A DNA stretch of 64,000 bases, from contig NC_015680.1 of assembly GCF_000215995.1 (NCBI RefSeq), positions 1,439,160 to 1,503,159 on the forward strand. The letters are read 5' to 3'. This DNA is from Pyrococcus yayanosii CH1. Its GTDB lineage: Archaea; Methanobacteriota_B; Thermococci; Thermococcales; Thermococcaceae. Below the pieces are notes generated by a model. The model did no database searches and was not told the DNA's origin. It worked only from the letters and a program-made list of their open reading frames with translations. A program made the translations under genes and the position numbers. Position 1 is the stretch's first letter; each line of letters begins with the position of its first letter. Below, piece after piece: positions 1-64,000 of this stretch.

Positions 1-1
1 G

Positions 2-559
2 AAGTACAAGAAGATTACCGGCTTTGACGTCCTTCCCTGGATTCTCAGGGGGATTGAGAAGGCCGTGAAACTCTTTCATCCCGTGAAGCTTAACATGGTT
101 GTCATGAGGGGAATAAATGATGATGAGATATGGGACATGATTCGATTTGCGGCCGAGATCGGGGCCGTGCTCCAGCTCATAGAGATAGAAGTTCCGAGGG
201 AGATGGAAGATAGTCCTTTCTTCAGGGAGTTTTTCTACCCCTTGAAGCCCCTCGAGGAGGAGTTCGAGAGGCTGGCCCTCGAAGTGAGGGAAAGGCGGAT
301 GCATAGGCGGAGAAAGTACTTCATTCCAATCGATGGAAAGGTCGCGGAGGTTGAGGTCGTAAGGTCGATGCACAACACGGTCTTCTGCATGAACTGCACG
401 CGCTTGAGGCTCACGGCCGACGGCTACCTGAAGACATGCCTCCTTAGGAAGAACGACCTCATAGATATTCTCGGTCCAATGAGAGAGGGTGCGAGCGATG
501 CGAAGCTCGTGGAGATATTCAAAGAGGCAATACTCATGAGGCGGCCGTATTGGAAGTGA
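2..559 (+). CDS. moaA: GTP 3',8-cyclase MoaA, C-terminal part
   Basis: Radical SAM enzyme of molybdopterin/tungstopterin cofactor synthesis, converting GTP to 3',8-cyclo-GTP. The frame is open from base 2, so the N-terminal half with the CxxxCxxC cluster site lies outside the window; the first ATG at 65 is internal. About 185 codons remain. The C-terminal part shows the family's second iron-sulfur site as Cys-Met-Asn-Cys-Thr-Arg-Leu-Arg, followed by a third Cys in Lys-Thr-Cys-Leu-Leu. It also has the family pattern [17 protein letters not shown]. MoaE of the same pathway lies at 9672, in a separate unit. Thermococcales mainly use tungsten enzymes, so tungstopterin is the likely end product (inference). 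Confidence 0.9.
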
Positions 560-678
560 AAGCAGCCTTATGAATTATGGGAGCTTCTTCTGCTACATTT
601 TACCATAACTGTTGTGCCGCAGGGTTCCTCTTAGTGCAGTCCTAGCAGAACAGTCAAGCTGGGAAGGAAATGTAAATA

Positions 679-777
679 TTACTTCTTCAGAAAGTTAGAG
701 GAGATTACTTGCTTGCCCTTTTCTTCTCCTTGGATTTCTCTCCCTATTCCTTCCTCCTCTGATCCGTCTTTTTTGAA
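679..777 (-). pseudogene. Possible displaced copy of the rfcL 3' end
   Basis: The reverse strand is open up to a TAA at 679-681. It reads a charged stretch of Glu, Lys and Gly ending KGKQVISSNFLKK-stop. The intact RfcL at 1768-3225 ends [15 protein letters not shown]-stop. At DNA level the two share an identical 14-base block (ccaaggagaagaaa on the minus strand) and similar flanks. There is no start codon and no rest of the gene. This may be a remnant of an rfcL 3'-end duplication, or chance similarity between Lys/Glu-rich tails. The remainder of 560-821 shows no gene; it ends in a pyrimidine-rich stretch and an AT-rich promoter-like block. Confidence 0.4.
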
Positions 778-821
778 CACAAAAAAATTTATATTAATAA
801 AACAAATAATAATGATTTGAA

Positions 822-1061
822 GTGACTGCGCATGAAAAAATCGTGGTCATAATTTTGGTTAACTATATTATCCTTGCTCGTGTAATACTTAAGGTTCTGG
901 CTCAGAGTTACGACGTGATATTGACTGACGGCCCAGGGCCGTATTTCTCGGCAAGTACATCCGTTGGCCTTTGTACCTTTGGCCTTAGCGGGAGCATATC
1001 TTATCCTGTGCCGGGAGATTTTACAAATGGAAGAGTTACGGTAATAGGTAAGGGATGTTAA
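822..1061 (+). CDS. Small hypothetical protein with hydrophobic N-terminus, possibly frameshifted
   Basis: I do not recognise a family. The open frame from GTG 822 gives 79 residues, with a hydrophobic segment at about residues 6-26 and then a Gly/Ser/Thr-rich part ending Gly-Lys-Gly-Cys. A better start may be ATG 832. That ATG opens a Met-Lys-Lys start in another frame, which joins this frame if one A is added to the six-A run at 835-840, giving a signal-peptide-like N-terminus. An AT-rich TATA-like block lies at 787-798. There is no good ribosome binding site. The region is AT-rich compared with its neighbours and contains other broken genes, so this may also be decaying. Confidence 0.35.
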   Translation: MTAHEKIVVIILVNYIILARVILKVLAQSYDVILTDGPGPYFSASTSVGLCTFGLSGSISYPVPGDFTNGRVTVIGKGC

Positions 1062-1104
1062 TAGGGTGGCACTATGAAAGAATTTATTGAGGGAGGTGGG
1101 TAAG

Positions 1105-1784
1105 ATGAAGAGAAAATTATTCGTGTCTTAATACTATCCATTTCGAGCTTTGTTTTTGCTTATGCCTCAGGAGCTCCTGGAGAATATGAACTTTTAAAAG
1201 CAATTAAAACCCTTGAAGAATATAAATATATTCAGATTGTGGAGTTTGACAACTATCTAGTTACCTCGGACGAAGGGAAAACGTGAAGGAGATATTTTTG
1301 TATCACGGAAAGCTAATCGAAAGGGGCTACGTCAACTCAAGGGAAGGAATATTGGAGCAATCTCAGGAGTTTTACATCAATGGTTCGCTGGTAAGCAGGG
1401 GATACATCAAAATTGTTAACGGAAAGGTAGTCATGGGCCATCTTGAGCAACATGGTAATAGAATTGAGTAAACTAAGGAAAATTCCATTAAGTTAACGGG
1501 TCACACCCTTGATTTTGTGGCATCTAAGCTTGTGAAGCTCGAGCCTCTTAAGGTTGTGAAGATGGCAAGGTACATTAAACTAAAGACACCTTTAATTGAC
1601 AGGTTCCTTATGAAGCTCGGACTCAAAGCAGAAAGCTATGAATATGATAATAGTTATGCCCTCTGGCCAGAAGTGGATAGTGAAAACCAACGAAAAAGGT
1701 GTTCCAATGAGCTTAGAAAACATTCCAGGCAATGATAAAGAACCAAAGGTGAGAATATTAATTGAGCCTATTTCTTCCCAATGA
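1105..1784 (+). pseudogene. Broken gene for a secreted protein of unknown family
   Basis: A strong ribosome binding site (GGGAGGTGGG, 1091-1100) precedes ATG 1105. The reading then needs one extra A in the A4 run at 1113-1116 to continue as a signal peptide (Met-Lys-Arg-Lys, then a hydrophobic stretch ending Phe-Ala-Tyr-Ala-Ser). It needs another extra A in the A4 run near 1280-1283 to enter the next frame. That frame stops at TAA 1469-1471, but the same frame reopens directly afterwards and runs to about 1640. A further shift there gives a protein-like C-terminus (GQKWIVKTNEKGVPMSLENI and on) ending at 1784, inside the 3' end of convergent rfcL. In all: three frameshifts and one nonsense codon. 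The part after 1471 could instead be a second dead gene. Function unknown. Confidence 0.6.
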
Positions 1785-3225
1785 AGTCGAAGAGGGTAAC
1801 CTGCCTTCCTTTCTTCTCCTTGGGCTTCTCTTTCTCTTCCCTCCTCTTCTCCTCAGGCTTCTTCTCCTTTTCCTCCCCTTCTTCGGCCTCTTCTTCCACT
1901 TCGACTTCTTCCTCTTCTATCTCTTCTATTTCCCCTTCAGGAATTTCCCTTTCTTCCTCCTTGGGTCTCATCTCCTTAAGTTTCCTTCTAAGGGCAAGGG
2001 CCTTACCCCAAATGGTCCCCGCCTTCTCGGAGTCAGTCGTTAAGAATGCTACCTCCTTCTCGCCCAGTCCGAGGAAGACCGTGAAGTGGGCAGCCAGCTC
2101 TAGGTTGTTCTCGAATATCGTCCTGAGGATCTTCATAGTCTCTATGGCCTCGAGCTTGCCCATGTGCATCCCCGACATTATCTTCTTTAAAATCGAGTCC
2201 CTGAGGGAACGCTCCTCTTTGCTCTCGGCCAGCATCTTGAGGCTCTTTGGGGGATAGAACTTTGCGAAGCCCCTCTTCTTGGTCCCCGCGACGGCGACGC
2301 CTGCCGTCATCATGTCTATGGCGTACTTCCAGAGGGAGTAGTTGCCCGTCCTCGTGGCTCTTCCGAGGTATATATCGGCCCTGCTTATCGCATCGTAGGC
2401 CCTTGCGACTTCCTCTGACCTGAGGTAGATGTAGGGGATGTTCTCGTCCACCCAGAGTAGGAACTCATCGGGCATCATATCAAGGTTCCACATTGCCATT
2501 TTAGCTTTCTTCGCGTTGTCGCTCCCGAACACCAAACCCAAGGCCTGGAACACCGTCTTTTCTACATCTCTGTAAGCCAGAATGGCCTTAGCATCCTCGT
2601 AGTCTCCAATGGCGACGGTCTGAAGGTCGTTTATCGCAGCTCTCAAATCGCCGCTTGCCCTCTTCGCTATTTCGTAGAGGAGATCCTTCGGAATCTCAAG
2701 TCTTTCTGCCTTTAATATCCTTAGGAGGGCCTTCACTATGTCTCTCTGGGTCAGCCGCTTGTACTCCACGAGCTCTGCCTTCTCCCTTATCTCCCTCGGA
2801 ACCTCCCAGTACTTATTGGCTGCCATGATTATGGGGTTCTTTGCCTTGTCGATGAGTTTGGCTATTTCCTTGGCCCCGCTCGGCTCTATGTTGTCGGCCT
2901 CGTCAAGGAATATGAGCTTTCTCCTTTTCCCGAGGATATCCATGGTGTATGCTGCTTGCACATAGCGCTCTATCTTTTCATAAGTCCTCTCATCGCTTGC
3001 GTTGAGCTCTATGACCTCGAAGCGGTACTCGTGGGCGAGGGCGTACACCGTCGTCGTCTTCCCGCTCCCCGGGGGGCCGGCAAGGAGGAGAGCCTTCTTC
3101 TTAGGCCTTCCGTGAAGCCACGCCTCTATCCAGGCCCTGACCCTTTCAAGGGCCTGCTCCTGGTTAATTATCTCGCTAAGTCTTCTCGGCCTGTACTTCT
3201 CAACCCAAGGGAGCATAGGCATCAC
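1768..3225 (-). CDS. rfcL: Replication factor C large subunit
   Basis: Large subunit of the archaeal clamp loader. With RfcS it uses ATP to open and load the PCNA ring on primed DNA. The 485 residues start with the family's LPWVEKYRP box. Walker A is GPPGSGKTT near residues 50-58, Walker B is FLDEAD, and the LNASDERT motif follows Walker A. The C-terminus is a long Glu/Lys-rich low-complexity tail (about residues 420-470) ending in a PCNA-interacting motif, Gln-Val-Thr-Leu-Phe-Asp-Phe. ATG 3225 overlaps the rfcS stop codon (ATGA), so the two form an operon with rfcS first. There is no intein. The 3' end overlaps the broken gene at 1105-1784. Confidence 0.97.
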
Positions 3226-4202
3226 TTGCCTATCAGCGTGAACTGGGCGAGCAGGGCCTCAAGCTGAATCATCTCATTGGCCCCCTCTACGAGGCGGAAG
3301 TTGTACTCTCCGATTTTGTCCGCCAGCTGAACCTTCTTGGGCTCGCTTATGGGTAGGTTAAAGACTTCCCTGTGCATCTGGATTAGTACGTCCTCGCCGC
3401 TGAGACCCTGCTTGAGGAGGATCTCCCTGAGTTTCTCCCTCGCCTTGAGGAAGTTGCCCTCTAAAGCCAGTAGCATCATCTCTCTTATATCCTCCGGTCT
3501 TGCCCTGCTGGCTACTGTGAACACGTTCTCGTCGGTTATCTTCTTGTCGAGGGCTGCTGCAGCTTGCAAAACGTTGATGGCCCTCCTCAGGTCGCCCTCA
3601 GCAACGTAGAGGATTGCCTGAAGGCCCTCCTCCGTCAGCTCGAGGCCTTCTTGCTCAGCTATGTACTTCAGGCGCTTCGCGACGTCCTCATCGCTCAGGG
3701 GCCTGAAGCGGAAGATTGCACATCTGCTCTGGATGGGCTCAATGATTCTCGACGAATAATTCGCTGAGAGGATAAACCTCACGTTGTTCGAGAACATCTC
3801 CATCGTTCTCCTTAAGGCCTGTTGGGCATCTTGGGTTAAAGCATCTGCTTCGTCGAGGAAGATTATCTTGAAGCTTGCACCACCGATAGGCTTTGTTCTT
3901 GCGAATTCCTTTACTTTTTCCCTAATAACGTTTATCCCGCGCTCATCGCTCGCGTTTAATTCTAAAAAGTTGTGCCTCCAGTTTTCTCCGAAAAGCTCCC
4001 TCGCAAGGGCCAGAGCGCTGGTAGTCTTCCCAGTACCGGGCGGCCCAGCGAAGAGCAGATGCGGCATCGAGCCGGTCTTAACGTAGTGCTTGAGCCTCTT
4101 AATTATGTGCTCCTGACCTACTATATCATCGAGCCTTTGAGGCCTATACTTCTCAACCCACGGCTTCTCGAGAACTTTGACTTCTCTAACCTCCTCTGCC
4201 AT
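3222..4202 (-). CDS. rfcS: Replication factor C small subunit
   Basis: ATPase subunit of the clamp loader. I chose ATG 4202 because GGTGGGAG sits just upstream and the resulting 326-residue protein has the usual length; the frame is open further upstream, but that extension is not protein-like. Motifs: PWVEKYRP near residue 14, Walker [10 protein letters not shown] at 53-61, LNASDERG, Walker B FLDEADAL, and the Ser-Arg-Cys arginine-finger motif in [10 protein letters not shown]. No intein interrupts Walker A or the rest of the gene, although inteins in RFC genes are known in other Pyrococcus strains. It is followed by rfcL with overlapping stop and start. Confidence 0.97.
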
Positions 4203-4260
4203 ACTCCCACCTGAAAAGAGTAGCGGGCGTAGAAGTATTAAAGGCTTTCCAAAAAAGAAG

Positions 4261-4941
4261 TTAGCCGAGAGCGGCAAGGAGCTTCTCGACGAACATCTTC
4301 TCGGGGTAGGCACCCTCAAACTGAACCTTGTCCTCTCCGTCCACTTGGATTACTATCTTGGGAACGGCCATAACGTTGTACTGGTCGGCCCACTCCGGGT
4401 ACTCCATGGCCTCGACCATATCTCCCTTTATTTTGCCCTTGCCTGCGTTGGTGTTCTCGATGGCGAACTTGTGGGCCATCCTGACTGCCATCGGGCAGTA
4501 GGGGCAGGTAGGGGTTACGAAGACGAGTATCCTGACATCCCTGTCTATCCCCCGGATGGTCTCCTTGGTGTCGGGCATGAGGTCCGTCTGAGCGTTGCTG
4601 ACGTCGACTATGTCCTCGAGGAATGCGGCGAACTCATGGCCGGCTGGGAGTCCAAAGTAGCGGACGCCCATATCCCTGCCGTCCTGGGTTATGGTGACAG
4701 CTGGAGCCCGGTCCACCTTGTACTGCTCAGCGATCTTCCTGCCCTCCTCCGTGTCGAAGTCATAAACCTCGTAGGTAAGCTTATCTGTGAGCTCTGAAAG
4801 CTCCTGCACAAGTTGCTTGAGTTGGTCACAGTACTGGCAGTGCTCTTTTCCGACGAAAACTATGAGCTTGACGGGATTTGTCATCTTGGAGAAGAACTCC
4901 TCCCGAATCACCTTCTTGTCCTCCTCACTGATAAGTCCCAT
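4261..4941 (-). CDS. pdo: Protein disulfide oxidoreductase (glutaredoxin-like)
   Basis: Two-domain thioredoxin-fold oxidoreductase that reduces or forms disulfides. In Thermococcales it receives electrons from an NAD(P)H-dependent reductase and links redox state to sulfur metabolism. It has 226 residues from ATG 4941, matching family length as I recall. Each half carries an active-site CxxC: Cys-Gln-Tyr-Cys at residues 35-38 and Cys-Pro-Tyr-Cys in the second half. An upstream in-frame ATG at 4956 exists, but the ribosome binding site GGAGGTGAGG lies between the two, which favours 4941. It is divergent from surR, which regulates this gene in Pyrococcus furiosus. The shared intergenic region holds a SurR-type site. 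Confidence 0.95.
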
Positions 4942-5006
4942 ATTCCTCACCTCCATCTAAACGTTTATAACCTCCGTGGGCAAACCTCAAGTTGATTCAA
5001 ATCAAG

Positions 5007-5023
5007 GTTGCCAACCGAAGGTT
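5007..5023 (+). promoter_or_regulatory. SurR operator, GTTn3AACn5GTT
   Basis: The sequence reads GTT GCC AAC CGAAG GTT, an exact match to the extended SurR recognition pattern. It lies between the divergent pdo and surR genes, upstream of the surR TATA box. A second partial element, AAC-n5-GTT, is at 4983-4993. On the pdo side a TTATAAA-like box lies at about 4961-4968. Confidence 0.8.
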
Positions 5024-5032
5024 GAATGAACA

Positions 5033-5062
5033 CTATATAAGCTTTGCGCCACACATATGTGT
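5033..5062 (+). promoter_or_regulatory. surR core promoter with palindrome near the start site
   Basis: A TATA box (ctatataag, about 5033-5041) is followed about 20 bases later by the perfect 12-base palindrome ACACATATGTGT at 5051-5062. Transcription would be expected to start at the palindrome's right end. It could be an operator or chance. Confidence 0.55.
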
Positions 5063-5073
5063 AGGTGATGGTT

Positions 5074-5757
5074 ATGAAGCCCGACATCTTTTACATCCTC
5101 GGGAACAGGGTCAGGCGGGATATACTATCCCACCTCACCTGCATGGAGTGTTACTTCAGCCTCCTCAGTAGTCGGGTAAGCGTGTCCTCGACGGCCGTTG
5201 CTAAGCACCTAAAGATTATGGAAAGAGAGGGTGTTCTGAAGTCCTACGAGAAGGAGGAGCGCTTCATAGGTCCCACAAAGAAGTACTACCAGATATCGGT
5301 GTCCCGCTCCTACGTCGTGACCTTAACACCCCACATGTTCTGGTACCGGGGTCTGGATCTTGATGCGGAGGAACTTGGGGACTTCATGATAAACCTCTCG
5401 GCCCTTAGGAAGGATCCCGAAGGTTTAAGGGAACTTCTAGCTGAATTTCTCAAGGCCAACCGGGAGCTTGAGAAGATTCTGGAGGCCTTCAGGCAGGTTG
5501 AATCCTACAGGAGCAGACTTATTAGGAAGATAAAGGATACGTACCTGAAAGAGATAGGGGATATGACAACGCTGGCCGTGCTTCATTACCTTCTCCTACA
5601 TGGGGAAGCGACAATCGAGGAGCTCAGCGACAGGCTTAACCTCAAGGAGAGGGAGGTCAGGGAGAAAGTAAGGGAGCTGACTAAGTTCGTTCCGATAACG
5701 ATAAAAGACGGTGTCATAAAGCTGGACGAGGAGAAAATACTTGCGGGGGGAGAATGA
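5074..5757 (+). CDS. surR: SurR, sulfur-responsive redox regulator
   Basis: ArsR-type winged-helix transcription factor. In P. furiosus it activates hydrogenase genes and represses sulfur-reduction genes, and loses DNA binding when its CxxC is oxidised. Starting at ATG 5074 (after GGTGATGG) gives 227 residues and puts Cys-Met-Glu-Cys at residues 23-26, the positions known for SurR; earlier GTG 5065 and ATG 5068 are less likely. The N-terminal winged helix contains VSVSSTAVAKHLKIMEREGV as recognition helix. A second HTH-like segment lies near the C-terminus (TIEELSDRLNLKEREVREKV). Divergent from pdo, and overlapping the ferredoxin gene by one base or more. Confidence 0.95.
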   Translation: MKPDIFYILGNRVRRDILSHLTCMECYFSLLSSRVSVSSTAVAKHLKIMEREGVLKSYEKEERFIGPTKKYYQISVSRSYVVTLTPHMFWYRGLDLDAEELGDFMINLSALRKDPEGLRELLAEFLKANRELEKILEAFRQVESYRSRLIRKIKDTYLKEIGDMTTLAVLHYLLLHGEATIEELSDRLNLKEREVREKVRELTKFVPITIKDGVIKLDEEKILAGGE

Positions 5758-5951
5758 TGCCGAGAAAAGTCAGGATTCTTGTCAACGAGGACAAGTGCTA
5801 CCTCTGTGGTGGATGCGCCGGCGTCTGTCCGGCCCTCGCGATAAGAGTCGGCTCCAAGTGGGAGTTTTCCGGGGATAAATGCATCTCCTGCATGATATGT
5901 GTTAAGGCCTGTCCAGTTGGTGCCCTCACGGCCGAGGAGGTGTCCGGATGA
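5757..5951 (+). CDS. 2x[4Fe-4S] ferredoxin
   Basis: Small electron carrier of 64 residues with two cluster motifs, each CxxCxxCxxxCP: Cys-Tyr-Leu-Cys-Gly-Gly-Cys then Cys-Pro, and Cys-Ile-Ser-Cys-Met-Ile-Cys then Cys-Pro. The start overlaps the surR stop; ATG 5754 is also possible, but the G-rich binding site just upstream fits 5757 better. Its stop overlaps the start of the geranylgeranyl reductase gene (ATGA). It is therefore the probable electron donor for that reductase; adjacent ferredoxin-reductase pairs are known in Methanosarcina. The electron-donor role here is inferred from position. Confidence 0.9.
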
Positions 5952-7129
5952 GGTACGACGTCGTTGTAGTGGGGGCAGGTGTCGCTGGCCCGATAGTTGC
6001 AAGGAACGTTGCGAGGGCTGGCTTCTCGGTTCTGCTCATCGATAAGAAGGCCGCCATAGGAACCCCGAAGCAGTGCGCCGAGGGCATAAGCGTGAATGTC
6101 TTTGAGCAGTTCGACATCCCCTACGACAGGCGGTTCATAAACAGGGAGATATACGGGGCGAGGCTGTATTCGCCGAGTGGATACACCGCCGAGCTCAGGT
6201 ACAAAAAGGTTAGCGGCGTTATTCTTGAGAGAAAGGTCTTCGACAAAATGCTCGCATACTATGCTGCCAAGGCCGGGGCGGACGTCCTTGCGAGGACTGA
6301 AGCTCTTGACGTTATCAGAAAGGACGGTAAAATCGTTGGAATAAAGGCAAAGCACGAGGGCGAGCTCATTGAAATATACGCTGACATTATAGTCACCGCC
6401 GACGGCGTCGAGAGCACCATCGCGAGGAAGGCTGGCATAGATACCTACGCTCCTCCCCACGAGTTCGACTCCTCCTATGAATACGAGATGCTCATTGAGG
6501 GCTACGATCCAGACCTTATCCACCTCTGGTTCGGCAATGAGGTAGCGCCGAGGGGTTACGTCTGGGTCTTCCCGAAGGACGAGGATAGGGCTAACGTGGG
6601 TATAGGGATAAACGCTGACAATCCGAGAACCGCTAAATACTACCTCGACAGGTGGCTCAAGGAGAACAACATAAACGCCAAGAAGCTACTCGAGATAAAC
6701 GTCGGGCTAGTTCCGGTTGGCGGCTTTGTCAAGGAGCTCGCTAAGGAGAACGTGGTTGTAGTTGGAGACGCTGCAAGACAAGTCAACCCCATGCACGGCG
6801 GCGGCATGGCAGAGGCGATGAAGGCCGGAACAATGGCTGCCAAATGGATAGTCAGAGCCCTTGAGGAGGAGGATATCGGGCTCCTCCAGAACTACACGAA
6901 GGAATGGTGGGAGAAGGAAGGTCCAAGGATGGAAAGGCTTCTCAAGCTCAGGAGGGCCACTGAAAAGCTAACGGACGAGGATCTTGACCTCTTCATCCAG
7001 CTACTCAGTGGAATGGACTTGGAAAAGCTCGCGAGCGGGAACTACGCTGAGGTCATTAAAGTCCTCCTTAAGAATCCGAAGGTAATAATGAGTAAGAGGA
7101 GGCTCGAAATCCTCAGGGCCCTGCTATGA
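5948..7129 (+). CDS. Geranylgeranyl reductase family flavoprotein (archaeal lipid saturation)
   Basis: FAD-dependent enzyme that saturates the double bonds of geranylgeranyl chains in archaeal membrane lipids. It has 393 residues. The N-terminal Rossmann motif is [20 protein letters not shown] (about residues 5-24), followed by LIDKK and the substrate-site region with PKQCAEG. The second FAD motif, [20 protein letters not shown], is near residues 272-291. Start ATG 5948 overlaps the ferredoxin stop. The 3' end overlaps the convergent nadE by 17 bases. Best fit is digeranylgeranylglycerophospholipid reductase; paralogs acting on other prenyl substrates cannot be excluded. Confidence 0.9.
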
Positions 7130-7898
7130 GGTCGTCGAAGGTGGGGCCCACCGGTAGCCTTCTCTTGTGTTCGCTTGTTTTTACTAGTTTTTCGACGTGT
7201 TCGACTTTTTCAATGGGGATTTCAAGTTCTTTGGCTATTTCCTCTGGGGATTTTTTCAAGTCAATGAGCCTCCATAGTATTTCGTCGAGGAGTTTGTAGT
7301 TTATTCCTAGTTCGTCTTCGTCTGTCTGGCCTTTCCAGAGGCCGGCGGTGGGTTCCTTTTCAATTATCCTCTTGGGAACGCCAAGCCTATCTGCGATGGC
7401 CCAGACCTCAGTTTTGTAGAGGTTTATGAGTGGGGCGTAATCACTTGCCCCATCACCCCACTTGGTGAAGTATCCAGTCAAAAATTCACTCCTGTTACTT
7501 GTCCCGAGAACTAACCGATTCATGCTGTTGGCATAGGCATAGAGTAAAATCATCCTAGCTCGAGCCATAATGTTGCCAAGAGTCTTCCTGTCGGGCTCAA
7601 AACCAAGCTGGGAAACCAGAGAATCAACAATAGGCTTAATGCTTATGACCCTACACTCAATGCCAAGAGTTTCACAAACTAATCTTGCATCCTCCAAATC
7701 CCCATTGTCGTAGTAGGGCATTATCAAACCAAGAACTTTCTCCCGCTCAAGGGCCCTAACAGCCAAAAATGCCGTGGTTGCGCTATCAACTCCTCCGCTT
7801 ATCCCTATAACGACCCCACTCACTCCCGCCTCTCTGACCTTCCTCCTGATGAAGTCCACAATCCTTTCGATGGCAGCCTCGTAATCAAGCCTCCTCAT
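7113..7898 (-). CDS. nadE: NH3-dependent NAD+ synthetase
   Basis: Makes NAD+ from deamido-NAD+, ATP and ammonia. It has 261 residues, the size of the ammonia-dependent form, with no glutaminase domain. The PP-loop ATP-pyrophosphatase motif SGGVDSATT is near residues 34-42, and the family pattern [20 protein letters not shown] is present. Start ATG 7898 overlaps the stop of the upstream TPR gene by four bases, so the two are co-transcribed. The last third is richer in A+T than neighbouring genes, without any loss of motifs. Confidence 0.95.
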
Positions 7899-8848
7899 AG
7901 CTCAGCCTCCCCCAGAAACTCCAGTATGTCTAGAAGTCTCCTATCCTTTACCCTCATAAGAACACCCGTAACCTCCTCTCTTCCAACCTTCCCAGCTTTG
8001 TAAAGGGCTATGGCCTTGATGCCCTCGAAGAAGTCCTTAATCTCCGGAAGGGCGGCCGCAAACATGGGCATGTTCCTGTACACGAGCTCGAAATCGTCTT
8101 CGAGGATGAGTTGCCAGACGACGTCTATGAGGGCGTCGAAGGCGACTTCGAACTGCTCTGTTTCCTTAGACTCTACGAGGGCGTAGAGGCATTCTTGAAG
8201 GGCAGCCTCGTAGTTGTCCTCCTCCTCGAATATCTCTTCGAAGGCGAGGTGCAGCTGAGCTCTTAGGGCGGGTGTTTTAACCCTCGGAAGGAGGGCTGCA
8301 AGCATTGCCTTGGCTTCATCAACCTTTCCGAGTTCGAACGTCACGTAGCCTTCGTATATTTTCACGTGGAGGAGGTCTTCCTCAGCTCCAAGCTCCTCCA
8401 AGATTTCTTCTGCCTTCTTCAGTAGCTCTAGGGCCTTTTCGTACTCGTGGAGTTCCTCGTGGATGAGGGCCATGTTGTAATACACCTTTGCTAGGTTCTC
8501 CCTGTTCCCCCTGCTCGCCTCCTCCTCGATGAGTCCCCTGTAAATTTCGAGGGCCTTCTCGGGATTGCCGAGTAGGAAGTGCAGATCGGCGAGGTGAAAC
8601 TTGACCTCGAATCCGTCCTTCTCTGCCAGCTTCTCGAAGTCTTCAAGCTTGTCTATTCCGAAGACTTCGGCATAGTAGTACAGAACGAGCTTGTAGAGCT
8701 CATAGTCCTCACTCTTCTTAGCGAGCTCCTCAGCCTTTTCGAGAACCTCTCTGAGCTCCTCGTCGCTCAGCTCGTCTGCCTTCAGGTAAAGCAACCGGGC
8801 GACTTCTTTCGTGTTCCCCCTCTCAATGGCTTTCATAAGCTCCTCCAT
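7895..8848 (-). CDS. TPR-repeat protein
   Basis: 317 residues, highly acidic and helical, with several tetratricopeptide-like helix pairs; the clearest are [20 protein letters not shown] and the following [20 protein letters not shown]. Probably a cytoplasmic protein-protein interaction scaffold. Ribosome binding site GGAGGTGCG precedes ATG 8848. Followed by nadE with a four-base overlap. No enzymatic domain is visible and the partner is unknown. Confidence 0.85.
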
Positions 8849-8863
8849 TCTCGCACCTCCAGT

Positions 8864-9604
8864 TCATCGTTCGTGCCAAATCACCTTAAACCTGTCGATG
8901 AGGATGACGGTTTCCTCAAGTTTCGCACCCGTCAGGGAATCCACGATGACTAGGGAGACCGAGACGTAGAGTGTGCCACTGACTGGAAGGCTTCCCTCGA
9001 ACTCGATCCTCATCCAGGAGTTCTTAACGTCCATCGTAGCGTTGGGAATGCCCAAGTTCTGGACTAAGATAGCTTTAACCTCGTCCTCGCTGAGGAATGG
9101 AACGTATGATTCTCCATATTTGAGGGAAAGTGCCACGGGGTTGTAATCGAGGAAAAATTTGGCGAACTCCTCCGGCGGAATTATCAGGGTCTCGTTTGTC
9201 TCCTCTATCCAGCCATTTGGTGTCAGCGTGTAGACCTTATTCCCCTCAATCCTTAGCCTTATGGGAACCCTGATGTTATCGGGAAGGGTCGTTATCGTCG
9301 AGTTCACGTAGGCTTTTGTTCCCTCGACAGTGGCGTTCCTCTCAATGGCCATCCTCACGGTCTCCGTGAACGTCTCGTTTTCATCTTCGATTGTTATCGT
9401 TATGTTTACTTCTACGTGCTCCCAGTAGGTGTATGCCGTAGGAAATGACCGTGCCTCTTCGGTGCTCGTAAGCGTTTCGGTCACAGTGGGCGTTGGAGAT
9501 GGGGGCGTTATCACCTCCCTCGGTTGAGAAGTCGTTGTCGTGCCCTCACCAAGGCATCCCGCCGTGAGGATAACCAGGATTAGAGCTATAACTATGCTCC
9601 TCAT
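8864..9604 (-). CDS. Hypothetical membrane-anchored lipoprotein
   Basis: 246 residues from ATG 9604, preceded by a GGGGATCA ribosome binding site; the frame is open further upstream but without protein-like sequence. The N-terminus has a lipoprotein signal, MRSIVIALILVILTAGCLG, with the lipobox Cys at residue 18. A Thr/Pro/Ser-rich linker (about residues 22-50) follows, then a beta-rich domain with many Thr/Asn/Val. Typical of Thermococcales cell-surface lipoproteins. No family recognised. Divergent from moaE, with 67 bases between them. Confidence 0.8.
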   Translation of the reverse strand: MRSIVIALILVILTAGCLGEGTTTTSQPREVITPPSPTPTVTETLTSTEEARSFPTAYTYWEHVEVNITITIEDENETFTETVRMAIERNATVEGTKAYVNSTITTLPDNIRVPIRLRIEGNKVYTLTPNGWIEETNETLIIPPEEFAKFFLDYNPVALSLKYGESYVPFLSEDEVKAILVQNLGIPNATMDVKNSWMRIEFEGSLPVSGTLYVSVSLVIVDSLTGAKLEETVILIDRFKVIWHER

Positions 9605-9671
9605 TGTGATCCCCAGCAGAATTGGGAAACAGTTTAAATAAAGGTTGACCCACAGTCCTCGGGGTGTGGAG

Positions 9672-10106
9672 ATGAAGGTGGCCCTCTTCAGGAAGCCCGA
9701 GGACTTTGACATAGAGAAGGCCGTTTCCCTTGTCTCGTCTCCCGAGGTCGGTGGGGTGGTTATATTCCTGGGAAAGGTTAGGGAGGAAAACTTCGGTAGA
9801 AGGGTTTTGAAGCTTATATACGAGGCCTACGAGGAGATGGCACTCGCGGAAATGGAGAGGATAAGGGAGGAGGCCCTGAGGAAGTTCCCCCTAAAAGACA
9901 TCCTAATATGGCATAGGGTGGGAGAACTAGAGATTGGAGAGAACACCATACTCATCGTCGCCGCCGGAAAGCACAGAAAAGAGGCATTCGAAGCTTGCTC
10001 GTGGGTCGTTGATGAGGTAAAGAGGCGAGTTCCCATATGGAAGAAAGAGGTTACGGAGGAGGGCGAGTTCTGGATAGAGGGAAACACGGCAAGACCTGCG
10101 CGCTGA
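9672..10106 (+). CDS. moaE: Molybdopterin synthase catalytic subunit MoaE
   Basis: Transfers sulfur from the MoaD thiocarboxylate to precursor Z to form molybdopterin. It has 144 residues from ATG 9672 (binding site GGTGTGGAG). Family motifs: GGVVIFLGKVRE near the N-terminus, LIYEAYEEMA, the active-site region WHRVGELEIGE, and the C-terminal KRRVPIWKKEV with the catalytic lysines. Separate from moaA at the window start. Followed by a separately promoted gene. Confidence 0.95.
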   Translation: MKVALFRKPEDFDIEKAVSLVSSPEVGGVVIFLGKVREENFGRRVLKLIYEAYEEMALAEMERIREEALRKFPLKDILIWHRVGELEIGENTILIVAAGKHRKEAFEACSWVVDEVKRRVPIWKKEVTEEGEFWIEGNTARPAR

Positions 10107-10192
10107 TTTTCGCTTTTTGAGTGACTACTAGCAGTGGTGTGCAAAATCCGTATAGAAAAAGTTAATATAGCGAGAATGCGGCACTCTAATCG

Positions 10193-11116
10193 GTGATTTT
10201 CGTGGAGAGGGTAAGTGCCGTAGGGATGGATGTGACTATTAGAGCGGGAAGAATCACGACCGTGGGGAAGCCGCCATGGGCTGAAGTCCAGCACAAGGGC
10301 AAGCTTGAGAGGCTTATACTTCAACTTGGCATAGGGAAAGGAAAGTTCTTGGAGGCCAAGGGCATTCCAAGGAGCATTGGGTGCATAGGGAACAATAGGC
10401 TTATCCTCTACGATGAACCCCTTACGATTGATGACTTCAAGAGGGTGATCTCAGAGTTCAAGGCGCTTGGTGGTGATCTCTACTTGACGAACTACGATGA
10501 CGTCTCAGATCTTGTGGAACTGGCCAAATATGCGGTTTCCATTGGAATAAATAACGTCTATGCCGTGGTTCTCCTCGAGGACGTCCACGAGGTTCCTAGG
10601 GAGAGGAGTTTCAAGCTGGTTGTCGAGGTAGCATATGAGGAACTCCGGAGGGCTTCAGACACCCTTGATGTAGCCGACGTGCTCCTCCTTATGGCTAGGT
10701 ATCCTGAATATAGGGAGGTCAGGGAGAGAGGCCTTCCCTTCGCCGGAGAGGTTTGGATAGACATCCTGTATCCTGGCTCCTTGAGATTTCTCGACTTTAG
10801 CCCTATAGAGGTTCGGAGAACGGTTAATCCGACGGCGATAGCTTACAATCCTTGTCTGGCCGGAACCCTTGCCATAACTCCGGAGGGCTTTGCCCTGCCA
10901 TGTCCTCTCCTCAGGAAGTTCCCCGTTGGCAGCGTTAGGGAGGAACCCCTGAGAAGGATAGCCAGGAAGCAGAGACTGAGGTCTTTCTGGAAGCTCACCA
11001 AGGACAATATACCTAATTGCAAAAGGTGCCCGCTCCGCTACACATGCCATGACTGCCGCGCCTTGGAGTATCAGGCCACGGGGGACCTCTTGGGTATTGA
11101 GTTCTGCGTTCTTTAG
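10193..11116 (+). CDS. SPASM-domain protein lacking a radical SAM cluster motif
   Basis: 307 residues. The C-terminal 85 residues hold a SPASM-type cysteine set: Cys-Leu-Ala-Gly, a later Pro-Cys-Pro, then CKRCPLRYTCHDC and a final Cys two residues from the end. Such domains bind extra [4Fe-4S] clusters in radical SAM peptide-modifying enzymes and heme-pathway enzymes. The N-terminal 200 residues look like a partial TIM barrel with alternating strands and helices, but there is no CxxxCxxC; only one Cys (Gly-Cys-Ile-Gly) lies in the expected region. It may be a degenerate radical SAM enzyme that is non-catalytic or a partner of another. A TATA-like ttaatata at 10162-10169 sits about 27 bases before GTG 10193, so the mRNA is probably leaderless. 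Confidence 0.7.
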   Translation: MIFVERVSAVGMDVTIRAGRITTVGKPPWAEVQHKGKLERLILQLGIGKGKFLEAKGIPRSIGCIGNNRLILYDEPLTIDDFKRVISEFKALGGDLYLTNYDDVSDLVELAKYAVSIGINNVYAVVLLEDVHEVPRERSFKLVVEVAYEELRRASDTLDVADVLLLMARYPEYREVRERGLPFAGEVWIDILYPGSLRFLDFSPIEVRRTVNPTAIAYNPCLAGTLAITPEGFALPCPLLRKFPVGSVREEPLRRIARKQRLRSFWKLTKDNIPNCKRCPLRYTCHDCRALEYQATGDLLGIEFCVL

Positions 11117-11215
11117 TTTTGTATATTTTGCATAATATTTCCCACGAGGTTCTCAGGTGTTCAGAAATCCTCTCAAATTCATGGCAAAAGCTTTATAATT
11201 CCTCACCAGAAACTA

Positions 11216-11237
11216 CCAAGTAGTCAGGCTTACTTGG
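11216..11237 (+). promoter_or_regulatory. Inverted repeat in the 5' UTR of the KaiC-like pair
   Basis: CCAAGTA (11216-11222) and TACTTGG (11231-11237) are perfectly complementary with an eight-base loop. The likely TATA box is ctttataatt at 11191-11200, so the repeat sits at or just after the start site. Its right arm takes in the first Gs of the GGGGTGA ribosome binding site (11236-11242). It could be an operator or an RNA hairpin limiting translation. Confidence 0.5.
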
Positions 11238-11248
11238 GGTGATGTATG

Positions 11249-11995
11249 ATGAGCTCTTATTTCGTTAGGAGGGTAAAAAGCGGGATCCCTGGGTTTGATG
11301 AACTCATAGAGGGTGGCTTCCCCGAGGGCACAACGGTCCTTCTCACCGGTGGCACCGGGACGGGAAAGACGACATTTGCTGCCCAGTTCATCTACAAAGG
11401 AGCTGATGAGTACGGGGAGCCTGGTGTATTCGTCACGCTTGAGGAGAGAGCTAAAGATCTTAGGAGAGAGATGAGAGCGTTCGGATGGGACTTTGAGAGA
11501 CTGGAAAAAGAAGGTAAGGTTGCGATAGTAGATGGTGTGAGCTCTACCGTAGGTCTGCCGAGCGAGGAGCGCTTCGTTCTTGAAGACCGGTTTAACATGG
11601 ACAATTTCCTTAGGTATATCTACCGCGTTGTTAAGGCGATAAACGCGAAGAGGCTCGTGATAGATTCCATCCCATCGATAGCCTTCCGTCTTGAGGAAGA
11701 AAGGAAGATTAGGGAGGTCCTGCTTAAGCTCAACACGATACTTCTCGAGATGGGTGTTACCACGATCCTCACCACAGAGGCTCCCGACCCTGCCCATGGT
11801 AAGATAAGCCGTTATGGGATAGAGGAGTTCATCGCGAGGGGTGTCGTAATACTCGACCTTCAGGAGAGGAACATCGAGCTGAAGAGGTACCTTTTGATAA
11901 GGAAGATGCGTGAGACGAGGCACTCGATGAAGAAGTATCCATTCGAGATAGGTCCTACCGGGGTGGTAGTGTACCCGAGCGGCGAGATCTACTAA
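11249..11995 (+). CDS. KaiC-like RecA-superfamily ATPase
   Basis: 248 residues, one KaiC/RadA-type domain. The N-terminal motif SGIPGFDELIEGGFPEG and Walker A GGTGTGKTT (about residues 35-43) are diagnostic. Walker B is the hydrophobic strand RLVIDSIPSIAF. Archaea have many such single-domain paralogs, often in signalling or stress roles; no specific function is shown here. ATG 11249 is favoured over 11246 by spacing from GGGGTGA. A second, divergent KaiC-like gene follows after 20 bases, so the two probably form an operon and perhaps a hetero-oligomer (inference). Confidence 0.9.
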   Translation: MSSYFVRRVKSGIPGFDELIEGGFPEGTTVLLTGGTGTGKTTFAAQFIYKGADEYGEPGVFVTLEERAKDLRREMRAFGWDFERLEKEGKVAIVDGVSSTVGLPSEERFVLEDRFNMDNFLRYIYRVVKAINAKRLVIDSIPSIAFRLEEERKIREVLLKLNTILLEMGVTTILTTEAPDPAHGKISRYGIEEFIARGVVILDLQERNIELKRYLLIRKMRETRHSMKKYPFEIGPTGVVVYPSGEIY

Positions 11996-12015
11996 TCGGG
12001 TGGGATGTTGCGGTG

Positions 12016-12774
12016 ATGTTGGAGAACTCTGAACCTGATAAAATAGAGCGAACGGTAGAAAGAATTCCAACGGGCATAATAGATGATTTGATAAGTGGGG
12101 GAATCCCTCGGGGTAGTGTAGTCCTGTTGATAGGGGATCCTAAGGCCGGAAAGAGTACTTTTCTCGCCCAATTCACGTATAACCAGCTCCAGATTGGTAT
12201 CCCCGTGATAGGTGTCCTTGTAGATCTTTCCAAGTACGAGTTCGTGAGCAACGCTTTGGACTTCGGGTGGGAGTTTATGCCCTACCTTGACGAGAGGCTC
12301 GTGCTACTTGACGCTTACACCCAGAGGCTTAGGAAGGCTCCCAAGTTCTCATTCGACGAGACGGTTGTTACCGACGTCAGTGACACCACTCAACTTCTCG
12401 ACGCCATAAAGGACTCCACTCTAAAACTCCTTTCTAACACAAGGACCGAAAATATAGTGGGGTTCATATCGTCGATGACTCCCATATTCTTTGAGACATC
12501 GAAGAGGGAGATATACAAGTTCCTCGAGGAGTTGAGGGAGTTCGCACACAGGAACAGGCAGGTATGGGTTCTCGAAATGAATTCGGGAATAGAGGAGCCG
12601 CACGTTGAGATGATGGTTAAGGCGATAGTTGATGGTATCATCGAGCTCAGGCTGATGGAGGAAGGAAAAAGCCTGAGAAGGTATCTGAGAATATACGGCA
12701 TGAGGAGGACGGCCCATAAGCTCGAGTGGATACAGTACGAGATAACTTCTTCTGGTATCAAGCTCCTCCTATGA
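12016..12774 (+). CDS. Second KaiC-like ATPase, divergent
   Basis: 252 residues. Same fold as the gene before it: IPTGIIDDLISGGIPRGSVV is the KaiC N-terminal pattern, and Walker A is GDPKAGKST near residues 40-48. The Walker B region is less standard (NIVGFISSMTPIFF) with no obvious acidic residue at its end, so ATP hydrolysis may be weak. GTG 12013 is an alternative start. The C-terminal part (RRYLRIYGMRRTAHKLEWIQ) aligns by eye with the end of the first gene (KRYLLIRKMRETRHSMKKYP), so the pair arose by duplication. Function unknown. Confidence 0.85.
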   Translation: MLENSEPDKIERTVERIPTGIIDDLISGGIPRGSVVLLIGDPKAGKSTFLAQFTYNQLQIGIPVIGVLVDLSKYEFVSNALDFGWEFMPYLDERLVLLDAYTQRLRKAPKFSFDETVVTDVSDTTQLLDAIKDSTLKLLSNTRTENIVGFISSMTPIFFETSKREIYKFLEELREFAHRNRQVWVLEMNSGIEEPHVEMMVKAIVDGIIELRLMEEGKSLRRYLRIYGMRRTAHKLEWIQYEITSSGIKLLL

Positions 12775-12816
12775 TTTATAGTAAAGCTTTTAAATATTTT
12801 AGCGTTACAATCTCTC

Positions 12817-13983
12817 ATGCGGAAATGGGACGCTCTGCTCATAGTGGCCTTTTTCACATTCCTCTTAATGTCGCTTCTACTAACTCCCAAGGAGCCTGTC
12901 TCGCTTGAAAACGCCCAAAAGGGCTCTCTGGTTGAGTTTTCCGGTGTGTGCGTTTACTCTTCAGGGGACTTCAGCGTTCTGAGCAATGGCTCCCGAAGTG
13001 TTCCCGTATACGCATCCCTTGAGATTGGAAAGGTTTACAAGGTCGTTGGGGTCTTTGACGGCAGAGGAATAAAGCCAAGGGAGGTTGGCGACGGCCTGAT
13101 ATCTCTCCAGACATTCGTAGGTGCCTACTGGTTTGACAATGGTCCCCAGCTTCTAATGCCCGAAAGGATTTGGCTCCTTACGGAGCTGAACATTAGCAAG
13201 GGAACTATTATCGAAGTTAAGGGCTTATTCCATGGTCGAAAACTCGTTCCCGTCAGCTATACAGTCCTGGGGAGGTCTGAACAACCAAGGGATGGCATGC
13301 CCTTTAAGCTCAGGGGCACCGTGATTTATGGAGGAAATCCGGCTACCCTCTGGTGGTGGGGAGAAGCCGTCCGGATTTACCTACCAAAGGGTATAGAGCT
13401 CGAACCTGGCACCCTTGTGGAGGTTCTTGGCGTCATTAGAGTTCGCTCGACCCTAGTCCTCTACGTGAACGATCCAGCCGACGTAAGAAAGCTTGGCTCA
13501 GCCCTTGAGGTCCCTCTGGGAGAGGCGGAGGTTGGTGATGTCGTTCGAAGCTCTTGCAGGGTTGTGGGCAGGAGTGGAAGGGGCCTCAAGCTAGAGTGCC
13601 TTGACAAGCCCCTTGCAGGTTTCGAGGCCCGTACTGGTGATTTAATAGTGTTCAGGGCTCTCAAAAGGCCAGGAAGCTACCTATGCCTTGAGTGCTCCGT
13701 CATTGAGGAAAGGGAGTCTCTCGAGAACTCCATATGCTTTCCTGGAAGTGGGGTCAGAAGGATTTCAGGCACCGTGTCTTGGGTCAAAGTATACTCGAAC
13801 GGGTTTGGGCTGGCTAACGTGACAGAGAGGGGATGTTGGGTCCTTCTAAAGCTGAGGAAAAGCCTAAACATCACGCTTTCCCCAGGAGAGCGGGTTGATG
13901 CCTATGGCTTCTTTACGGAGTATAGGGGGTTTTCTGCCTTTGAAGTTCAGGGGAGGGAGGACATTTGCTGGGGGAGTTCCTGA
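12817..13983 (+). CDS. Exported or membrane-anchored protein with OB-like repeats
   Basis: 388 residues. An N-terminal membrane segment (about residues 6-23) anchors or exports it. The rest is beta-rich, built of several similar units containing phrases such as GTIIEVKGLFHGRKLVPVSY and GTLVEVLGVIRVRSTLVLYV that resemble OB-fold strands. Family not recognised. The TATA box (cttttaaatat, about 12787-12797) is 26 bases from ATG 12817, so the mRNA is probably leaderless. The 3' end overlaps the next gene by 19 bases, suggesting the two membrane proteins work together. Confidence 0.75.
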   Translation: MRKWDALLIVAFFTFLLMSLLLTPKEPVSLENAQKGSLVEFSGVCVYSSGDFSVLSNGSRSVPVYASLEIGKVYKVVGVFDGRGIKPREVGDGLISLQTFVGAYWFDNGPQLLMPERIWLLTELNISKGTIIEVKGLFHGRKLVPVSYTVLGRSEQPRDGMPFKLRGTVIYGGNPATLWWWGEAVRIYLPKGIELEPGTLVEVLGVIRVRSTLVLYVNDPADVRKLGSALEVPLGEAEVGDVVRSSCRVVGRSGRGLKLECLDKPLAGFEARTGDLIVFRALKRPGSYLCLECSVIEERESLENSICFPGSGVRRISGTVSWVKVYSNGFGLANVTERGCWVLLKLRKSLNITLSPGERVDAYGFFTEYRGFSAFEVQGREDICWGSS

Positions 13984-15068
13984 AGGGATTCATCCTCGGG
14001 ATTCTCACTGGTCTAACGCCCGGTCTTCACGTCAACGCCCTCCGTCGCTTTAACTTGGCTCCTGCCACTCTCTTCACGATGGGAACCGTACACACGTTCC
14101 TCGATTCTGTTCCATCCGCCCTCTTTGGGGTTCCCGAGGAGTCCACAGTTCCCTCAGTTCTCCCCGCCCACAGGCTCGTCCTAAGAGGCAGGTTCGGAGA
14201 AGTCGTCCAGCTCTCCCTCTGGGCCAGCTTCTTTGCTTTCCTCCTCTCAATCATTCTCCTTCCCATATATTCCCTCCTAGCGCCCCTTTACTTCCCGACC
14301 TTGGGTAAGATTGCGGTTCTCGTGCTGGCGCTCCTCCTCATCCTTCGCCAGGCGAACCGCCTAGGTGCGGCCCTCATATTTTTCTTCTCAGGTCTTTTAG
14401 GTATTGTCGCCTTCTCCCTTCCGCTCCGAGATCCCTACTACCACGTCTTCACGGGAATCTTCGCTCTTCCTCCACTTCTGGAATCCCTGCTGAACCCGCC
14501 CAGAGAAGTTAAGGTTGAGGAAGCCCAGTTACTTCTCCCCTTTCCTAAGCTTCTTAAGTTCTCCTTTTTCGGAACACTGCTCGGGGCCCTTGCGTCCCTC
14601 CTTCCCGCCCTGACCCCTGGACAAGCTTCTCTCCTCGGCTCTGCCGTTACTAGGGATGACAGGAAGTTCTTAACCGTCGTCTACTCGACGAATACCGCCG
14701 CCTTCGCCTTCTCACTAGCGAACCTCGCCCTCACGGGGAGGGCAAGGAACGGAGTCATGGTCGCAATAGGAGCCGTCCCCATAAACGCCCTCCCCTTCCT
14801 TTACCTGTTGGGACTCTCGGCTGGGACTCTCGTCCTTTTAACTGGCCCCCGGATAGCCTTTTTAGTGGGAAGGCTGGCCTTTAAGAGATACAGGATCGCC
14901 GTTTTGCTTGTCTTGATGTTCTTGGTGTCGTTATCTCTCCTCTACGATGGCCTTCTGGGCCTCTTCCTTCTCGCGGCCTCATCCTCCCTTGGCCTCCTTC
15001 CGCCAAGGCTCCGCGTGAGGAGGATCACGTGTATGGGGGTTCTCATGGTTCCGATACTGCTCGGATAG
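13965..15068 (+). CDS. TctA/DUF112-like membrane protein (COG1784-type)
   Basis: 367 residues with about 9-10 hydrophobic segments. The N-terminal GFILGILTGLTPGLHVNAL and the mid-protein LPALTPGQASLLGSAV look like the repeated Gly-Leu-Thr-Pro-Gly motifs of the TctA family of transporters, which suggests two inverted halves. Substrate unknown. The start is TTG 13965, chosen because the strong ribosome binding site GGGGAGGGAGG ends four bases before it, inside the previous gene. Overlapping translation suggests coupling to the exported protein upstream. Confidence 0.8.
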   Translation: MLGEFLKGFILGILTGLTPGLHVNALRRFNLAPATLFTMGTVHTFLDSVPSALFGVPEESTVPSVLPAHRLVLRGRFGEVVQLSLWASFFAFLLSIILLPIYSLLAPLYFPTLGKIAVLVLALLLILRQANRLGAALIFFFSGLLGIVAFSLPLRDPYYHVFTGIFALPPLLESLLNPPREVKVEEAQLLLPFPKLLKFSFFGTLLGALASLLPALTPGQASLLGSAVTRDDRKFLTVVYSTNTAAFAFSLANLALTGRARNGVMVAIGAVPINALPFLYLLGLSAGTLVLLTGPRIAFLVGRLAFKRYRIAVLLVLMFLVSLSLLYDGLLGLFLLAASSSLGLLPPRLRVRRITCMGVLMVPILLG

Positions 15069-15108
15069 CTTAATAACGGGGGGCGTTGAAGATGTAGGGG
15101 TGGTTGGG

Positions 15109-15708
15109 ATGGTGATATACGAGCCAGTCATGGCCGCGATGGCCTTAGCAAAGTGGCTGGGAGAGGAGATAACCGCTAGGAAGGGGCTTCCAGATGTTGA
15201 AGCTGTGAGGAACAAGATCGTGGAACTGGGGCTCGAAGAAGTCTGTGCCCGGGAGGGACTGGCCGTCTTTAGGAACAGGTTCGTCATAACCCTGCTGATC
15301 CCAAAGAGCGGTATGATAGTCGTGGACTTCCTCTCAGCGAGCGGAGAGCTGAGCGATGCCCTCGAGCTCGTGGCGTACTTTGACAGGAAGATTGAGAGCT
15401 ACGTTGTCGAGATTATTCCCGCCAACGAGCTTGAATTTGAGGGCAATGTCGGCGTGGAGCCGGTTATAATCGATGGGAAGACCTTCGAGCTCAAGAGCTA
15501 TCCGGTCCTCGGCGAGTTCAGGGAGGACAGGGGATCAGTTTACTTGGCCGTTGACGAGAAGACCTACGCCATGTGGAGGGATAGCGAGAAGCTAAACGTC
15601 TGCCCCGTCTGCGGAGGCGAGCTTAGGTGGAGAGGTAGGAGGGCGATATGCGTTGACTGTGGGCTCGAGGTGAGGGTAGTTGAGGAACGTGAAGAGGGCT
15701 CTCGTTAA
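15109..15708 (+). CDS. Hypothetical protein with C-terminal zinc ribbon
   Basis: 199 residues. The first 150 residues form a mixed alpha/beta domain of unknown family. The C-terminus carries Cys-Pro-Val-Cys-Gly-Gly ... Cys-Val-Asp-Cys-Gly, a zinc ribbon. Start ATG 15109 follows GGGGTGG; GTG 15100 is an in-frame alternative. The 3' end overlaps the aldolase gene by 29 bases, so the two are likely co-transcribed. Function unknown. Confidence 0.75.
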   Translation: MVIYEPVMAAMALAKWLGEEITARKGLPDVEAVRNKIVELGLEEVCAREGLAVFRNRFVITLLIPKSGMIVVDFLSASGELSDALELVAYFDRKIESYVVEIIPANELEFEGNVGVEPVIIDGKTFELKSYPVLGEFREDRGSVYLAVDEKTYAMWRDSEKLNVCPVCGGELRWRGRRAICVDCGLEVRVVEEREEGSR

Positions 15709-16243
15709 GTACTCGAGGCTGGCCCACACCAAAGGACTAACAGGTTCCTTCGGTGGTAACATAAGCGTCCGCGTCCGTGACATGGTCTTCATAAAGGGAA
15801 CGGGGGCTGTGATGGGGGAGCTGACGGAGGGCCAAGTGGCAATCCTGAAGCTCGACGGGAGGCAGGTTTCGGCCGTGAGGCCCTCTTCGGAATGGAGACT
15901 CCACTTGAGCGTTTACAAGGTAAGGCCTGATGTGAGGGCGGTGGTTCACCTTCATCCCCCCTACTCCATAGCGGTTTCCATACTCGTGAAAGGGGAGCTT
16001 CCACTCCTGACTCCCGAGGCCGAGCTCTACCTTGGAAGGGTTCCCGTCCTCCCCTTCAGGCCGGCCGGGAGTGGGGAGCTCGCTGAGATTGTCGCCGGGG
16101 GGCTGAGGAGAGCAGACGCTGTCCTGATGGAGAGGCACGGAATAGTGACGGTTGGGAAGAGCCTTAGGGAGGCGTTCTATAGGGCAGAGCTCGTGGAGGA
16201 GAGCGCTCGCCTCTGGTTCGAAACTCGGAACAGAAGGTTTTAA
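15680..16243 (+). CDS. Class II aldolase/adducin family protein (fuculose-phosphate aldolase-like)
   Basis: 187 residues, the usual length of archaeal L-fuculose-1-phosphate aldolases. Motifs: TGSFGGNISVRV for phosphate binding, SSEWRLH with the catalytic Glu region, zinc-binding HLHPP near residue 94, and a third zinc His in MERHG. It cleaves or condenses a sugar phosphate with an aldehyde. Relatives in methanogens have been linked to lactaldehyde formation, and others are methylthioribulose-phosphate dehydratases, so substrate is open. TTG 15680 follows GAGGTGAGGG with suitable spacing. Overlaps the zinc-ribbon gene. Confidence 0.88.
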   Translation: MRNVKRALVKYSRLAHTKGLTGSFGGNISVRVRDMVFIKGTGAVMGELTEGQVAILKLDGRQVSAVRPSSEWRLHLSVYKVRPDVRAVVHLHPPYSIAVSILVKGELPLLTPEAELYLGRVPVLPFRPAGSGELAEIVAGGLRRADAVLMERHGIVTVGKSLREAFYRAELVEESARLWFETRNRRF

Positions 16244-16245
16244 AG
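16238..16245 (+). promoter_or_regulatory. TATA box of the RNase P RNA gene
   Basis: TTTTAAAG centred about 27 bases upstream of the first paired base of the RNA at 16269. It overlaps the stop codon of the aldolase gene. Confidence 0.65.
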
Positions 16246-16268
16246 CAAGGTTATCCTTGAACGTATAA

Positions 16269-16595
16269 GGGCGAGGGGGCTGGGGGCTCTCGGGGCACTC
16301 CCGAGGAAGTTCCGCCCACCGCACCGGGGCCGCGGTGCCGTAAGGCACCCGCCGAGAGGCGGGGCAACGGCACAGAAACGACACGTCCCCCGGGAGATGG
16401 GCATGAAAGCGGCGAAGGCTCCCGGCGACGGGAGCCGAGCTAACCCGCTGACGACCCCGGGGGGAGCGGTGAAACGGCCGTCCCGCGGGGTGCAAGGCCG
16501 AGAAAGGGCCAATGAGTTCCCGGTGTGAGGCCCGTGGTAGGCCGCTTAGTCGAATGCCCCCGCAGTACAGAAGGCGGGCTACAGCCCCCTCGCCC
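16269..16595 (+). ncRNA. rnpB: RNase P RNA
   Basis: Catalytic RNA that removes 5' leaders from pre-tRNAs. The ends pair as helix P1: gggcgagggggctg at 16269-16282 against cagccccctcgccc at 16582-16595. Conserved archaeal elements are present in order: gaggaagttccgccca (the CR-I region) near 16300, agaaacgac, ggtgaaacggccg, a central cgcggggtgcaaggccgag, and agaaggcgggctacag near the 3' end. GC content is far above the flanks. About 327 nt, within the usual range. A short T-rich stretch follows at 16615-16620. Confidence 0.93.
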
Positions 16596-16674
16596 ATATC
16601 ACATTCTGTGACCACATTTTCTCGTGAGAGTTTTGGTTGTTGAACCTGCCTGAAACTTTTGGAGGGTGACCTTG

Positions 16675-17518
16675 GTGAAGTGGCGTCCGTTCGTGGCCCT
16701 GCTCATGGGTTTTTTGATTCTTGGGCTGACGGTTAGTAGTGCCAGTGCTACTGCCAGCTTCGTCAATTCAGTGGTAAACGGTACCGTAACGGTTCCGCCG
16801 GAGTTCAGTCCTGAGAGGAAACCTGGGGGTGATGTTAAACCGCAGTTTGGGGGTGCTACTGTTGTAGTACAGCCTTTCCTTGAGGTTTTTGTCCCGGGTA
16901 TAGGGTGGATTGTAGCAGTAGGAAGTATCATCGCGGCAATCGCGAAGTACGTTTATTCAAAACTTTCATTTCGTACAAGTAGAGATTGGCTATGGTTACG
17001 TAAAGAAGGAATTGTGGGGACTCAAGAAGGAAGCCGTCATAGTGAAGCCAGTCATAACAATAACCAGAGACGAGGTAAAGGCTGTCGAAGACTTATTCAG
17101 CCCGAAAGAACTTGGGAAACTATTAGCACAAGCATACCTCAACGGATGGGACGCTAACGATGCTAAAAAGCTTGCAGAGGATTTTGATAAGCAGTACAAG
17201 AACTTTCGGGTAAAGTTCAGGGGGAGATACGCCTGCGGTGGCTATTTCCCAGAGGGAGACGTTATCATTGACAAGAAGGGAGCAAAGCACATAATTGAAA
17301 GACACATCTTAGAAGAAAAATGGAAATACAAGTCGAAATTCAAGTACTTAACCGCGGATATGCTCATTCAAATGCTCAAAGAGACAATTGAAACTGGCGA
17401 AATAAACTGTGACAGAAGCAATGCGCCAAACGAAGCAGTTCTTGAAAAGTATTACTACGGGCTTGGAGCCAAGAACCGGCTGAGAGTTGTCATAAGGAAA
17501 ATATCCAATGGCTTATAA
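16675..17518 (+). pseudogene. Secreted protein with C-terminal nuclease/toxin-like domain, frameshifted
   Basis: GTG 16675 follows a strong GGAGGGTGA and opens a clear signal peptide (VKWRPFVALLMGFLILGLTV, then Ser-Ser-Ala-Ser-Ala). A Pro/Gly/Val-rich linker and a hydrophobic segment (IGWIVAVGSIIAAIAKYVYS) follow. The original frame then turns into nonsense and stops at 17157. The next frame is well formed from about 16964 onward (FVQVEIGYGYVKKELWGLKK) to TAA 17518. One extra base near 16960-16975 explains this. The C-terminal 100 residues contain DKKGAKHIIERH and a Tyr-rich end, recalling small BECR-fold nucleases of phage and polymorphic toxins. That assignment is tentative. If restored, the protein would be about 280 residues. 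It could be a sequencing error rather than a dead gene. Confidence 0.6.
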
Positions 17519-17612
17519 CAGGATAGTGACGGCACACCCGGTGGATTGGGACTGAAGTGACAAGAAACCATTTTTAATTTTTTCTATGCCATGTAATATG
17601 GATGTGGTACAA

Positions 17613-18284
17613 ATGGTGGACTTCAAAATCACGTTTAAACTTGAGGAGCCTTTTGGACCATTGGAAAGGATGATAAAAGAGGCAATAACAGAAGGGAAAA
17701 ATTATGGATACCCAGAGGAATCGATAATAGAGATTGCCCTCAGTGAGTACGATGTTTCTATCTACTGCCAAGGAGAGGAGCTCTTTAATGCAACTGTTCA
17801 CTTCAACGAATTTCTTTATGAGCTTTTCAGATTTGTATTTTATGCTGCAACCGGGGAGATCCCAGAAGACGTGAAGTCGTACGGATGGAGCTTTAACAGT
17901 ATAGATGAACTCCCGAACTGGCTAGATAAGGAAGTTCGGGTTCTAAGGGGATTACTGGGGGATGAGTTTGACGAGTTAACCTCTAGTTCATTTTTAAGGT
18001 CCTTCCTCGGGAGCTACGACCCGAGATTGATTGTCTATGGATTCAGGAAGGGTAGTCATCTCTATTTCGTGAGTGTGGACTACAGAAAGGTCCGCAAGGT
18101 GCCCATCAGCGAGTTCGTGAAGAGCGCAATGAACGTCATAGAAGATGCCATCTCGGAATTAGGGTCCTGTACCCACATATTTGATGGAAACGGGATTGGA
18201 GAGTACCGAAAAATTATTAATGATTATAAGAGGCTCCTTAATTTTTTAAAGAAAAAGCCGGAAGGTAGTCTTAATGCCGGTTAA
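17613..18284 (+). CDS. Hypothetical protein, possible immunity-type partner
   Basis: 223 residues from ATG 17613, chosen because GATGTGGT lies just upstream; ATG 17586 and 17598 are in-frame alternatives behind a T-rich promoter at about 17569-17582. An acidic, soluble, alpha/beta protein with no signal peptide and no recognised family. A stretch RKVPISEFVKSAMNVIEDAI resembles VEVREYVKAALEFLEECLKG of the next protein. It follows directly after a secreted, toxin-like gene, which is where an immunity protein would be expected. That role is inferred from position only. Confidence 0.65.
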   Translation: MVDFKITFKLEEPFGPLERMIKEAITEGKNYGYPEESIIEIALSEYDVSIYCQGEELFNATVHFNEFLYELFRFVFYAATGEIPEDVKSYGWSFNSIDELPNWLDKEVRVLRGLLGDEFDELTSSSFLRSFLGSYDPRLIVYGFRKGSHLYFVSVDYRKVRKVPISEFVKSAMNVIEDAISELGSCTHIFDGNGIGEYRKIINDYKRLLNFLKKKPEGSLNAG

Positions 18285-18963
18285 GTTCTTGGTTGATCTC
18301 ACTCTCGAAGAGTTGGAGGAATCCGAGGGGTTTGGGGCTTGGGTTATTATAGAGGTGAATGGAAAGCGGATTGTGTGGGTCGCCTGCTATATTGTGCAGG
18401 CGCTGTCGGCAATCCTCGCTACAGTAACCTTTGCAGTCTCGTCATGTGATGAAATCCCCTACGTGCTTGAAAAGTTCGAGGAGGAAGGGGGGTGGGTGAT
18501 TAGGAGGAACTGCAGGGGCGGGAAGCTCGAGGTGGGTTTCGGCACTTACGAGCCTGTCTCTCCCGTGGTGTTCAGGAAGGAGGGCGATTACCTGCTCATT
18601 GAAGCCTTCGAGGATGGACGATTTATTGGTAGGGAGAGGGTTGAAGTCAGGGAGTACGTGAAAGCCGCCCTGGAATTCCTTGAGGAGTGCCTGAAGGGAA
18701 CCAGGGACAGTACAAGGACGTGCTCGAGGGTTAAAACAATGCAATGCTTTCTAACGTGGGACGAGCTCACCCCTGAAGATGGGTCCCTCTGGAAAGCCCT
18801 TACCGTCCCTCCGGGACACTACAGGATAAGGCTCGGCCCTGTGGAGGTGTTCTCGACTGTGCATTCCTTGAAGTTGATACTCGCCATAGACAGCCTTCTC
18901 AGGGGTGCTGAATATCTACTCTCCGACGACTTTGAGAGGATGGGCCTGATTACACTGCACTGA
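18274..18963 (+). CDS. Hypothetical protein, second of the pair
   Basis: 229 residues, acidic and soluble. ATG 18274 overlaps the previous stop by 11 bases, so the pair is co-translated. Contains WVIIEVNGKRIVWVACYIVQ near the N-terminus and a C-terminal part with RIRLGPVEVFSTVHSLKLIL. Family not recognised. The shared VKxAxxxxE helix with the upstream protein hints at common descent, but overall similarity is low by eye. Directly followed by a fragment of a further gene in another frame. Confidence 0.65.
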   Translation: MPVKFLVDLTLEELEESEGFGAWVIIEVNGKRIVWVACYIVQALSAILATVTFAVSSCDEIPYVLEKFEEEGGWVIRRNCRGGKLEVGFGTYEPVSPVVFRKEGDYLLIEAFEDGRFIGRERVEVREYVKAALEFLEECLKGTRDSTRTCSRVKTMQCFLTWDELTPEDGSLWKALTVPPGHYRIRLGPVEVFSTVHSLKLILAIDSLLRGAEYLLSDDFERMGLITLH

Positions 18964-18968
18964 TAAGC

Positions 18969-19271
18969 TCTTGCAGAGCTTTTAACGGCTTTTTCCTGCT
19001 CGCCCTCGGACTACCAGAGGACTTCCTCTGCTATCCTGATAATTTCAACCTCCTGCTCCCCACGTACTTCACCAGAAAAGTAGAGCTTTCGGCGAGAGAG
19101 CTTGGGCTATGCATAAAAAGTGCAGCACTCAACGCGCTGAAAAGACTTAACACCGAGATCCCCGATAACCTGAGGGATGAGTACCTTAGATGGAAGGGGA
19201 AGGTCTTGGCAATGCTTGGTCTTTCTATTTTACAAGCATGGAGGGGGATTTCTAGTTTTGACAACTGCTGA
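18969..19271 (+). pseudogene. C-terminal gene fragment in the accessory island
   Basis: The frame from about 18969 to TGA 19269-19271 reads a convincing protein (FFLLALGLPEDFLCYPDNFN, then helical Leu/Arg/Lys-rich sequence with RDEYLRWKGKVLAMLGLSIL). There is no start codon with a binding site near its beginning, and it opens inside the previous gene's stop. It is best read as the 3' end of a truncated gene, or as a frameshifted extension of the 18274 gene. Family unknown. Confidence 0.45.
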
Positions 19272-19392
19272 AGTCCCAGTTTTCCTCACTAACAGACCTA
19301 TCATAAGTGAAGTGTTTATATTCCCGAAACAACCTCCCCAAACAATCGAAGATGCAGAAAAGGAACTCGAAAGGTTAAGGGATAACAACTAA
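19258..19392 (+). CDS. Very small ORF, doubtful
   Basis: TTG 19258 lies nine bases after GGAGGGGG. It encodes 44 residues ending IEDAEKELERLRDNN, a plausible short helix. It overlaps the end of the fragment before it. It may be a real small gene or the tail of another broken one. No family recognised. Confidence 0.3.
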   Translation: MTTAEVPVFLTNRPIISEVFIFPKQPPQTIEDAEKELERLRDNN

Positions 19393-19472
19393 ACTTATCA
19401 ACAAAAAGAGTAGAAGTGTGGTATAAGGTCGTGATAAGGGACAAAAGGAAAATGGAAACTTTAGCCGCCCGC

Positions 19473-20510
19473 TTATTCTAACTGCTCCAGCCATCGTCTG
19501 TAGGCCTCCTTTACTTCCTTTCTCCTGAAGCTCGGAACGGCATGTCTGAAGGGATTGAACTTCATGAGCTCTCTTTCCGTCCTCCCGATGTAGGTGGCCA
19601 CGAGGCCGACCTTGGAGTGAAGGGTGGAGGGAAGCCTGAGGATTCTTTTTACGTCCACGGTGACGCGGCCGTCGAAGTAGGCCTTCGAAAACCTCGTGGA
19701 GAGGGCGAAGAGTCTCGCTAAGCTTTCCACCCCTACGCCCTCGGGGAAGGCGGCCAGTATGGCCTTCCTCACGAAGCCCTCATATATACTCTCCTTCTCG
19801 GCGAGTATCTTCTCAGCGATGTTCCTCCTTATCCCCGCGCTCTTCAGGTGGCCCGGCCGGACGCGGAGGATGAAATAGCCGAAGCGGAGCCTAAAAACCC
19901 GGGGATAGCCGGAGCTCAGGACGAACCATCCCCTTCTCTCCATAAGCAATTTCCGGAACTCCCTCGCCTCCTCAATCTCGCTCGTCGATACGAAGGCCAA
20001 GAGCCTCTCCCTAGCTTTGGCATCAAGCTTAAGTGCCCATTCATCGAGAATCCTTATGTGGTAGCCCCTTCCTGAATAAACCACGTGGATGTCTTCAAAG
20101 CCAAGATCCTCCCTGAGCACCGTCAGCGTGTCTCTCGCGAGCTCCCTGGCGTCATTGAGGCAAATAGGGCATACAGTACCCGGCTCGTGGTTGCATCTCT
20201 TTAGGGGGAGGTCCTTGGCGTCTATGTCGAAAACTAACTCTGTCCCTAACCAGCCCTCCATCTCGCTCGGCCTCTCATATAGGGCCACGCTTGAGTAAAC
20301 GGCGTAGGGGGCGGTTGCCTTTATGTAGTCCTCTAGGTCTCTTATGTCGGAGTATGAGTTCTTCCTGTCGCTTGGCCCTTCACCTGTGTGGTCGAAGCCG
20401 AACTCTCGCCTTTCGAGGGTCTCGAGTATGAAGGCAGGTATCTTCTTGGAATCCCACTCCTTCCTGTAAAACTCAGCCCTCTCCTCTTTGCTGACTTCCC
20501 TCAGGAGCAT
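19473..20510 (-). CDS. priS: DNA primase small (catalytic) subunit
   Basis: Archaeo-eukaryotic primase catalytic subunit, making primers for replication; archaeal versions can use dNTPs as well. It has 345 residues. The metal-binding Asp pair is in [10 protein letters not shown] (Asp95 and Asp97). The zinc knuckle is Cys106, His108, Cys114 and Cys117 in [13 protein letters not shown]. The nucleotide-binding Ser-Gly-Arg-Gly-Tyr-His motif is in [12 protein letters not shown]. The C-terminal His-Ser-Lys region is [10 protein letters not shown]. The start lies 38 bases inside the upstream priL gene, so the two are translated from one mRNA. Confidence 0.97.
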
Positions 20511-21621
20511 TGCTCCTTCCCTCCAGGTAGAGCCTCCTCAGGTAGTATGTCAGGGGGTTCCTGACGTAGCGGCAGTGCTTGTCGGGAGTGCAGAGCTGGG
20601 GAGCGTTGGCTTTTACCTTGTCGCAGTTGGGGGGAAAGTACCACGTCGAATTCCCACTATCCTCTAGCGTGGGCCTCGCCGTGTATCCGAAGCCGAGGTG
20701 GTACCATATGTTCTTTATCTCGTTTGGCTGGTCCTCGAAGAGCGGTGGGCTACAGCGGTTGCCGGCCTCGATGATTATGGGCAGTATCTCCTCCTCAATT
20801 ATCCTCATATCCTTGACGCAGTCTCTGACACGGACGTTGCGCCGAGGCGGATTCGGACAGAGCCTCGCGTAGCTAAGGAAAGACGTCAGCAGGACCGTTA
20901 TTGCGTAGTTCCTCAGGCCCTGCGGGACTCCCCTCAGGGCGTTCTTCACGCAGGGTGGAAATAGCTCCGGCCGAAGCTTCCCCGGTCCGGCCTTGAACCT
21001 CTTCCCAAATCTCTCTTGGGCAAGGGACGATAGGGCATCGAACACCTCCTGGTAGAAGGGGGGCAGCTCTTCCCTTATCTCGTATATCAGGTTCACGGCT
21101 CTCTCAAGGTTCCTTTCAAAGGCTTTTTCCCACACTCTCAGAAGTTCCTCCCTCGTAAGGTAAACGTAGCCACCCCTCACGTAAACGAAGGAAAGCCCCT
21201 CGTCCGTCAGGTCAAGGTAGTTTCTCACGTGCATCCGGTAGTGGAGTGGGCCAAGTATCTTAACGTCTCTCTCCGGAACGTTGTCGACGGGCTCGAGGGG
21301 GAGGGCAAGCTCCCCGACGGAAACTTCCTTAGAGGCTCTAATCCTCTCCCTGTATATGGCTAGATTTGCCTTCCTCACGAGCTCCAGCTCGAGGCCGTAG
21401 GGTGAGTGAGCTAGGGCACCTAACAGGGCGTAGAAGGTGGCGAGGTCCTTAAGGTCGTCCATTTTGAGGATTTTCTCCGGGACCTTACTTGATTTAAGCC
21501 AGCTAACCCTCTCCAGAACCTCGGATTTGTCCACAAAGTTTGGGATTGCTAGGAGGAACTCATTGAGGCTCCTAAATTCTTCCAACAGTTCCCTTGCCTT
21601 CCTTCCGAAAGGGTCGAGCAT
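20473..21621 (-). CDS. priL: DNA primase large subunit
   Basis: Regulatory subunit of primase with a C-terminal iron-sulfur domain needed for primer initiation. It has 382 residues from ATG 21621; a GTG at 21642 in frame is less likely, because a TTTTAT element at about 21645-21650 sits 26 bases before 21621 and would make the mRNA leaderless. Candidate cluster ligands are the Cys in [26 protein letters not shown] and LCTPDKHC. Divergent from the RNA kinase gene, with about 73 bases between starts. Confidence 0.95.
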
Positions 21622-21694
21622 GGTGGGAATTAGGGGGCGCACGATAAAACCCTTGCGGAAACGATTTATAGGGTCCCTTCATACCTCCCCCGGG

Positions 21695-22771
21695 ATGGCC
21701 ATGAACAAAGCCTCCCTGACTCAGGACGTGCCCCCAGATAGGGTTGAGGCCATGGAGAAGATAATAGAGAGGCCAAAGCCCGTGAAGGTAATGATCTTAG
21801 GGGGAGTTGACACGGGGAAGACCACTCTGACCGTCTACCTCGCCAACGCCCTCGTCGAGCAGGGTCTCAAGGTGGCAATCATAGACAGCGACGTTGGTCA
21901 GAAGGGCATTCTGCCCCCAGCCACGATAAGTCTCGCCCTCGCGGAGGCTCCCTTCTCTTCCCTTGGGGAGCTTAGTCCTCTTAAGCACTACTTCGTGGGC
22001 ACGGTTACTCCCAACCAGCACTTCGCCGAGATGGTCGTAGGGGTCACGAGGCTCGCCCGGCTCGCCCAAGAGGTTGCGGACGTCGTTCTGATAGATACGA
22101 CGGGTCTCGTTCATGGGCCGGGCGTTGAGCTTAAGAGGATGAAGATAGAGGCAGTTGGACCTGATATTGTTCTTGCCCTCGATAGGGAGGGGGAGCTTGC
22201 CCCAATACTCAAGCCTTTCGAGGGCAAGCTAGATGTTGTGAAGCTTCAGGTGAGCGATAAGGCGAGGAGCTACTCGAGGGGCGAGAGAAGGGATATGAGG
22301 AGGGAGAAGTGGAGGGCCTACTTTAGGGGTGTCCGTCCCATTACCCTCGACCTATCGAAGTTCGTCATTACGGGCACCTCCCTCTTTCAGGGTCGGCCTC
22401 TGAGCGAGGAGGAAAAGGGTCTCTTGGAAGGGATATTCAAATGGCTGATTCTACACGGGAGAAAGGTCGGGGGTAGGTACTTCATCGTGAAGGCCGACGT
22501 CGGTGAGGGTCCAAGGAGCGTTGACAGAAATGTCCTCCGCTACATCGACTTCGACAGGCTCAGCAACATCCTCCTTGGCCTGATAGATGAAGATGGCTTC
22601 TGCTTAGGCCTTGGCATTCTCAAGCTCCTAAACTTTGGGGATATGAAGGCCGAAATCCTGACGCCACTCGACGATGGGGAGTTGGCCCGCGTTAAGGAGA
22701 TAAGGTTCGGGAGGATGAGGGTGAGGGAGGACGGGGAGGAGCTGGGTCTCTTGGATAGGGATGCCCTCTAA
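21695..22771 (+). CDS. Polynucleotide 5'-hydroxyl kinase, Clp1/Grc3 family
   Basis: Phosphorylates 5'-OH ends of RNA and DNA; the P. horikoshii homolog is a characterised kinase. It has 358 residues from ATG 21695. Walker A is GGVDTGKTT (residues 36-44), followed by SDVGQKGILPPAT, which matches the Clp1/Grc3 nucleotide-binding pattern, and by DTTGLVHG (Walker B/lid). The frame is open far upstream through priL, but the TATA box (gatttatag, 21663-21671) is 27 bases before 21695, giving a leaderless start. Likely works in tRNA or rRNA processing (family knowledge). Confidence 0.93.
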   Translation: MAMNKASLTQDVPPDRVEAMEKIIERPKPVKVMILGGVDTGKTTLTVYLANALVEQGLKVAIIDSDVGQKGILPPATISLALAEAPFSSLGELSPLKHYFVGTVTPNQHFAEMVVGVTRLARLAQEVADVVLIDTTGLVHGPGVELKRMKIEAVGPDIVLALDREGELAPILKPFEGKLDVVKLQVSDKARSYSRGERRDMRREKWRAYFRGVRPITLDLSKFVITGTSLFQGRPLSEEEKGLLEGIFKWLILHGRKVGGRYFIVKADVGEGPRSVDRNVLRYIDFDRLSNILLGLIDEDGFCLGLGILKLLNFGDMKAEILTPLDDGELARVKEIRFGRMRVREDGEELGLLDRDAL

Positions 22772-22846
22772 TGCCCAACTTCGCCAAAAGATTTATGAAG
22801 CCTGTAAAGGATGTCAGTTTGTAAAGTTCAAGTGGAGGGCCGGAGT

Positions 22847-23314
22847 ATGACAAGAGACAGGGGCGAGCTTACCAACAGGCAGATAGAGCTCCTGAAGAAG
22901 CTTTACAAAGAGGGGAAGACCATAGAGGTTCACACCGTCGAGAAGACCCAGGATGAGCTGGCTGAAGAGCTAGGCATAACGAGGCAGGCCCTCAGCAATC
23001 ACCTGAAAGTTCTCAAGGAGTTGGGATATATAAGGACGGGCAGGGGCTTCATAGACCTGACGGAGAAGGCTCTAGAGCTGCTGGGTGAGAAGAGGGGCGA
23101 TGTCTTTATATTTGTCAAAATAGAGCCCACGAAGAGGAAGCACGTTTACGACGCCATAAAGAAGCTGAGGGTTAAGAGGATATACCGCGTCACGGGTGAC
23201 ATAGACCTCATAATAGAGGCCGACAAGAGCAGGCTTGACGAGATACTCGAGGAGATAGCGGCTCTCGATGGCGTGAAGGAGACCGTCACCCACGTCGTTC
23301 TTGGGACGCTCTGA
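22847..23314 (+). CDS. HTH regulator with Lrp/AsnC-type ligand domain
   Basis: 155 residues from ATG 22847, preceded by GGAGGGC and CGGAG. The N-terminal half is a winged helix (KTQDELAEELGITRQALSNH as recognition helix). The C-terminal half, DVFIFVKIEPTKRKHVYDAI then GDIDLIIEADKSRLDEILEE, matches the Lrp/AsnC RAM domain, which binds small molecules and forms oligomers. Targets are not evident from the sequence. Overlaps the convergent engB by 29 bases. Confidence 0.88.
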   Translation: MTRDRGELTNRQIELLKKLYKEGKTIEVHTVEKTQDELAEELGITRQALSNHLKVLKELGYIRTGRGFIDLTEKALELLGEKRGDVFIFVKIEPTKRKHVYDAIKKLRVKRIYRVTGDIDLIIEADKSRLDEILEEIAALDGVKETVTHVVLGTL

Positions 23315-23858
23315 GGATATCGTCAATCCTTTTTCTAAGGACATCAATATTGTCGCCGAACTTTGCTGATAGTGGGATAAAAACTTCTTCAATTTTTTCA
23401 TATGGAACGCCGAACTTCTCGGCTAGGAAATGAATTGTTCTTTGGACGTTTTTAATCTTGTCGAGCTTGTTCACGGCAACTATCGTCGGTATATTTAGCT
23501 CGGTGAGGAACTGGTAAAATTCGACATCTATAGGTATCTCTCCCCTCTTTTCCCACCGCTCGATAATTTCGGGGGCCGCCTTTCCGTCGACGACGAGTAT
23601 TGCCAAGTCTATCTTGTCGGCGTTGTCCTCTATGAAGTGCACTATCTCGTCCTTGATTCTCTCCTGAACCTCCTTGGGCAGGCCAGCCATAAAGCCGAAG
23701 CCGGGCATGTCTATTACCCTGTGGCCCCTCCACTCGAGTTCAATTATCTTCCTCGTTACTCCCGGCCTCTTTCCCCTCCTAACCCTCTTCCCGGTCAGCT
23801 TGTATATCAGGGTACTTTTGCCCACGTTGGAGCGGCCCACGAAGATTATCGTCGCCAT
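23286..23858 (-). CDS. engB: EngB-type GTP-binding protein
   Basis: Small GTPase of the TrmE-Era-EngA-YihA group, with a likely role in ribosome assembly. It has 190 residues from ATG 23858; the frame extends to 23909, but GTP-binding proteins of this family begin directly with MATIIFVGRSNVGKST as seen here. G1 is GRSNVGKST, G2/G3 are RPGVTRKI and DMPGFG, G4 is NKLD, and G5 lies near PLSAKFG. Overlaps the convergent Lrp-like gene. Confidence 0.94.
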   Translation of the reverse strand: MATIIFVGRSNVGKSTLIYKLTGKRVRRGKRPGVTRKIIELEWRGHRVIDMPGFGFMAGLPKEVQERIKDEIVHFIEDNADKIDLAILVVDGKAAPEIIERWEKRGEIPIDVEFYQFLTELNIPTIVAVNKLDKIKNVQRTIHFLAEKFGVPYEKIEEVFIPLSAKFGDNIDVLRKRIDDILRASQERRG

Positions 23859-23953
23859 CAGCCCCTTGTCGTTTTGGGCCTTTATAAGGCCTTGTGCTAT
23901 TCCTCTCATAACGCTTCGATAGGTTTAAAATCGAAAGCCATGACGGGAAACCG

Positions 23954-25093
23954 ATGAGATACTCCTTCGGAAAGGACGCGTGGCTGCTCGTGGCTTACTC
24001 CTTTGTGGCATGGTTAGGGGGCAATATCGTCTGGTTCGTCCAGCCATTCTATTTCCGGTCCCTTGGTCTCGGATACGAGGAGATAGGTGTAATATTCTCA
24101 CTATCTACCCTTGTTCAGGCCTTTGCCCTCCTCCTTACAGGTCCCATCGCCGTCAGGTTCGGGTATAGGAGAGTAATATTGCTTGCGGCGATTCTCTTCC
24201 TCACAGCCCGCCTTATTCAGGTCTTCTACCCACTCTTCCCCCTCTTACTGCTCTCCTCGGTCCTCCTCGGTTTTGGCATGGCCCTCGAGTGGCCGGCATT
24301 CATGAGTCTGTTAAGTGAGAACGCCCCGGAGGAGAGTAGGCACTATCTTTTCTCCCTCAACTCAGCCATCGCCACGATAGGTGCCGCGATGGGGTCGTTT
24401 ATGGGGGGCCTCATGCCTAATTATTTTGGATACAGGGGAACGATGCTCATCGCGACCCTCCTCATTCCCGTGCAGGGCCTTATGGTTTTCCTAGTCTCCC
24501 CGGTGATGGAGAGGAAGGGGCAGGGGGTCGAGTTCAGAAAGGAAACCCTCATTAAGGTTCTCAAATTCTCGCTTCCCACGACGCTTATAGGCCTTGGGGC
24601 CGGAGTTACCATACCCTACATGGGGCTCTGGTTCAGGACAGTCTTTGGAACCGGCTTGGAAGAGATAGGGACTCTCTTTGCTGTTCAGCAATTCATAATG
24701 GGTCTTGGAACATTCCTCCTACCGATGATAGCCGACAGGATTGGGAGCGTCAAGACAATAGTGACCTTCAACGGCTCGGCGACGGCCTTAATAGTGGTGC
24801 TGCCCTTCCTCCCGAGCTTTCCACTCGCAGCTGCAGTTTACATTATCAGGACGATTCTCATGAACATCGTGAACCCAATATGGGATGCATTCATGATGAA
24901 GTTTTTTAGAAGTGGGGAGCGCTCGACTGCACTAGCCCTGAGAAGCTTCTCTTGGACGGTCACCTTCGGTGTGGGACAGTACCTTGGCGGGATACTCTTT
25001 GATCGTTCCCTGGCAATGCCCTTCTTTATAACGGGACTTCTCTACGGCCTCTCCGTCTTCAGCTTCTGGGTCATGTTCAAGGAAGAGGAATAG
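23954..25093 (+). CDS. MFS transporter
   Basis: 379 residues, 12 predicted membrane segments. The loop 2-3 region GPIAVRFGYRRVILLAAILF fits the major facilitator signature. It is a paralog of the transporter at 56642-57811: GAGVTIPYMGLWFR here matches GAGITIPYMSLYFR there, and the IRTILMNIVNPIWDAFMMKF segment matches as well. Substrate unknown, possibly efflux. TATA TTTAAAA at 23924-23930 is 27 bases before ATG 23954, so probably leaderless. Confidence 0.9.
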   Translation: MRYSFGKDAWLLVAYSFVAWLGGNIVWFVQPFYFRSLGLGYEEIGVIFSLSTLVQAFALLLTGPIAVRFGYRRVILLAAILFLTARLIQVFYPLFPLLLLSSVLLGFGMALEWPAFMSLLSENAPEESRHYLFSLNSAIATIGAAMGSFMGGLMPNYFGYRGTMLIATLLIPVQGLMVFLVSPVMERKGQGVEFRKETLIKVLKFSLPTTLIGLGAGVTIPYMGLWFRTVFGTGLEEIGTLFAVQQFIMGLGTFLLPMIADRIGSVKTIVTFNGSATALIVVLPFLPSFPLAAAVYIIRTILMNIVNPIWDAFMMKFFRSGERSTALALRSFSWTVTFGVGQYLGGILFDRSLAMPFFITGLLYGLSVFSFWVMFKEEE

Positions 25094-25190
25094 TTGCTCT
25101 GAACGTTTTTCAGAACTCTCTGAGGAGAATTGAAAGCCCTGGCAGGTTCTCTCCAGCAAATTTTTAAGAGTCCGGTTCCTTGTCGAAGTG

Positions 25191-26303
25191 ATGAGAAGGA
25201 AGCTGTTGCTCCTCGTGAGCCTCGGCTGGATTTTTAATTACGCCCACAGGATGGCGATTTCACCCCTGCTCACAATGATAATGGCCGAATTTGGAATCAA
25301 TAATGCCGAGGCCGGCCTTCTTATGACTTCTCTACTCCTGCCTTACGCCATCGTTCAAGTTCCTGCCGGATACATCGGCGATAGGATTGGACGAAAGAGG
25401 CTCCTCGTGCTTAGCATAATCGGCTACTCACTCTCATCTACCCTGATAATTTTTGTCCGCCATTACTGGGAGCTCCTGGCTGTGAGGGCCCTCTATGGCC
25501 TGTTCTCCGGTTTCTACTATGCTCCCGCAACCGCTTTGATAAGTGAGCTTTATCGCGAGAAAAAGGGCTCCGCTCTGGGCGTTTTCATGATTGGCCCTCC
25601 AGTGGGAAGCGGGATAGCTCCGCTCATAGTCGTTCCCGTGGCCCTCAGCCTTGAGTGGCGCCATGCTTTTTTACTTCTCTCCGCCATGAGTCTACCCATC
25701 GGTCTTGCGCTGGCCTTCACCGTTAAGGGGGAAGTTTCGAAGCCAAGGGGAGTAAGATTTTCAATTCCCCGAGACGCTCTCCTTCTAAGTGCCGCTAATT
25801 TCATAGTCTTGGCGGCTTTCTTCGGCATGCTAACGTTTCTCGTCTCCTTTCTTGTTAGCTCTGGTGTCTCCGTTGAAGTAGCATCCCTTCTGTTTTCGTT
25901 GCTCTCTGTCATTGGTGTGGTGGGTTCTCTTTTCGGCGGAGCGCTTTACGACAGAATTGGAAGAAGGAGCATCGCGCTCGTCTTTGGATTCAACGCTCTC
26001 CTGACATTTCTCTTGGCGGTTACCGCGTCTCCTTGGGTTATCATACCGCTTGGCCTTACATTTTATTCGGTTGGTGCTATAATTACCGCTTACACCTCGG
26101 AAAAGGCCAGCCCTGAGAACCTTGGCTCCGTAATGGGCTTCGTTAACATGGTCGGCTTCTTTGGAGCAACTGCTGGACCATACTTTCTCGGTCTACTAAT
26201 AGACAGTTTCGGACATGAGAAGGCTTTCCTATCGGTTCCTGTTATGTATCTCATTGCATGGGTGATAATCAGAATGGAAGAAAAGGAAATCAGCCGTATA
26301 TAA
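25191..26303 (+). CDS. MFS transporter
   Basis: 371 residues, 12 predicted membrane segments. The MFS signature is clear in [20 protein letters not shown] and repeated in [17 protein letters not shown]. Not close to the neighbouring MFS at 23954, so probably not a recent duplicate. Substrate unknown. A tttttaag TATA element at about 25160-25168 lies 27 bases before ATG 25191, suggesting a leaderless mRNA. The 3' end overlaps the convergent PAN gene by 14 bases. Confidence 0.9.
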
Positions 26304-27480
26304 CCTCGTGCGACAGTATGCTCTGGAGCAACTTCTTCTCGTTTCCGAGGACCTTGTCTATCGCCTTGAGAAAGTCCTCCTGCGTGACGTAGGTTCTCCT
26401 GTCCCTTATGGCGAACATACCTGCCTCCGTCGCTATTGCCTTGAGGTCCGCACCGCTAGCACCCTCTGTCATCTCCGCTATGAGCCTGAGGTCAACGTTC
26501 CTAAGCTTCATCCTCCTCGTGTGGACCTTGAGTATTTCCAGCCTACCTTCGAAGTCAGGGAGCGGAACTTCTATCAGCCTGTCGAATCTGCCAGGCCTGA
26601 GAAGGGCAGGGTCGAGGATGTCGGGCCTGTTGGTAGCTGCTATAACCTTTACATTACCTCTCGGGTCGAAGCCGTCCATCTCGGCGAGGAGTTGCATGAG
26701 GGTTCTGTTGACTTCCCTCTCTCCCCCCGTCGTCTCGTCCATCCTCTTCGCACCGATAGCGTCTATCTCGTCGATGAAGATTATGGTCGGTGCTTTCTCC
26801 TTCGCAAGCTCGAAGAGTTCATGGACTAAACGAGCACCTTCGCCGATGTACTTCCGCACGAGCTCGCTCCCGACGACGTGGATGAACGTTGCGTTGACCT
26901 CGTGGGCGAGGGCCTTCGCCATGAGCGTCTTCCCACAGCCGGGCGGTCCGTAGAGTAGGACGCCCTTTGGAGGTTCTATGCCCACTTCCTCGAAGAGCTC
27001 TGGGTGTTTTAGTGGAAGCTCTATAGCTTCTCTCAGCTCCTGCAGCTGCTTTTTGAGACCTCCTATGTCCTTGTAGGTGACGTTGGGTCTCTCTATGACC
27101 TCGAAGCCAAGGACCGCCGGGTCTTTGGGCGATGGGAGAATCTCTATTATGGCCATCGTCCTCTGGTCGAGTGCAACCCTTGACCCTGGCCTGAGCTTCT
27201 CTTTCTCGACCCATGGGGCTATCCTCACGACGAAGCGCGGCCCGTTGTAGTTCTGGACTATGGCCCTGTCATCGTCAAGGAGCTCTATGACGGTTCCCGC
27301 AAATGCAGGTGGCTGTCTCAGTCTCGACATCTCCGTTCTCAGGCGGGAGAGTTCTCTCTCTAGTCTCTCCTTATCCGCTTCAAGCATCCTCACTTGGAGC
27401 TCTAACTGCCTTATGCGCCTCTTGAGATAAGTTATGTAATCATCGTACCCCCCTTCAAACGTAACTTCATCACCGCTCAT
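26290..27480 (-). CDS. pan: Proteasome-activating nucleotidase
   Basis: AAA+ ring ATPase that unfolds proteins and feeds them to the 20S proteasome. It has 396 residues. N-terminal coiled coil at about residues 14-60, OB domain, then the ATPase domain: Walker A GPPGCGKT, Walker [12 protein letters not shown], and the arginine fingers and sensor in [17 protein letters not shown]. The C-terminus ends Val-Ile-Tyr-Gly, fitting the hydrophobic-Tyr-X motif that docks into the proteasome. SD GGAGAGGTGAG precedes ATG 27480, and a TATA (ggttataagg) lies at about 27518-27527. Confidence 0.97.
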
Positions 27481-27590
27481 ACTCTCACCTCTCCAGATGG
27501 TAGTTCTGCAAGAATCCTTATAACCTTACGCCTAACCATTAATCTCGCCCAGCGTCCTTGTTTGCCGAGGTTTATAAAGGTTTGGTGCCT

Positions 27591-28676
27591 TTAGTCCTCA
27601 AGGAACTCCAGCGCTTTCTCCGTCTTCTTGTCGAACAGCACTATCCTGTCCTCTTGGATCTTCACGGTAACCCTTTCTCCGAAGTTGAAGTGCTCTCCCT
27701 CAGGCGCGAAGACCTTGACAACCGCTCCATCGATAAATATCGTGATTATCTGCTCCCTTCCAAGCGGTTCGAACGAATAAACCTCTCCGACGAGTCCCTC
27801 TGTCTCCCCCTTCACTATCTCAGCATCGTGAGGCCTGAAGCCAAGAAGGACCTCCCTTACACCAAGCTTTTCGATTAACTCCTTGTAGTGAGCGGGGATG
27901 GGTATCCTGTTGCCGTAAACCCTTAGGTAGCCATCTTCGACTTCGGCCTCAACGAAGTTCATTGGAGGATTGCCGAGGAACCCACCGACGAACTTATACT
28001 TCGGTTTGTAATAGACCTCATCGGGCGTCCCGACTTGGAGTATCTTCCCCTCCCTTATGACGGCCACCCTGTCGGCCATTGCCAGAGCCTCGGCTTGGTC
28101 GTGGGTCACGTAAATGGTCGTTATTCCTAGCTCCTTCTGGAGCCTCTTGAGCTCGGCCCTGACCTTTATCCTTAGGAGGGCGTCGAGATTGCTGAGGGGC
28201 TCGTCGAGAAGGAGGACATCGGGCTCCTTGACAAGAGCCCTTGCTATCGCTACGCGCTGCTGTTGTCCGCCACTCAGTTGCCAGGGGTAGCGGTCGAGCA
28301 GTCCCTCTATATGGAGCATCTTGGCCGCGGCCTTGACCTTCTTCTCTATCTCCTCCCTTGGAACCTTCCTGAGCTCGAGAGGGAAGGCTATATTCTTGTA
28401 GACAGTCATGTGAGGATAGAGAGCCCAGTTCTGAAAGACAAGGCCAACGTTCCTGTCCTTAGGTGGAACCTCCGTGACGTCCCTGTCGTCGAAGTATATC
28501 CGCCCACTGGTGGGCTTATATATCCCGGCTATCGTGTAGAGGATAGTTGATTTCCCACTACCCGAGGGTCCGAGGAGAGCCATGAACTCCCTGTCCTCTA
28601 TCTTCAGGTTTATGTTGTCGAGGGCCGTGAAATCTCCAAATTTTTTCGTTATGTTCTCGAGCGTTATCCTAACCAT
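27591..28676 (-). CDS. Sugar-type ABC transporter ATP-binding protein (MalK/UgpC-like)
   Basis: 361 residues, last gene of the importer operon. Walker A GPSGSGKST near residues 36-44, signature LSGGQQQRVAIAR, Walker B VLLLDEPLSNLDALLR, and the switch His in YVTHDQAEA. The C-terminal third is the TOBE-type regulatory domain of the carbohydrate uptake family (ends near GERVTVKIQEDRIVLFDKKT). Follows the permease gene by six bases; SD GGGGTGATT before ATG 28676. Confidence 0.93.
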   Translation of the reverse strand: MVRITLENITKKFGDFTALDNINLKIEDREFMALLGPSGSGKSTILYTIAGIYKPTSGRIYFDDRDVTEVPPKDRNVGLVFQNWALYPHMTVYKNIAFPLELRKVPREEIEKKVKAAAKMLHIEGLLDRYPWQLSGGQQQRVAIARALVKEPDVLLLDEPLSNLDALLRIKVRAELKRLQKELGITTIYVTHDQAEALAMADRVAVIREGKILQVGTPDEVYYKPKYKFVGGFLGNPPMNFVEAEVEDGYLRVYGNRIPIPAHYKELIEKLGVREVLLGFRPHDAEIVKGETEGLVGEVYSFEPLGREQIITIFIDGAVVKVFAPEGEHFNFGERVTVKIQEDRIVLFDKKTEKALEFLED

Positions 28677-28682
28677 TCCAAA

Positions 28683-29552
28683 TCACCCCTTAATACCGCC
28701 CGAGTATCCTTGGAGGAGTAGCTGCTGGGCGGTGATGAAGAATATTATAGTTGGTACCAGGTAGAGGGTTCCTGCTGCCGCTATCAGGGGCATGTGTGAG
28801 TACTCGGCCTCTATGTTGGCCTCAATGAACGTGGCGAGCGTCTGGTCTATGAGGAACGTCCTCACGTATATTATATCCTGCCACCCGGCGAGGAAGGCGA
28901 AGAGAGCAACTGCCAAGATGCCCGGCTTGACTAGGGGGAGCATGATCTTCCACCAAACCTTTATCCTTGAGGCACCGTCTATTATCCCCGACCACTCGAA
29001 CTCCCAGGGAACGGTGTCGAAAAACCCTTTCATGAGCCACACTGACATGGGGATTTCTAAGGCACCCCTCGCGAGGACTACATAAAAGAACGAGTAAAAC
29101 CTCACCATCTCGGGGCTCTGGGGAAACGTCAGGCGGTAGAGAAGGTAAACACCGACTATGAGAGCCACGCCCGGGAAGGCGTGGAGGAGAAGGAGGAGCA
29201 CCATAAGATGCTTCCTTCCCCTGAAGTCTATCCTCGAGAGGGAATAGCCCGCCATTGTGCTCACGAGCGTCACGATACCGGCGACGCCCAGTGCCACGAT
29301 GAAAGTGTTGAGGGTTATTCGGAGAATGTTCGTTCTTATGCCACCCGTTATTGCGAGCCTACCCTGGAAGACGTTGATCCAGTTCTCTATGGTGAAGTGG
29401 AGCGACTTAAGGTCGAGGTTGGTGACCATGTCTGTGCTAAAGCTTGACAAGATGAGGAGTGAGAAGCCCAGGATGAGGGGAAGGCTCGCGAAGAACACCG
29501 CTAGGATTATCGCCCATTCATACTTTCTCGGTCTCGTCTCCACATCCCTCAT
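28683..29552 (-). CDS. ABC sugar transporter permease, MalG-like
   Basis: 289 residues with six predicted membrane segments. The EAA loop that docks onto the ATPase is seen as EWSGIIDGASRIKVWWKIMLP. The start overlaps the stop of the MalF-like gene (TAATG). Second permease of the operon. Confidence 0.92.
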   Translation of the reverse strand: MRDVETRPRKYEWAIILAVFFASLPLILGFSLLILSSFSTDMVTNLDLKSLHFTIENWINVFQGRLAITGGIRTNILRITLNTFIVALGVAGIVTLVSTMAGYSLSRIDFRGRKHLMVLLLLLHAFPGVALIVGVYLLYRLTFPQSPEMVRFYSFFYVVLARGALEIPMSVWLMKGFFDTVPWEFEWSGIIDGASRIKVWWKIMLPLVKPGILAVALFAFLAGWQDIIYVRTFLIDQTLATFIEANIEAEYSHMPLIAAAGTLYLVPTIIFFITAQQLLLQGYSGGIKG

Positions 29553-30490
29553 TAGAAGTCCCCCCTAGGCTTCTTTATCATCTTTTCAAAGTGAAGTACC
29601 TTCAGGGTCACGAGGCCTCCAAGCATTCCGAGGATGGAGAGTATAACGGCGGCCGCCGCTGCGAGCCCCTGATCCTGCTCTCCCCTTCCGAAGGCCGTGT
29701 TGAACACGTAGAGGGCTAGGGTCGTTCCGTAGTCCTTGTTAACAAGATCCCACTCCACGAGGAGGAATATGTGCGGATACGTTGTCAGTAGGCTCAGGAA
29801 CTGCCACGTTAACACGTACAGGAAGTGCCACTTCATGAGGGGGAGAAGTATCCTCCTCGATATCTCCCAGGCCGACGCCCCATCGACTCTAGCCGCTATT
29901 ACAAGCTCTTTCGGGATCTGATTTAAGGCGGACGTGAAGACTATCATTCCGAAGCTCACGCCCACGAGCCCGTTGACAAAAATTATTATGCTCCAGGCCC
30001 CCCAGGGCACGACCTGGCCCCAGGGAATTGGTTCAGAAATCAAGCCGAGTTTCATCAAAATCGAATTCAGCGTCCCGATGTCGCTTCCGTGGAAGAAGTA
30101 GTACCACACGAGGCTGTACACGGCGATGGGGGACATCCTCGGCAGAAGCCAGAGGAGGCGGAACCCCGACGCGGGTCTCTCACTTACGAAGAACGTGGCC
30201 AGGGCAAGGCCGAGGCCACCAAAGACGTTTATTATGAGCGTGATGCCGACGAAGACGATGGTCGTCAGGATGACGGCCTTAAAAGTCGGGTCATGCTGGA
30301 ACATATAGAACAGCCTTTGATAGTTGTAAAGGCCGACCAAATCGGTCAGGTATTTCTCGACGTTCCAATTCCTCATTCGCGTGAAGCTTATGTAAACTGT
30401 CAGGAGTAAAGGAAGCAGGTAAAATAGGATCACCATCACCATCATGGGTGAGAGAAAAAAGGAAAGGGTTAGAAGTCGCTCCTTCTTCAT
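29552..30490 (-). CDS. ABC sugar transporter permease, MalF-like
   Basis: 312 residues, six membrane segments and a periplasm-facing loop after the first. The EAA loop is IAARVDGASAWEISRRILLP. SD GGGGTGATT before ATG 30490. Lies 12 bases after the binding-protein gene. Confidence 0.92.
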   Translation of the reverse strand: MKKERLLTLSFFLSPMMVMVILFYLLPLLLTVYISFTRMRNWNVEKYLTDLVGLYNYQRLFYMFQHDPTFKAVILTTIVFVGITLIINVFGGLGLALATFFVSERPASGFRLLWLLPRMSPIAVYSLVWYYFFHGSDIGTLNSILMKLGLISEPIPWGQVVPWGAWSIIIFVNGLVGVSFGMIVFTSALNQIPKELVIAARVDGASAWEISRRILLPLMKWHFLYVLTWQFLSLLTTYPHIFLLVEWDLVNKDYGTTLALYVFNTAFGRGEQDQGLAAAAAVILSILGMLGGLVTLKVLHFEKMIKKPRGDF

Positions 30491-30502
30491 GGAATCACCC
30501 CA

Positions 30503-32125
30503 TCACGGGAACGTCCAGTTCTCGGGAATCTCTCCAACTATCTCGACGTTCTGGGCGAGCTCTGGGTCAGCCTGAACCTTCTGGATTATGTAATCTACGG
30601 CCTCCTTGGGCGTCATCTCACCCCTGAGGACCTTGTCAACGGCCTCCTTGAAGATGTCAGCCAGCGCCGGGTACTTGGGATGGGCCGGGGCGAAGTGTGT
30701 GTACTCAAGCATGTAGCTGACGTCGGCGAGGAACTGGGCGTTTATCGGGTTTACCGTGGCCTTCACGATGTCCTTGATGTTCTCCTTGACCTCTTGGTCT
30801 AAGTCGAGGTTAAGGTTCTTGAGGTTGTTGAGCCACTTCTCGTCCTTGATTAGCTTTGCCGCTTCTTTCCTGACGGGCAGGTGGGCTGAGATGACGCTGT
30901 GTATGGCGTTTATATCGGGGTCGCTGGCCTTTACGAGAATGAGGAACGCCAGCTTGTGATAGACGTCCTTGAGCTCGTCGTACTTGGGGTTCTGCTGGCC
31001 TGCCTTGGAGTTTATCATCCAGACGAAGGGCTGGCTGAGCGTAACGGGCTTAAGGCCCTTCTCACCGGCGGGGAAGAGCGTGTACGCGAACCAATCCTTC
31101 ACTTCCTCGGGCTTGAGGCCCCTGCCATGGTAGTACTGCTTGGTCTGCCACTCCGTCCAGTACCAAGTTCCACCTATGTCGAACAGCGTTCTGCCCTCGA
31201 CTATGGTGGGGTGTATCTGCTTGGCCCAATCCCAGCTCATAATATCCTTTGGAAGCAGGCCGTCCTGGGCGAACTTCCACTCGACGTAGAGCCACTTGTA
31301 AACGGCTGGGACATCAACGACGAGCTTCCCGGTCTCCTCATCGTAAAGCTTTCCGCCGAAGGCGAAGATGAACTGTATGAGGTCTGGGTGGGCCGAGCCC
31401 TTCCTGTGAATCAGTCCCCACTCAGCGGCTCCACTTTCTTTTGCCTTTTTAGCCCAGTAGTAGACGTCACTCCAGGTGAACTCTCCGTTCTTCACTTTTT
31501 CGGGCAGACTGTTCACGTCGAGGCCTATCTTCTCAGCCACGTCCTTCCTGACGTAGAGGGGCCTTGCCTCGGTGTCTTGAGGTAGGCCATAAAGCCTTCC
31601 CTTGTACTTGGAGGCCTCTATGAGGGAGGGGTAGAAGTCGTCTATGAGACCCTTGTAGGCGTAGGCGTAGTCGGTTATGTCAAGGATGTAGCCCTCCTCG
31701 GCCAGAGTCGGTAGGAAGGCGTAGCTGTTCACGAAGAAGTCGCCGGCCTGTCCAAGGGGCTGCTTGCTGAGGTAATCCTTGTAGGCATCCTGGAAGGATG
31801 CAACGTAATGGGTTTCAGTTATGACAATTCTGACGTTTATCCCGTTCTCTTCCCAAATCCTGTTTATCCTTCTGGCCGCCTCCACTATGCCATAAACTCT
31901 CATGACGCTGTTGGGGTCGCCGGAACCCCAGGCCGAGAATTTGACCTCGTTTATTCCGTTGGCCTCAAGGACCTTTCCTATTTCTATGACGTCCTTCGTA
32001 AAGTCCCCCGTCAGCTGAACCTCGGTCGAGGGGGCCTGGGTCTCCGTCCCGGTGCCCCCTATGCAGCCGCTGGCCGCCACACCGAGAAACAAAAGAGCTA
32101 CCAACCATATGACCTCAGCCTTCAC
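30503..32125 (-). CDS. ABC transporter substrate-binding lipoprotein
   Basis: 540 residues. Start GTG 32125 is set by the ribosome binding site AGGAGGTGG at 32132-32139. The N-terminus is a lipoprotein signal (VKAEVIWLVALLFLGVAASG, then the lipobox Cys). The body is a two-lobed extracellular sugar-binding protein of the family-1 type, with many aromatic residues (for example SWDWAKQIHPTIVEGRTLFD and GGTWYWTEWQTKQYYHGRGL) that fit an oligosaccharide ligand. Its size is above the usual 400-450 residues. Substrate unknown; in P. furiosus a similar operon sits next to pan. First gene of the operon. Confidence 0.9.
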   Translation of the reverse strand: MKAEVIWLVALLFLGVAASGCIGGTGTETQAPSTEVQLTGDFTKDVIEIGKVLEANGINEVKFSAWGSGDPNSVMRVYGIVEAARRINRIWEENGINVRIVITETHYVASFQDAYKDYLSKQPLGQAGDFFVNSYAFLPTLAEEGYILDITDYAYAYKGLIDDFYPSLIEASKYKGRLYGLPQDTEARPLYVRKDVAEKIGLDVNSLPEKVKNGEFTWSDVYYWAKKAKESGAAEWGLIHRKGSAHPDLIQFIFAFGGKLYDEETGKLVVDVPAVYKWLYVEWKFAQDGLLPKDIMSWDWAKQIHPTIVEGRTLFDIGGTWYWTEWQTKQYYHGRGLKPEEVKDWFAYTLFPAGEKGLKPVTLSQPFVWMINSKAGQQNPKYDELKDVYHKLAFLILVKASDPDINAIHSVISAHLPVRKEAAKLIKDEKWLNNLKNLNLDLDQEVKENIKDIVKATVNPINAQFLADVSYMLEYTHFAPAHPKYPALADIFKEAVDKVLRGEMTPKEAVDYIIQKVQADPELAQNVEIVGEIPENWTFP

Positions 32126-32244
32126 GGTTGCCACCTCCTTTCTCTGGTTTTAGGGAATAAAATCAGTTCAGTAAATGGAGGAACTTTGGTTGCAAGCCTT
32201 GGCATGAATAAGACTAAGGCTTTCTGACCTTAACTTGTCGGCAA

Positions 32245-32272
32245 ATTTAAAAAGGATTTCGGTTGGAAATCC
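32245..32272 (-). promoter_or_regulatory. Inverted repeat next to a TATA box; possible operator or terminator
   Basis: GGATTTC (32254-32260) and GAAATCC (32266-32272) form a perfect seven-base inverted repeat with a five-base loop. On the minus strand it is followed at once by TTTTTAAATTT (32243-32253). This could be the terminator hairpin and T-run of the aminotransferase gene, or BRE/TATA plus operator of the ABC operon. The latter gives an mRNA leader of roughly 95 bases. No TATCAC-n5-GTGATA site is visible. Confidence 0.5.
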
Positions 32273-32286
32273 GAAAAATGAAAAAT

Positions 32287-33528
32287 TCAGAGGAGTTCTT
32301 TTATGGTTTCGGCAAGCCTCTTGATGCCCTCCTCAATCTGGGCCTCGTCGACGTAGGTGAAGTTGAGGCGCATGGTGTTCTTAACGTCCCTGTGGGCGTA
32401 GAAGGCCTCTCCGGGCACGTAGGCGACGCCTTTGGCGACGGCCCTTTCCAGCATGGCCGTGGCGTTTATATTTTCTGGGAGCGTTACCCAGACGAACATG
32501 CCACCTTCAGGCCTCGTCCACCTGACGCCCTCAGGCATGTACCTCTCTAGGGCGTCCAGCATCGCGTCCCTCCTCGGCTTGTAGAACTCGATTATCTTGG
32601 GTATGTGCCTCTCGAGGTGGCCCCCGTCGAGGTAGCGCCAGGCAACGACTTGGCCGAAGGCGTTGGTGCAGAGGTCAACGCTCTGCTTCGCTATCTCCAG
32701 CTTCCTTATGAAGTGGGGCTCTCCGGCAATCCATCCAAGCCTGAAGCCGGGAGAGAGTATCTTCGAGAACGTTCCGAGGTATAGGACCCTGCCCTCATCG
32801 TCGAGGGCCTTTACCTTGGGCACGGGCTTGCCCGAATACCTAAGCTCCCCGTAGGGGTCGTCCTCGACGATTATGAAGTCGAACTCGCTCGCGAGCTCGA
32901 TGAGGTGCTTCCTCCTCTCCTCTGCCATGGTGACGCCTGCTGGATTCTGGAAGGTCGGGACGGTGTAAACGAGCTTGACCTTTTTACCCTCGGCCTTGAG
33001 CTTCCTGAGCCTTTCCTCAAGGACGTCCGTCTTCATTCCCTCGTCATCGAGGGGTATCTGGATGTAAGTGGGTTCGTAGAAGCTGAAGGCCTGGAGGGCC
33101 GCCAGATAAGTTGGAGCCTCTACGACGACGATGTCACCCGGATCTATGAAGACCCTGCCTATGAGGTCCAGGGCTTGCTGAGAGCCGCTAGTGATCATTA
33201 TATCAACCTTCGATGTCGGGATATCGTAGCGCTTCCTGAGCCACTTAGCTATGGCGAGCCTGAGGGGAGTGAACCCCTTCGTGGTTCCATACTGGAGGGC
33301 CTTGTCAGCGTGCTCGGTTATGACTTCCTCCAGTATCTCCTTAAGTATGTCAATTGGGAACGTCTTCGGATTGGGAAGGCCGCCCGCGAGGCTTATAACG
33401 TTGCTAGTCTCGACGAGCTTGAGTAGCTCTCTAATCTCTGAGGCCTTCATTCCCAAGGCCTTCTGTGAAAAGTAACTCTCAAAATTTAGGGGGCCGCTTT
33501 CGAGCTTCTTCCTAAGGTTTTCTTCCAT
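32287..33528 (-). CDS. PLP-dependent aminotransferase (aromatic / 2-aminoadipate type)
   Basis: 413 residues from ATG 33528, after AGGTGGTTC. Fold-type I aminotransferase: SLAGGLPNPKTFP at the N-terminus, SGSQQALDLIGRVF for cofactor binding, VEDDPYGELRYSG, and the PLP lysine in YLGTFSKILSPGFRLGW. Relatives in Pyrococcus act on aromatic amino acids, kynurenine or 2-aminoadipate, so the exact substrate is open. It lies 160 bases downstream of nothing co-directional, so probably a single-gene unit. Confidence 0.92.
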   Translation of the reverse strand: MEENLRKKLESGPLNFESYFSQKALGMKASEIRELLKLVETSNVISLAGGLPNPKTFPIDILKEILEEVITEHADKALQYGTTKGFTPLRLAIAKWLRKRYDIPTSKVDIMITSGSQQALDLIGRVFIDPGDIVVVEAPTYLAALQAFSFYEPTYIQIPLDDEGMKTDVLEERLRKLKAEGKKVKLVYTVPTFQNPAGVTMAEERRKHLIELASEFDFIIVEDDPYGELRYSGKPVPKVKALDDEGRVLYLGTFSKILSPGFRLGWIAGEPHFIRKLEIAKQSVDLCTNAFGQVVAWRYLDGGHLERHIPKIIEFYKPRRDAMLDALERYMPEGVRWTRPEGGMFVWVTLPENINATAMLERAVAKGVAYVPGEAFYAHRDVKNTMRLNFTYVDEAQIEEGIKRLAETIKELL

Positions 33529-33700
33529 CTCGAACCACCTCAATGAACGTTTATGGTCGTTTGAACACCTTTATACATACGAGTTTTGGGGCGATGAAAT
33601 ATAAACCTTTCGGAGTTAAGCGTGCTTTGGTTTTTACGATTGTAAAGGCGGAGTTTGGAGAAATTTTATGAACATCAAATGCCATCTTGAGACTTTGGCG

Positions 33701-33723
33701 TAATATAAAAGGCACCAGGTGCC
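33701..33723 (+). promoter_or_regulatory. Strong TATA box followed by a 13-base palindrome
   Basis: taatataaaa (33701-33710) is one of the best TATA boxes in the window. Directly behind it lies GGCACCAGGTGCC (33711-33723), a perfect inverted repeat around a central A. A further GGCAC follows at 33729-33733 after AAAAA. The palindrome falls between TATA box and expected start site (about 33732), where a bound repressor would block polymerase. Confidence 0.6.
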
Positions 33724-33731
33724 AAAAAGGC

Positions 33732-33860
33732 ACTGCAATGATTAAAGTGATTTGCGTCAGTAGAATTTTTGGCCTCAATGGCGGGGGTAATAACCCGCCC
33801 GAGTTCATCGACTCCGCCTTCGGCGGTGCTCCCCGGGCGCCCATTGAGAGATTAATTTTT
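33732..33860 (+). ncRNA. Probable structured RNA, GC-rich, unknown class
   Basis: The only gene-free stretch of about 350 bases between the divergent neighbours holds a GC-rich block in AT-rich surroundings. Helices seen: CTCAATGG (33774-33781) with CCATTGAG (33841-33848); inside it CGCCCG (33796-33801) with CGGGCG (33834-33839); and an apical CCGCC-TTC-GGCGG hairpin (33814-33826). An alternative hairpin is GGCGGG with CCCGCC at 33780-33799. A T-run (33855-33860) could end transcription. The outer stem, unpaired pocket, inner stem and apical hairpin recall H/ACA guide RNAs, but I see no ACA box. A 70-residue ORF from ATG 33738 runs through it and on into the antisense of the next gene; its composition is not protein-like. 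Confidence 0.55.
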
Positions 33861-33877
33861 CCCTTATCTCCTTTTCG

Positions 33878-34882
<1,005 letters not shown>

Positions 34883-34887
34883 TTAAT

Positions 34888-35289
34888 CTATCGAGGCTCA
34901 TAAACGTATATGGGAATCCTCCTGAACTCTACAAGCCTCATGCCAGGAGGAATGGGGTCACCGGTGAGGGGCACTATAAAGAGGGGCTTTCTAAGGCTTC
35001 TCGCGAGCCCCAGGAGGTCTGGCATCATCTCGGGAGTTGGCCTGATAGAATAAATGGCCTCAGCATTTTCGTAAATCTGCGGGTTGGGATTAAAGATGTC
35101 ATCTTTAACGGCCACTAGTCCATGCTTCTTTGCATTTTTTACGGCCTCCTCGTTCCAGTCAACCACGACGACCTCGTATCCCATTTCCTTTAACCTCAGG
35201 GCAACCTTAAGGTAAAATCCCACACCGACCTCAACGATTCTCTTTCCTCGTACCCTTTCAGTCACGAAGTCTGCAAAGGTCTCCAGCAT
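34888..35289 (-). CDS. UPF0146 family protein
   Basis: 133 residues. A small Rossmann-like protein: GKRIVEVGVGFYLKVALRL resembles the SAM-binding loop of methyltransferases, and VVVVDWNEEAVKNAKKHG the second strand, but the domain is too short for a normal methyltransferase. Conserved archaeal family of unknown function. Its start nearly abuts the divergent trmBL1 region, and a TATA would have to be shared in about 100 bases. Confidence 0.85.
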   Translation of the reverse strand: MLETFADFVTERVRGKRIVEVGVGFYLKVALRLKEMGYEVVVVDWNEEAVKNAKKHGLVAVKDDIFNPNPQIYENAEAIYSIRPTPEMMPDLLGLARSLRKPLFIVPLTGDPIPPGMRLVEFRRIPIYVYEPR

Positions 35290-35369
35290 GAGGTGGAGTT
35301 TGTGGATGAATATAAAAGGGTTCCCGAAATGTTTATACGGCAGTGTGTCTTCTATACTCAGTAAGTTAT

Positions 35370-35386
35370 TATCACCGAAAATGAAA
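35370..35386 (+). promoter_or_regulatory. Possible half TGM (TrmBL1 site)
   Basis: TATCAC-CGAAA-ATGAAA. The left half matches the Thermococcales glycolytic motif TATCAC-n5-GTGATA exactly; the right half matches poorly. It lies just before the trmBL1 start, where autoregulation could act. Weak evidence. Confidence 0.3.
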
Positions 35387-35407
35387 CAAGTGAGGACGGT
35401 GCGGAAG

Positions 35408-36439
35408 ATGTTTGAAAATGAGATAATTCAGAAACTTCAAAGGCTCGGGCTCACGAAGTATGAGAGCCTCGCCTATCTGACGCTTGTAAAGCTTGGTCCC
35501 AGTAAGGCCACTGACGTGACGAGAGAAAGTGGGATACCTCACACAAGGATATATGATGTTTTGAGCTCCCTTCATAGGAAGGGATTCGTTGATGTTATGC
35601 ATGGAAATCCAAGGTTGTACAGCCCGGTAAATCCCGAGATAGTTCTGGAGAAGATTAAGGAAGATTTAACAAAGGACATAGAGGCACTGAAAAAGGCCTT
35701 CAAGGAGCTTTACAGGAGCACGCACGGGGAGGACATCCCAGAGATTTGGACGATTCATGGCTTTGAAAACACCGTTGAGAGAAGTGAATACATAATTCGC
35801 TCGGCCAAACATGAGGTTCTCATAAACGCTCCCCTTGAGTTCTTGACTCTCTTAAGAAACGAGATAGAGAAGAAGAACAGTGATGTTATAATGGTAGTAA
35901 TAAGCAACTTTGACGAGAACATCCCCGAATGGCTGAGAAAGGACAACATCATCGTGGCAAGGAGCGGCCAGGCACCTTGGCTCATGGCCACGTGGATAAT
36001 AGGAGATGTTGACTACGCGCTCTTCTTTGGAACTCTCCCAAAGGACAGGGGCAGGGAGAGGTTCTACTCCTTCTGGGCGAAGTCTCCCAGGCTTATACAG
36101 AACTACGTTCACTGGTTCTACACGATGTACTTCGACAACAGCACCCTTGTGAAGTCCATAAACTACGAGGAACTCAAGAAGCCCCTGATCTTTACCCATA
36201 TAAGGACGCTAATAACCGTGCTGAGGTTCGTTGAACTACCGAAACCCGTGGAGATAGTAGGGAGGCTAGTGGACGGCAAGAAGCCCGTGACGCTGAGGGG
36301 AAAGATAATTGACTTCGAATATACGCCGCTCACGGCCAACATAACTGTGGAAGACGAGAAGGGTAAGAGATGGAAGGTGGGGGGGCTGGGGAGCTATCTT
36401 GAGGACATAGAGGGAGAGACCTTTATACTCCTTGACTGA
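35408..36439 (+). CDS. trmBL1: TrmB-family regulator TrmBL1 (Tgr)
   Basis: Global sugar-responsive regulator in Thermococcales that binds TGM sites, repressing sugar uptake and glycolytic genes and activating gluconeogenic ones (family knowledge). It has 343 residues from ATG 35408; upstream ATG 35381 is a possible earlier start. N-terminal winged helix: RLGLTKYESLAYLTLVKLGP, then TDVTRESGIPHTRIYDVLSS as recognition helix. A coiled coil and a C-terminal sugar-binding domain follow (WTIHGFENTVERSEYIIRSA onward), then the TrmB C-terminal beta domain. The synteny next to UPF0146 and ribose-bisphosphate isomerase is as I recall for TrmBL1 of P. furiosus. Its stop abuts the convergent PRC gene. 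Confidence 0.88.
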   Translation: MFENEIIQKLQRLGLTKYESLAYLTLVKLGPSKATDVTRESGIPHTRIYDVLSSLHRKGFVDVMHGNPRLYSPVNPEIVLEKIKEDLTKDIEALKKAFKELYRSTHGEDIPEIWTIHGFENTVERSEYIIRSAKHEVLINAPLEFLTLLRNEIEKKNSDVIMVVISNFDENIPEWLRKDNIIVARSGQAPWLMATWIIGDVDYALFFGTLPKDRGRERFYSFWAKSPRLIQNYVHWFYTMYFDNSTLVKSINYEELKKPLIFTHIRTLITVLRFVELPKPVEIVGRLVDGKKPVTLRGKIIDFEYTPLTANITVEDEKGKRWKVGGLGSYLEDIEGETFILLD

Positions 36440-36649
36440 CTACTCCTCCCTTGCCTTCACGAGGACTATGTCTCCTATTGCCATCACCCTCTCGAATGGA
36501 ATTCCGACCTTTTCCCCGGGAAGCCCCAGGGCTACGATCTTTCCCCTTCCCTCGTCGATTTCTATCAGGACTTCGTCAACGTAACCGACGTAGTTCCCCT
36601 TTGTGTTGTATATCTGCTTTCCGTAGAGCGTTGACAGCCTCATGACCAT
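36440..36649 (-). CDS. PRC-barrel domain protein
   Basis: 69 residues from ATG 36649, behind GGAGGTG. A single PRC barrel: LYGKQIYNTKGNYVGYVDEV, then KIVALGLPGEKVGIPFERVM. Small archaeal PRC proteins occur in RNA metabolism and cell division settings, but no role is shown here. Ends one base from the trmBL1 stop on the other strand. Confidence 0.88.
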   Translation of the reverse strand: MVMRLSTLYGKQIYNTKGNYVGYVDEVLIEIDEGRGKIVALGLPGEKVGIPFERVMAIGDIVLVKAREE

Positions 36650-36748
36650 GGGGAACACCTCCGTTCAAGGTTGATTTAACAATCTTATAACGTTTTTTGC
36701 TGAGAGATAAAACCTTTAAATCCCCATTCCCAAATCCTCTCCTTGTAG

Positions 36749-38092
36749 ATGATGCCCATGGTCGTGTTTAGGATACCCGAAGGGAGCGCAAGGGTTAAAG
36801 TGGAAAGGGCAGACCCCAAGGTTTACTTCCAAATATACAACCTCCTTTCCTTTAGGAGGGATTTTGGTAGGTGGGACAAGGCGGAGAGCCTCTACGACCC
36901 TTACACGAACACCTTTCCCGTTGGGCTACTCCCGAGGGTCAAGAAGTTCCTGAACTCCAAGGGCTATAGGGTTAGGGTTAAGGATGAGAGGGTTGTGGAG
37001 GGCGTCAAGCTAAACTCCGAGTGGAATCCAAAATATGAGCTTAGGAAATATCAAAAGAAGGCCGTCAAGAAGGCGCTAAGGGAGAAGATGGGTGTCTTGG
37101 CCCTGCCTGTTGGTAGTGGGAAGACGATAGTGGGGCTGAGAATAATACACGAGCTTGATCTCTCTGCCCTCATAATCGTCCACACGAAGGAGCTCCTGTA
37201 CCAGTGGGCCGAGAAGGTTGAGGATGTTCTTGGGATAAAGGCGGGCATCGTAGGGGATAACAAGTGGAAGGAAGGCCCCGTGACGGTCGCCATGATACAG
37301 ACTCTGCTCTCGAGGGGAACGGACAAGCTGGAGAACCCCTATGCGGTAGTCCTCTTCGATGAGTGCCACCGCACTTCGGCGGCCGAAAAGTTTTACCAGG
37401 TTGGAATGAGCCTCTCGCAGGTTTACCGCTTTGGTCTCTCGGCGACCCCGTGGAGGCGCCTCCGCGGCGAGGAGATGAAGATAGAGGGTGTCGTGGGGCC
37501 TGTAATATATGAGGTCAGGGCTGAGGACCTCATAGATGAGGGCTTTCTTGCGAGGCCGAGGTTCGAGATCATAGAATACGAGTCTAAGATGCCCGCTCTC
37601 GCCGACAGATATAAGGAGCTCTATGAGGAGGCCATAATGGAGAACGAGGATAGGAACAGGGCTATAGTGGAGAAGGCCGTCGAGCTTGCGAGGGCAGGCC
37701 ACAGGGTTCTCGTGGATGTTAGAAGGATAGACCATGGAGAACTCCTAGCTAAGATGCTCAGGGAGAAAGGAATAAATGCCGAGTTCCTCAGCTCCCAGAG
37801 CCCGAACCGCTGGGAGATTCTAGAAAAATTCAAGGAAGGCGAGGTTCAGGTTCTTGTCTCGACGCTTCTGAAGGAGGGCGTTGACATACCGGAAATATCC
37901 GCCATAATCCTGGCGGGTGGCGGGAAGAGCGACATAATGACAATCCAAACGATAGGAAGGGCTCTGAGGCCAAAGGCGGGTGGGGAGGCAGTTATAGTGG
38001 ACGTTAAGGACACTGACCCCCTGCTCTTCACGCACTTCCTTGAGAGGCAGAAGGCTCTGAAGCAGTACTACGGCAGGTATTACCCGGATTAG
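36749..38092 (+). CDS. SF2 helicase, XPB/Rad25-like
   Basis: 447 residues. DNA-dependent helicase or translocase of the ERCC3 group. Motif Q/I region: [13 protein letters not shown] and [16 protein letters not shown]; motif II is Asp-Glu-Cys-His; motif III is GLSATPWR; motifs V-VI are [15 protein letters not shown] and [10 protein letters not shown]. The N-terminal 90 residues are the damage-recognition-like domain. The usual archaeal XPB partner Bax1 is not adjacent. A TATA (ctttaaat, 36714-36721) gives an almost leaderless mRNA starting near 36745; ATG 36752 is also possible. Confidence 0.88.
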
Positions 38093-38925
38093 ACGAGCAT
38101 CTCCCTGACGTATTTGGGCATCTGAAAGAGTGTTTCGTGCCTCTCAGGGTCGTAATACTTCAGGGAGAGCTTCTTCGCCCTCTCGAGGTCAATCCTCCTG
38201 AAGTCTAAGTCCCCCTTAATCCCCACTAGGAAAGCCCAGGGCGATGCGTAGCCTATTACCGGAAAGCTGTAATAGTAAACTCTGTCGAAGACATTCTTCA
38301 TTGCCTTGTAAGCTGATACCAGCTCATCCGTAAATAGATAAACGCTTCCTGCCTGTGTCACATAAATGCCTGGATCGTTGAGAGCTCTGTAGGCGTCCTT
38401 GTAAAAGGACTCGCTGAAGAGCATCTCCGCTGGACCTACGGGATCCGTCGAGTCAACTATTATAACGTCGAAGTTTCCGTTCTCCCTCAGGTACCTGACA
38501 CCGTCTCCTATGATTAACTCGGCCCTGTCCTCCTTTCCCTCGAGCATCCTTCTTAGGAGCCCGCCATCTATCTGTATATATTCCATGGAAACCTCTACGA
38601 CTATCTTATCTATCTCCACCATAACGGCCTTTTCAACACTCTCGTGTCGAAGAACCTCCCTTATAGTCCCTCCATCTCCCCCACCTATCACGAGGACCCT
38701 CTTTGGGTTTGGATGAGCAAACATAGCCGGATGGACGAGGGGCTCGTGGTAACTTTCTTCTCCCTTAGTTACCAGCTGGACGGTCCCATCGAGGACGAGG
38801 AGCCTGCCGAATCCCTCGGTTTCGTAGACCTTTATCTCTTGGTATCCGCTCTTTCCCTCGAAGATCTTTTCTTTGACCTTGAACGCGACGCCATATCCCC
38901 TGGGATACCATTCGATGAACTCCAT
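38089..38925 (-). CDS. speE: Aminopropyltransferase (spermidine synthase family)
   Basis: 278 residues. Transfers an aminopropyl group from decarboxylated SAM to a polyamine; Thermococcales enzymes prefer agmatine and longer amines. Motifs: [20 protein letters not shown], the nucleotide loop [20 protein letters not shown], catalytic Asp region [28 protein letters not shown] precedes ATG 38925. Overlaps the convergent helicase by four bases. Confidence 0.94.
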
Positions 38926-38957
38926 GCTCTCACCGCCCCTAACACTTACCGGCGGGA

Positions 38958-39326
38958 TTATAAACCTACCGTGAACTCCTGCCAGACCTTTATCTTAATC
39001 CCTCTCACGTAAATGGGCTTCTCGACCCTGTACCGGCCAGGAGGCAGGTCTAGATTTAGGATTTGGGTGAACTTTTCCCCCGGCAGAAGGGTTTCCCTTT
39101 CTTGTATGAACACGACCTCCGTGTTTACCCTCCTCCAGAAGCCGAGGAACTCGTAGAGTTCGACTTCGTAGGAAACCTCTATGGGGAAGGATTCCAAGTT
39201 CTCAATCTCTATCTTGAGTCCTCCTTCTTGGCGAACGGTCAGCCTGACGTTTGCCTCTATCCTCGAATTAGCATCCAAGATGCCGACTTCCTCATCCCGG
39301 GGAGTCTTTATAATTTTCATGACCAT
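38958..39326 (-). CDS. Hypothetical beta-rich protein
   Basis: 122 residues, no signal peptide or membrane segment. Alternating strands ([40 protein letters not shown]) suggest an immunoglobulin-like domain. ATG 39326 or 39320. Upstream of and co-directional with speE, with 32 bases between. Family not recognised. Confidence 0.7.
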
Positions 39327-39422
39327 CTCGGAGAAGATTTGCGCTTAACAAACATAAGCTTTGCGGATATTCGGGGACAGACTTTTATATAACTGCCCGG
39401 AAAGGATTATGGAGGGGAAGGG

Positions 39423-40607
39423 ATGGAAGGGACCCTCAGGTTGTATTCATCCCCATCCTACGACGTCTATGGGCTTTCCGGGAACCCCTTCAAGGAACTG
39501 GCCAGCGAGGGTATAGAGGACATAGAGAGCATTCACGTTTACCAAGAGGTCGATATGAAGTTATCTATGGTGGTTTCAGAGGTCGTGGGGAGCAGGAGCT
39601 CCGTCGCCTTCTCGATTGTTGGACCGCTCGGTATGGGCAAGACCCAGAGGCTTAAGAGTGTTGCCAAGGCAATAGAGGAGCGTGGCGGCAAGGCCATATA
39701 CGTCAAGGTGGACACGTCGGATATCCTCAAGGTGACCAGGGATATATTCAATGCATTCAAGCCTCCGAAGAGCAGGACAAATATATTTCTCGAGAACCTC
39801 ACCAAGAAGCTGGGGTTCATAGATAGGCTGGAGAAGATGCTGTCATCCGTTGGCGAGTACAAGAGCAGGGATATAGCCGAGATGCTCTCCGCAGAGCTCG
39901 GCAAGCACAAGTACTCTGCCCTACTCCTTGACGAGCTCGAGAACATGGCGGGAGCTGAGGAGAAGGAGAAGATACTCTTCTTCGAGATGCTGAGACACTT
40001 CATAAGCAACATGCCCTCTGGTAGCATCTTCGCCTTTGCTTCCGTGCCGGAGGCCTACGAGGAATACGCCCGTCAGTTTCCGGCCTTTTTCATGCGCTTG
40101 CATTATGAATTCAAGCTTAGACCTATGAGCTTCGATGAGGTGCTGGAGCTCGTTAAGAAGAGGCTCAACAGGGTAAGGGTAAAGGACACCGACGACCCCA
40201 TATATCCATTCACGGAGAAGGCCATAAGGCTCATACATGAACTCGGTGGGGGTAATCCGAGGCAAATACTTAGGCTCCTTCACTACGTCCTCAGCGAAGC
40301 TGCCAAGCACAAGTTTGACCCCATAGACGATTATGTAGTCACAACAATACTTGAGGAGCCCAAGAGCCTTGAGGAGTATCTGACTAGGATTCCCAAGGAC
40401 TTCAGACCCCTCGTTGAGGTCATAATTGAGAAGTTCAACGGCGGTCCAGTGAGCTACATCCAGATAGCTAAGGATGTCAAGATGTCTGGTATGCAGGCCT
40501 ACGAGAAGCTCGAGGAACTGATAAGGCTTGGCTTCCTCGTGGGCGATCCTAGGGGGAACTACAAGGTTCCAGACTACGTTAGGAAATTCCTGGAGGAGGG
40601 TAAATGA
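39423..40607 (+). CDS. AAA+ ATPase with C-terminal winged helix (Orc1/Cdc6-like group)
   Basis: 394 residues. Walker A is GPLGMGKTQ near residues 68-76, with Leu-Gly-Met in place of the usual Pro-Gly-x; Walker B is ALLLDELENMAG. Sensor 2-like GGGNPRQILRLLHYVLSEAA follows, then a C-terminal winged helix (GPVSYIQIAKDVKMSGMQAY). The layout resembles archaeal Cdc6/ORC or ExeA-type ATPases, but it is not a standard Cdc6. SD GGAGGGGAAGG before ATG 39423. Overlaps the next gene by four bases. Role unknown. Confidence 0.8.
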   Translation: MEGTLRLYSSPSYDVYGLSGNPFKELASEGIEDIESIHVYQEVDMKLSMVVSEVVGSRSSVAFSIVGPLGMGKTQRLKSVAKAIEERGGKAIYVKVDTSDILKVTRDIFNAFKPPKSRTNIFLENLTKKLGFIDRLEKMLSSVGEYKSRDIAEMLSAELGKHKYSALLLDELENMAGAEEKEKILFFEMLRHFISNMPSGSIFAFASVPEAYEEYARQFPAFFMRLHYEFKLRPMSFDEVLELVKKRLNRVRVKDTDDPIYPFTEKAIRLIHELGGGNPRQILRLLHYVLSEAAKHKFDPIDDYVVTTILEEPKSLEEYLTRIPKDFRPLVEVIIEKFNGGPVSYIQIAKDVKMSGMQAYEKLEELIRLGFLVGDPRGNYKVPDYVRKFLEEGK

Positions 40608-41128
40608 ACTACGAGGAACACGTTTTGGCGGGGATAATAACCTATCCAATCGCCGTTTTTCTTGCGACCTTTCTATCTTCCTATATTCCCTTAGAACTAT
40701 CCGTTAGGGCCCTCATCTTTGGCTACGCCTTTTACGTCTTGGGGAGCGACCTTCCAGACATAGACCATCCTGATTCCCTTATCCATCGGGGTTCGAAGCC
40801 CCTAATATCTGTAGCTGCCGGAAGTCTCGTATTCTTGAGGGTGAGCGGGCTCTTCGATCTGGAAGAACCTTGGCTTGACATAGTGGTTTCTTGGGGCATC
40901 TCTGCCCTCGTCGCCCTCGCCTCTTGGTATGCCTTTACGGCCTTCATGCCTAGGCACAGGGGGGTTGTTCATTCTCTCTTCTTTGCAACCTTTTACGCTG
41001 GCGTGGCATTCCTTATGGTCAGCCATGGGTTTGGAATGAGCATGGAAGAGGGACTCTTCATAGCCTTTGTTTCCTTCCTTGGCTACGCTCTTCACCTGCT
41101 CCTCGATGGGAGCATCAAGCTCCTGTAG
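40604..41128 (+). CDS. Membrane-bound metal-dependent hydrolase family protein (DUF457/YdjM-like)
   Basis: 174 residues with four to five membrane segments. Metal-ligand motifs: [28 protein letters not shown] and [10 protein letters not shown]. Translationally coupled to the ATPase gene (ATGA overlap). The 3' end overlaps convergent marC by 14 bases. Substrate unknown. Confidence 0.85.
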
Positions 41129-41732
41129 TGGCGTTCATTATATTCAAAATTATCCCGCCTGCCCCAGCCACCATCATCTGGGCTCCAATGGCCATTATAA
41201 ACAGGCCTATTATCCTGATGATGACGCTTAAGGTCGTTTTGCTGACGCTCTTGAGAGCGTAGAGAGCAATTAGCATTAGGATTGCCGTTATGGTAATCGC
41301 AATGACTATGGCGAGCGTTGATATAAGTATTCCATACTCGGCGGTGAGCGTTATCGAGGCTGTGATGGCCGCGGGTCCTGCGATTAGGGGGGTGGCAACG
41401 GGAACAGCCGCGAGGGCAAGTATGTTCTTCTCCTTCTTCAAGGTGACTATGCCACCTCCCTCCAGGGCCTCGAGACCTATTTTGAAGAGAACGAAGCCGC
41501 CGGCAACTCTCAGGGCGTCGAGCTCTATGTGGAATATATCCTGGAGGATTATCTTACCGGATACGGCGAATATAAAGAGTAGAAGCAGGCCTATGACGTT
41601 CGCCCTTACTATAAGGCTTTTTATGTCCTCTATGTGGAAATCCTCCCTGAGCAGGCTGACGAGGAGTATCTTATCGCTCGGGTCTATCATTATCAGCATC
41701 AACAGGGCCGAGCTGAGAACTTCTTTGAGCAT
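41115..41732 (-). CDS. MarC family integral membrane protein
   Basis: 205 residues with six membrane segments. Family patterns: the early [13 protein letters not shown], a central [20 protein letters not shown] with the Pro-Ala-Ala loop, and the C-terminal [20 protein letters not shown]. Function of the family is unsettled. No obvious operon partner. Confidence 0.9.
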
Positions 41733-41793
41733 ATCCGTTTGTGTGCCTGATGGCTTTATAAACTCTTGGTCTAGAATTTCTCAGGGGATGAAT

Positions 41794-42684
41794 ATGGGAA
41801 GGGCTCTTGGCATAATTATTCTCCTAATCGTGGCGTGGTTGGCATATTCCGCGTACTTCATACTCTCCATGCATCCACGGTTCACAGGGGAGTGGGGGTA
41901 CGTCGATGAGGCAACCACGGAAATTAACATCGTGATGAGTCTTGGAAAGCCGGCTCCGTTTCCAATAACGATTGAAAACGCAACGGTATCCTTGGGGGGA
42001 GTTTCCTTTGCGAGGGTTGAGAGGGCAGAGGTGGGGTTTCTATCTTCCAAGGCCGCCTTCACGATGGTCATTGACAACAAAAAACTCGTAGAAGCCTTGG
42101 TGAAACACATAGAGAATGGAGAAGTAAGCGATGTCAGTATCTCTCTCAACGTCAAGCTCTTCAACGTGCTGCCCCTTCACTACACTATCGACAAGGAAGT
42201 TACGACTGACATTCTCTCTTACGTTGAGAACATAAAGGTTGAGCCAGAGACCCGCGTTATAGGTTTCATCCCCATAAAGACACCTGGAATCGAGGGTATC
42301 GAGGCCAGGTGGGGAGGCGTTACTAGGGAGCATATCAAGATTATTGCGAACGTGAAAATTTACAATCCAAACGCGGTCCCCCTCCCTCTTATGGGTTTGT
42401 CCTCGACGATCTACATCAACGATGTTAGGGTTGGTGAGGCACATCTACTGGAGAAGACGGTCATAAAGGCAGGGGGAAGAGATACAGTGGGTGTGGAGAT
42501 TATCATAGACCCGGGAGTTCTCCCCAGGGTGTGGGCCGAGCACGTGAAGAAGGGAGAGAGAAGCGTCATTAGGGCTGACATATACATGACCCTTGAGGTT
42601 GCTAATAGGCCCTTTAAGGTTTGCCTCACAAGTGTTGAGAAGACAATTGAGACGGATATACTCTCCAGCCTCTCTTCTATTTGA
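41794..42684 (+). CDS. LEA14-like (LEA type 2) membrane-anchored protein
   Basis: 296 residues. The frame is open through marC, but the real start is ATG 41794 (or 41788): GGGGATG is the binding site and a TATA (gctttataaac) lies at about 41752-41762. An N-terminal membrane anchor (residues 3-22) is followed by two LEA14-type WHy domains; VKIYNPNAVPLPLMGLSSTI is the typical Asn-Pro-Asn core. Probably a surface stress protein, by family. Confidence 0.82.
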   Translation: MGRALGIIILLIVAWLAYSAYFILSMHPRFTGEWGYVDEATTEINIVMSLGKPAPFPITIENATVSLGGVSFARVERAEVGFLSSKAAFTMVIDNKKLVEALVKHIENGEVSDVSISLNVKLFNVLPLHYTIDKEVTTDILSYVENIKVEPETRVIGFIPIKTPGIEGIEARWGGVTREHIKIIANVKIYNPNAVPLPLMGLSSTIYINDVRVGEAHLLEKTVIKAGGRDTVGVEIIIDPGVLPRVWAEHVKKGERSVIRADIYMTLEVANRPFKVCLTSVEKTIETDILSSLSSI

Positions 42685-42692
42685 CATTGATA

Positions 42693-42703
42693 TTTTTATA
42701 TTT
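42693..42703 (+). promoter_or_regulatory. Likely rRNA operon promoter
   Basis: TTTTTATATTT lies just after the LEA gene and some 340 bases before 16S. The GC content jumps from about 42770 onward, where the pre-rRNA leader with hairpins such as GGGGGCAAAGCCCCC begins. An alternative AT-box is aaaaattttt at about 42757-42766. The leader (to 43035) has no gene. Confidence 0.5.
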
Positions 42704-42948
42704 CACACTGTTCTGGACATTAAGTTGACATCCTTGTGATTAATGGGACTGCTTTGCAAAAATTTTTCACAGTGGGGGTTTGCCGCTATTGGGTGGAGCC
42801 CCCGAATAAGGGGGTCAAAGCCCAGGGTCAAGACGGCGGCGTCGGGGGGATTGGGGGCAAAGCCCCCGGAATGAACCCCGCCCTCCACCCGTGGGCACAT
42901 CTGGATGCGCTCCCGAGGAAAACCCCGAATGGGGGACCCCTCGGGGGC

Positions 42949-42987
42949 AAGGCAGGCCCGGCACCCCGACCAAACCCCCGGACGGGG
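42949..42987 (+). other. Left arm of the pre-16S processing stem
   Basis: This arm is complementary to 44544-44582 downstream of 16S over nearly 40 bases, starting with the perfect block aaggcaggcccggcacccc. Unpaired bases in the middle (gac on the left, tt on the right) fit a bulge-helix-bulge cut by the archaeal splicing endonuclease. Confidence 0.8.
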
Positions 42988-43035
42988 AATTTGGTACTCC
43001 CCCGCGAGGGGAGTTCCACCGGCCGTACTCCCTTA

Positions 43036-44532
<1,497 letters not shown>

Positions 44533-44543
44533 ATCGCCGGAAA

Positions 44544-44582
44544 CCCCGTCCGGGGGGGTTTAAGGGGTGCCGGGCCTGCCTT
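44544..44582 (+). other. Right arm of the pre-16S processing stem
   Basis: Reverse complement of 42949-42987 with small bulges. It lies between the 16S 3' end and tRNA-Ala. Confidence 0.8.
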
Positions 44583-44586
44583 CTGT

Positions 44587-44663
44587 GGGCCGGTAGCTCA
44601 GCCTGGGAGAGCGCCGGCTTTGCAAGCCGGAGGCCCCGGGTTCAAATCCCGGCCGGTCCACCA
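44587..44663 (+). tRNA. tRNA-Ala (TGC)
   Basis: The acceptor stem is GGGCCGG with CCGGTCC and has the G3-U70 pair that identifies alanine tRNA. The anticodon loop is ctTTGCAag with anticodon TGC; the T arm holds gggttcaaatccc. CCA is encoded at 44661-44663. No intron. Located in the 16S-23S spacer, as usual in euryarchaea. Confidence 0.98.
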
Positions 44664-44732
44664 CGAAGAGATGCACGTCCCGAGCACGGCTCGGGGCGGA
44701 AGGGCCCAAGGCCCCGAACAGGGGCGACGATG

Positions 44733-44784
44733 AGGGCCGTGCACAGGCGGATGGCCCAAAAAATGCCCAGCCCCCTGAGTAGGG

Positions 44785-44793
<9 letters not shown>
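44733..44793 (+). other. Left arm of the pre-23S processing stem
   Basis: Pairs with 47811-47870. The outer perfect block is gggccgtgcacaggcggatg and the next is tgcccagccccc; an internal mismatch (gagta against gaaaa) is the likely cut site. The inner end (ggcaagaac) is helix H1 of mature 23S. Confidence 0.85.
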
Positions 44794-47810
<3,017 letters not shown>

Positions 47811-47820
<10 letters not shown>

Positions 47821-47870
47821 CCCGAAAAGGGGGCTGGGCATTTGATAGGCCATCCGCCTGTGCACGGCCC
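47811..47870 (+). other. Right arm of the pre-23S processing stem
   Basis: Reverse complement of 44733-44793 apart from a few internal mismatches. It ends 46 bases before the next gene's possible start. Confidence 0.85.
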
Positions 47871-47915
47871 TTGAAATGGCTCTTCTGAAACATAAAATTT
47901 AATTGCCTCGCAGTT

Positions 47916-49412
47916 GTGGCTTTTGTTGTGATAATCGTGATTTGGAACAGATTGAACCGTTTTCCTCCACGCTACGGTCCAGAGTGGGGAAGCGGTGGAA
48001 TTTTTGGCCTGAGATACCACAATGGCGTTCTGTACTTTACACTTGCCTTCGAAGCCGAGGCACACTTCATAAGGGAGGATTCTTACAGGATCTACGAATT
48101 TGATCTCGTTGGTGACAAACCAACCTCAGGTGGCGACACTTACAACGCCGTAGAGGTCGTTGACGAGTTCATATACTTCGGTGGGTGGATTCATGCCCCT
48201 GCCATCTACGAAGGTAAAGGGGATGGAAAAGCCACAATAAGCTTTGTAAACAAATACTCCCACGTGCATGAATACGACACCGAGAATGACTCGGTTCGCT
48301 TGGTTTGGAAGGAGTCAATTCATCATCCGCGGGAATGGGCCGGAGAGGTTAGTGACATAATATACAACCCCTACATGGATGAGCTGTTACTGGCAAGGGA
48401 GGATGGGCACAAAAACCTTGGCGTGTACGCCTTGGACAGGAGAACTGGAAAAATTAGGTTGCTTAGCCCGGAGCCAAGTGCGAAAGGTGCCCTAGTCCAT
48501 GACACGGCTTTCTTCGGGATTGGAAACAACTTCACAGAGGGACTTAGGGAAATACACGCCCTTGACTTAGTGACGGGTAGGTGGGAGAAGTTTAGGCTGG
48601 GGGAGAGCGTTGATGGAGGCAAGTATGTCCATCCCCATCTTGGGGCGATGGGAGGCGCCTACAACAGGGCATTCGCCTTCGTGAGGGGTGGCATTTTCAT
48701 TGGCAACCCATTCAATGACGAACCCTTTGACTTTGTGCGCCTCTTCGACTTCTACACCTTCTATGCCCCCTTCAGAACCAATGTCCTGCACACGGGTGGC
48801 GGGATTTTAATAGCTTTTAACTCTCATCATGACGCCTTCTACAGGCCTAGAACTCCGGAGGAAGCTGAATTTTCAAGGTTCACGAACACTATAGTCGGGC
48901 CGAGCGTCCTAGTTTACATCGCTCCTCCAATGGTCAAGATAGTTGGAACCTTCGGTGCTAGGATTACAAGCTTGGAGAAAGCCATGGGCAAGTTACTTCT
49001 AGGAACGAACACGACGCCGAATGTTGGAGCTCTAGATGCCACGCCTTTCGATACGGGGAACAGGGATATAGTTCTTCTGGATGAGAAGATACTGCAAGAA
49101 AGGCCCCCGGCCGTCAGCTTCTCGCTTCCACTAGCTTTTCCCTCGAAAGCTATGGAACTCGGCGCCGGGACGTTCGGTGGGATACCGCTCGACGGTTATA
49201 AGGAGCCAAGGCTCATCCTCAAGGCATCGAGGGATAACGAGTTGACAATCTATGAGTATGATCTCTCGCTACCGCTCAACTCCGCGGACGAAGAGAAGTT
49301 TGACGTCAAGAAGGGAAGAAATGTCATCGACCTGAGCTCCTTTAGTGGCATTGTCTCCTTTAAGCTTGAGGAGCCCGACTTTAAGGGGAATGCCAGAATC
49401 GACCTGAGGTGA
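47916..49412 (+). CDS. DUF2139 family protein
   Basis: Up to 498 residues from GTG 47916. The start is uncertain: other in-frame starts are GTG 47928, GTG 47937 and TTG 47949, and none has a good ribosome binding site. A TATA-like cataaaattt (47891-47900) lies between the 23S stem and the gene. The first residues (FVVIIVIW) are hydrophobic and could anchor it. The body is beta-rich with repeated units such as NVLHTGGGILIAFNSHHDAF and may form a beta-propeller. This is an archaeal family without known function, as I recall the name. Confidence 0.75.
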   Translation: MAFVVIIVIWNRLNRFPPRYGPEWGSGGIFGLRYHNGVLYFTLAFEAEAHFIREDSYRIYEFDLVGDKPTSGGDTYNAVEVVDEFIYFGGWIHAPAIYEGKGDGKATISFVNKYSHVHEYDTENDSVRLVWKESIHHPREWAGEVSDIIYNPYMDELLLAREDGHKNLGVYALDRRTGKIRLLSPEPSAKGALVHDTAFFGIGNNFTEGLREIHALDLVTGRWEKFRLGESVDGGKYVHPHLGAMGGAYNRAFAFVRGGIFIGNPFNDEPFDFVRLFDFYTFYAPFRTNVLHTGGGILIAFNSHHDAFYRPRTPEEAEFSRFTNTIVGPSVLVYIAPPMVKIVGTFGARITSLEKAMGKLLLGTNTTPNVGALDATPFDTGNRDIVLLDEKILQERPPAVSFSLPLAFPSKAMELGAGTFGGIPLDGYKEPRLILKASRDNELTIYEYDLSLPLNSADEEKFDVKKGRNVIDLSSFSGIVSFKLEEPDFKGNARIDLR

Positions 49413-49452
49413 TGGCCGGTGAATAGTAAGAACTTTGACTGGAGGGATTTTA

Positions 49453-50019
49453 ATGGAGCTGCTCGTCGTTAGGGATAGACGAATCGACTATGATGGTTCT
49501 GCCATAAGGAGCCACTGGGCCTACAGGAACTTTGGAATACTCGGCAACTCTCTCGTCGTCTTTAGGGGGAGGTGTAATGTTAGGGTCGAGGAGATGATCG
49601 ACATCGAGGACCTGAGGGCGAAGAAGGAGATAAGAAGCGATGATATGGTGCACTATATCGTTGAAGTCTTCGATGTCCCCAACGTCTTGCTGGCCTCGGC
49701 CCTCCAGAAGCTCTTCGTGGCTAGACTCTGTGAGGTTCTGGGTGAATACGGCATCAAGACTTCGAGAAAGGGAGACGACATCTACGTGAATGGGAAGAAG
49801 TTGAGCATATCGATAGCAACCGTCTCCCCGGTCAGCATCAAAATTCACATAGGCATCAACGTTGAAGCCAAGGGAATTCCGGAGGGCATTGAAGCTACCG
49901 GCCTAAGGGAGCTGGGTATTAACGACGTTGAAGAGTTCATGGAGAGGACAGGGAGGGCGCTCGTGGAGGAGTTCGAAAAGGTGAAGAGGGATAGCCTCAA
50001 GGTTAGGTGGGCGGGCTAA
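49453..50019 (+). CDS. DUF366 family protein
   Basis: 188 residues from ATG 49453 (SD GGAGGG). N-terminal RIDYDGSAIRSHWAYRNFGI and the following GNSLVVFRGRCNVRVEEMID match the DUF366 pattern, a family distantly similar to biotin/lipoate ligases. No activity is known. Starts 40 bases after the DUF2139 gene, so likely in one unit with it. Overlaps the convergent membrane protein by four bases. Confidence 0.8.
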   Translation: MELLVVRDRRIDYDGSAIRSHWAYRNFGILGNSLVVFRGRCNVRVEEMIDIEDLRAKKEIRSDDMVHYIVEVFDVPNVLLASALQKLFVARLCEVLGEYGIKTSRKGDDIYVNGKKLSISIATVSPVSIKIHIGINVEAKGIPEGIEATGLRELGINDVEEFMERTGRALVEEFEKVKRDSLKVRWAG

Positions 50020-50624
50020 AAGGCAAGGAACAGCAAACTTCCCACAAGGGGAACTGCGAGGTTGTCGTCAAGGTAGGGCTGATATTCCGCAATCATCAGG
50101 ATGCCTGCCCACGCCACTTTTATGATTGTCCCCCCATTGAGGAAGAGAAACGCTATCAGGATAGCCGTCACTAAATAACCAAGGCTTCCCGTCCAGTGCT
50201 TTTTCAGCTTGACGTTGAACCCATGTCTTCTGAAGTAATAATGTCTGATTATCCCGGTTACTCCATCGCTTATGGCCATCACGAGGAGTAGCGGCACCGC
50301 ATATTCCCTGGGCAAGAATGCAACGATAGCGGATGCCGAGAATGCAAAAAACACCTCGCCGTAATTGTGCCTTATCTGGTACCATGAGAATTCTCTTTTC
50401 CTTATGTGCGGCCAGAGCTGAAAGACTCCGAAGGAGAATGCCGCGATACTAAAGACCTCTTTTGGTATTAGGCCCAAGTAATACATCAGAATCGCCGGGA
50501 CGATGCTGAAATGAATAAGCTTTCTGTTCACCCATGCCCATTCTTCTCCAAGATGTCTAGTTAGGCAAATTGCGGCAATTATAAAGGCTGCTGCAGCAAT
50601 CGCATAGGGGAGCCATGTGTTCAT
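50016..50624 (-). CDS. Dolichol kinase / SEC59-like membrane protein
   Basis: 202 residues from ATG 50624 (SD GAGAGGTGATC); the frame is open upstream through lysS, but that part is not protein-like. Six or seven membrane segments. NRKLIHFSIVPAILMYYLGL and the acidic MAISDGVTGIIRHYYFRRHG fit the CTP-dependent polyprenol kinase / phosphatidate cytidylyltransferase-like group, with KKHWTGSLGYLVTAILIAFL as the next conserved segment. Probably phosphorylates a polyprenol for glycosylation or lipid recycling. Confidence 0.8.
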   Translation of the reverse strand: MNTWLPYAIAAAAFIIAAICLTRHLGEEWAWVNRKLIHFSIVPAILMYYLGLIPKEVFSIAAFSFGVFQLWPHIRKREFSWYQIRHNYGEVFFAFSASAIVAFLPREYAVPLLLVMAISDGVTGIIRHYYFRRHGFNVKLKKHWTGSLGYLVTAILIAFLFLNGGTIIKVAWAGILMIAEYQPYLDDNLAVPLVGSLLFLAF

Positions 50625-50780
50625 GGGCCTGATCACCTCTCGGATTTGAAAGTAAGGTAAGATTGATATGTTTTTCGCTTGGTGTCTTACTAACTTTAGC
50701 CAATTAGCGAAGATAGAAAGGTGGGCACGAGGGTTAATTAAGCTTAAAAGCACCTTCCTCAACTCCCTTAGGGTGAGATT

Positions 50781-52340
50781 ATGGTTCACTGGGCCGACCA
50801 CATGGCCGAGAAGATTATCAATGAGAGGGGCGATAAGGAAGAGTACATCGTCGAGAGCGGTATAACGCCAAGCGGTTACGTTCACATCGGTAACTTCAGA
50901 GAGCTTTTCACCGCCTACATCGTGGGCCACGCCCTCCGCGACAAGGGAAAGAGGGTGAGGCACATCCACATGTGGGACGATTACGACCGCTTCAGGAAGG
51001 TTCCCAGGAACGTTCCCCCAGAATGGAAGGAGTACCTTGGCATGCCCGTCAGCGAGGTTCCAGATCCTTGGGGTTGCCACGAGAGCTATGCGGAGCACTT
51101 CATGGAGCTCTTTGAGTCTGAGGTCGAGAGGCTTGGTATCGAGGTGGACTTCCTGAGGGCGAGTGAGCTCTACAAGAGGGGTGAATACGCCGAGGAGATT
51201 AGGATCGCCTTCGAGAAGAGGGATGAGATAAAGGCAGTTCTCGACAAGTACAGGGAGATAGCCAAGCAGCCGCCTCTCCCCGAGGACTGGTGGCCTGCGA
51301 TGGTATACTGTCCCAAGCACAGGAGAGAGGCGGAGGTAATAGGATGGGACGGTAGCTGGCGCGTCAGGTACAGATGTCCCGAAGGCCACGAGGGCTGGAC
51401 GGACATAAGGGAGGGCAACGTTAAGCTGAGGTGGCGCGTGGACTGGCCCATGCGCTGGGCTCACTTCGGGGTTGACTTTGAACCAGCTGGAAAGGATCAC
51501 TTGGCTGCAGGCTCGAGCTATGACACGGGGAAGGAGATAATAAAGACCATCTATGGAATAGAGGCTCCACTAACGCTTATGTATGAATTCGTTGGAATCA
51601 AGGGGCAGAAGGGCAAGATGAGCGGGAGCAAGGGAAATGTAATTCTGCTCTCTGACTTGTATGAAATCATGGAGCCTGGTCTCGTAAGATTTCTCTATGC
51701 CAAGCATAGACCCAACAAGGAGATCAAGATAGACCTCGGTTTGGGGTTGCTAAACCTCTATGATGAGTTCGACAAAGTGGAGCGCATATATTTCGGTCTC
51801 GAGGAGGGGGGTGAAGAGAAGAGAAGGACCTACGAGCTCTCCGTGCCGGAGAAGCCTAGAAGGTTAATAGCACAAGCTCCCTTCAGGTTCTTAGTTGTGC
51901 TCGTTCAGATGCCTCACATGGATGAGGAAAGGATAATATCAACACTGATAGACCAGGGGCATATCTCAAAGGCCCTCGAAAGGGAGGACATGGAAAGGAT
52001 AAGGCTCAGAATACGCTTGGCTAGGAATTGGGTTGAAAAGTATGCCCCGGATGATGTGAAGTTCAAGATACTCGAGGAGCCTCCCGAAGTTGAAGTTCCG
52101 GAAGATGTGAGGGAAGCGTTGAACGAGCTCGCTGAGATAATAGGATCCTCGGAGCTAGGCGTTAAAGCTCTTGAAAACGCGATATATGACGTCGCCAGGA
52201 AGAGGGGGATCCCGAGTAAGGAGTGGTTTAAGATTCTCTATAGGCTATTCATAGGGAAGGACAAAGGCCCGAGGTTAGCCCCCTTCCTTGCTTCCCTCGA
52301 TAGGGAGTTCGTTGTAAGAAGGTTGAAAATGGAAGGATAG
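50781..52340 (+). CDS. lysS: Lysyl-tRNA synthetase, class I
   Basis: 519 residues. Class I LysRS, found in most archaea in place of the class II enzyme. The HIGH motif is His-Ile-Gly-Asn at residues 35-38 in [12 protein letters not shown]; the KMSKS motif is KMSGSKGN. A zinc-like region has [10 protein letters not shown] and [10 protein letters not shown]. The C-terminal helical domain is the anticodon-binding part. Start ATG 50781 follows a short leader after TATA-like cttaaaag at about 50743-50750. Confidence 0.97.
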
Positions 52341-52349
52341 AAAAGACGG

Positions 52350-54182
52350 CTAACCGGAAGGAATAAGTTCAAGCTTCAGATCAACAAGCCTGGCATGGAC
52401 GTAGAGCCCTTCCATTCCTGGCATCGTGAGTGATGCACTTACCTCCACCGGGAACGGTAGCTCCGGAGCGACCACCGTTTCGCCGTTGCCCTGGGCAAGG
52501 CTGCCCTGGACCAGCCCGTTCCAAATAACTTTGTACGTATCGAACGTCATTCCCCCTATGACCACCTGATTGCCGGCCTCAACGGTGTAGCCGTTTCCAT
52601 TCTCGGTTAGGGTAACGTAAGTTAGCACGTCACCGTAGATTCCGCCGTAAAACCCGGTGGGGTAACTCCACACCATGTTGTATTTCCCGAAGTCCTCGCT
52701 TATGGCTCCACAGCTCATATCGCCTTCGATGTTGCCGTTTTCATCAATGGAGTAGTGGCAGTTCTCGCCGATTATCTCGACCTTGACGAAGTCCGGACCG
52801 TTGATTAGGTCGTAAACTGAGGGAATCCAGAGTGTTCCGGAAGTGTACTCGTCCAGATAGCTGGGCTCAACGTAAACCCTGTACTCGTAGCTCTCTCCGC
52901 TTGTCTCAACCTTGGCGTAGAGCAGGTAAACGCTCCTGCCGTTTAGCTCTTCCTCACGGTAGCCCTTGGTGATGACGAGGTGCCTTTCTTTTCCCCCTGA
53001 AACCTTGTAGTCGACCTCAAAGGCTGCCTCCTTGACAATGTACTCTCTACCGTTTATGGGTATTGGATTGCTCGCGTCCCATCCGAGCTTCCAGTTGTCG
53101 GAGAGCTCCGGCGTTGATGTCTCCGTCTGGGTTCCGGTTTGCGTATCCGTCCCCGTGCTTTCTCCTTGGGACGTGGCCTGCTCTATCCCCACGTTTATCC
53201 CCTCGAATTCCTTCGAGAACTTCATGTCTCCAACCTTGAGCCTGGAGTAGTAGCTTTCACCGCCCATCTGGCTGAAGGTCCCCTCACTCTCAACCGGAAC
53301 CGGCAGTGCTGGGGCTATCTTAGCTTTTCCCTGTCCCCTAACGTTTCCAATCGCCCAGCTCCACTCGACGTTGCTCACCCTGAAGCTCTTTCCGTCAAAG
53401 CTCACGCTTTCATCCGGGCTAACCTTGTAGCTGTAGCCGAGGCCCATGAATGAGAAGCTGTACTCGTCTGGCTTGCTCAGGTCGTGATCTTCAATTCCAG
53501 CCCAGACGGCCGAGCCAACCATGACCATCCAGCCCTGAAAAGCCGTGCCCGGAATCGCTCCCATAAGGGTGTTTGGGTCACCCTCAGTGTAGGGAAGCTC
53601 TGAATACTTTCCTATGGATGCAGGATTGCTCCAGTAGAAGTAGTCTCCACCGTAAGATGCTTCTATAATCGCGGTTGTTCCGGACATCATGGCCCCGAAG
53701 TCCGGGAAAGGGGTGAGGAAATAGCTATCGCTGTCCTTGGTTCTTTCCTTTATCAGTATCAGGTACTCAAGCGGGCCTTTCATGTCCGGGTCGTTTATTG
53801 GAGTTATCTTCCCGTAGTAGGCGAAGAAGTTGTACTCGCCCAAGTCTTTCTTTCCGTTATCGTCCGCATATATATGGGCTCTCACGTAGCCCCTCTGTTT
53901 TATTACCTCGTATGAGCGCTCTCCATCAGGGCTCTTGATGGCGAAGGTGTATCTGATGTAGGTTATGTGGTAACTTTCCCCGTTAATCTGGATAGGGTTG
54001 TAGGCGTCCCAGGGGGTTTGCCATGTGACGTAAGGACCTTCACTTTCGGCGTATGTTTGGGTCTGGGTCATGCCATCCGACTCTTTCTTGATGTCTTCTA
54101 CCGTTTCCTGTTGGCCTCCTCCAATACATCCGCTTATAAGAACTAGTCCCGCCACGAACAGCGTCAACATCAAATTTTTCAT
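52350..54182 (-). CDS. Large cell-surface lipoprotein with internal duplication
   Basis: 610 residues. Lipoprotein signal MKNLMLTLFVAGLVLISG with lipobox Cys at residue 19. The body is two copies of a domain of about 290 residues: WDAYNPIQINGESYHITYIR in the first and WDASNPIPINGREYIVKEAA in the second, and APALPVPVESEGTFSQMGGE against APELPFPVEVSASLTMPGME. A Thr/Gln/Ser linker (GESTGTDTQTGTQTETSTPE) separates them. Family not recognised. It lies tail to tail with lysS with nine bases between. Possibly a sugar- or protein-binding surface factor. Confidence 0.82.
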   Translation of the reverse strand: MKNLMLTLFVAGLVLISGCIGGGQQETVEDIKKESDGMTQTQTYAESEGPYVTWQTPWDAYNPIQINGESYHITYIRYTFAIKSPDGERSYEVIKQRGYVRAHIYADDNGKKDLGEYNFFAYYGKITPINDPDMKGPLEYLILIKERTKDSDSYFLTPFPDFGAMMSGTTAIIEASYGGDYFYWSNPASIGKYSELPYTEGDPNTLMGAIPGTAFQGWMVMVGSAVWAGIEDHDLSKPDEYSFSFMGLGYSYKVSPDESVSFDGKSFRVSNVEWSWAIGNVRGQGKAKIAPALPVPVESEGTFSQMGGESYYSRLKVGDMKFSKEFEGINVGIEQATSQGESTGTDTQTGTQTETSTPELSDNWKLGWDASNPIPINGREYIVKEAAFEVDYKVSGGKERHLVITKGYREEELNGRSVYLLYAKVETSGESYEYRVYVEPSYLDEYTSGTLWIPSVYDLINGPDFVKVEIIGENCHYSIDENGNIEGDMSCGAISEDFGKYNMVWSYPTGFYGGIYGDVLTYVTLTENGNGYTVEAGNQVVIGGMTFDTYKVIWNGLVQGSLAQGNGETVVAPELPFPVEVSASLTMPGMEGLYVHARLVDLKLELIPSG

Positions 54183-54324
54183 ATTTTCCCCTCCAAGCCC
54201 GCAAGAAACTAAAAGCGGGAGGTATTAATAGAAGGATAGCCTTTGCCATATTAATAGTTTTCTGAAGGTTGCCATAAGTTTCGCTTTTTTAGGTCTTGGC
54301 GATATTCGTTGAAGCTGAGCAAAG

Positions 54325-54347
54325 AGGGAAAAGTTATATAATTCCCT
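54325..54347 (+). promoter_or_regulatory. TATA box flanked by an inverted repeat
   Basis: AGGGAA (54325-54330) and TTCCCT (54342-54347) flank ttatataa (54334-54341), the probable TATA box of the gene at 54372. The start would fall near 54364, leaving a leader of only about eight bases. Confidence 0.45.
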
Positions 54348-54371
54348 ATCCTACCTAGCAAGGGATAATCG

Positions 54372-55298
54372 ATGGGAATTAGCGTTGGAGGTATAAATAT
54401 TGCCTTCTCTGGGGAGCTTGACGATAGCTTTGAGGAGGCCTTTAGGGGACTCTTTGCGAGGCGTTATCTTCCGGATGTTAGCAAAGCCTCTGGGGATTTT
54501 CACGTTCTCATCGAGCGCTTTAAGGGAGAGTCCTTCAGAGTCTTTAGCGCGGTTTACGACCATGAGGGGAAGGATGAATACAAGATAGAATCTGGAGTTC
54601 CTTCTCCATATAGCAACGAGGCACCAGTGTTCTTCCTTCTCCAGGCTGTCGCAAGGGCGGGAGCAAAGCTCGGGCGGATATTCATCACGGACTCCGTTGG
54701 AATTTTAAAGGAAGACGGCACGGCAATTCTCTTTATTGGCTACCCTCACACAGGGAAGAGCACTATGTCGGTTCTTGCAATGGTTCATGGGCTAACCGTT
54801 CTTAGCACGGAGAACACGGTTATTGAGGTTAGAAATGATAAGCTCTACATCGTTAGCGGCACCGAGATTCTTGTCTACGATCCGAGGATAGAAGAAGTTT
54901 ATGGCGTTAGGGCCCCCTACGATGAGCGGACGAGGAGTGGTTATCGAATAAAAGAAATCAACGACGCTGAAAGAAGAAACGCCCTCAGGAAGGGGGTTGA
55001 GATAGATACAATAGTCCTCCTTCATGCGGCCTTCAACTGTGGAAAGGCAAGCTTCTCCCCAATACGCGGAAGAAAAGTTAGGAAAACCCTCTGGTACTTT
55101 TCAACCGCCTTGATGAAAGGCCTTGACTATTATGAACCAATGCCGCTTCATGTGCCCATGAACAACGAGATAACTCAAAACTTGAAGCTTTTCCTTGAAA
55201 CGGCGTCCAGGAACTATTCAAATAAGATGTTCGAGGCTTTTGGCAATCACAGGGATGTCTTCGAGATGGCTTTGAGATTAAATCATTTTGGTCTATAG
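54372..55298 (+). CDS. P-loop protein resembling HPr kinase
   Basis: 308 residues. The central IFITDSVGILKEDGTAILFI then GYPHTGKST (about residues 122-130) resembles the P-loop core of HPr-kinase/PEPCK-like proteins, where a Ser/Thr after the Lys is followed by a helix. A mid-protein TENTVIEVRNDKLYIVSGTE follows as beta strands. The N-terminal 100 residues are beta-rich and unassigned. Archaea have no HPr-based PTS, so the substrate must differ. The 3' end overlaps the convergent methyltransferase gene by 16 bases. Confidence 0.7.
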   Translation: MGISVGGINIAFSGELDDSFEEAFRGLFARRYLPDVSKASGDFHVLIERFKGESFRVFSAVYDHEGKDEYKIESGVPSPYSNEAPVFFLLQAVARAGAKLGRIFITDSVGILKEDGTAILFIGYPHTGKSTMSVLAMVHGLTVLSTENTVIEVRNDKLYIVSGTEILVYDPRIEEVYGVRAPYDERTRSGYRIKEINDAERRNALRKGVEIDTIVLLHAAFNCGKASFSPIRGRKVRKTLWYFSTALMKGLDYYEPMPLHVPMNNEITQNLKLFLETASRNYSNKMFEAFGNHRDVFEMALRLNHFGL

Positions 55299-55966
55299 AT
55301 TATGAAGTAAGAGTAATTTCCAACTTTTTCCGCGACCTCTTGAGCGAAATATAAATTGGCCAATAATTCTACTGCCGTCTTCCCCCAGATGTTGAAACGA
55401 ACTCTAAAGGAGTCCTTTTCGCTCATAAACTCTATAACAACGGTTTTCTCCTCTCTGTCCGGGATAATCTTGCTTATCCAATACTCCTGACCTACAACCA
55501 ATCCATCCTTCAGCCTGGGCAATAGCTCCCTTAGGTCCGTGAAGTATATTATGAACTTTCCCTCCGGTTTTAGAACCCTCCTCACTTCTTTGAAGACTTT
55601 ATTAAGCTCGAGGGGCTCGAAATGAACTAGACTATCTATGAAGAGGACGTAGTCGAAGGTGTTGTCTTCGAATGGAATCTCCCTGGCGTCTCCTTGGATA
55701 AACTCGACCTTAGAGGCTCTCTTCCTTGCATACTCCTTTGCCTTCGCTATCATCTCCTCGCTCACGTCGAGGCCTACAACGTCAAACCCATGATCCTCGA
55801 GGAGGAAAGAGAAGCCACCAACGCCGCAGGCTAAGTCGAGAACTCTCCCTCTCCTCGGCATGTACTTGATCAAGAGGGGCTCCAACTCTTCGAGTCTCCT
55901 TCTGTACTCCTCCGAATGTATGTCCGTGTAGGTGGGGAAGGCCCGGTAGTACTCGGCGAACCCCAT
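55283..55966 (-). CDS. Class I SAM-dependent methyltransferase
   Basis: 227 residues from ATG 55966. SAM-binding motif GRVLDLACGVGGFSFLLEDH near residues 45-64, then VVGLDVSEEMIAKAKEYARK, and QGDAREIPFEDNTFDYVLFI. Substrate unknown. The frame is open to 56011, but the TATA (gtttatatgc, about 55990-55999) lies inside that extension and 27 bases before ATG 55966, so the shorter, leaderless start is chosen. Confidence 0.9.
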   Translation of the reverse strand: MGFAEYYRAFPTYTDIHSEEYRRRLEELEPLLIKYMPRRGRVLDLACGVGGFSFLLEDHGFDVVGLDVSEEMIAKAKEYARKRASKVEFIQGDAREIPFEDNTFDYVLFIDSLVHFEPLELNKVFKEVRRVLKPEGKFIIYFTDLRELLPRLKDGLVVGQEYWISKIIPDREEKTVVIEFMSEKDSFRVRFNIWGKTAVELLANLYFAQEVAEKVGNYSYFIIYRPK

Positions 55967-56059
55967 GTTAAAAGGATTGATTGCGTTGCATATAAACCCT
56001 TCCCTCTTCATCGATGCCTTTATATTTAATCTTGCATGAAATCCAGCTTGGTGGTGTCC

Positions 56060-56641
56060 ATGGAGTTCAACCTGATAATAGCTGGGGTCGGCGGTCAGGG
56101 TGGTCTAACGCTATCGCGCATCATCGGAAACGCCGCCATGTTTGAGGATTATCGGGTTAGAATCGGTGAGACACTCGGGATGAGCCAGCGTTACGGTAGC
56201 GTGCTAAGCTACCTTCGCTTTGGTGAGCACGTTTACTCACCGCTCATTGAGGAGGGAGAGGCAGACCTCATGCTTGCTCTGGAACCCGTTGAAGCCCTCA
56301 GAAATGCCCGCTTTCTCGGCAAGGAGAGCCACGCCATTATAAATGCCTACCCGATACATACCGCCACGACACTCGTCGGAAAGGAGCGCTATCCCGAACT
56401 GTCTGAGATAAGGGCCGCGATAGAGAGGATATGCCCCGTGGACATGCTGGATTTTCAGAGGGAGGCCGACAAGATAAACCCGAGGACGTTAGGTGTTGTC
56501 ATGCTGGGCTACGCCTACGGCAAGGGTCTTATTCCTCTGAAGAAGGATAGTCTGCTAGAAGGGATAAGGCTCACCCTAAGAGAGAAGCTCTGGGAGATCA
56601 ACTTCAGGGCGCTTGAGCGGGGCATCGAGCTTGCCCGCTGA
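56060..56641 (+). CDS. Indolepyruvate:ferredoxin oxidoreductase beta-like subunit (orphan)
   Basis: 193 residues from ATG 56060 (SD GGTGGTG). The glycine-rich LIIAGVGGQGGLTLSRIIGN and RIGETLGMSQRYGSVLSYLR are typical of the beta/gamma domain of 2-oxoacid:ferredoxin oxidoreductases. IorB needs the large TPP-binding IorA subunit, which is not adjacent. It may pair with a distant IorA or be a repurposed paralog. Confidence 0.85.
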   Translation: MEFNLIIAGVGGQGGLTLSRIIGNAAMFEDYRVRIGETLGMSQRYGSVLSYLRFGEHVYSPLIEEGEADLMLALEPVEALRNARFLGKESHAIINAYPIHTATTLVGKERYPELSEIRAAIERICPVDMLDFQREADKINPRTLGVVMLGYAYGKGLIPLKKDSLLEGIRLTLREKLWEINFRALERGIELAR

Positions 56642-57811
56642 CTACTTGTTGTGTTTTATGAAGAAGGCGTAGAACATGAGTGTGGCTAGGATGTAGAGGG
56701 TGGCCGTGGTGTAGAAGGGGTAGCTTAGGGACAGGCCGAAGAGAATGCCCCCTATGTAGTTCCCAGCCCCGCGCATGAACGTCGAGAAAGCCTGCCTTAT
56801 TCCCGCGGCTGTCGCCTTTTCTTCCGTTGAGAAGAACCCCATCATAAAGGAATCGTTGATTGGCCACACGATGTTCATGAGAATTGACCGGAGCACGTAG
56901 ATGGCCGCCGCAAGGAGGAAGGTTTTGATTGAGGGGAACACGAGGAAAAGGATGGCGGCCGTGCTCTGAAAGAGCGTTATTACTTTCACTGGACCTATCT
57001 TCCTCACGAGCCTTGGAAGCCCAAAGGAGCCCAGGGACATCGTCAGCTGCTGGAGGAAGAAGACACCACTTATGGCAGTGAGGGTTTTGCCGAAGCTGAG
57101 CCTGAAGTAGAGGCTCATGTAGGGGATCGTTATCCCCGCCCCAAGACCTATCAGGGCGCTTGGAAGCGAGAACTTCAAGATCTTGACAACCAGCTCCCTG
57201 TCCCAGTCTATCTTGGGGTTCTTTACTGGCACGTCTTTGATAATCAAGAGAGCCGGAATGACGAGGGCAAATTGGAGGAGGGCTAATGATACGACAAATC
57301 TGTAGGCAAGCTCCTCGCTTAGTCCGAGCCTCCCGATTAGGTAATCGGGCGCGAAGCCCGCTATGAGAACTCCGAAGGCGTTGAACATCGTTCCAAGGCC
57401 GAAGCTTATAGAGAAGGCGTGGTGCCTCTGCTCCTCGGAAACCTGCTCGCTCAAGAGGGCTGAGAAGTTTGGCTGCCTAAGTCCCATGTTTGCCCCCACG
57501 AGGAAGAAGCCGAGGGCTAAGAGGTACTCGTTGAGGGCAAGCACCTGAAGGAGCCTTCCGCCAAGACCTAAAAGGGCGGCCAGGATGAGGGTTTTCTTAT
57601 AGCCAAGCCTCAGGGAGAGCTGACCCGCCGTGAGGAAGAACAGCCCGCCGGCCAGCGTCTGGGTCGAGAAGAAGAGTCCCATCTCACCCATATCGTAGCC
57701 GAGAACCGTCAAGTAGAAGGGCATTATGAATATTGATAACTGAAGGAACAGCTGGCCGATGGCATTCGCGAAGATGAGCATGAGAGCGTCTTTGGAATAC
57801 CCTTTCAGCAT
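56642..57811 (-). CDS. MFS transporter
   Basis: 389 residues, 12 membrane segments. It is a paralog of the transporter at 23954-25093: SALIGLGAGITIPYMSLYFR and VLRSILMNIVWPINDSFMMG match closely. Its stop abuts that of the IorB-like gene. Substrate unknown. Confidence 0.9.
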   Translation of the reverse strand: MLKGYSKDALMLIFANAIGQLFLQLSIFIMPFYLTVLGYDMGEMGLFFSTQTLAGGLFFLTAGQLSLRLGYKKTLILAALLGLGGRLLQVLALNEYLLALGFFLVGANMGLRQPNFSALLSEQVSEEQRHHAFSISFGLGTMFNAFGVLIAGFAPDYLIGRLGLSEELAYRFVVSLALLQFALVIPALLIIKDVPVKNPKIDWDRELVVKILKFSLPSALIGLGAGITIPYMSLYFRLSFGKTLTAISGVFFLQQLTMSLGSFGLPRLVRKIGPVKVITLFQSTAAILFLVFPSIKTFLLAAAIYVLRSILMNIVWPINDSFMMGFFSTEEKATAAGIRQAFSTFMRGAGNYIGGILFGLSLSYPFYTTATLYILATLMFYAFFIKHNK

Positions 57812-57896
57812 GTTTGCTATCTAAATCATAGCGTTTATAAGATTATCGAAGTGAATGTTTTACTTGGACTGAGCTATATATTTTTGGGTGGTATCA

Positions 57897-58817
57897 ATGG
57901 AGTTCTTCAGGAAGATACAGTTCACGGGTAGGAGCTCCTATATTGTTTCCTTACCAAAGGGATGGATTCAGGAGCATGGCTTGAAGAAGGGCGACTCGGT
58001 AATACTCGTTGTGAATCCGGACGGTTCTCTAACGATATTTCCAAGGGGACAGAAGCTGCGGAAGGAAAAGAAGACACTTGAGATATCTAAGGATTTCTCC
58101 CCCGACATGGCAATAAGACTGGCAATATCAGCCTATATCCAGGGCTATGACGTTATAGAGCTGAGGTTTCCTCCTGAGATTCCTGAATACAGGATAAACG
58201 TCCGGAAGACACTCCAGTCCCTTCCCGGACTTGAGATAATCTCGGAGGAACCGGTTAGGATAATCGCCAAAAGCCTACTTGATGAGAAGGAGATAAGTGT
58301 GGAGGAGCTTCTACACAGACTGAGCTCAATACTCCTCGCGATGTTTGAAGACCTTGAGCTTATGAAAAGGTCGAAGAACGAGGAATTAATCAGGGACATA
58401 AACGACCTCGAAAACGAGCTTGACAGGTTCTACTTCCTGACTTTAAGGGCCGTCAACAGGCTCTTATCTAGCAGGGCAAGGCTGAGCCCGGAAGAGGGCA
58501 TAATAAGACGTAACTTCGACCTCCTCGGCGTGCTTTTCATAGTGAGGAATGTAGAGAGGATCGGAGACCACATAACCCGTATAGCTGAGAACTTCGATGA
58601 GGACGTTGACGTGGTCTATATGAAGGAGAAGTATGATGAGATGATGATTCAAATAAGGGAGAGGAATCTCCATAAGGTGGACGCCCTCATGTCCGAGCTT
58701 AGGGAGAGGGTGGGCCAGATAGACTACAGGAAGTCCATAGCCATGGAGAGCTACCGTAGGATACTCGAGTACATCGAGAACATAGGAGAGACGATAATTA
58801 ACATGGCGATAAGCTAG
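57897..58817 (+). CDS. AbrB-PhoU fusion regulator
   Basis: 306 residues from ATG 57897 (SD GGGTGGTATC). The N-terminal 50 residues are a SpoVT/AbrB DNA-binding domain (FTGRSSYIVSLPKGWIQEHG, then LKKGDSVILVVN). The rest is a PhoU-type helical bundle with VRNVERIGDHITRIAENFDE, the metal-binding helix pattern of PhoU. Likely controls phosphate uptake genes. No phosphate transporter is in this window, so the targets lie elsewhere. Confidence 0.9.
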   Translation: MEFFRKIQFTGRSSYIVSLPKGWIQEHGLKKGDSVILVVNPDGSLTIFPRGQKLRKEKKTLEISKDFSPDMAIRLAISAYIQGYDVIELRFPPEIPEYRINVRKTLQSLPGLEIISEEPVRIIAKSLLDEKEISVEELLHRLSSILLAMFEDLELMKRSKNEELIRDINDLENELDRFYFLTLRAVNRLLSSRARLSPEEGIIRRNFDLLGVLFIVRNVERIGDHITRIAENFDEDVDVVYMKEKYDEMMIQIRERNLHKVDALMSELRERVGQIDYRKSIAMESYRRILEYIENIGETIINMAIS

Positions 58818-58870
58818 CGTTTCCACAAGCCTTTTAACCCTTCGATTTTGGCCTTTATTGGGTGAATCTC

Positions 58871-59791
58871 ATGGTCGCAATTATAGTCCACGGTGGCGCC
58901 GGGACTATAAGAAAGGAGGAGCGCATCCCCAAGGTCATCGAGGGTGTTAGAGAGGCAGTTCTCGCAGGGTGGAGGGAGTTAAAGAGAGGTTCAGCTATCG
59001 ACGCCGTGGAGGAGGCGGTGAAGGTTCTCGAGGACAACCCCGTCTTCAACGCGGGTACTGGGTCAGTTCTGACCCTCGACGGGAAGGTTGAGATGGATGC
59101 GGCCATAATGCGCGGCAAAACCCTGGAAGCTGGAGCTATTGCCGGAATATGGGGCGTCAAGAATCCAATAAGCGTGGCGAGGAAAGTCATGGAGAAGACA
59201 GATCATGTCCTGCTCATAGGAGAAGGTGCTGTAAAGTTCGCCCGTCTCATGGGCTTTCCCGAGTATGACCCGACTACTGAAGAGCGGAAGAAACAGTGGG
59301 GGGAGCTGAGGAAGAAGCTCATCGAGACAGGTGAAGTTAAGCACTGGAAGAAGCTGAGCGAGCTCATAAAGGAGTACCCGGAGGTCTTGAGGAGCACCGT
59401 TGGAGCGGTAGCCTTCGACGGCGAGGAAGTTGTGGCCGGTACCTCCACGGGCGGTGTCTTCCTAAAGATGTTCGGCCGCGTGGGTGACACGCCAATAATC
59501 GGAGGCGGGACTTATGCCAACGAAGTGGCTGGAGCTTCGTGCACGGGTCTCGGCGAGGTCGCCATAAGGCTCGCTCTCGCGAAGACTGCTACGGACTTCG
59601 TTCGCCTCGGTATGGATGCCCAAGCTGCAAGCGAAGCGGCAATAAGTTTGGCCACGAGATACTTCGGGCCCGACACTATGGGTATAATCATGGTGGATGC
59701 CAAGAGCAACGTGGGCTTTGCGAAGAACACGAGGCATATGAGCGTGGCCTATATGAAAGAGGGTATGGATGAGCCCTACGCGGGTGTCTGA
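58871..59791 (+). CDS. L-asparaginase, plant type (Ntn hydrolase)
   Basis: 306 residues from ATG 58871. Self-cleaves to form two subunits and then hydrolyses asparagine or isoaspartyl dipeptides. The N-terminal IIVHGGAGT and the linker before the nucleophile are typical. The catalytic Thr is in RSTVGAVAFDG; GTSTGGVFLKMFGRVGDTPI and GGGTYANEVAGASCTGLGE complete the active site. Directly followed by an MFS gene with one base overlap, so possibly coupled to import or export of amino acids or peptides (inference). Confidence 0.94.
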   Translation: MVAIIVHGGAGTIRKEERIPKVIEGVREAVLAGWRELKRGSAIDAVEEAVKVLEDNPVFNAGTGSVLTLDGKVEMDAAIMRGKTLEAGAIAGIWGVKNPISVARKVMEKTDHVLLIGEGAVKFARLMGFPEYDPTTEERKKQWGELRKKLIETGEVKHWKKLSELIKEYPEVLRSTVGAVAFDGEEVVAGTSTGGVFLKMFGRVGDTPIIGGGTYANEVAGASCTGLGEVAIRLALAKTATDFVRLGMDAQAASEAAISLATRYFGPDTMGIIMVDAKSNVGFAKNTRHMSVAYMKEGMDEPYAGV

Positions 59792-60964
59792 ATGGAGGGG
59801 AAGATTTGGCTCCTTCACACCTCAACTTTCTTCTTCTTCCTTGGCATCTCGATAGTTAATCCTCTCATCTCTCCCCTCGCCATCAGCCTAGGTGCTTCTC
59901 CCTTAATAGTCGGGAGCATCGCCGCGGTGGCTTCCATTGTTGCCCTCCTCTTCAAGCCCTTGGGTGGTATGCTTGGGGATAGGGGGCTTCAGTTCCACAT
60001 GATGGCCCTTGGTGCCATTCTCGGTGCTCTCGCTGGCGGTCTGTACATCGGAGCTACCCTCCTTGGTAGCCTCCTACTCTTCGCCATTGGCAGGGCAATC
60101 CATGGGTTCGGAATGGCCCTCTTCTTCCCGTCCTCCCTATCCACGGCCATAGACCTTGCCCCAGAGGGTAGGGTCGGGGAGACGCTTGGCTGGAGGGGTA
60201 TGATGTTCTCCCTAGGCAACCTGATAGGACCGGCCCTTGGGGGCTTCATTGCCGATGCTAGGGGCTTTATAGCGGCCTTCGTCCTCACGGTCGGTCTCTC
60301 ACTCCTCGCCGCTCTCTTCGTTCTGGCTACATACTCAAAGATTGGAAAGAGGCTGAAGAAGCATGGAGATAAGGGCGGGGCCTCCTACAGGGAGCTCCTA
60401 AGGGTGAGCTTCATAGCGGCATCAACGTCTCTCTTCTTCATGTCCCTCGCCTACGGTGGACTTATGACCTTCCTTCCGGCCCTTTACAAGTCCCTTGGCC
60501 TCGGGACGAGCGCTTTTGGTCTCTATGCCAGCGTCATGGGAGGTGCTAGCCTACTGACAAGGGTATTCGGGGGAAGGGAGGCTGACAGGAGGGGCCCCCT
60601 GCCGGTAGCGACCGTCGGACTCATCGGCCTCATTTTTGCCTACATCTTCCTGGTACTTTACATTGAGCCACCCCTATCTTACGTTAGCGCCGCCCTCTTG
60701 GGCGCGAGCTTCGGCCTGGCGGTTCCTTCCCTTCAGATGATGGCCCTTGCCCGCCTTCCACAAAGGATAAGGTCCTTGGGCTCCGGCGTATACACGATGT
60801 TCTTTGACCTCGGATACCTAACTGGGCCAGTGCTCCTTGGGTACGTTGCCCAGCTCTGGGGGTATCGGGCGGTTTTCCCACCTCTACCCGCGATAGTGCT
60901 CCTCTCTCTCCTCGCGGCCCAGCTCCCAAGGCTTTTAAAGAAGAAAGTGGAAGCCGAAGGGTGA
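59792..60964 (+). CDS. MFS transporter
   Basis: 390 residues, 12 membrane segments, with the MFS loop pattern GGMLGDRGLQFHMMALGAIL and GGREADRRGPLPVATVGLIG. Distinct from the paralog pair at 23954 and 56642. Directly overlaps the asparaginase stop and precedes the radical SAM gene, forming a three-gene unit. Substrate unknown. Confidence 0.9.
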   Translation: MEGKIWLLHTSTFFFFLGISIVNPLISPLAISLGASPLIVGSIAAVASIVALLFKPLGGMLGDRGLQFHMMALGAILGALAGGLYIGATLLGSLLLFAIGRAIHGFGMALFFPSSLSTAIDLAPEGRVGETLGWRGMMFSLGNLIGPALGGFIADARGFIAAFVLTVGLSLLAALFVLATYSKIGKRLKKHGDKGGASYRELLRVSFIAASTSLFFMSLAYGGLMTFLPALYKSLGLGTSAFGLYASVMGGASLLTRVFGGREADRRGPLPVATVGLIGLIFAYIFLVLYIEPPLSYVSAALLGASFGLAVPSLQMMALARLPQRIRSLGSGVYTMFFDLGYLTGPVLLGYVAQLWGYRAVFPPLPAIVLLSLLAAQLPRLLKKKVEAEG

Positions 60965-60969
60965 TGGGA

Positions 60970-61926
60970 ATGCTGATAAGAATCTCCTACGGAACCGCGA
61001 TAGCAATGGGCCTTATCAGGGCAAGGATGCTTGCCCGTCCGACGACCGCCTACCTAATGACTTATTTCCCGGGTCACTGTCGCAACGATTGCGCCTTCTG
61101 TCCCCAAGCGAGGTCCAGCAGGGCCAACCTCGAGAAGCTCTCGCGGGTCGTCTGGCCAGTCTTCGAGCTCGAAGAAGTCTTGGAGGTCCTCCCGAAGGGG
61201 GGCTTCTCTAGAATATGCCTCCAGACGGTAGATTACCCTGGCCTCGTTGACGACGTCCTCGAACTCCTCGAAGCTCTTCATCCACTCGGCCTTCCAGTGT
61301 CCATATCCATAACTCCGGTTTCTAAGGATGTTCTTGAAGCCTTCAGGGAGCTTGGCGTCGACCACGTAGGAATCGGGCTCGACGTCGCCAGTGAGTCCCT
61401 TTACGGAAAGATAAAGCGCTCCCTGTACTCATGGAGAGACATGTGGAAGTTTACGGAGGATGTCATCGAGGTCTTGGGAAAGGGGAAGGCTATCGTACAC
61501 TTAATAGCTGGGCTTGGTGAGACGGACAGGGAGCTTTTGGCGACCATCCAAGGGGCTTACGATATGGGGGCAGAAGTGTCTCTCTTTGCTTTCACCCCGG
61601 TGAAGGGAACCGCCCTCGAGAACGGGAAGTCCCCACCACTTAGGCGGTACCGCAGGGTTCAGGTTGCCCTCCACATCATAAGGCTCGGGATTGCGAGGGC
61701 CGAAGAATTCCATTACGACGAAGAGGGCAACCTCGTCTCCTTTGGGATTTCGAAGGATGAGCTGAGGGGGGTGCTCGGCCCTTGGGTCTTTGTGACCCAT
61801 GGATGTCCGGGATGCAACAGGCCTCACTACAATGAAAGACCGGGAAGGGAGCCCTATAACTATCCGGACGTTTATTGGGTCAGGATAGATTTTGAGAGAA
61901 TAATTAAGGAGCTTGGTATCCTGTGA
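60970..61926 (+). CDS. Radical SAM protein, biotin-synthase-like (possible archaeal lipoyl synthase subunit)
   Basis: 318 residues from ATG 60970 (SD GGTGATGG); GTG 60961 is another start. The SAM cluster is Cys-Arg-Asn-Asp-Cys-Ala-Phe-Cys. HLIAGLGETDRELLATIQGA and VSLFAFTPVKGTALENG are BioB/LipA-type. The C-terminal CPGCNRPHYNERPGREPYNY adds two Cys that may hold an auxiliary cluster. Thermococcales use a two-protein lipoyl synthase (LipS1/LipS2), and this could be one half; that is a guess from family resemblance. Confidence 0.8.
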   Translation: MLIRISYGTAIAMGLIRARMLARPTTAYLMTYFPGHCRNDCAFCPQARSSRANLEKLSRVVWPVFELEEVLEVLPKGGFSRICLQTVDYPGLVDDVLELLEALHPLGLPVSISITPVSKDVLEAFRELGVDHVGIGLDVASESLYGKIKRSLYSWRDMWKFTEDVIEVLGKGKAIVHLIAGLGETDRELLATIQGAYDMGAEVSLFAFTPVKGTALENGKSPPLRRYRRVQVALHIIRLGIARAEEFHYDEEGNLVSFGISKDELRGVLGPWVFVTHGCPGCNRPHYNERPGREPYNYPDVYWVRIDFERIIKELGIL

Positions 61927-62024
61927 CTTTTATTGGCATTAGGTTCTTACGCTAAACTTCCGAAACCCTTTTATGTTGAACAATATCAATATTAAGTTGC
62001 AAAACATTTCAGGGGGAACTTGGC

Positions 62025-63902
62025 ATGGAGTTCAAACCCTATGTGCCGCCTGAAAAATCCCTGCCCGAATTCACAATTAAGGCTCTGGTACTGGGCCTCC
62101 TGTTGTCAGTGATCATGGGCGCAGCAAACGCCTATCTCGGTATGTACGCCGGTATGACCGTCAGCGCCAGTATCCCTGCGGCGGTTATCTCGATGGCAAT
62201 TCTCCTCGCCTTCAAGGACAGGAACATCCTTGAAAACAACATGGTTCAGACTGCAGCGTCGGCCGGTGAGGCCCTTGCGGCGGGCGTGATATTCACCCTG
62301 CCTGCACTGATAGTTCTTGAGGTCTACACGGAGTTTCCCTACTATCTCGTGACGATAATTGCGGCCCTTGGTGGTTCCCTCGGTGCGCTGTTCACGGTAG
62401 TTCTGAGGAGGGCCTTCATAGTCGAGGAGAAGCTCCCCTATCCTGAAGGAACGGCCTGTGCGGAAGTTCTTATAGCAGGTGACAGGGGAGGGGCTCATGC
62501 TAAGCCGATATTCATCGGTGGCATAATAGGTGCCGCCTACAAGTTTCTTGGAAGCACAGGTCTCTGGGCTGGCACCATTGAGGCTGCAAAGATGGTTGGC
62601 AGGAGGGTCCTCTACATAGGAAGCGACCTCTCGGCGGCCCTCGTTAGCGTCGGCTACATCGTTGGTCTTAACATAGCCTTTCTGGTCTTCCTCGGCGGTG
62701 CCATAGCGTGGTTTATAGCGATTCCGATATACGCTGCCAAGATGACAGGTCTCGAGGGTAGTGCCCTCGATATCGCATGGACAATATGGAGCACGAAGAT
62801 AAGGTATATGGGCGTCGGTGCGATGATCGTCGGTGGTCTGTGGAGCTTGGTCAAGCTTAGGAGCCAGATAGCGAGGGGAATAAGGTCGGGCCTTGAGGCG
62901 GCGAGGAGGAGGCAGGCTGGCGAAAGCGTTCTCAGGACAGAGGAGGACTTACCGCTGAACTACGTGCTCATGCTGATAGGCGCCTTCGTTATCCCGCTGT
63001 TCCTCTTATACCTGCACATCCTTGATTCCATCGGCATGGCGTTCGTGATGGCAATCCTGATGCTCATCCTTGGCTTCTTCGGCAGCGCGATAGCCGGCTA
63101 CTTGGCCGGTATCGTCGGCTCATCCAACAACCCGGTGTCGGGAATCACAATCATGAGCCTCCTCTTCACGGCCCTCATACTTAAGGGGCTCGGCCTCAGC
63201 GGGACGGAGGGAATGGTCGCTACAATACTCGTGGCTGCCGTGGTCTGTACGGCCGCGGCCATAGCGGGCGACACCATGCAAGACCTCGCCACGGGTTATC
63301 TCGTAGGCGCAACGCCCAGGCGGCAGCAGATATTTGAGGTCCTTGGAACCTTCGCGGCTGCCCTTATCATGGCCCCTGTGCTCAACCTCCTAATCAAGGC
63401 CTACGGAATAGCGGGCACACCAACGGCCAAGGAGAATCCGCTCCCGGCTCCACAGGCGTTCCTCATGGCTAAGGTCACGGAGGGTGTCTTTATGGGAACA
63501 CTTGAGTGGGCAATGGTCTACATTGGAGCAGGTATAGCAATCGTCCTCATAATACTTGACGAGTTCCTCAGGCTGAAGGGCTCGAAGTTCAGAACACCCG
63601 TCATGCCTGTCGCCGTCGGAATATATCTGCCCCTCAGCCTCGGCGTTCCGATATTCATCGGTGGCATACTTAGGTGGCTCGTGGATAGGGCCAGGGGCGG
63701 CGGCGAGAAGCCTACCGACGCCGGTGTCCTTGGAGCGGCGGGAATAATCGCCGGTGAAGCAATAATGGGCATAATCTTCGCCGCTCTGATTGTGGGCAAC
63801 ATGGCGCCCTCCGTCGGCTTCAGCAGCAACATCCTCGGTCTCCTCCTCCTGGCAGCCATAGCCGGCTGGCTCTATTACACGGGCAGGAAGGGCGTTGAGT
63901 GA
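62025..63902 (+). CDS. OPT family oligopeptide transporter
   Basis: 625 residues with about 14-16 membrane segments. The SVIMGAANAYLGMYAGMTVS start and GTACAEVLIAGDRGGAHAKP belong to the prokaryotic OPT group. Conserved Pro-Tyr-Pro-Glu-Gly-Thr lies in KLPYPEGTACAEVL, and GSSNNPVSGITIMSLLFTAL is typical of the second half. Imports peptides or metal chelates. SD cagggggaac before ATG 62025. Probably upstream partner of the next gene. Confidence 0.92.
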   Translation: MEFKPYVPPEKSLPEFTIKALVLGLLLSVIMGAANAYLGMYAGMTVSASIPAAVISMAILLAFKDRNILENNMVQTAASAGEALAAGVIFTLPALIVLEVYTEFPYYLVTIIAALGGSLGALFTVVLRRAFIVEEKLPYPEGTACAEVLIAGDRGGAHAKPIFIGGIIGAAYKFLGSTGLWAGTIEAAKMVGRRVLYIGSDLSAALVSVGYIVGLNIAFLVFLGGAIAWFIAIPIYAAKMTGLEGSALDIAWTIWSTKIRYMGVGAMIVGGLWSLVKLRSQIARGIRSGLEAARRRQAGESVLRTEEDLPLNYVLMLIGAFVIPLFLLYLHILDSIGMAFVMAILMLILGFFGSAIAGYLAGIVGSSNNPVSGITIMSLLFTALILKGLGLSGTEGMVATILVAAVVCTAAAIAGDTMQDLATGYLVGATPRRQQIFEVLGTFAAALIMAPVLNLLIKAYGIAGTPTAKENPLPAPQAFLMAKVTEGVFMGTLEWAMVYIGAGIAIVLIILDEFLRLKGSKFRTPVMPVAVGIYLPLSLGVPIFIGGILRWLVDRARGGGEKPTDAGVLGAAGIIAGEAIMGIIFAALIVGNMAPSVGFSSNILGLLLLAAIAGWLYYTGRKGVE

Positions 63903-63934
63903 GCTTTTTCCTCTCTTTTCTTTTGGTGATGCAG

Positions 63935-64000
63935 ATGAAAGACTATCTGCCCTTGATCCCGGTCAGGAATCCGAAGGTCGAACTGAAGAGGGTTGAGGGG
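63935..64000 (+). CDS. Start of a further gene, possibly PqqD-like
   Basis: ATG 63935 follows GGTGATG, and 22 codons are open to the window end (KDYLPLIPVRNPKVELKRVE). This start resembles PqqD-family proteins, but too little is visible for more. Co-directional with the OPT gene, 32 bases after it. Confidence 0.5.
   Translation, partial: MKDYLPLIPVRNPKVELKRVEG

Follow-up and report, generated by a model that had tools for sequence, protein, structure and literature searches.

Between two minus-strand genes of Pyrococcus yayanosii CH1 (genome of 1,716,818 bp), an aminotransferase-like gene (32287-33543) and a ribose-1,5-bisphosphate-isomerase-like gene (33878-34858), both named from a reading of their sequences, lies a GC-rich island with a peak local GC content of 0.72, which raises the question of what this island encodes and from which strand it is read. 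All positions are those of the window, the whole stretch of 64,000 nucleotides that was analysed. A preliminary description had proposed an unassigned, regulated small RNA on the plus strand, with a TATA box, a palindromic operator, nested helices of 8, 6 and 5 bp and a terminal T-run.

A BLAST search with 33690-33870 against 94 Thermococcaceae genomes delimited a conserved core of about 56-58 nt (33782-33838), the strong matches spanning query positions about 92-149 (33781-33838), with 88-100% identity in nearly all family genomes with a match. The matches in 91 relatives have E values between about 1e-13 and 4e-23, which puts the conservation of the island far beyond chance, and the proposal that its GC richness marks a functional structured RNA was borne out. 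A covariance model, R1, was built from 39 distinct sequences and comprises 57 positions; the window sequence, itself among these 39, matched it on the minus strand with 86.4 bits (E 2e-17). With R1, 92 of the 94 genomes showed one strong copy each, a divergent one included, and the two genomes without a copy are 69% and 53% complete. Outside the family, 21 genomes of the phylum were searched and none gave a match, no further credible copy was found by the model in the P. yayanosii genome, and an exact-pattern scan of GTDB contigs hit solely records titled Thermococcus, Thermococcaceae, Thermococcales or Thermococci. The divergent copy (G072, locus L064), in an otherwise nearly complete genome, is without the A9-G10 step of the kink-turn described below, has other deletions too and is possibly a decayed gene.

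In genome G004, which we take to be P. abyssi GE5 and whose core is 97% identical to that of the window by BLAST, the model matched C1:197428-197484 on the minus strand with its first base at 197484, and under this assumption its 5' base coincides, to the base and on the same strand, with the published 5' end of a small RNA named sRk11. The available passages of the report on P. abyssi give a primer-extension 5' end at 197484 on strand '<-', a size of about 50 nt on Northern blots, an upstream TATA box and retention in every thermococcal genome of that comparison (Phok et al. 2011, PMC3124441). Since position 197484 agrees to the base, both the identity with sRk11 and the minus strand are fixed; judged by sequence, the GC-rich island contains a genuine gene for a small RNA, namely the counterpart of Pyrococcus sRk11 in this genome, on the minus strand. 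The coordinates are collected in Table 1. The label "unassigned" holds for Rfam 15, where no family matched at its gathering score, but not for the literature, although among the papers searched the name sRk11 for this RNA is used only in that of 2011; PabO1 or PabO78 of PMC4652768 could conceivably be the same RNA. Viral, plasmid and microRNA families gave permissive Rfam matches that seem fortuitous. Coding was also rejected, as the short ORF on the RNA strand has, by our reading of the alignment, one-base indels in its tail and non-synonymous changes among relatives. The RNA is already known, and the kink-turn proposed below is the only new point; the strand of the candidate is corrected, and the locus is linked to a published, unexplained RNA present in nearly every Thermococcaceae genome. 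In addition, the covariance model could serve to annotate sRk11, a family missing from Rfam 15.

Table 1. Positions in the window of the putative sRk11 gene, its elements and the motifs surrounding it.
Feature	Position	Strand	Basis or status
sRk11 RNA gene, 57-position model	33782..33838, 5' end 33838, reads leftward	-	covariance match 86.4 bits (window sequence among the model's 39); published 5' end in relative
5' hairpin, RNA positions 1-42: lower stem, kink-turn, upper stem CCGCC/GGCGG, GAA loop	33797..33838	-	pairing; double changes in upper stem
Proposed kink-turn	33804..33832	-	letters invariant save L1; register preferred
3' mini-hairpin GGGU-UAUU-ACCC, RNA positions 43-54	33785..33796	-	95.5% of cells paired; T-run after it in other genera
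BRE/TATA-like promoter region GCGAAAAGGAGATAAGG	33862..33878	-	position matches aligned BRE/TATA consensus of other genera
TATAAAA and adjoining 13-base palindrome GGCACCAGGTGCC	33704-33710; 33711-33723	+	present, unconserved, outside RNA gene
8-bp inverted repeat CTCAATGG/CCATTGAG	33774-33781/33841-33848	+	perfect repeat

Because the strand had been wrong, the promoter, operator, outer helix and terminator first assigned to the island were wrong as well. Their letters are indeed in the plus-strand sequence, including the helices GGCGGG/CCCGCC (6 bp) and CCGCC/GGCGG (5 bp) and the T-run near 33855-33860. However, the TATA box and the palindrome are covered by no strong BLAST match of the search described above, which did not recover the outer helix either, the palindrome has a single exact occurrence in the genome, and the T-run is no terminator but part of the A-rich region upstream of the real gene, read backwards. 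Nor can the nested helices stand as drawn: the 8-bp and 6-bp helices have two G's in common and cannot both form in full, and the outer 8-bp helix was paired in 39% of cells among 33 sequences, near chance, so that a plus-strand RNA with this helix was rejected. Comparative pairing among relatives supported the 5' hairpin and the 3' mini-hairpin, both on the minus strand. Against dinucleotide shuffles, the fold of the proposed plus-strand transcript showed no clear gain in stability (z of -0.61 and -1.27), and the 57-nt RNA alone gave z of -1.1 to -2.1; folding energy, weak or ordinary on both strands, was discarded as evidence. Regulation is unsupported too, the sRk11 level in P. abyssi being about equal in all growth conditions according to the available passages (PMC3124441). 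The promoter-operator-terminator reading of the plus strand is not supported by these comparisons, and with the published transcript of a relative coming from the opposite strand, we see next to no likelihood in a regulated RNA on the plus strand downstream of this TATA box and its palindrome. As for the palindrome itself, the minus strand next to it reads TTTTATA, and it could be an operator, albeit unconserved, of the aminotransferase-like gene. The 8-bp repeat, found around the sRk11 core in this genome only among aligned relatives, might lengthen the RNA stem in P. yayanosii if transcription starts further upstream.

On the minus strand, the aligned relatives from other genera carry a strong BRE/TATA consensus, AAAgCTTTTTAgG, about 23-34 bp upstream of the 5' end and followed by CCAACT, whereas the corresponding GCGAAAAGGAGATAAGG of P. 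yayanosii is weak. In most of these relatives T's directly follow the 3' end, and the sRk11 gene appears to have its own promoter. A side observation concerns the same 3' end: in four genomes (G017, G028, G031 and G052; loci L108, L109, L110 and L111) a TnpB-type (IS200/IS605-like) element is inserted at the identical nucleotide there, so that the RNA body remains unbroken as far as ...UUACC. If the guide of the TnpB omega-RNA corresponds to the flanking DNA, its target would be the empty sRk11 site.

Could the RNA instead act in cis on a gene next to it, as a leader or 3' element such as a riboswitch-like or processing signal? It sits between co-oriented genes in the window and, in four other genomes, immediately precedes a transporter-like gene. 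However, no constant downstream gene was found: the upstream neighbour is the isomerase-like gene in Pyrococcus, an aminotransferase in a second genus and other genes elsewhere, while the downstream neighbour differs between genera and is often opposite in direction. The varying neighbours, the apparent promoter and the single copy make cis regulation very unlikely, and the available passages on P. abyssi likewise describe a short RNA with its own start (PMC3124441). From this gene context we surmise that sRk11 probably acts in trans.

In a standard simple kink-turn, two helices are separated by a bulge of 3 nt and, after it, tandem G.A and A.G pairs (PMC4316175), and the letters and pair counts of the sRk11 5' hairpin agree with this definition. 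G8-A9 (33831-33830) lie opposite G33-A34 (33806-33805) as the tandem, N30-A31-U32 (33809-33807) form the bulge, G10-C29 is the flanking pair and A35.G7 the 3b.3n pair. Across the 39 distinct sequences 98.8% of the cells of this model are paired, compared with 26-56% in slid registers; the letters of the tandem G-A steps, bulge bases L2 and L3 and the G10-C29 pair are invariant, and L1 is free. The register also pairs all three A5 variants, two of which break a simple helix, and explains the strict exchange of A12-U28 for G12-C28. Double-change cells numbered 18 against 5.4 in shuffles, and the covariation score was 0.117 against an expected 0.068 +/- 0.006. This covariation, which comes from few positions, is supportive but not overwhelming, because the 12-28 exchange may represent one or few events on the tree. 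The sRk11 5' hairpin thus appears to hold a standard kink-turn. The available passages of PMC3124441 give kink-turn or K-loop evidence for sRk52, sRkB and sRkC without naming sRk11 among them; the motif is a proposal of the present analysis.

By analogy, a stable archaeal RNA that carries a kink-turn may be expected to bind L7Ae, a prediction derived from PMC5539422 together with PMC4316175, and the proposed kink-turn would offer a handle on sRk11 function, since L7Ae binding can be assayed directly. Our best guess is that P. yayanosii sRk11 is the RNA of a putative L7Ae ribonucleoprotein. The 5' hairpin would fold into the kink-turn and be bound by the ribosomal protein L7Ae, which may stabilise sRk11 or recruit partners; the conserved 3' element GGGUUAUUACCC would be either a terminator or stability hairpin or a stretch contacting a target RNA; and the ribonucleoprotein would most likely act on other RNAs rather than control a neighbouring gene. 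The deep single-copy conservation, the expression and 5' end published for a relative and the conserved helices are established; the explanation as a whole, a minus-strand sRk11 ortholog with its 5' end at about 33838 that acts in trans and has a kink-turn with predicted L7Ae binding, we consider probable.

One candidate target for the 3' tail is helix 69 of 23S rRNA (5'-GGGGGUAA-CUA-UAACCC-3'), which would make sRk11 a ribosome-associated RNA or an rRNA-folding aid held by L7Ae. Fourteen bases of the tail pair with target bases on either side of three that are skipped; loop position 49, which faces these three, is freely variable, and by our reading of the variant list most other tail changes keep a wobble pair. 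Nevertheless, the same fit arose in 6 of 200 column permutations and in 57 of 200 loop-only permutations, random loops reached equally good rRNA sites in 36 of 60 cases, and tail and target are both self-complementary hairpins, which favours a chance match. We treat this weak, non-significant sequence fit as a lead, and think such pairing improbable; there is an equally slim chance that sRk11, as the RNA of an L7Ae ribonucleoprotein of a kind not yet described, distinct from both C/D and H/ACA, contacts helix 69 with its conserved 3' tail. If true, it would be a family-specific ribosome-associated RNA.

The kink-turn also invites comparison with guide RNAs, and sRk11 might be a reduced H/ACA-like pseudouridylation guide, its kink-turn hairpin recruiting L7Ae and Cbf5 and its 3' tail pairing with the target. 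Candidates of such kind were proposed in P. abyssi (PMC4652768), and the best, indeed sole, same-strand small-RNA resemblance in Rfam was to the Pyrobaculum H/ACA-like sRNA 204 (RF02802, PyrR204). Its scores, 15.8 bits (E 0.33) in one relative and 14.8 bits (E 2.9) in the window, are far below the gathering score of 71, and the resemblance was absent in another relative tested. Moreover, the stem starts with the very first base of the RNA, and the bases upstream are promoter-like, leaving neither free guide arms nor a pseudouridylation pocket, and the tail GGGUUAUUACCCCC of the aligned relatives contains no ACA/ANA box 14-16 nt from the stem. With the pocket, the 5' guide arm and the ACA box missing, sRk11 was not filed as H/ACA; we consider a reduced guide rather unlikely.

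PyrR204 nevertheless resembles sRk11 in its hairpin, its similar size and a kink-turn at the same place, the RF02802 alignment in the one relative spanning RNA positions 1-42 with the kink-turn arranged alike, while sRk11 differs by having no 5' guide arm, pocket or ANA box. With Pab19 (RF02794) it would share a kink-turn and hence, by analogy, the expected L7Ae binding; this H/ACA guide RNA itself (42798-42899) is encoded immediately upstream of the 16S rRNA gene and in the same orientation. From C/D and H/ACA guides in general sRk11 is set apart because it lacks the C/D box pair with spacer guides as well as the ACA box and the pseudouridylation pocket. The P. yayanosii copy differs from sRk11 of P. 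abyssi in that an additional 8-bp repeat flanks its core and its TATA box is weaker, and, as far as the available passages describe the latter (PMC3124441), the two are alike in sequence family, strand, 5' end and shortness, in their single locus and conservation across Thermococcales, and in their co-oriented flanking genes.
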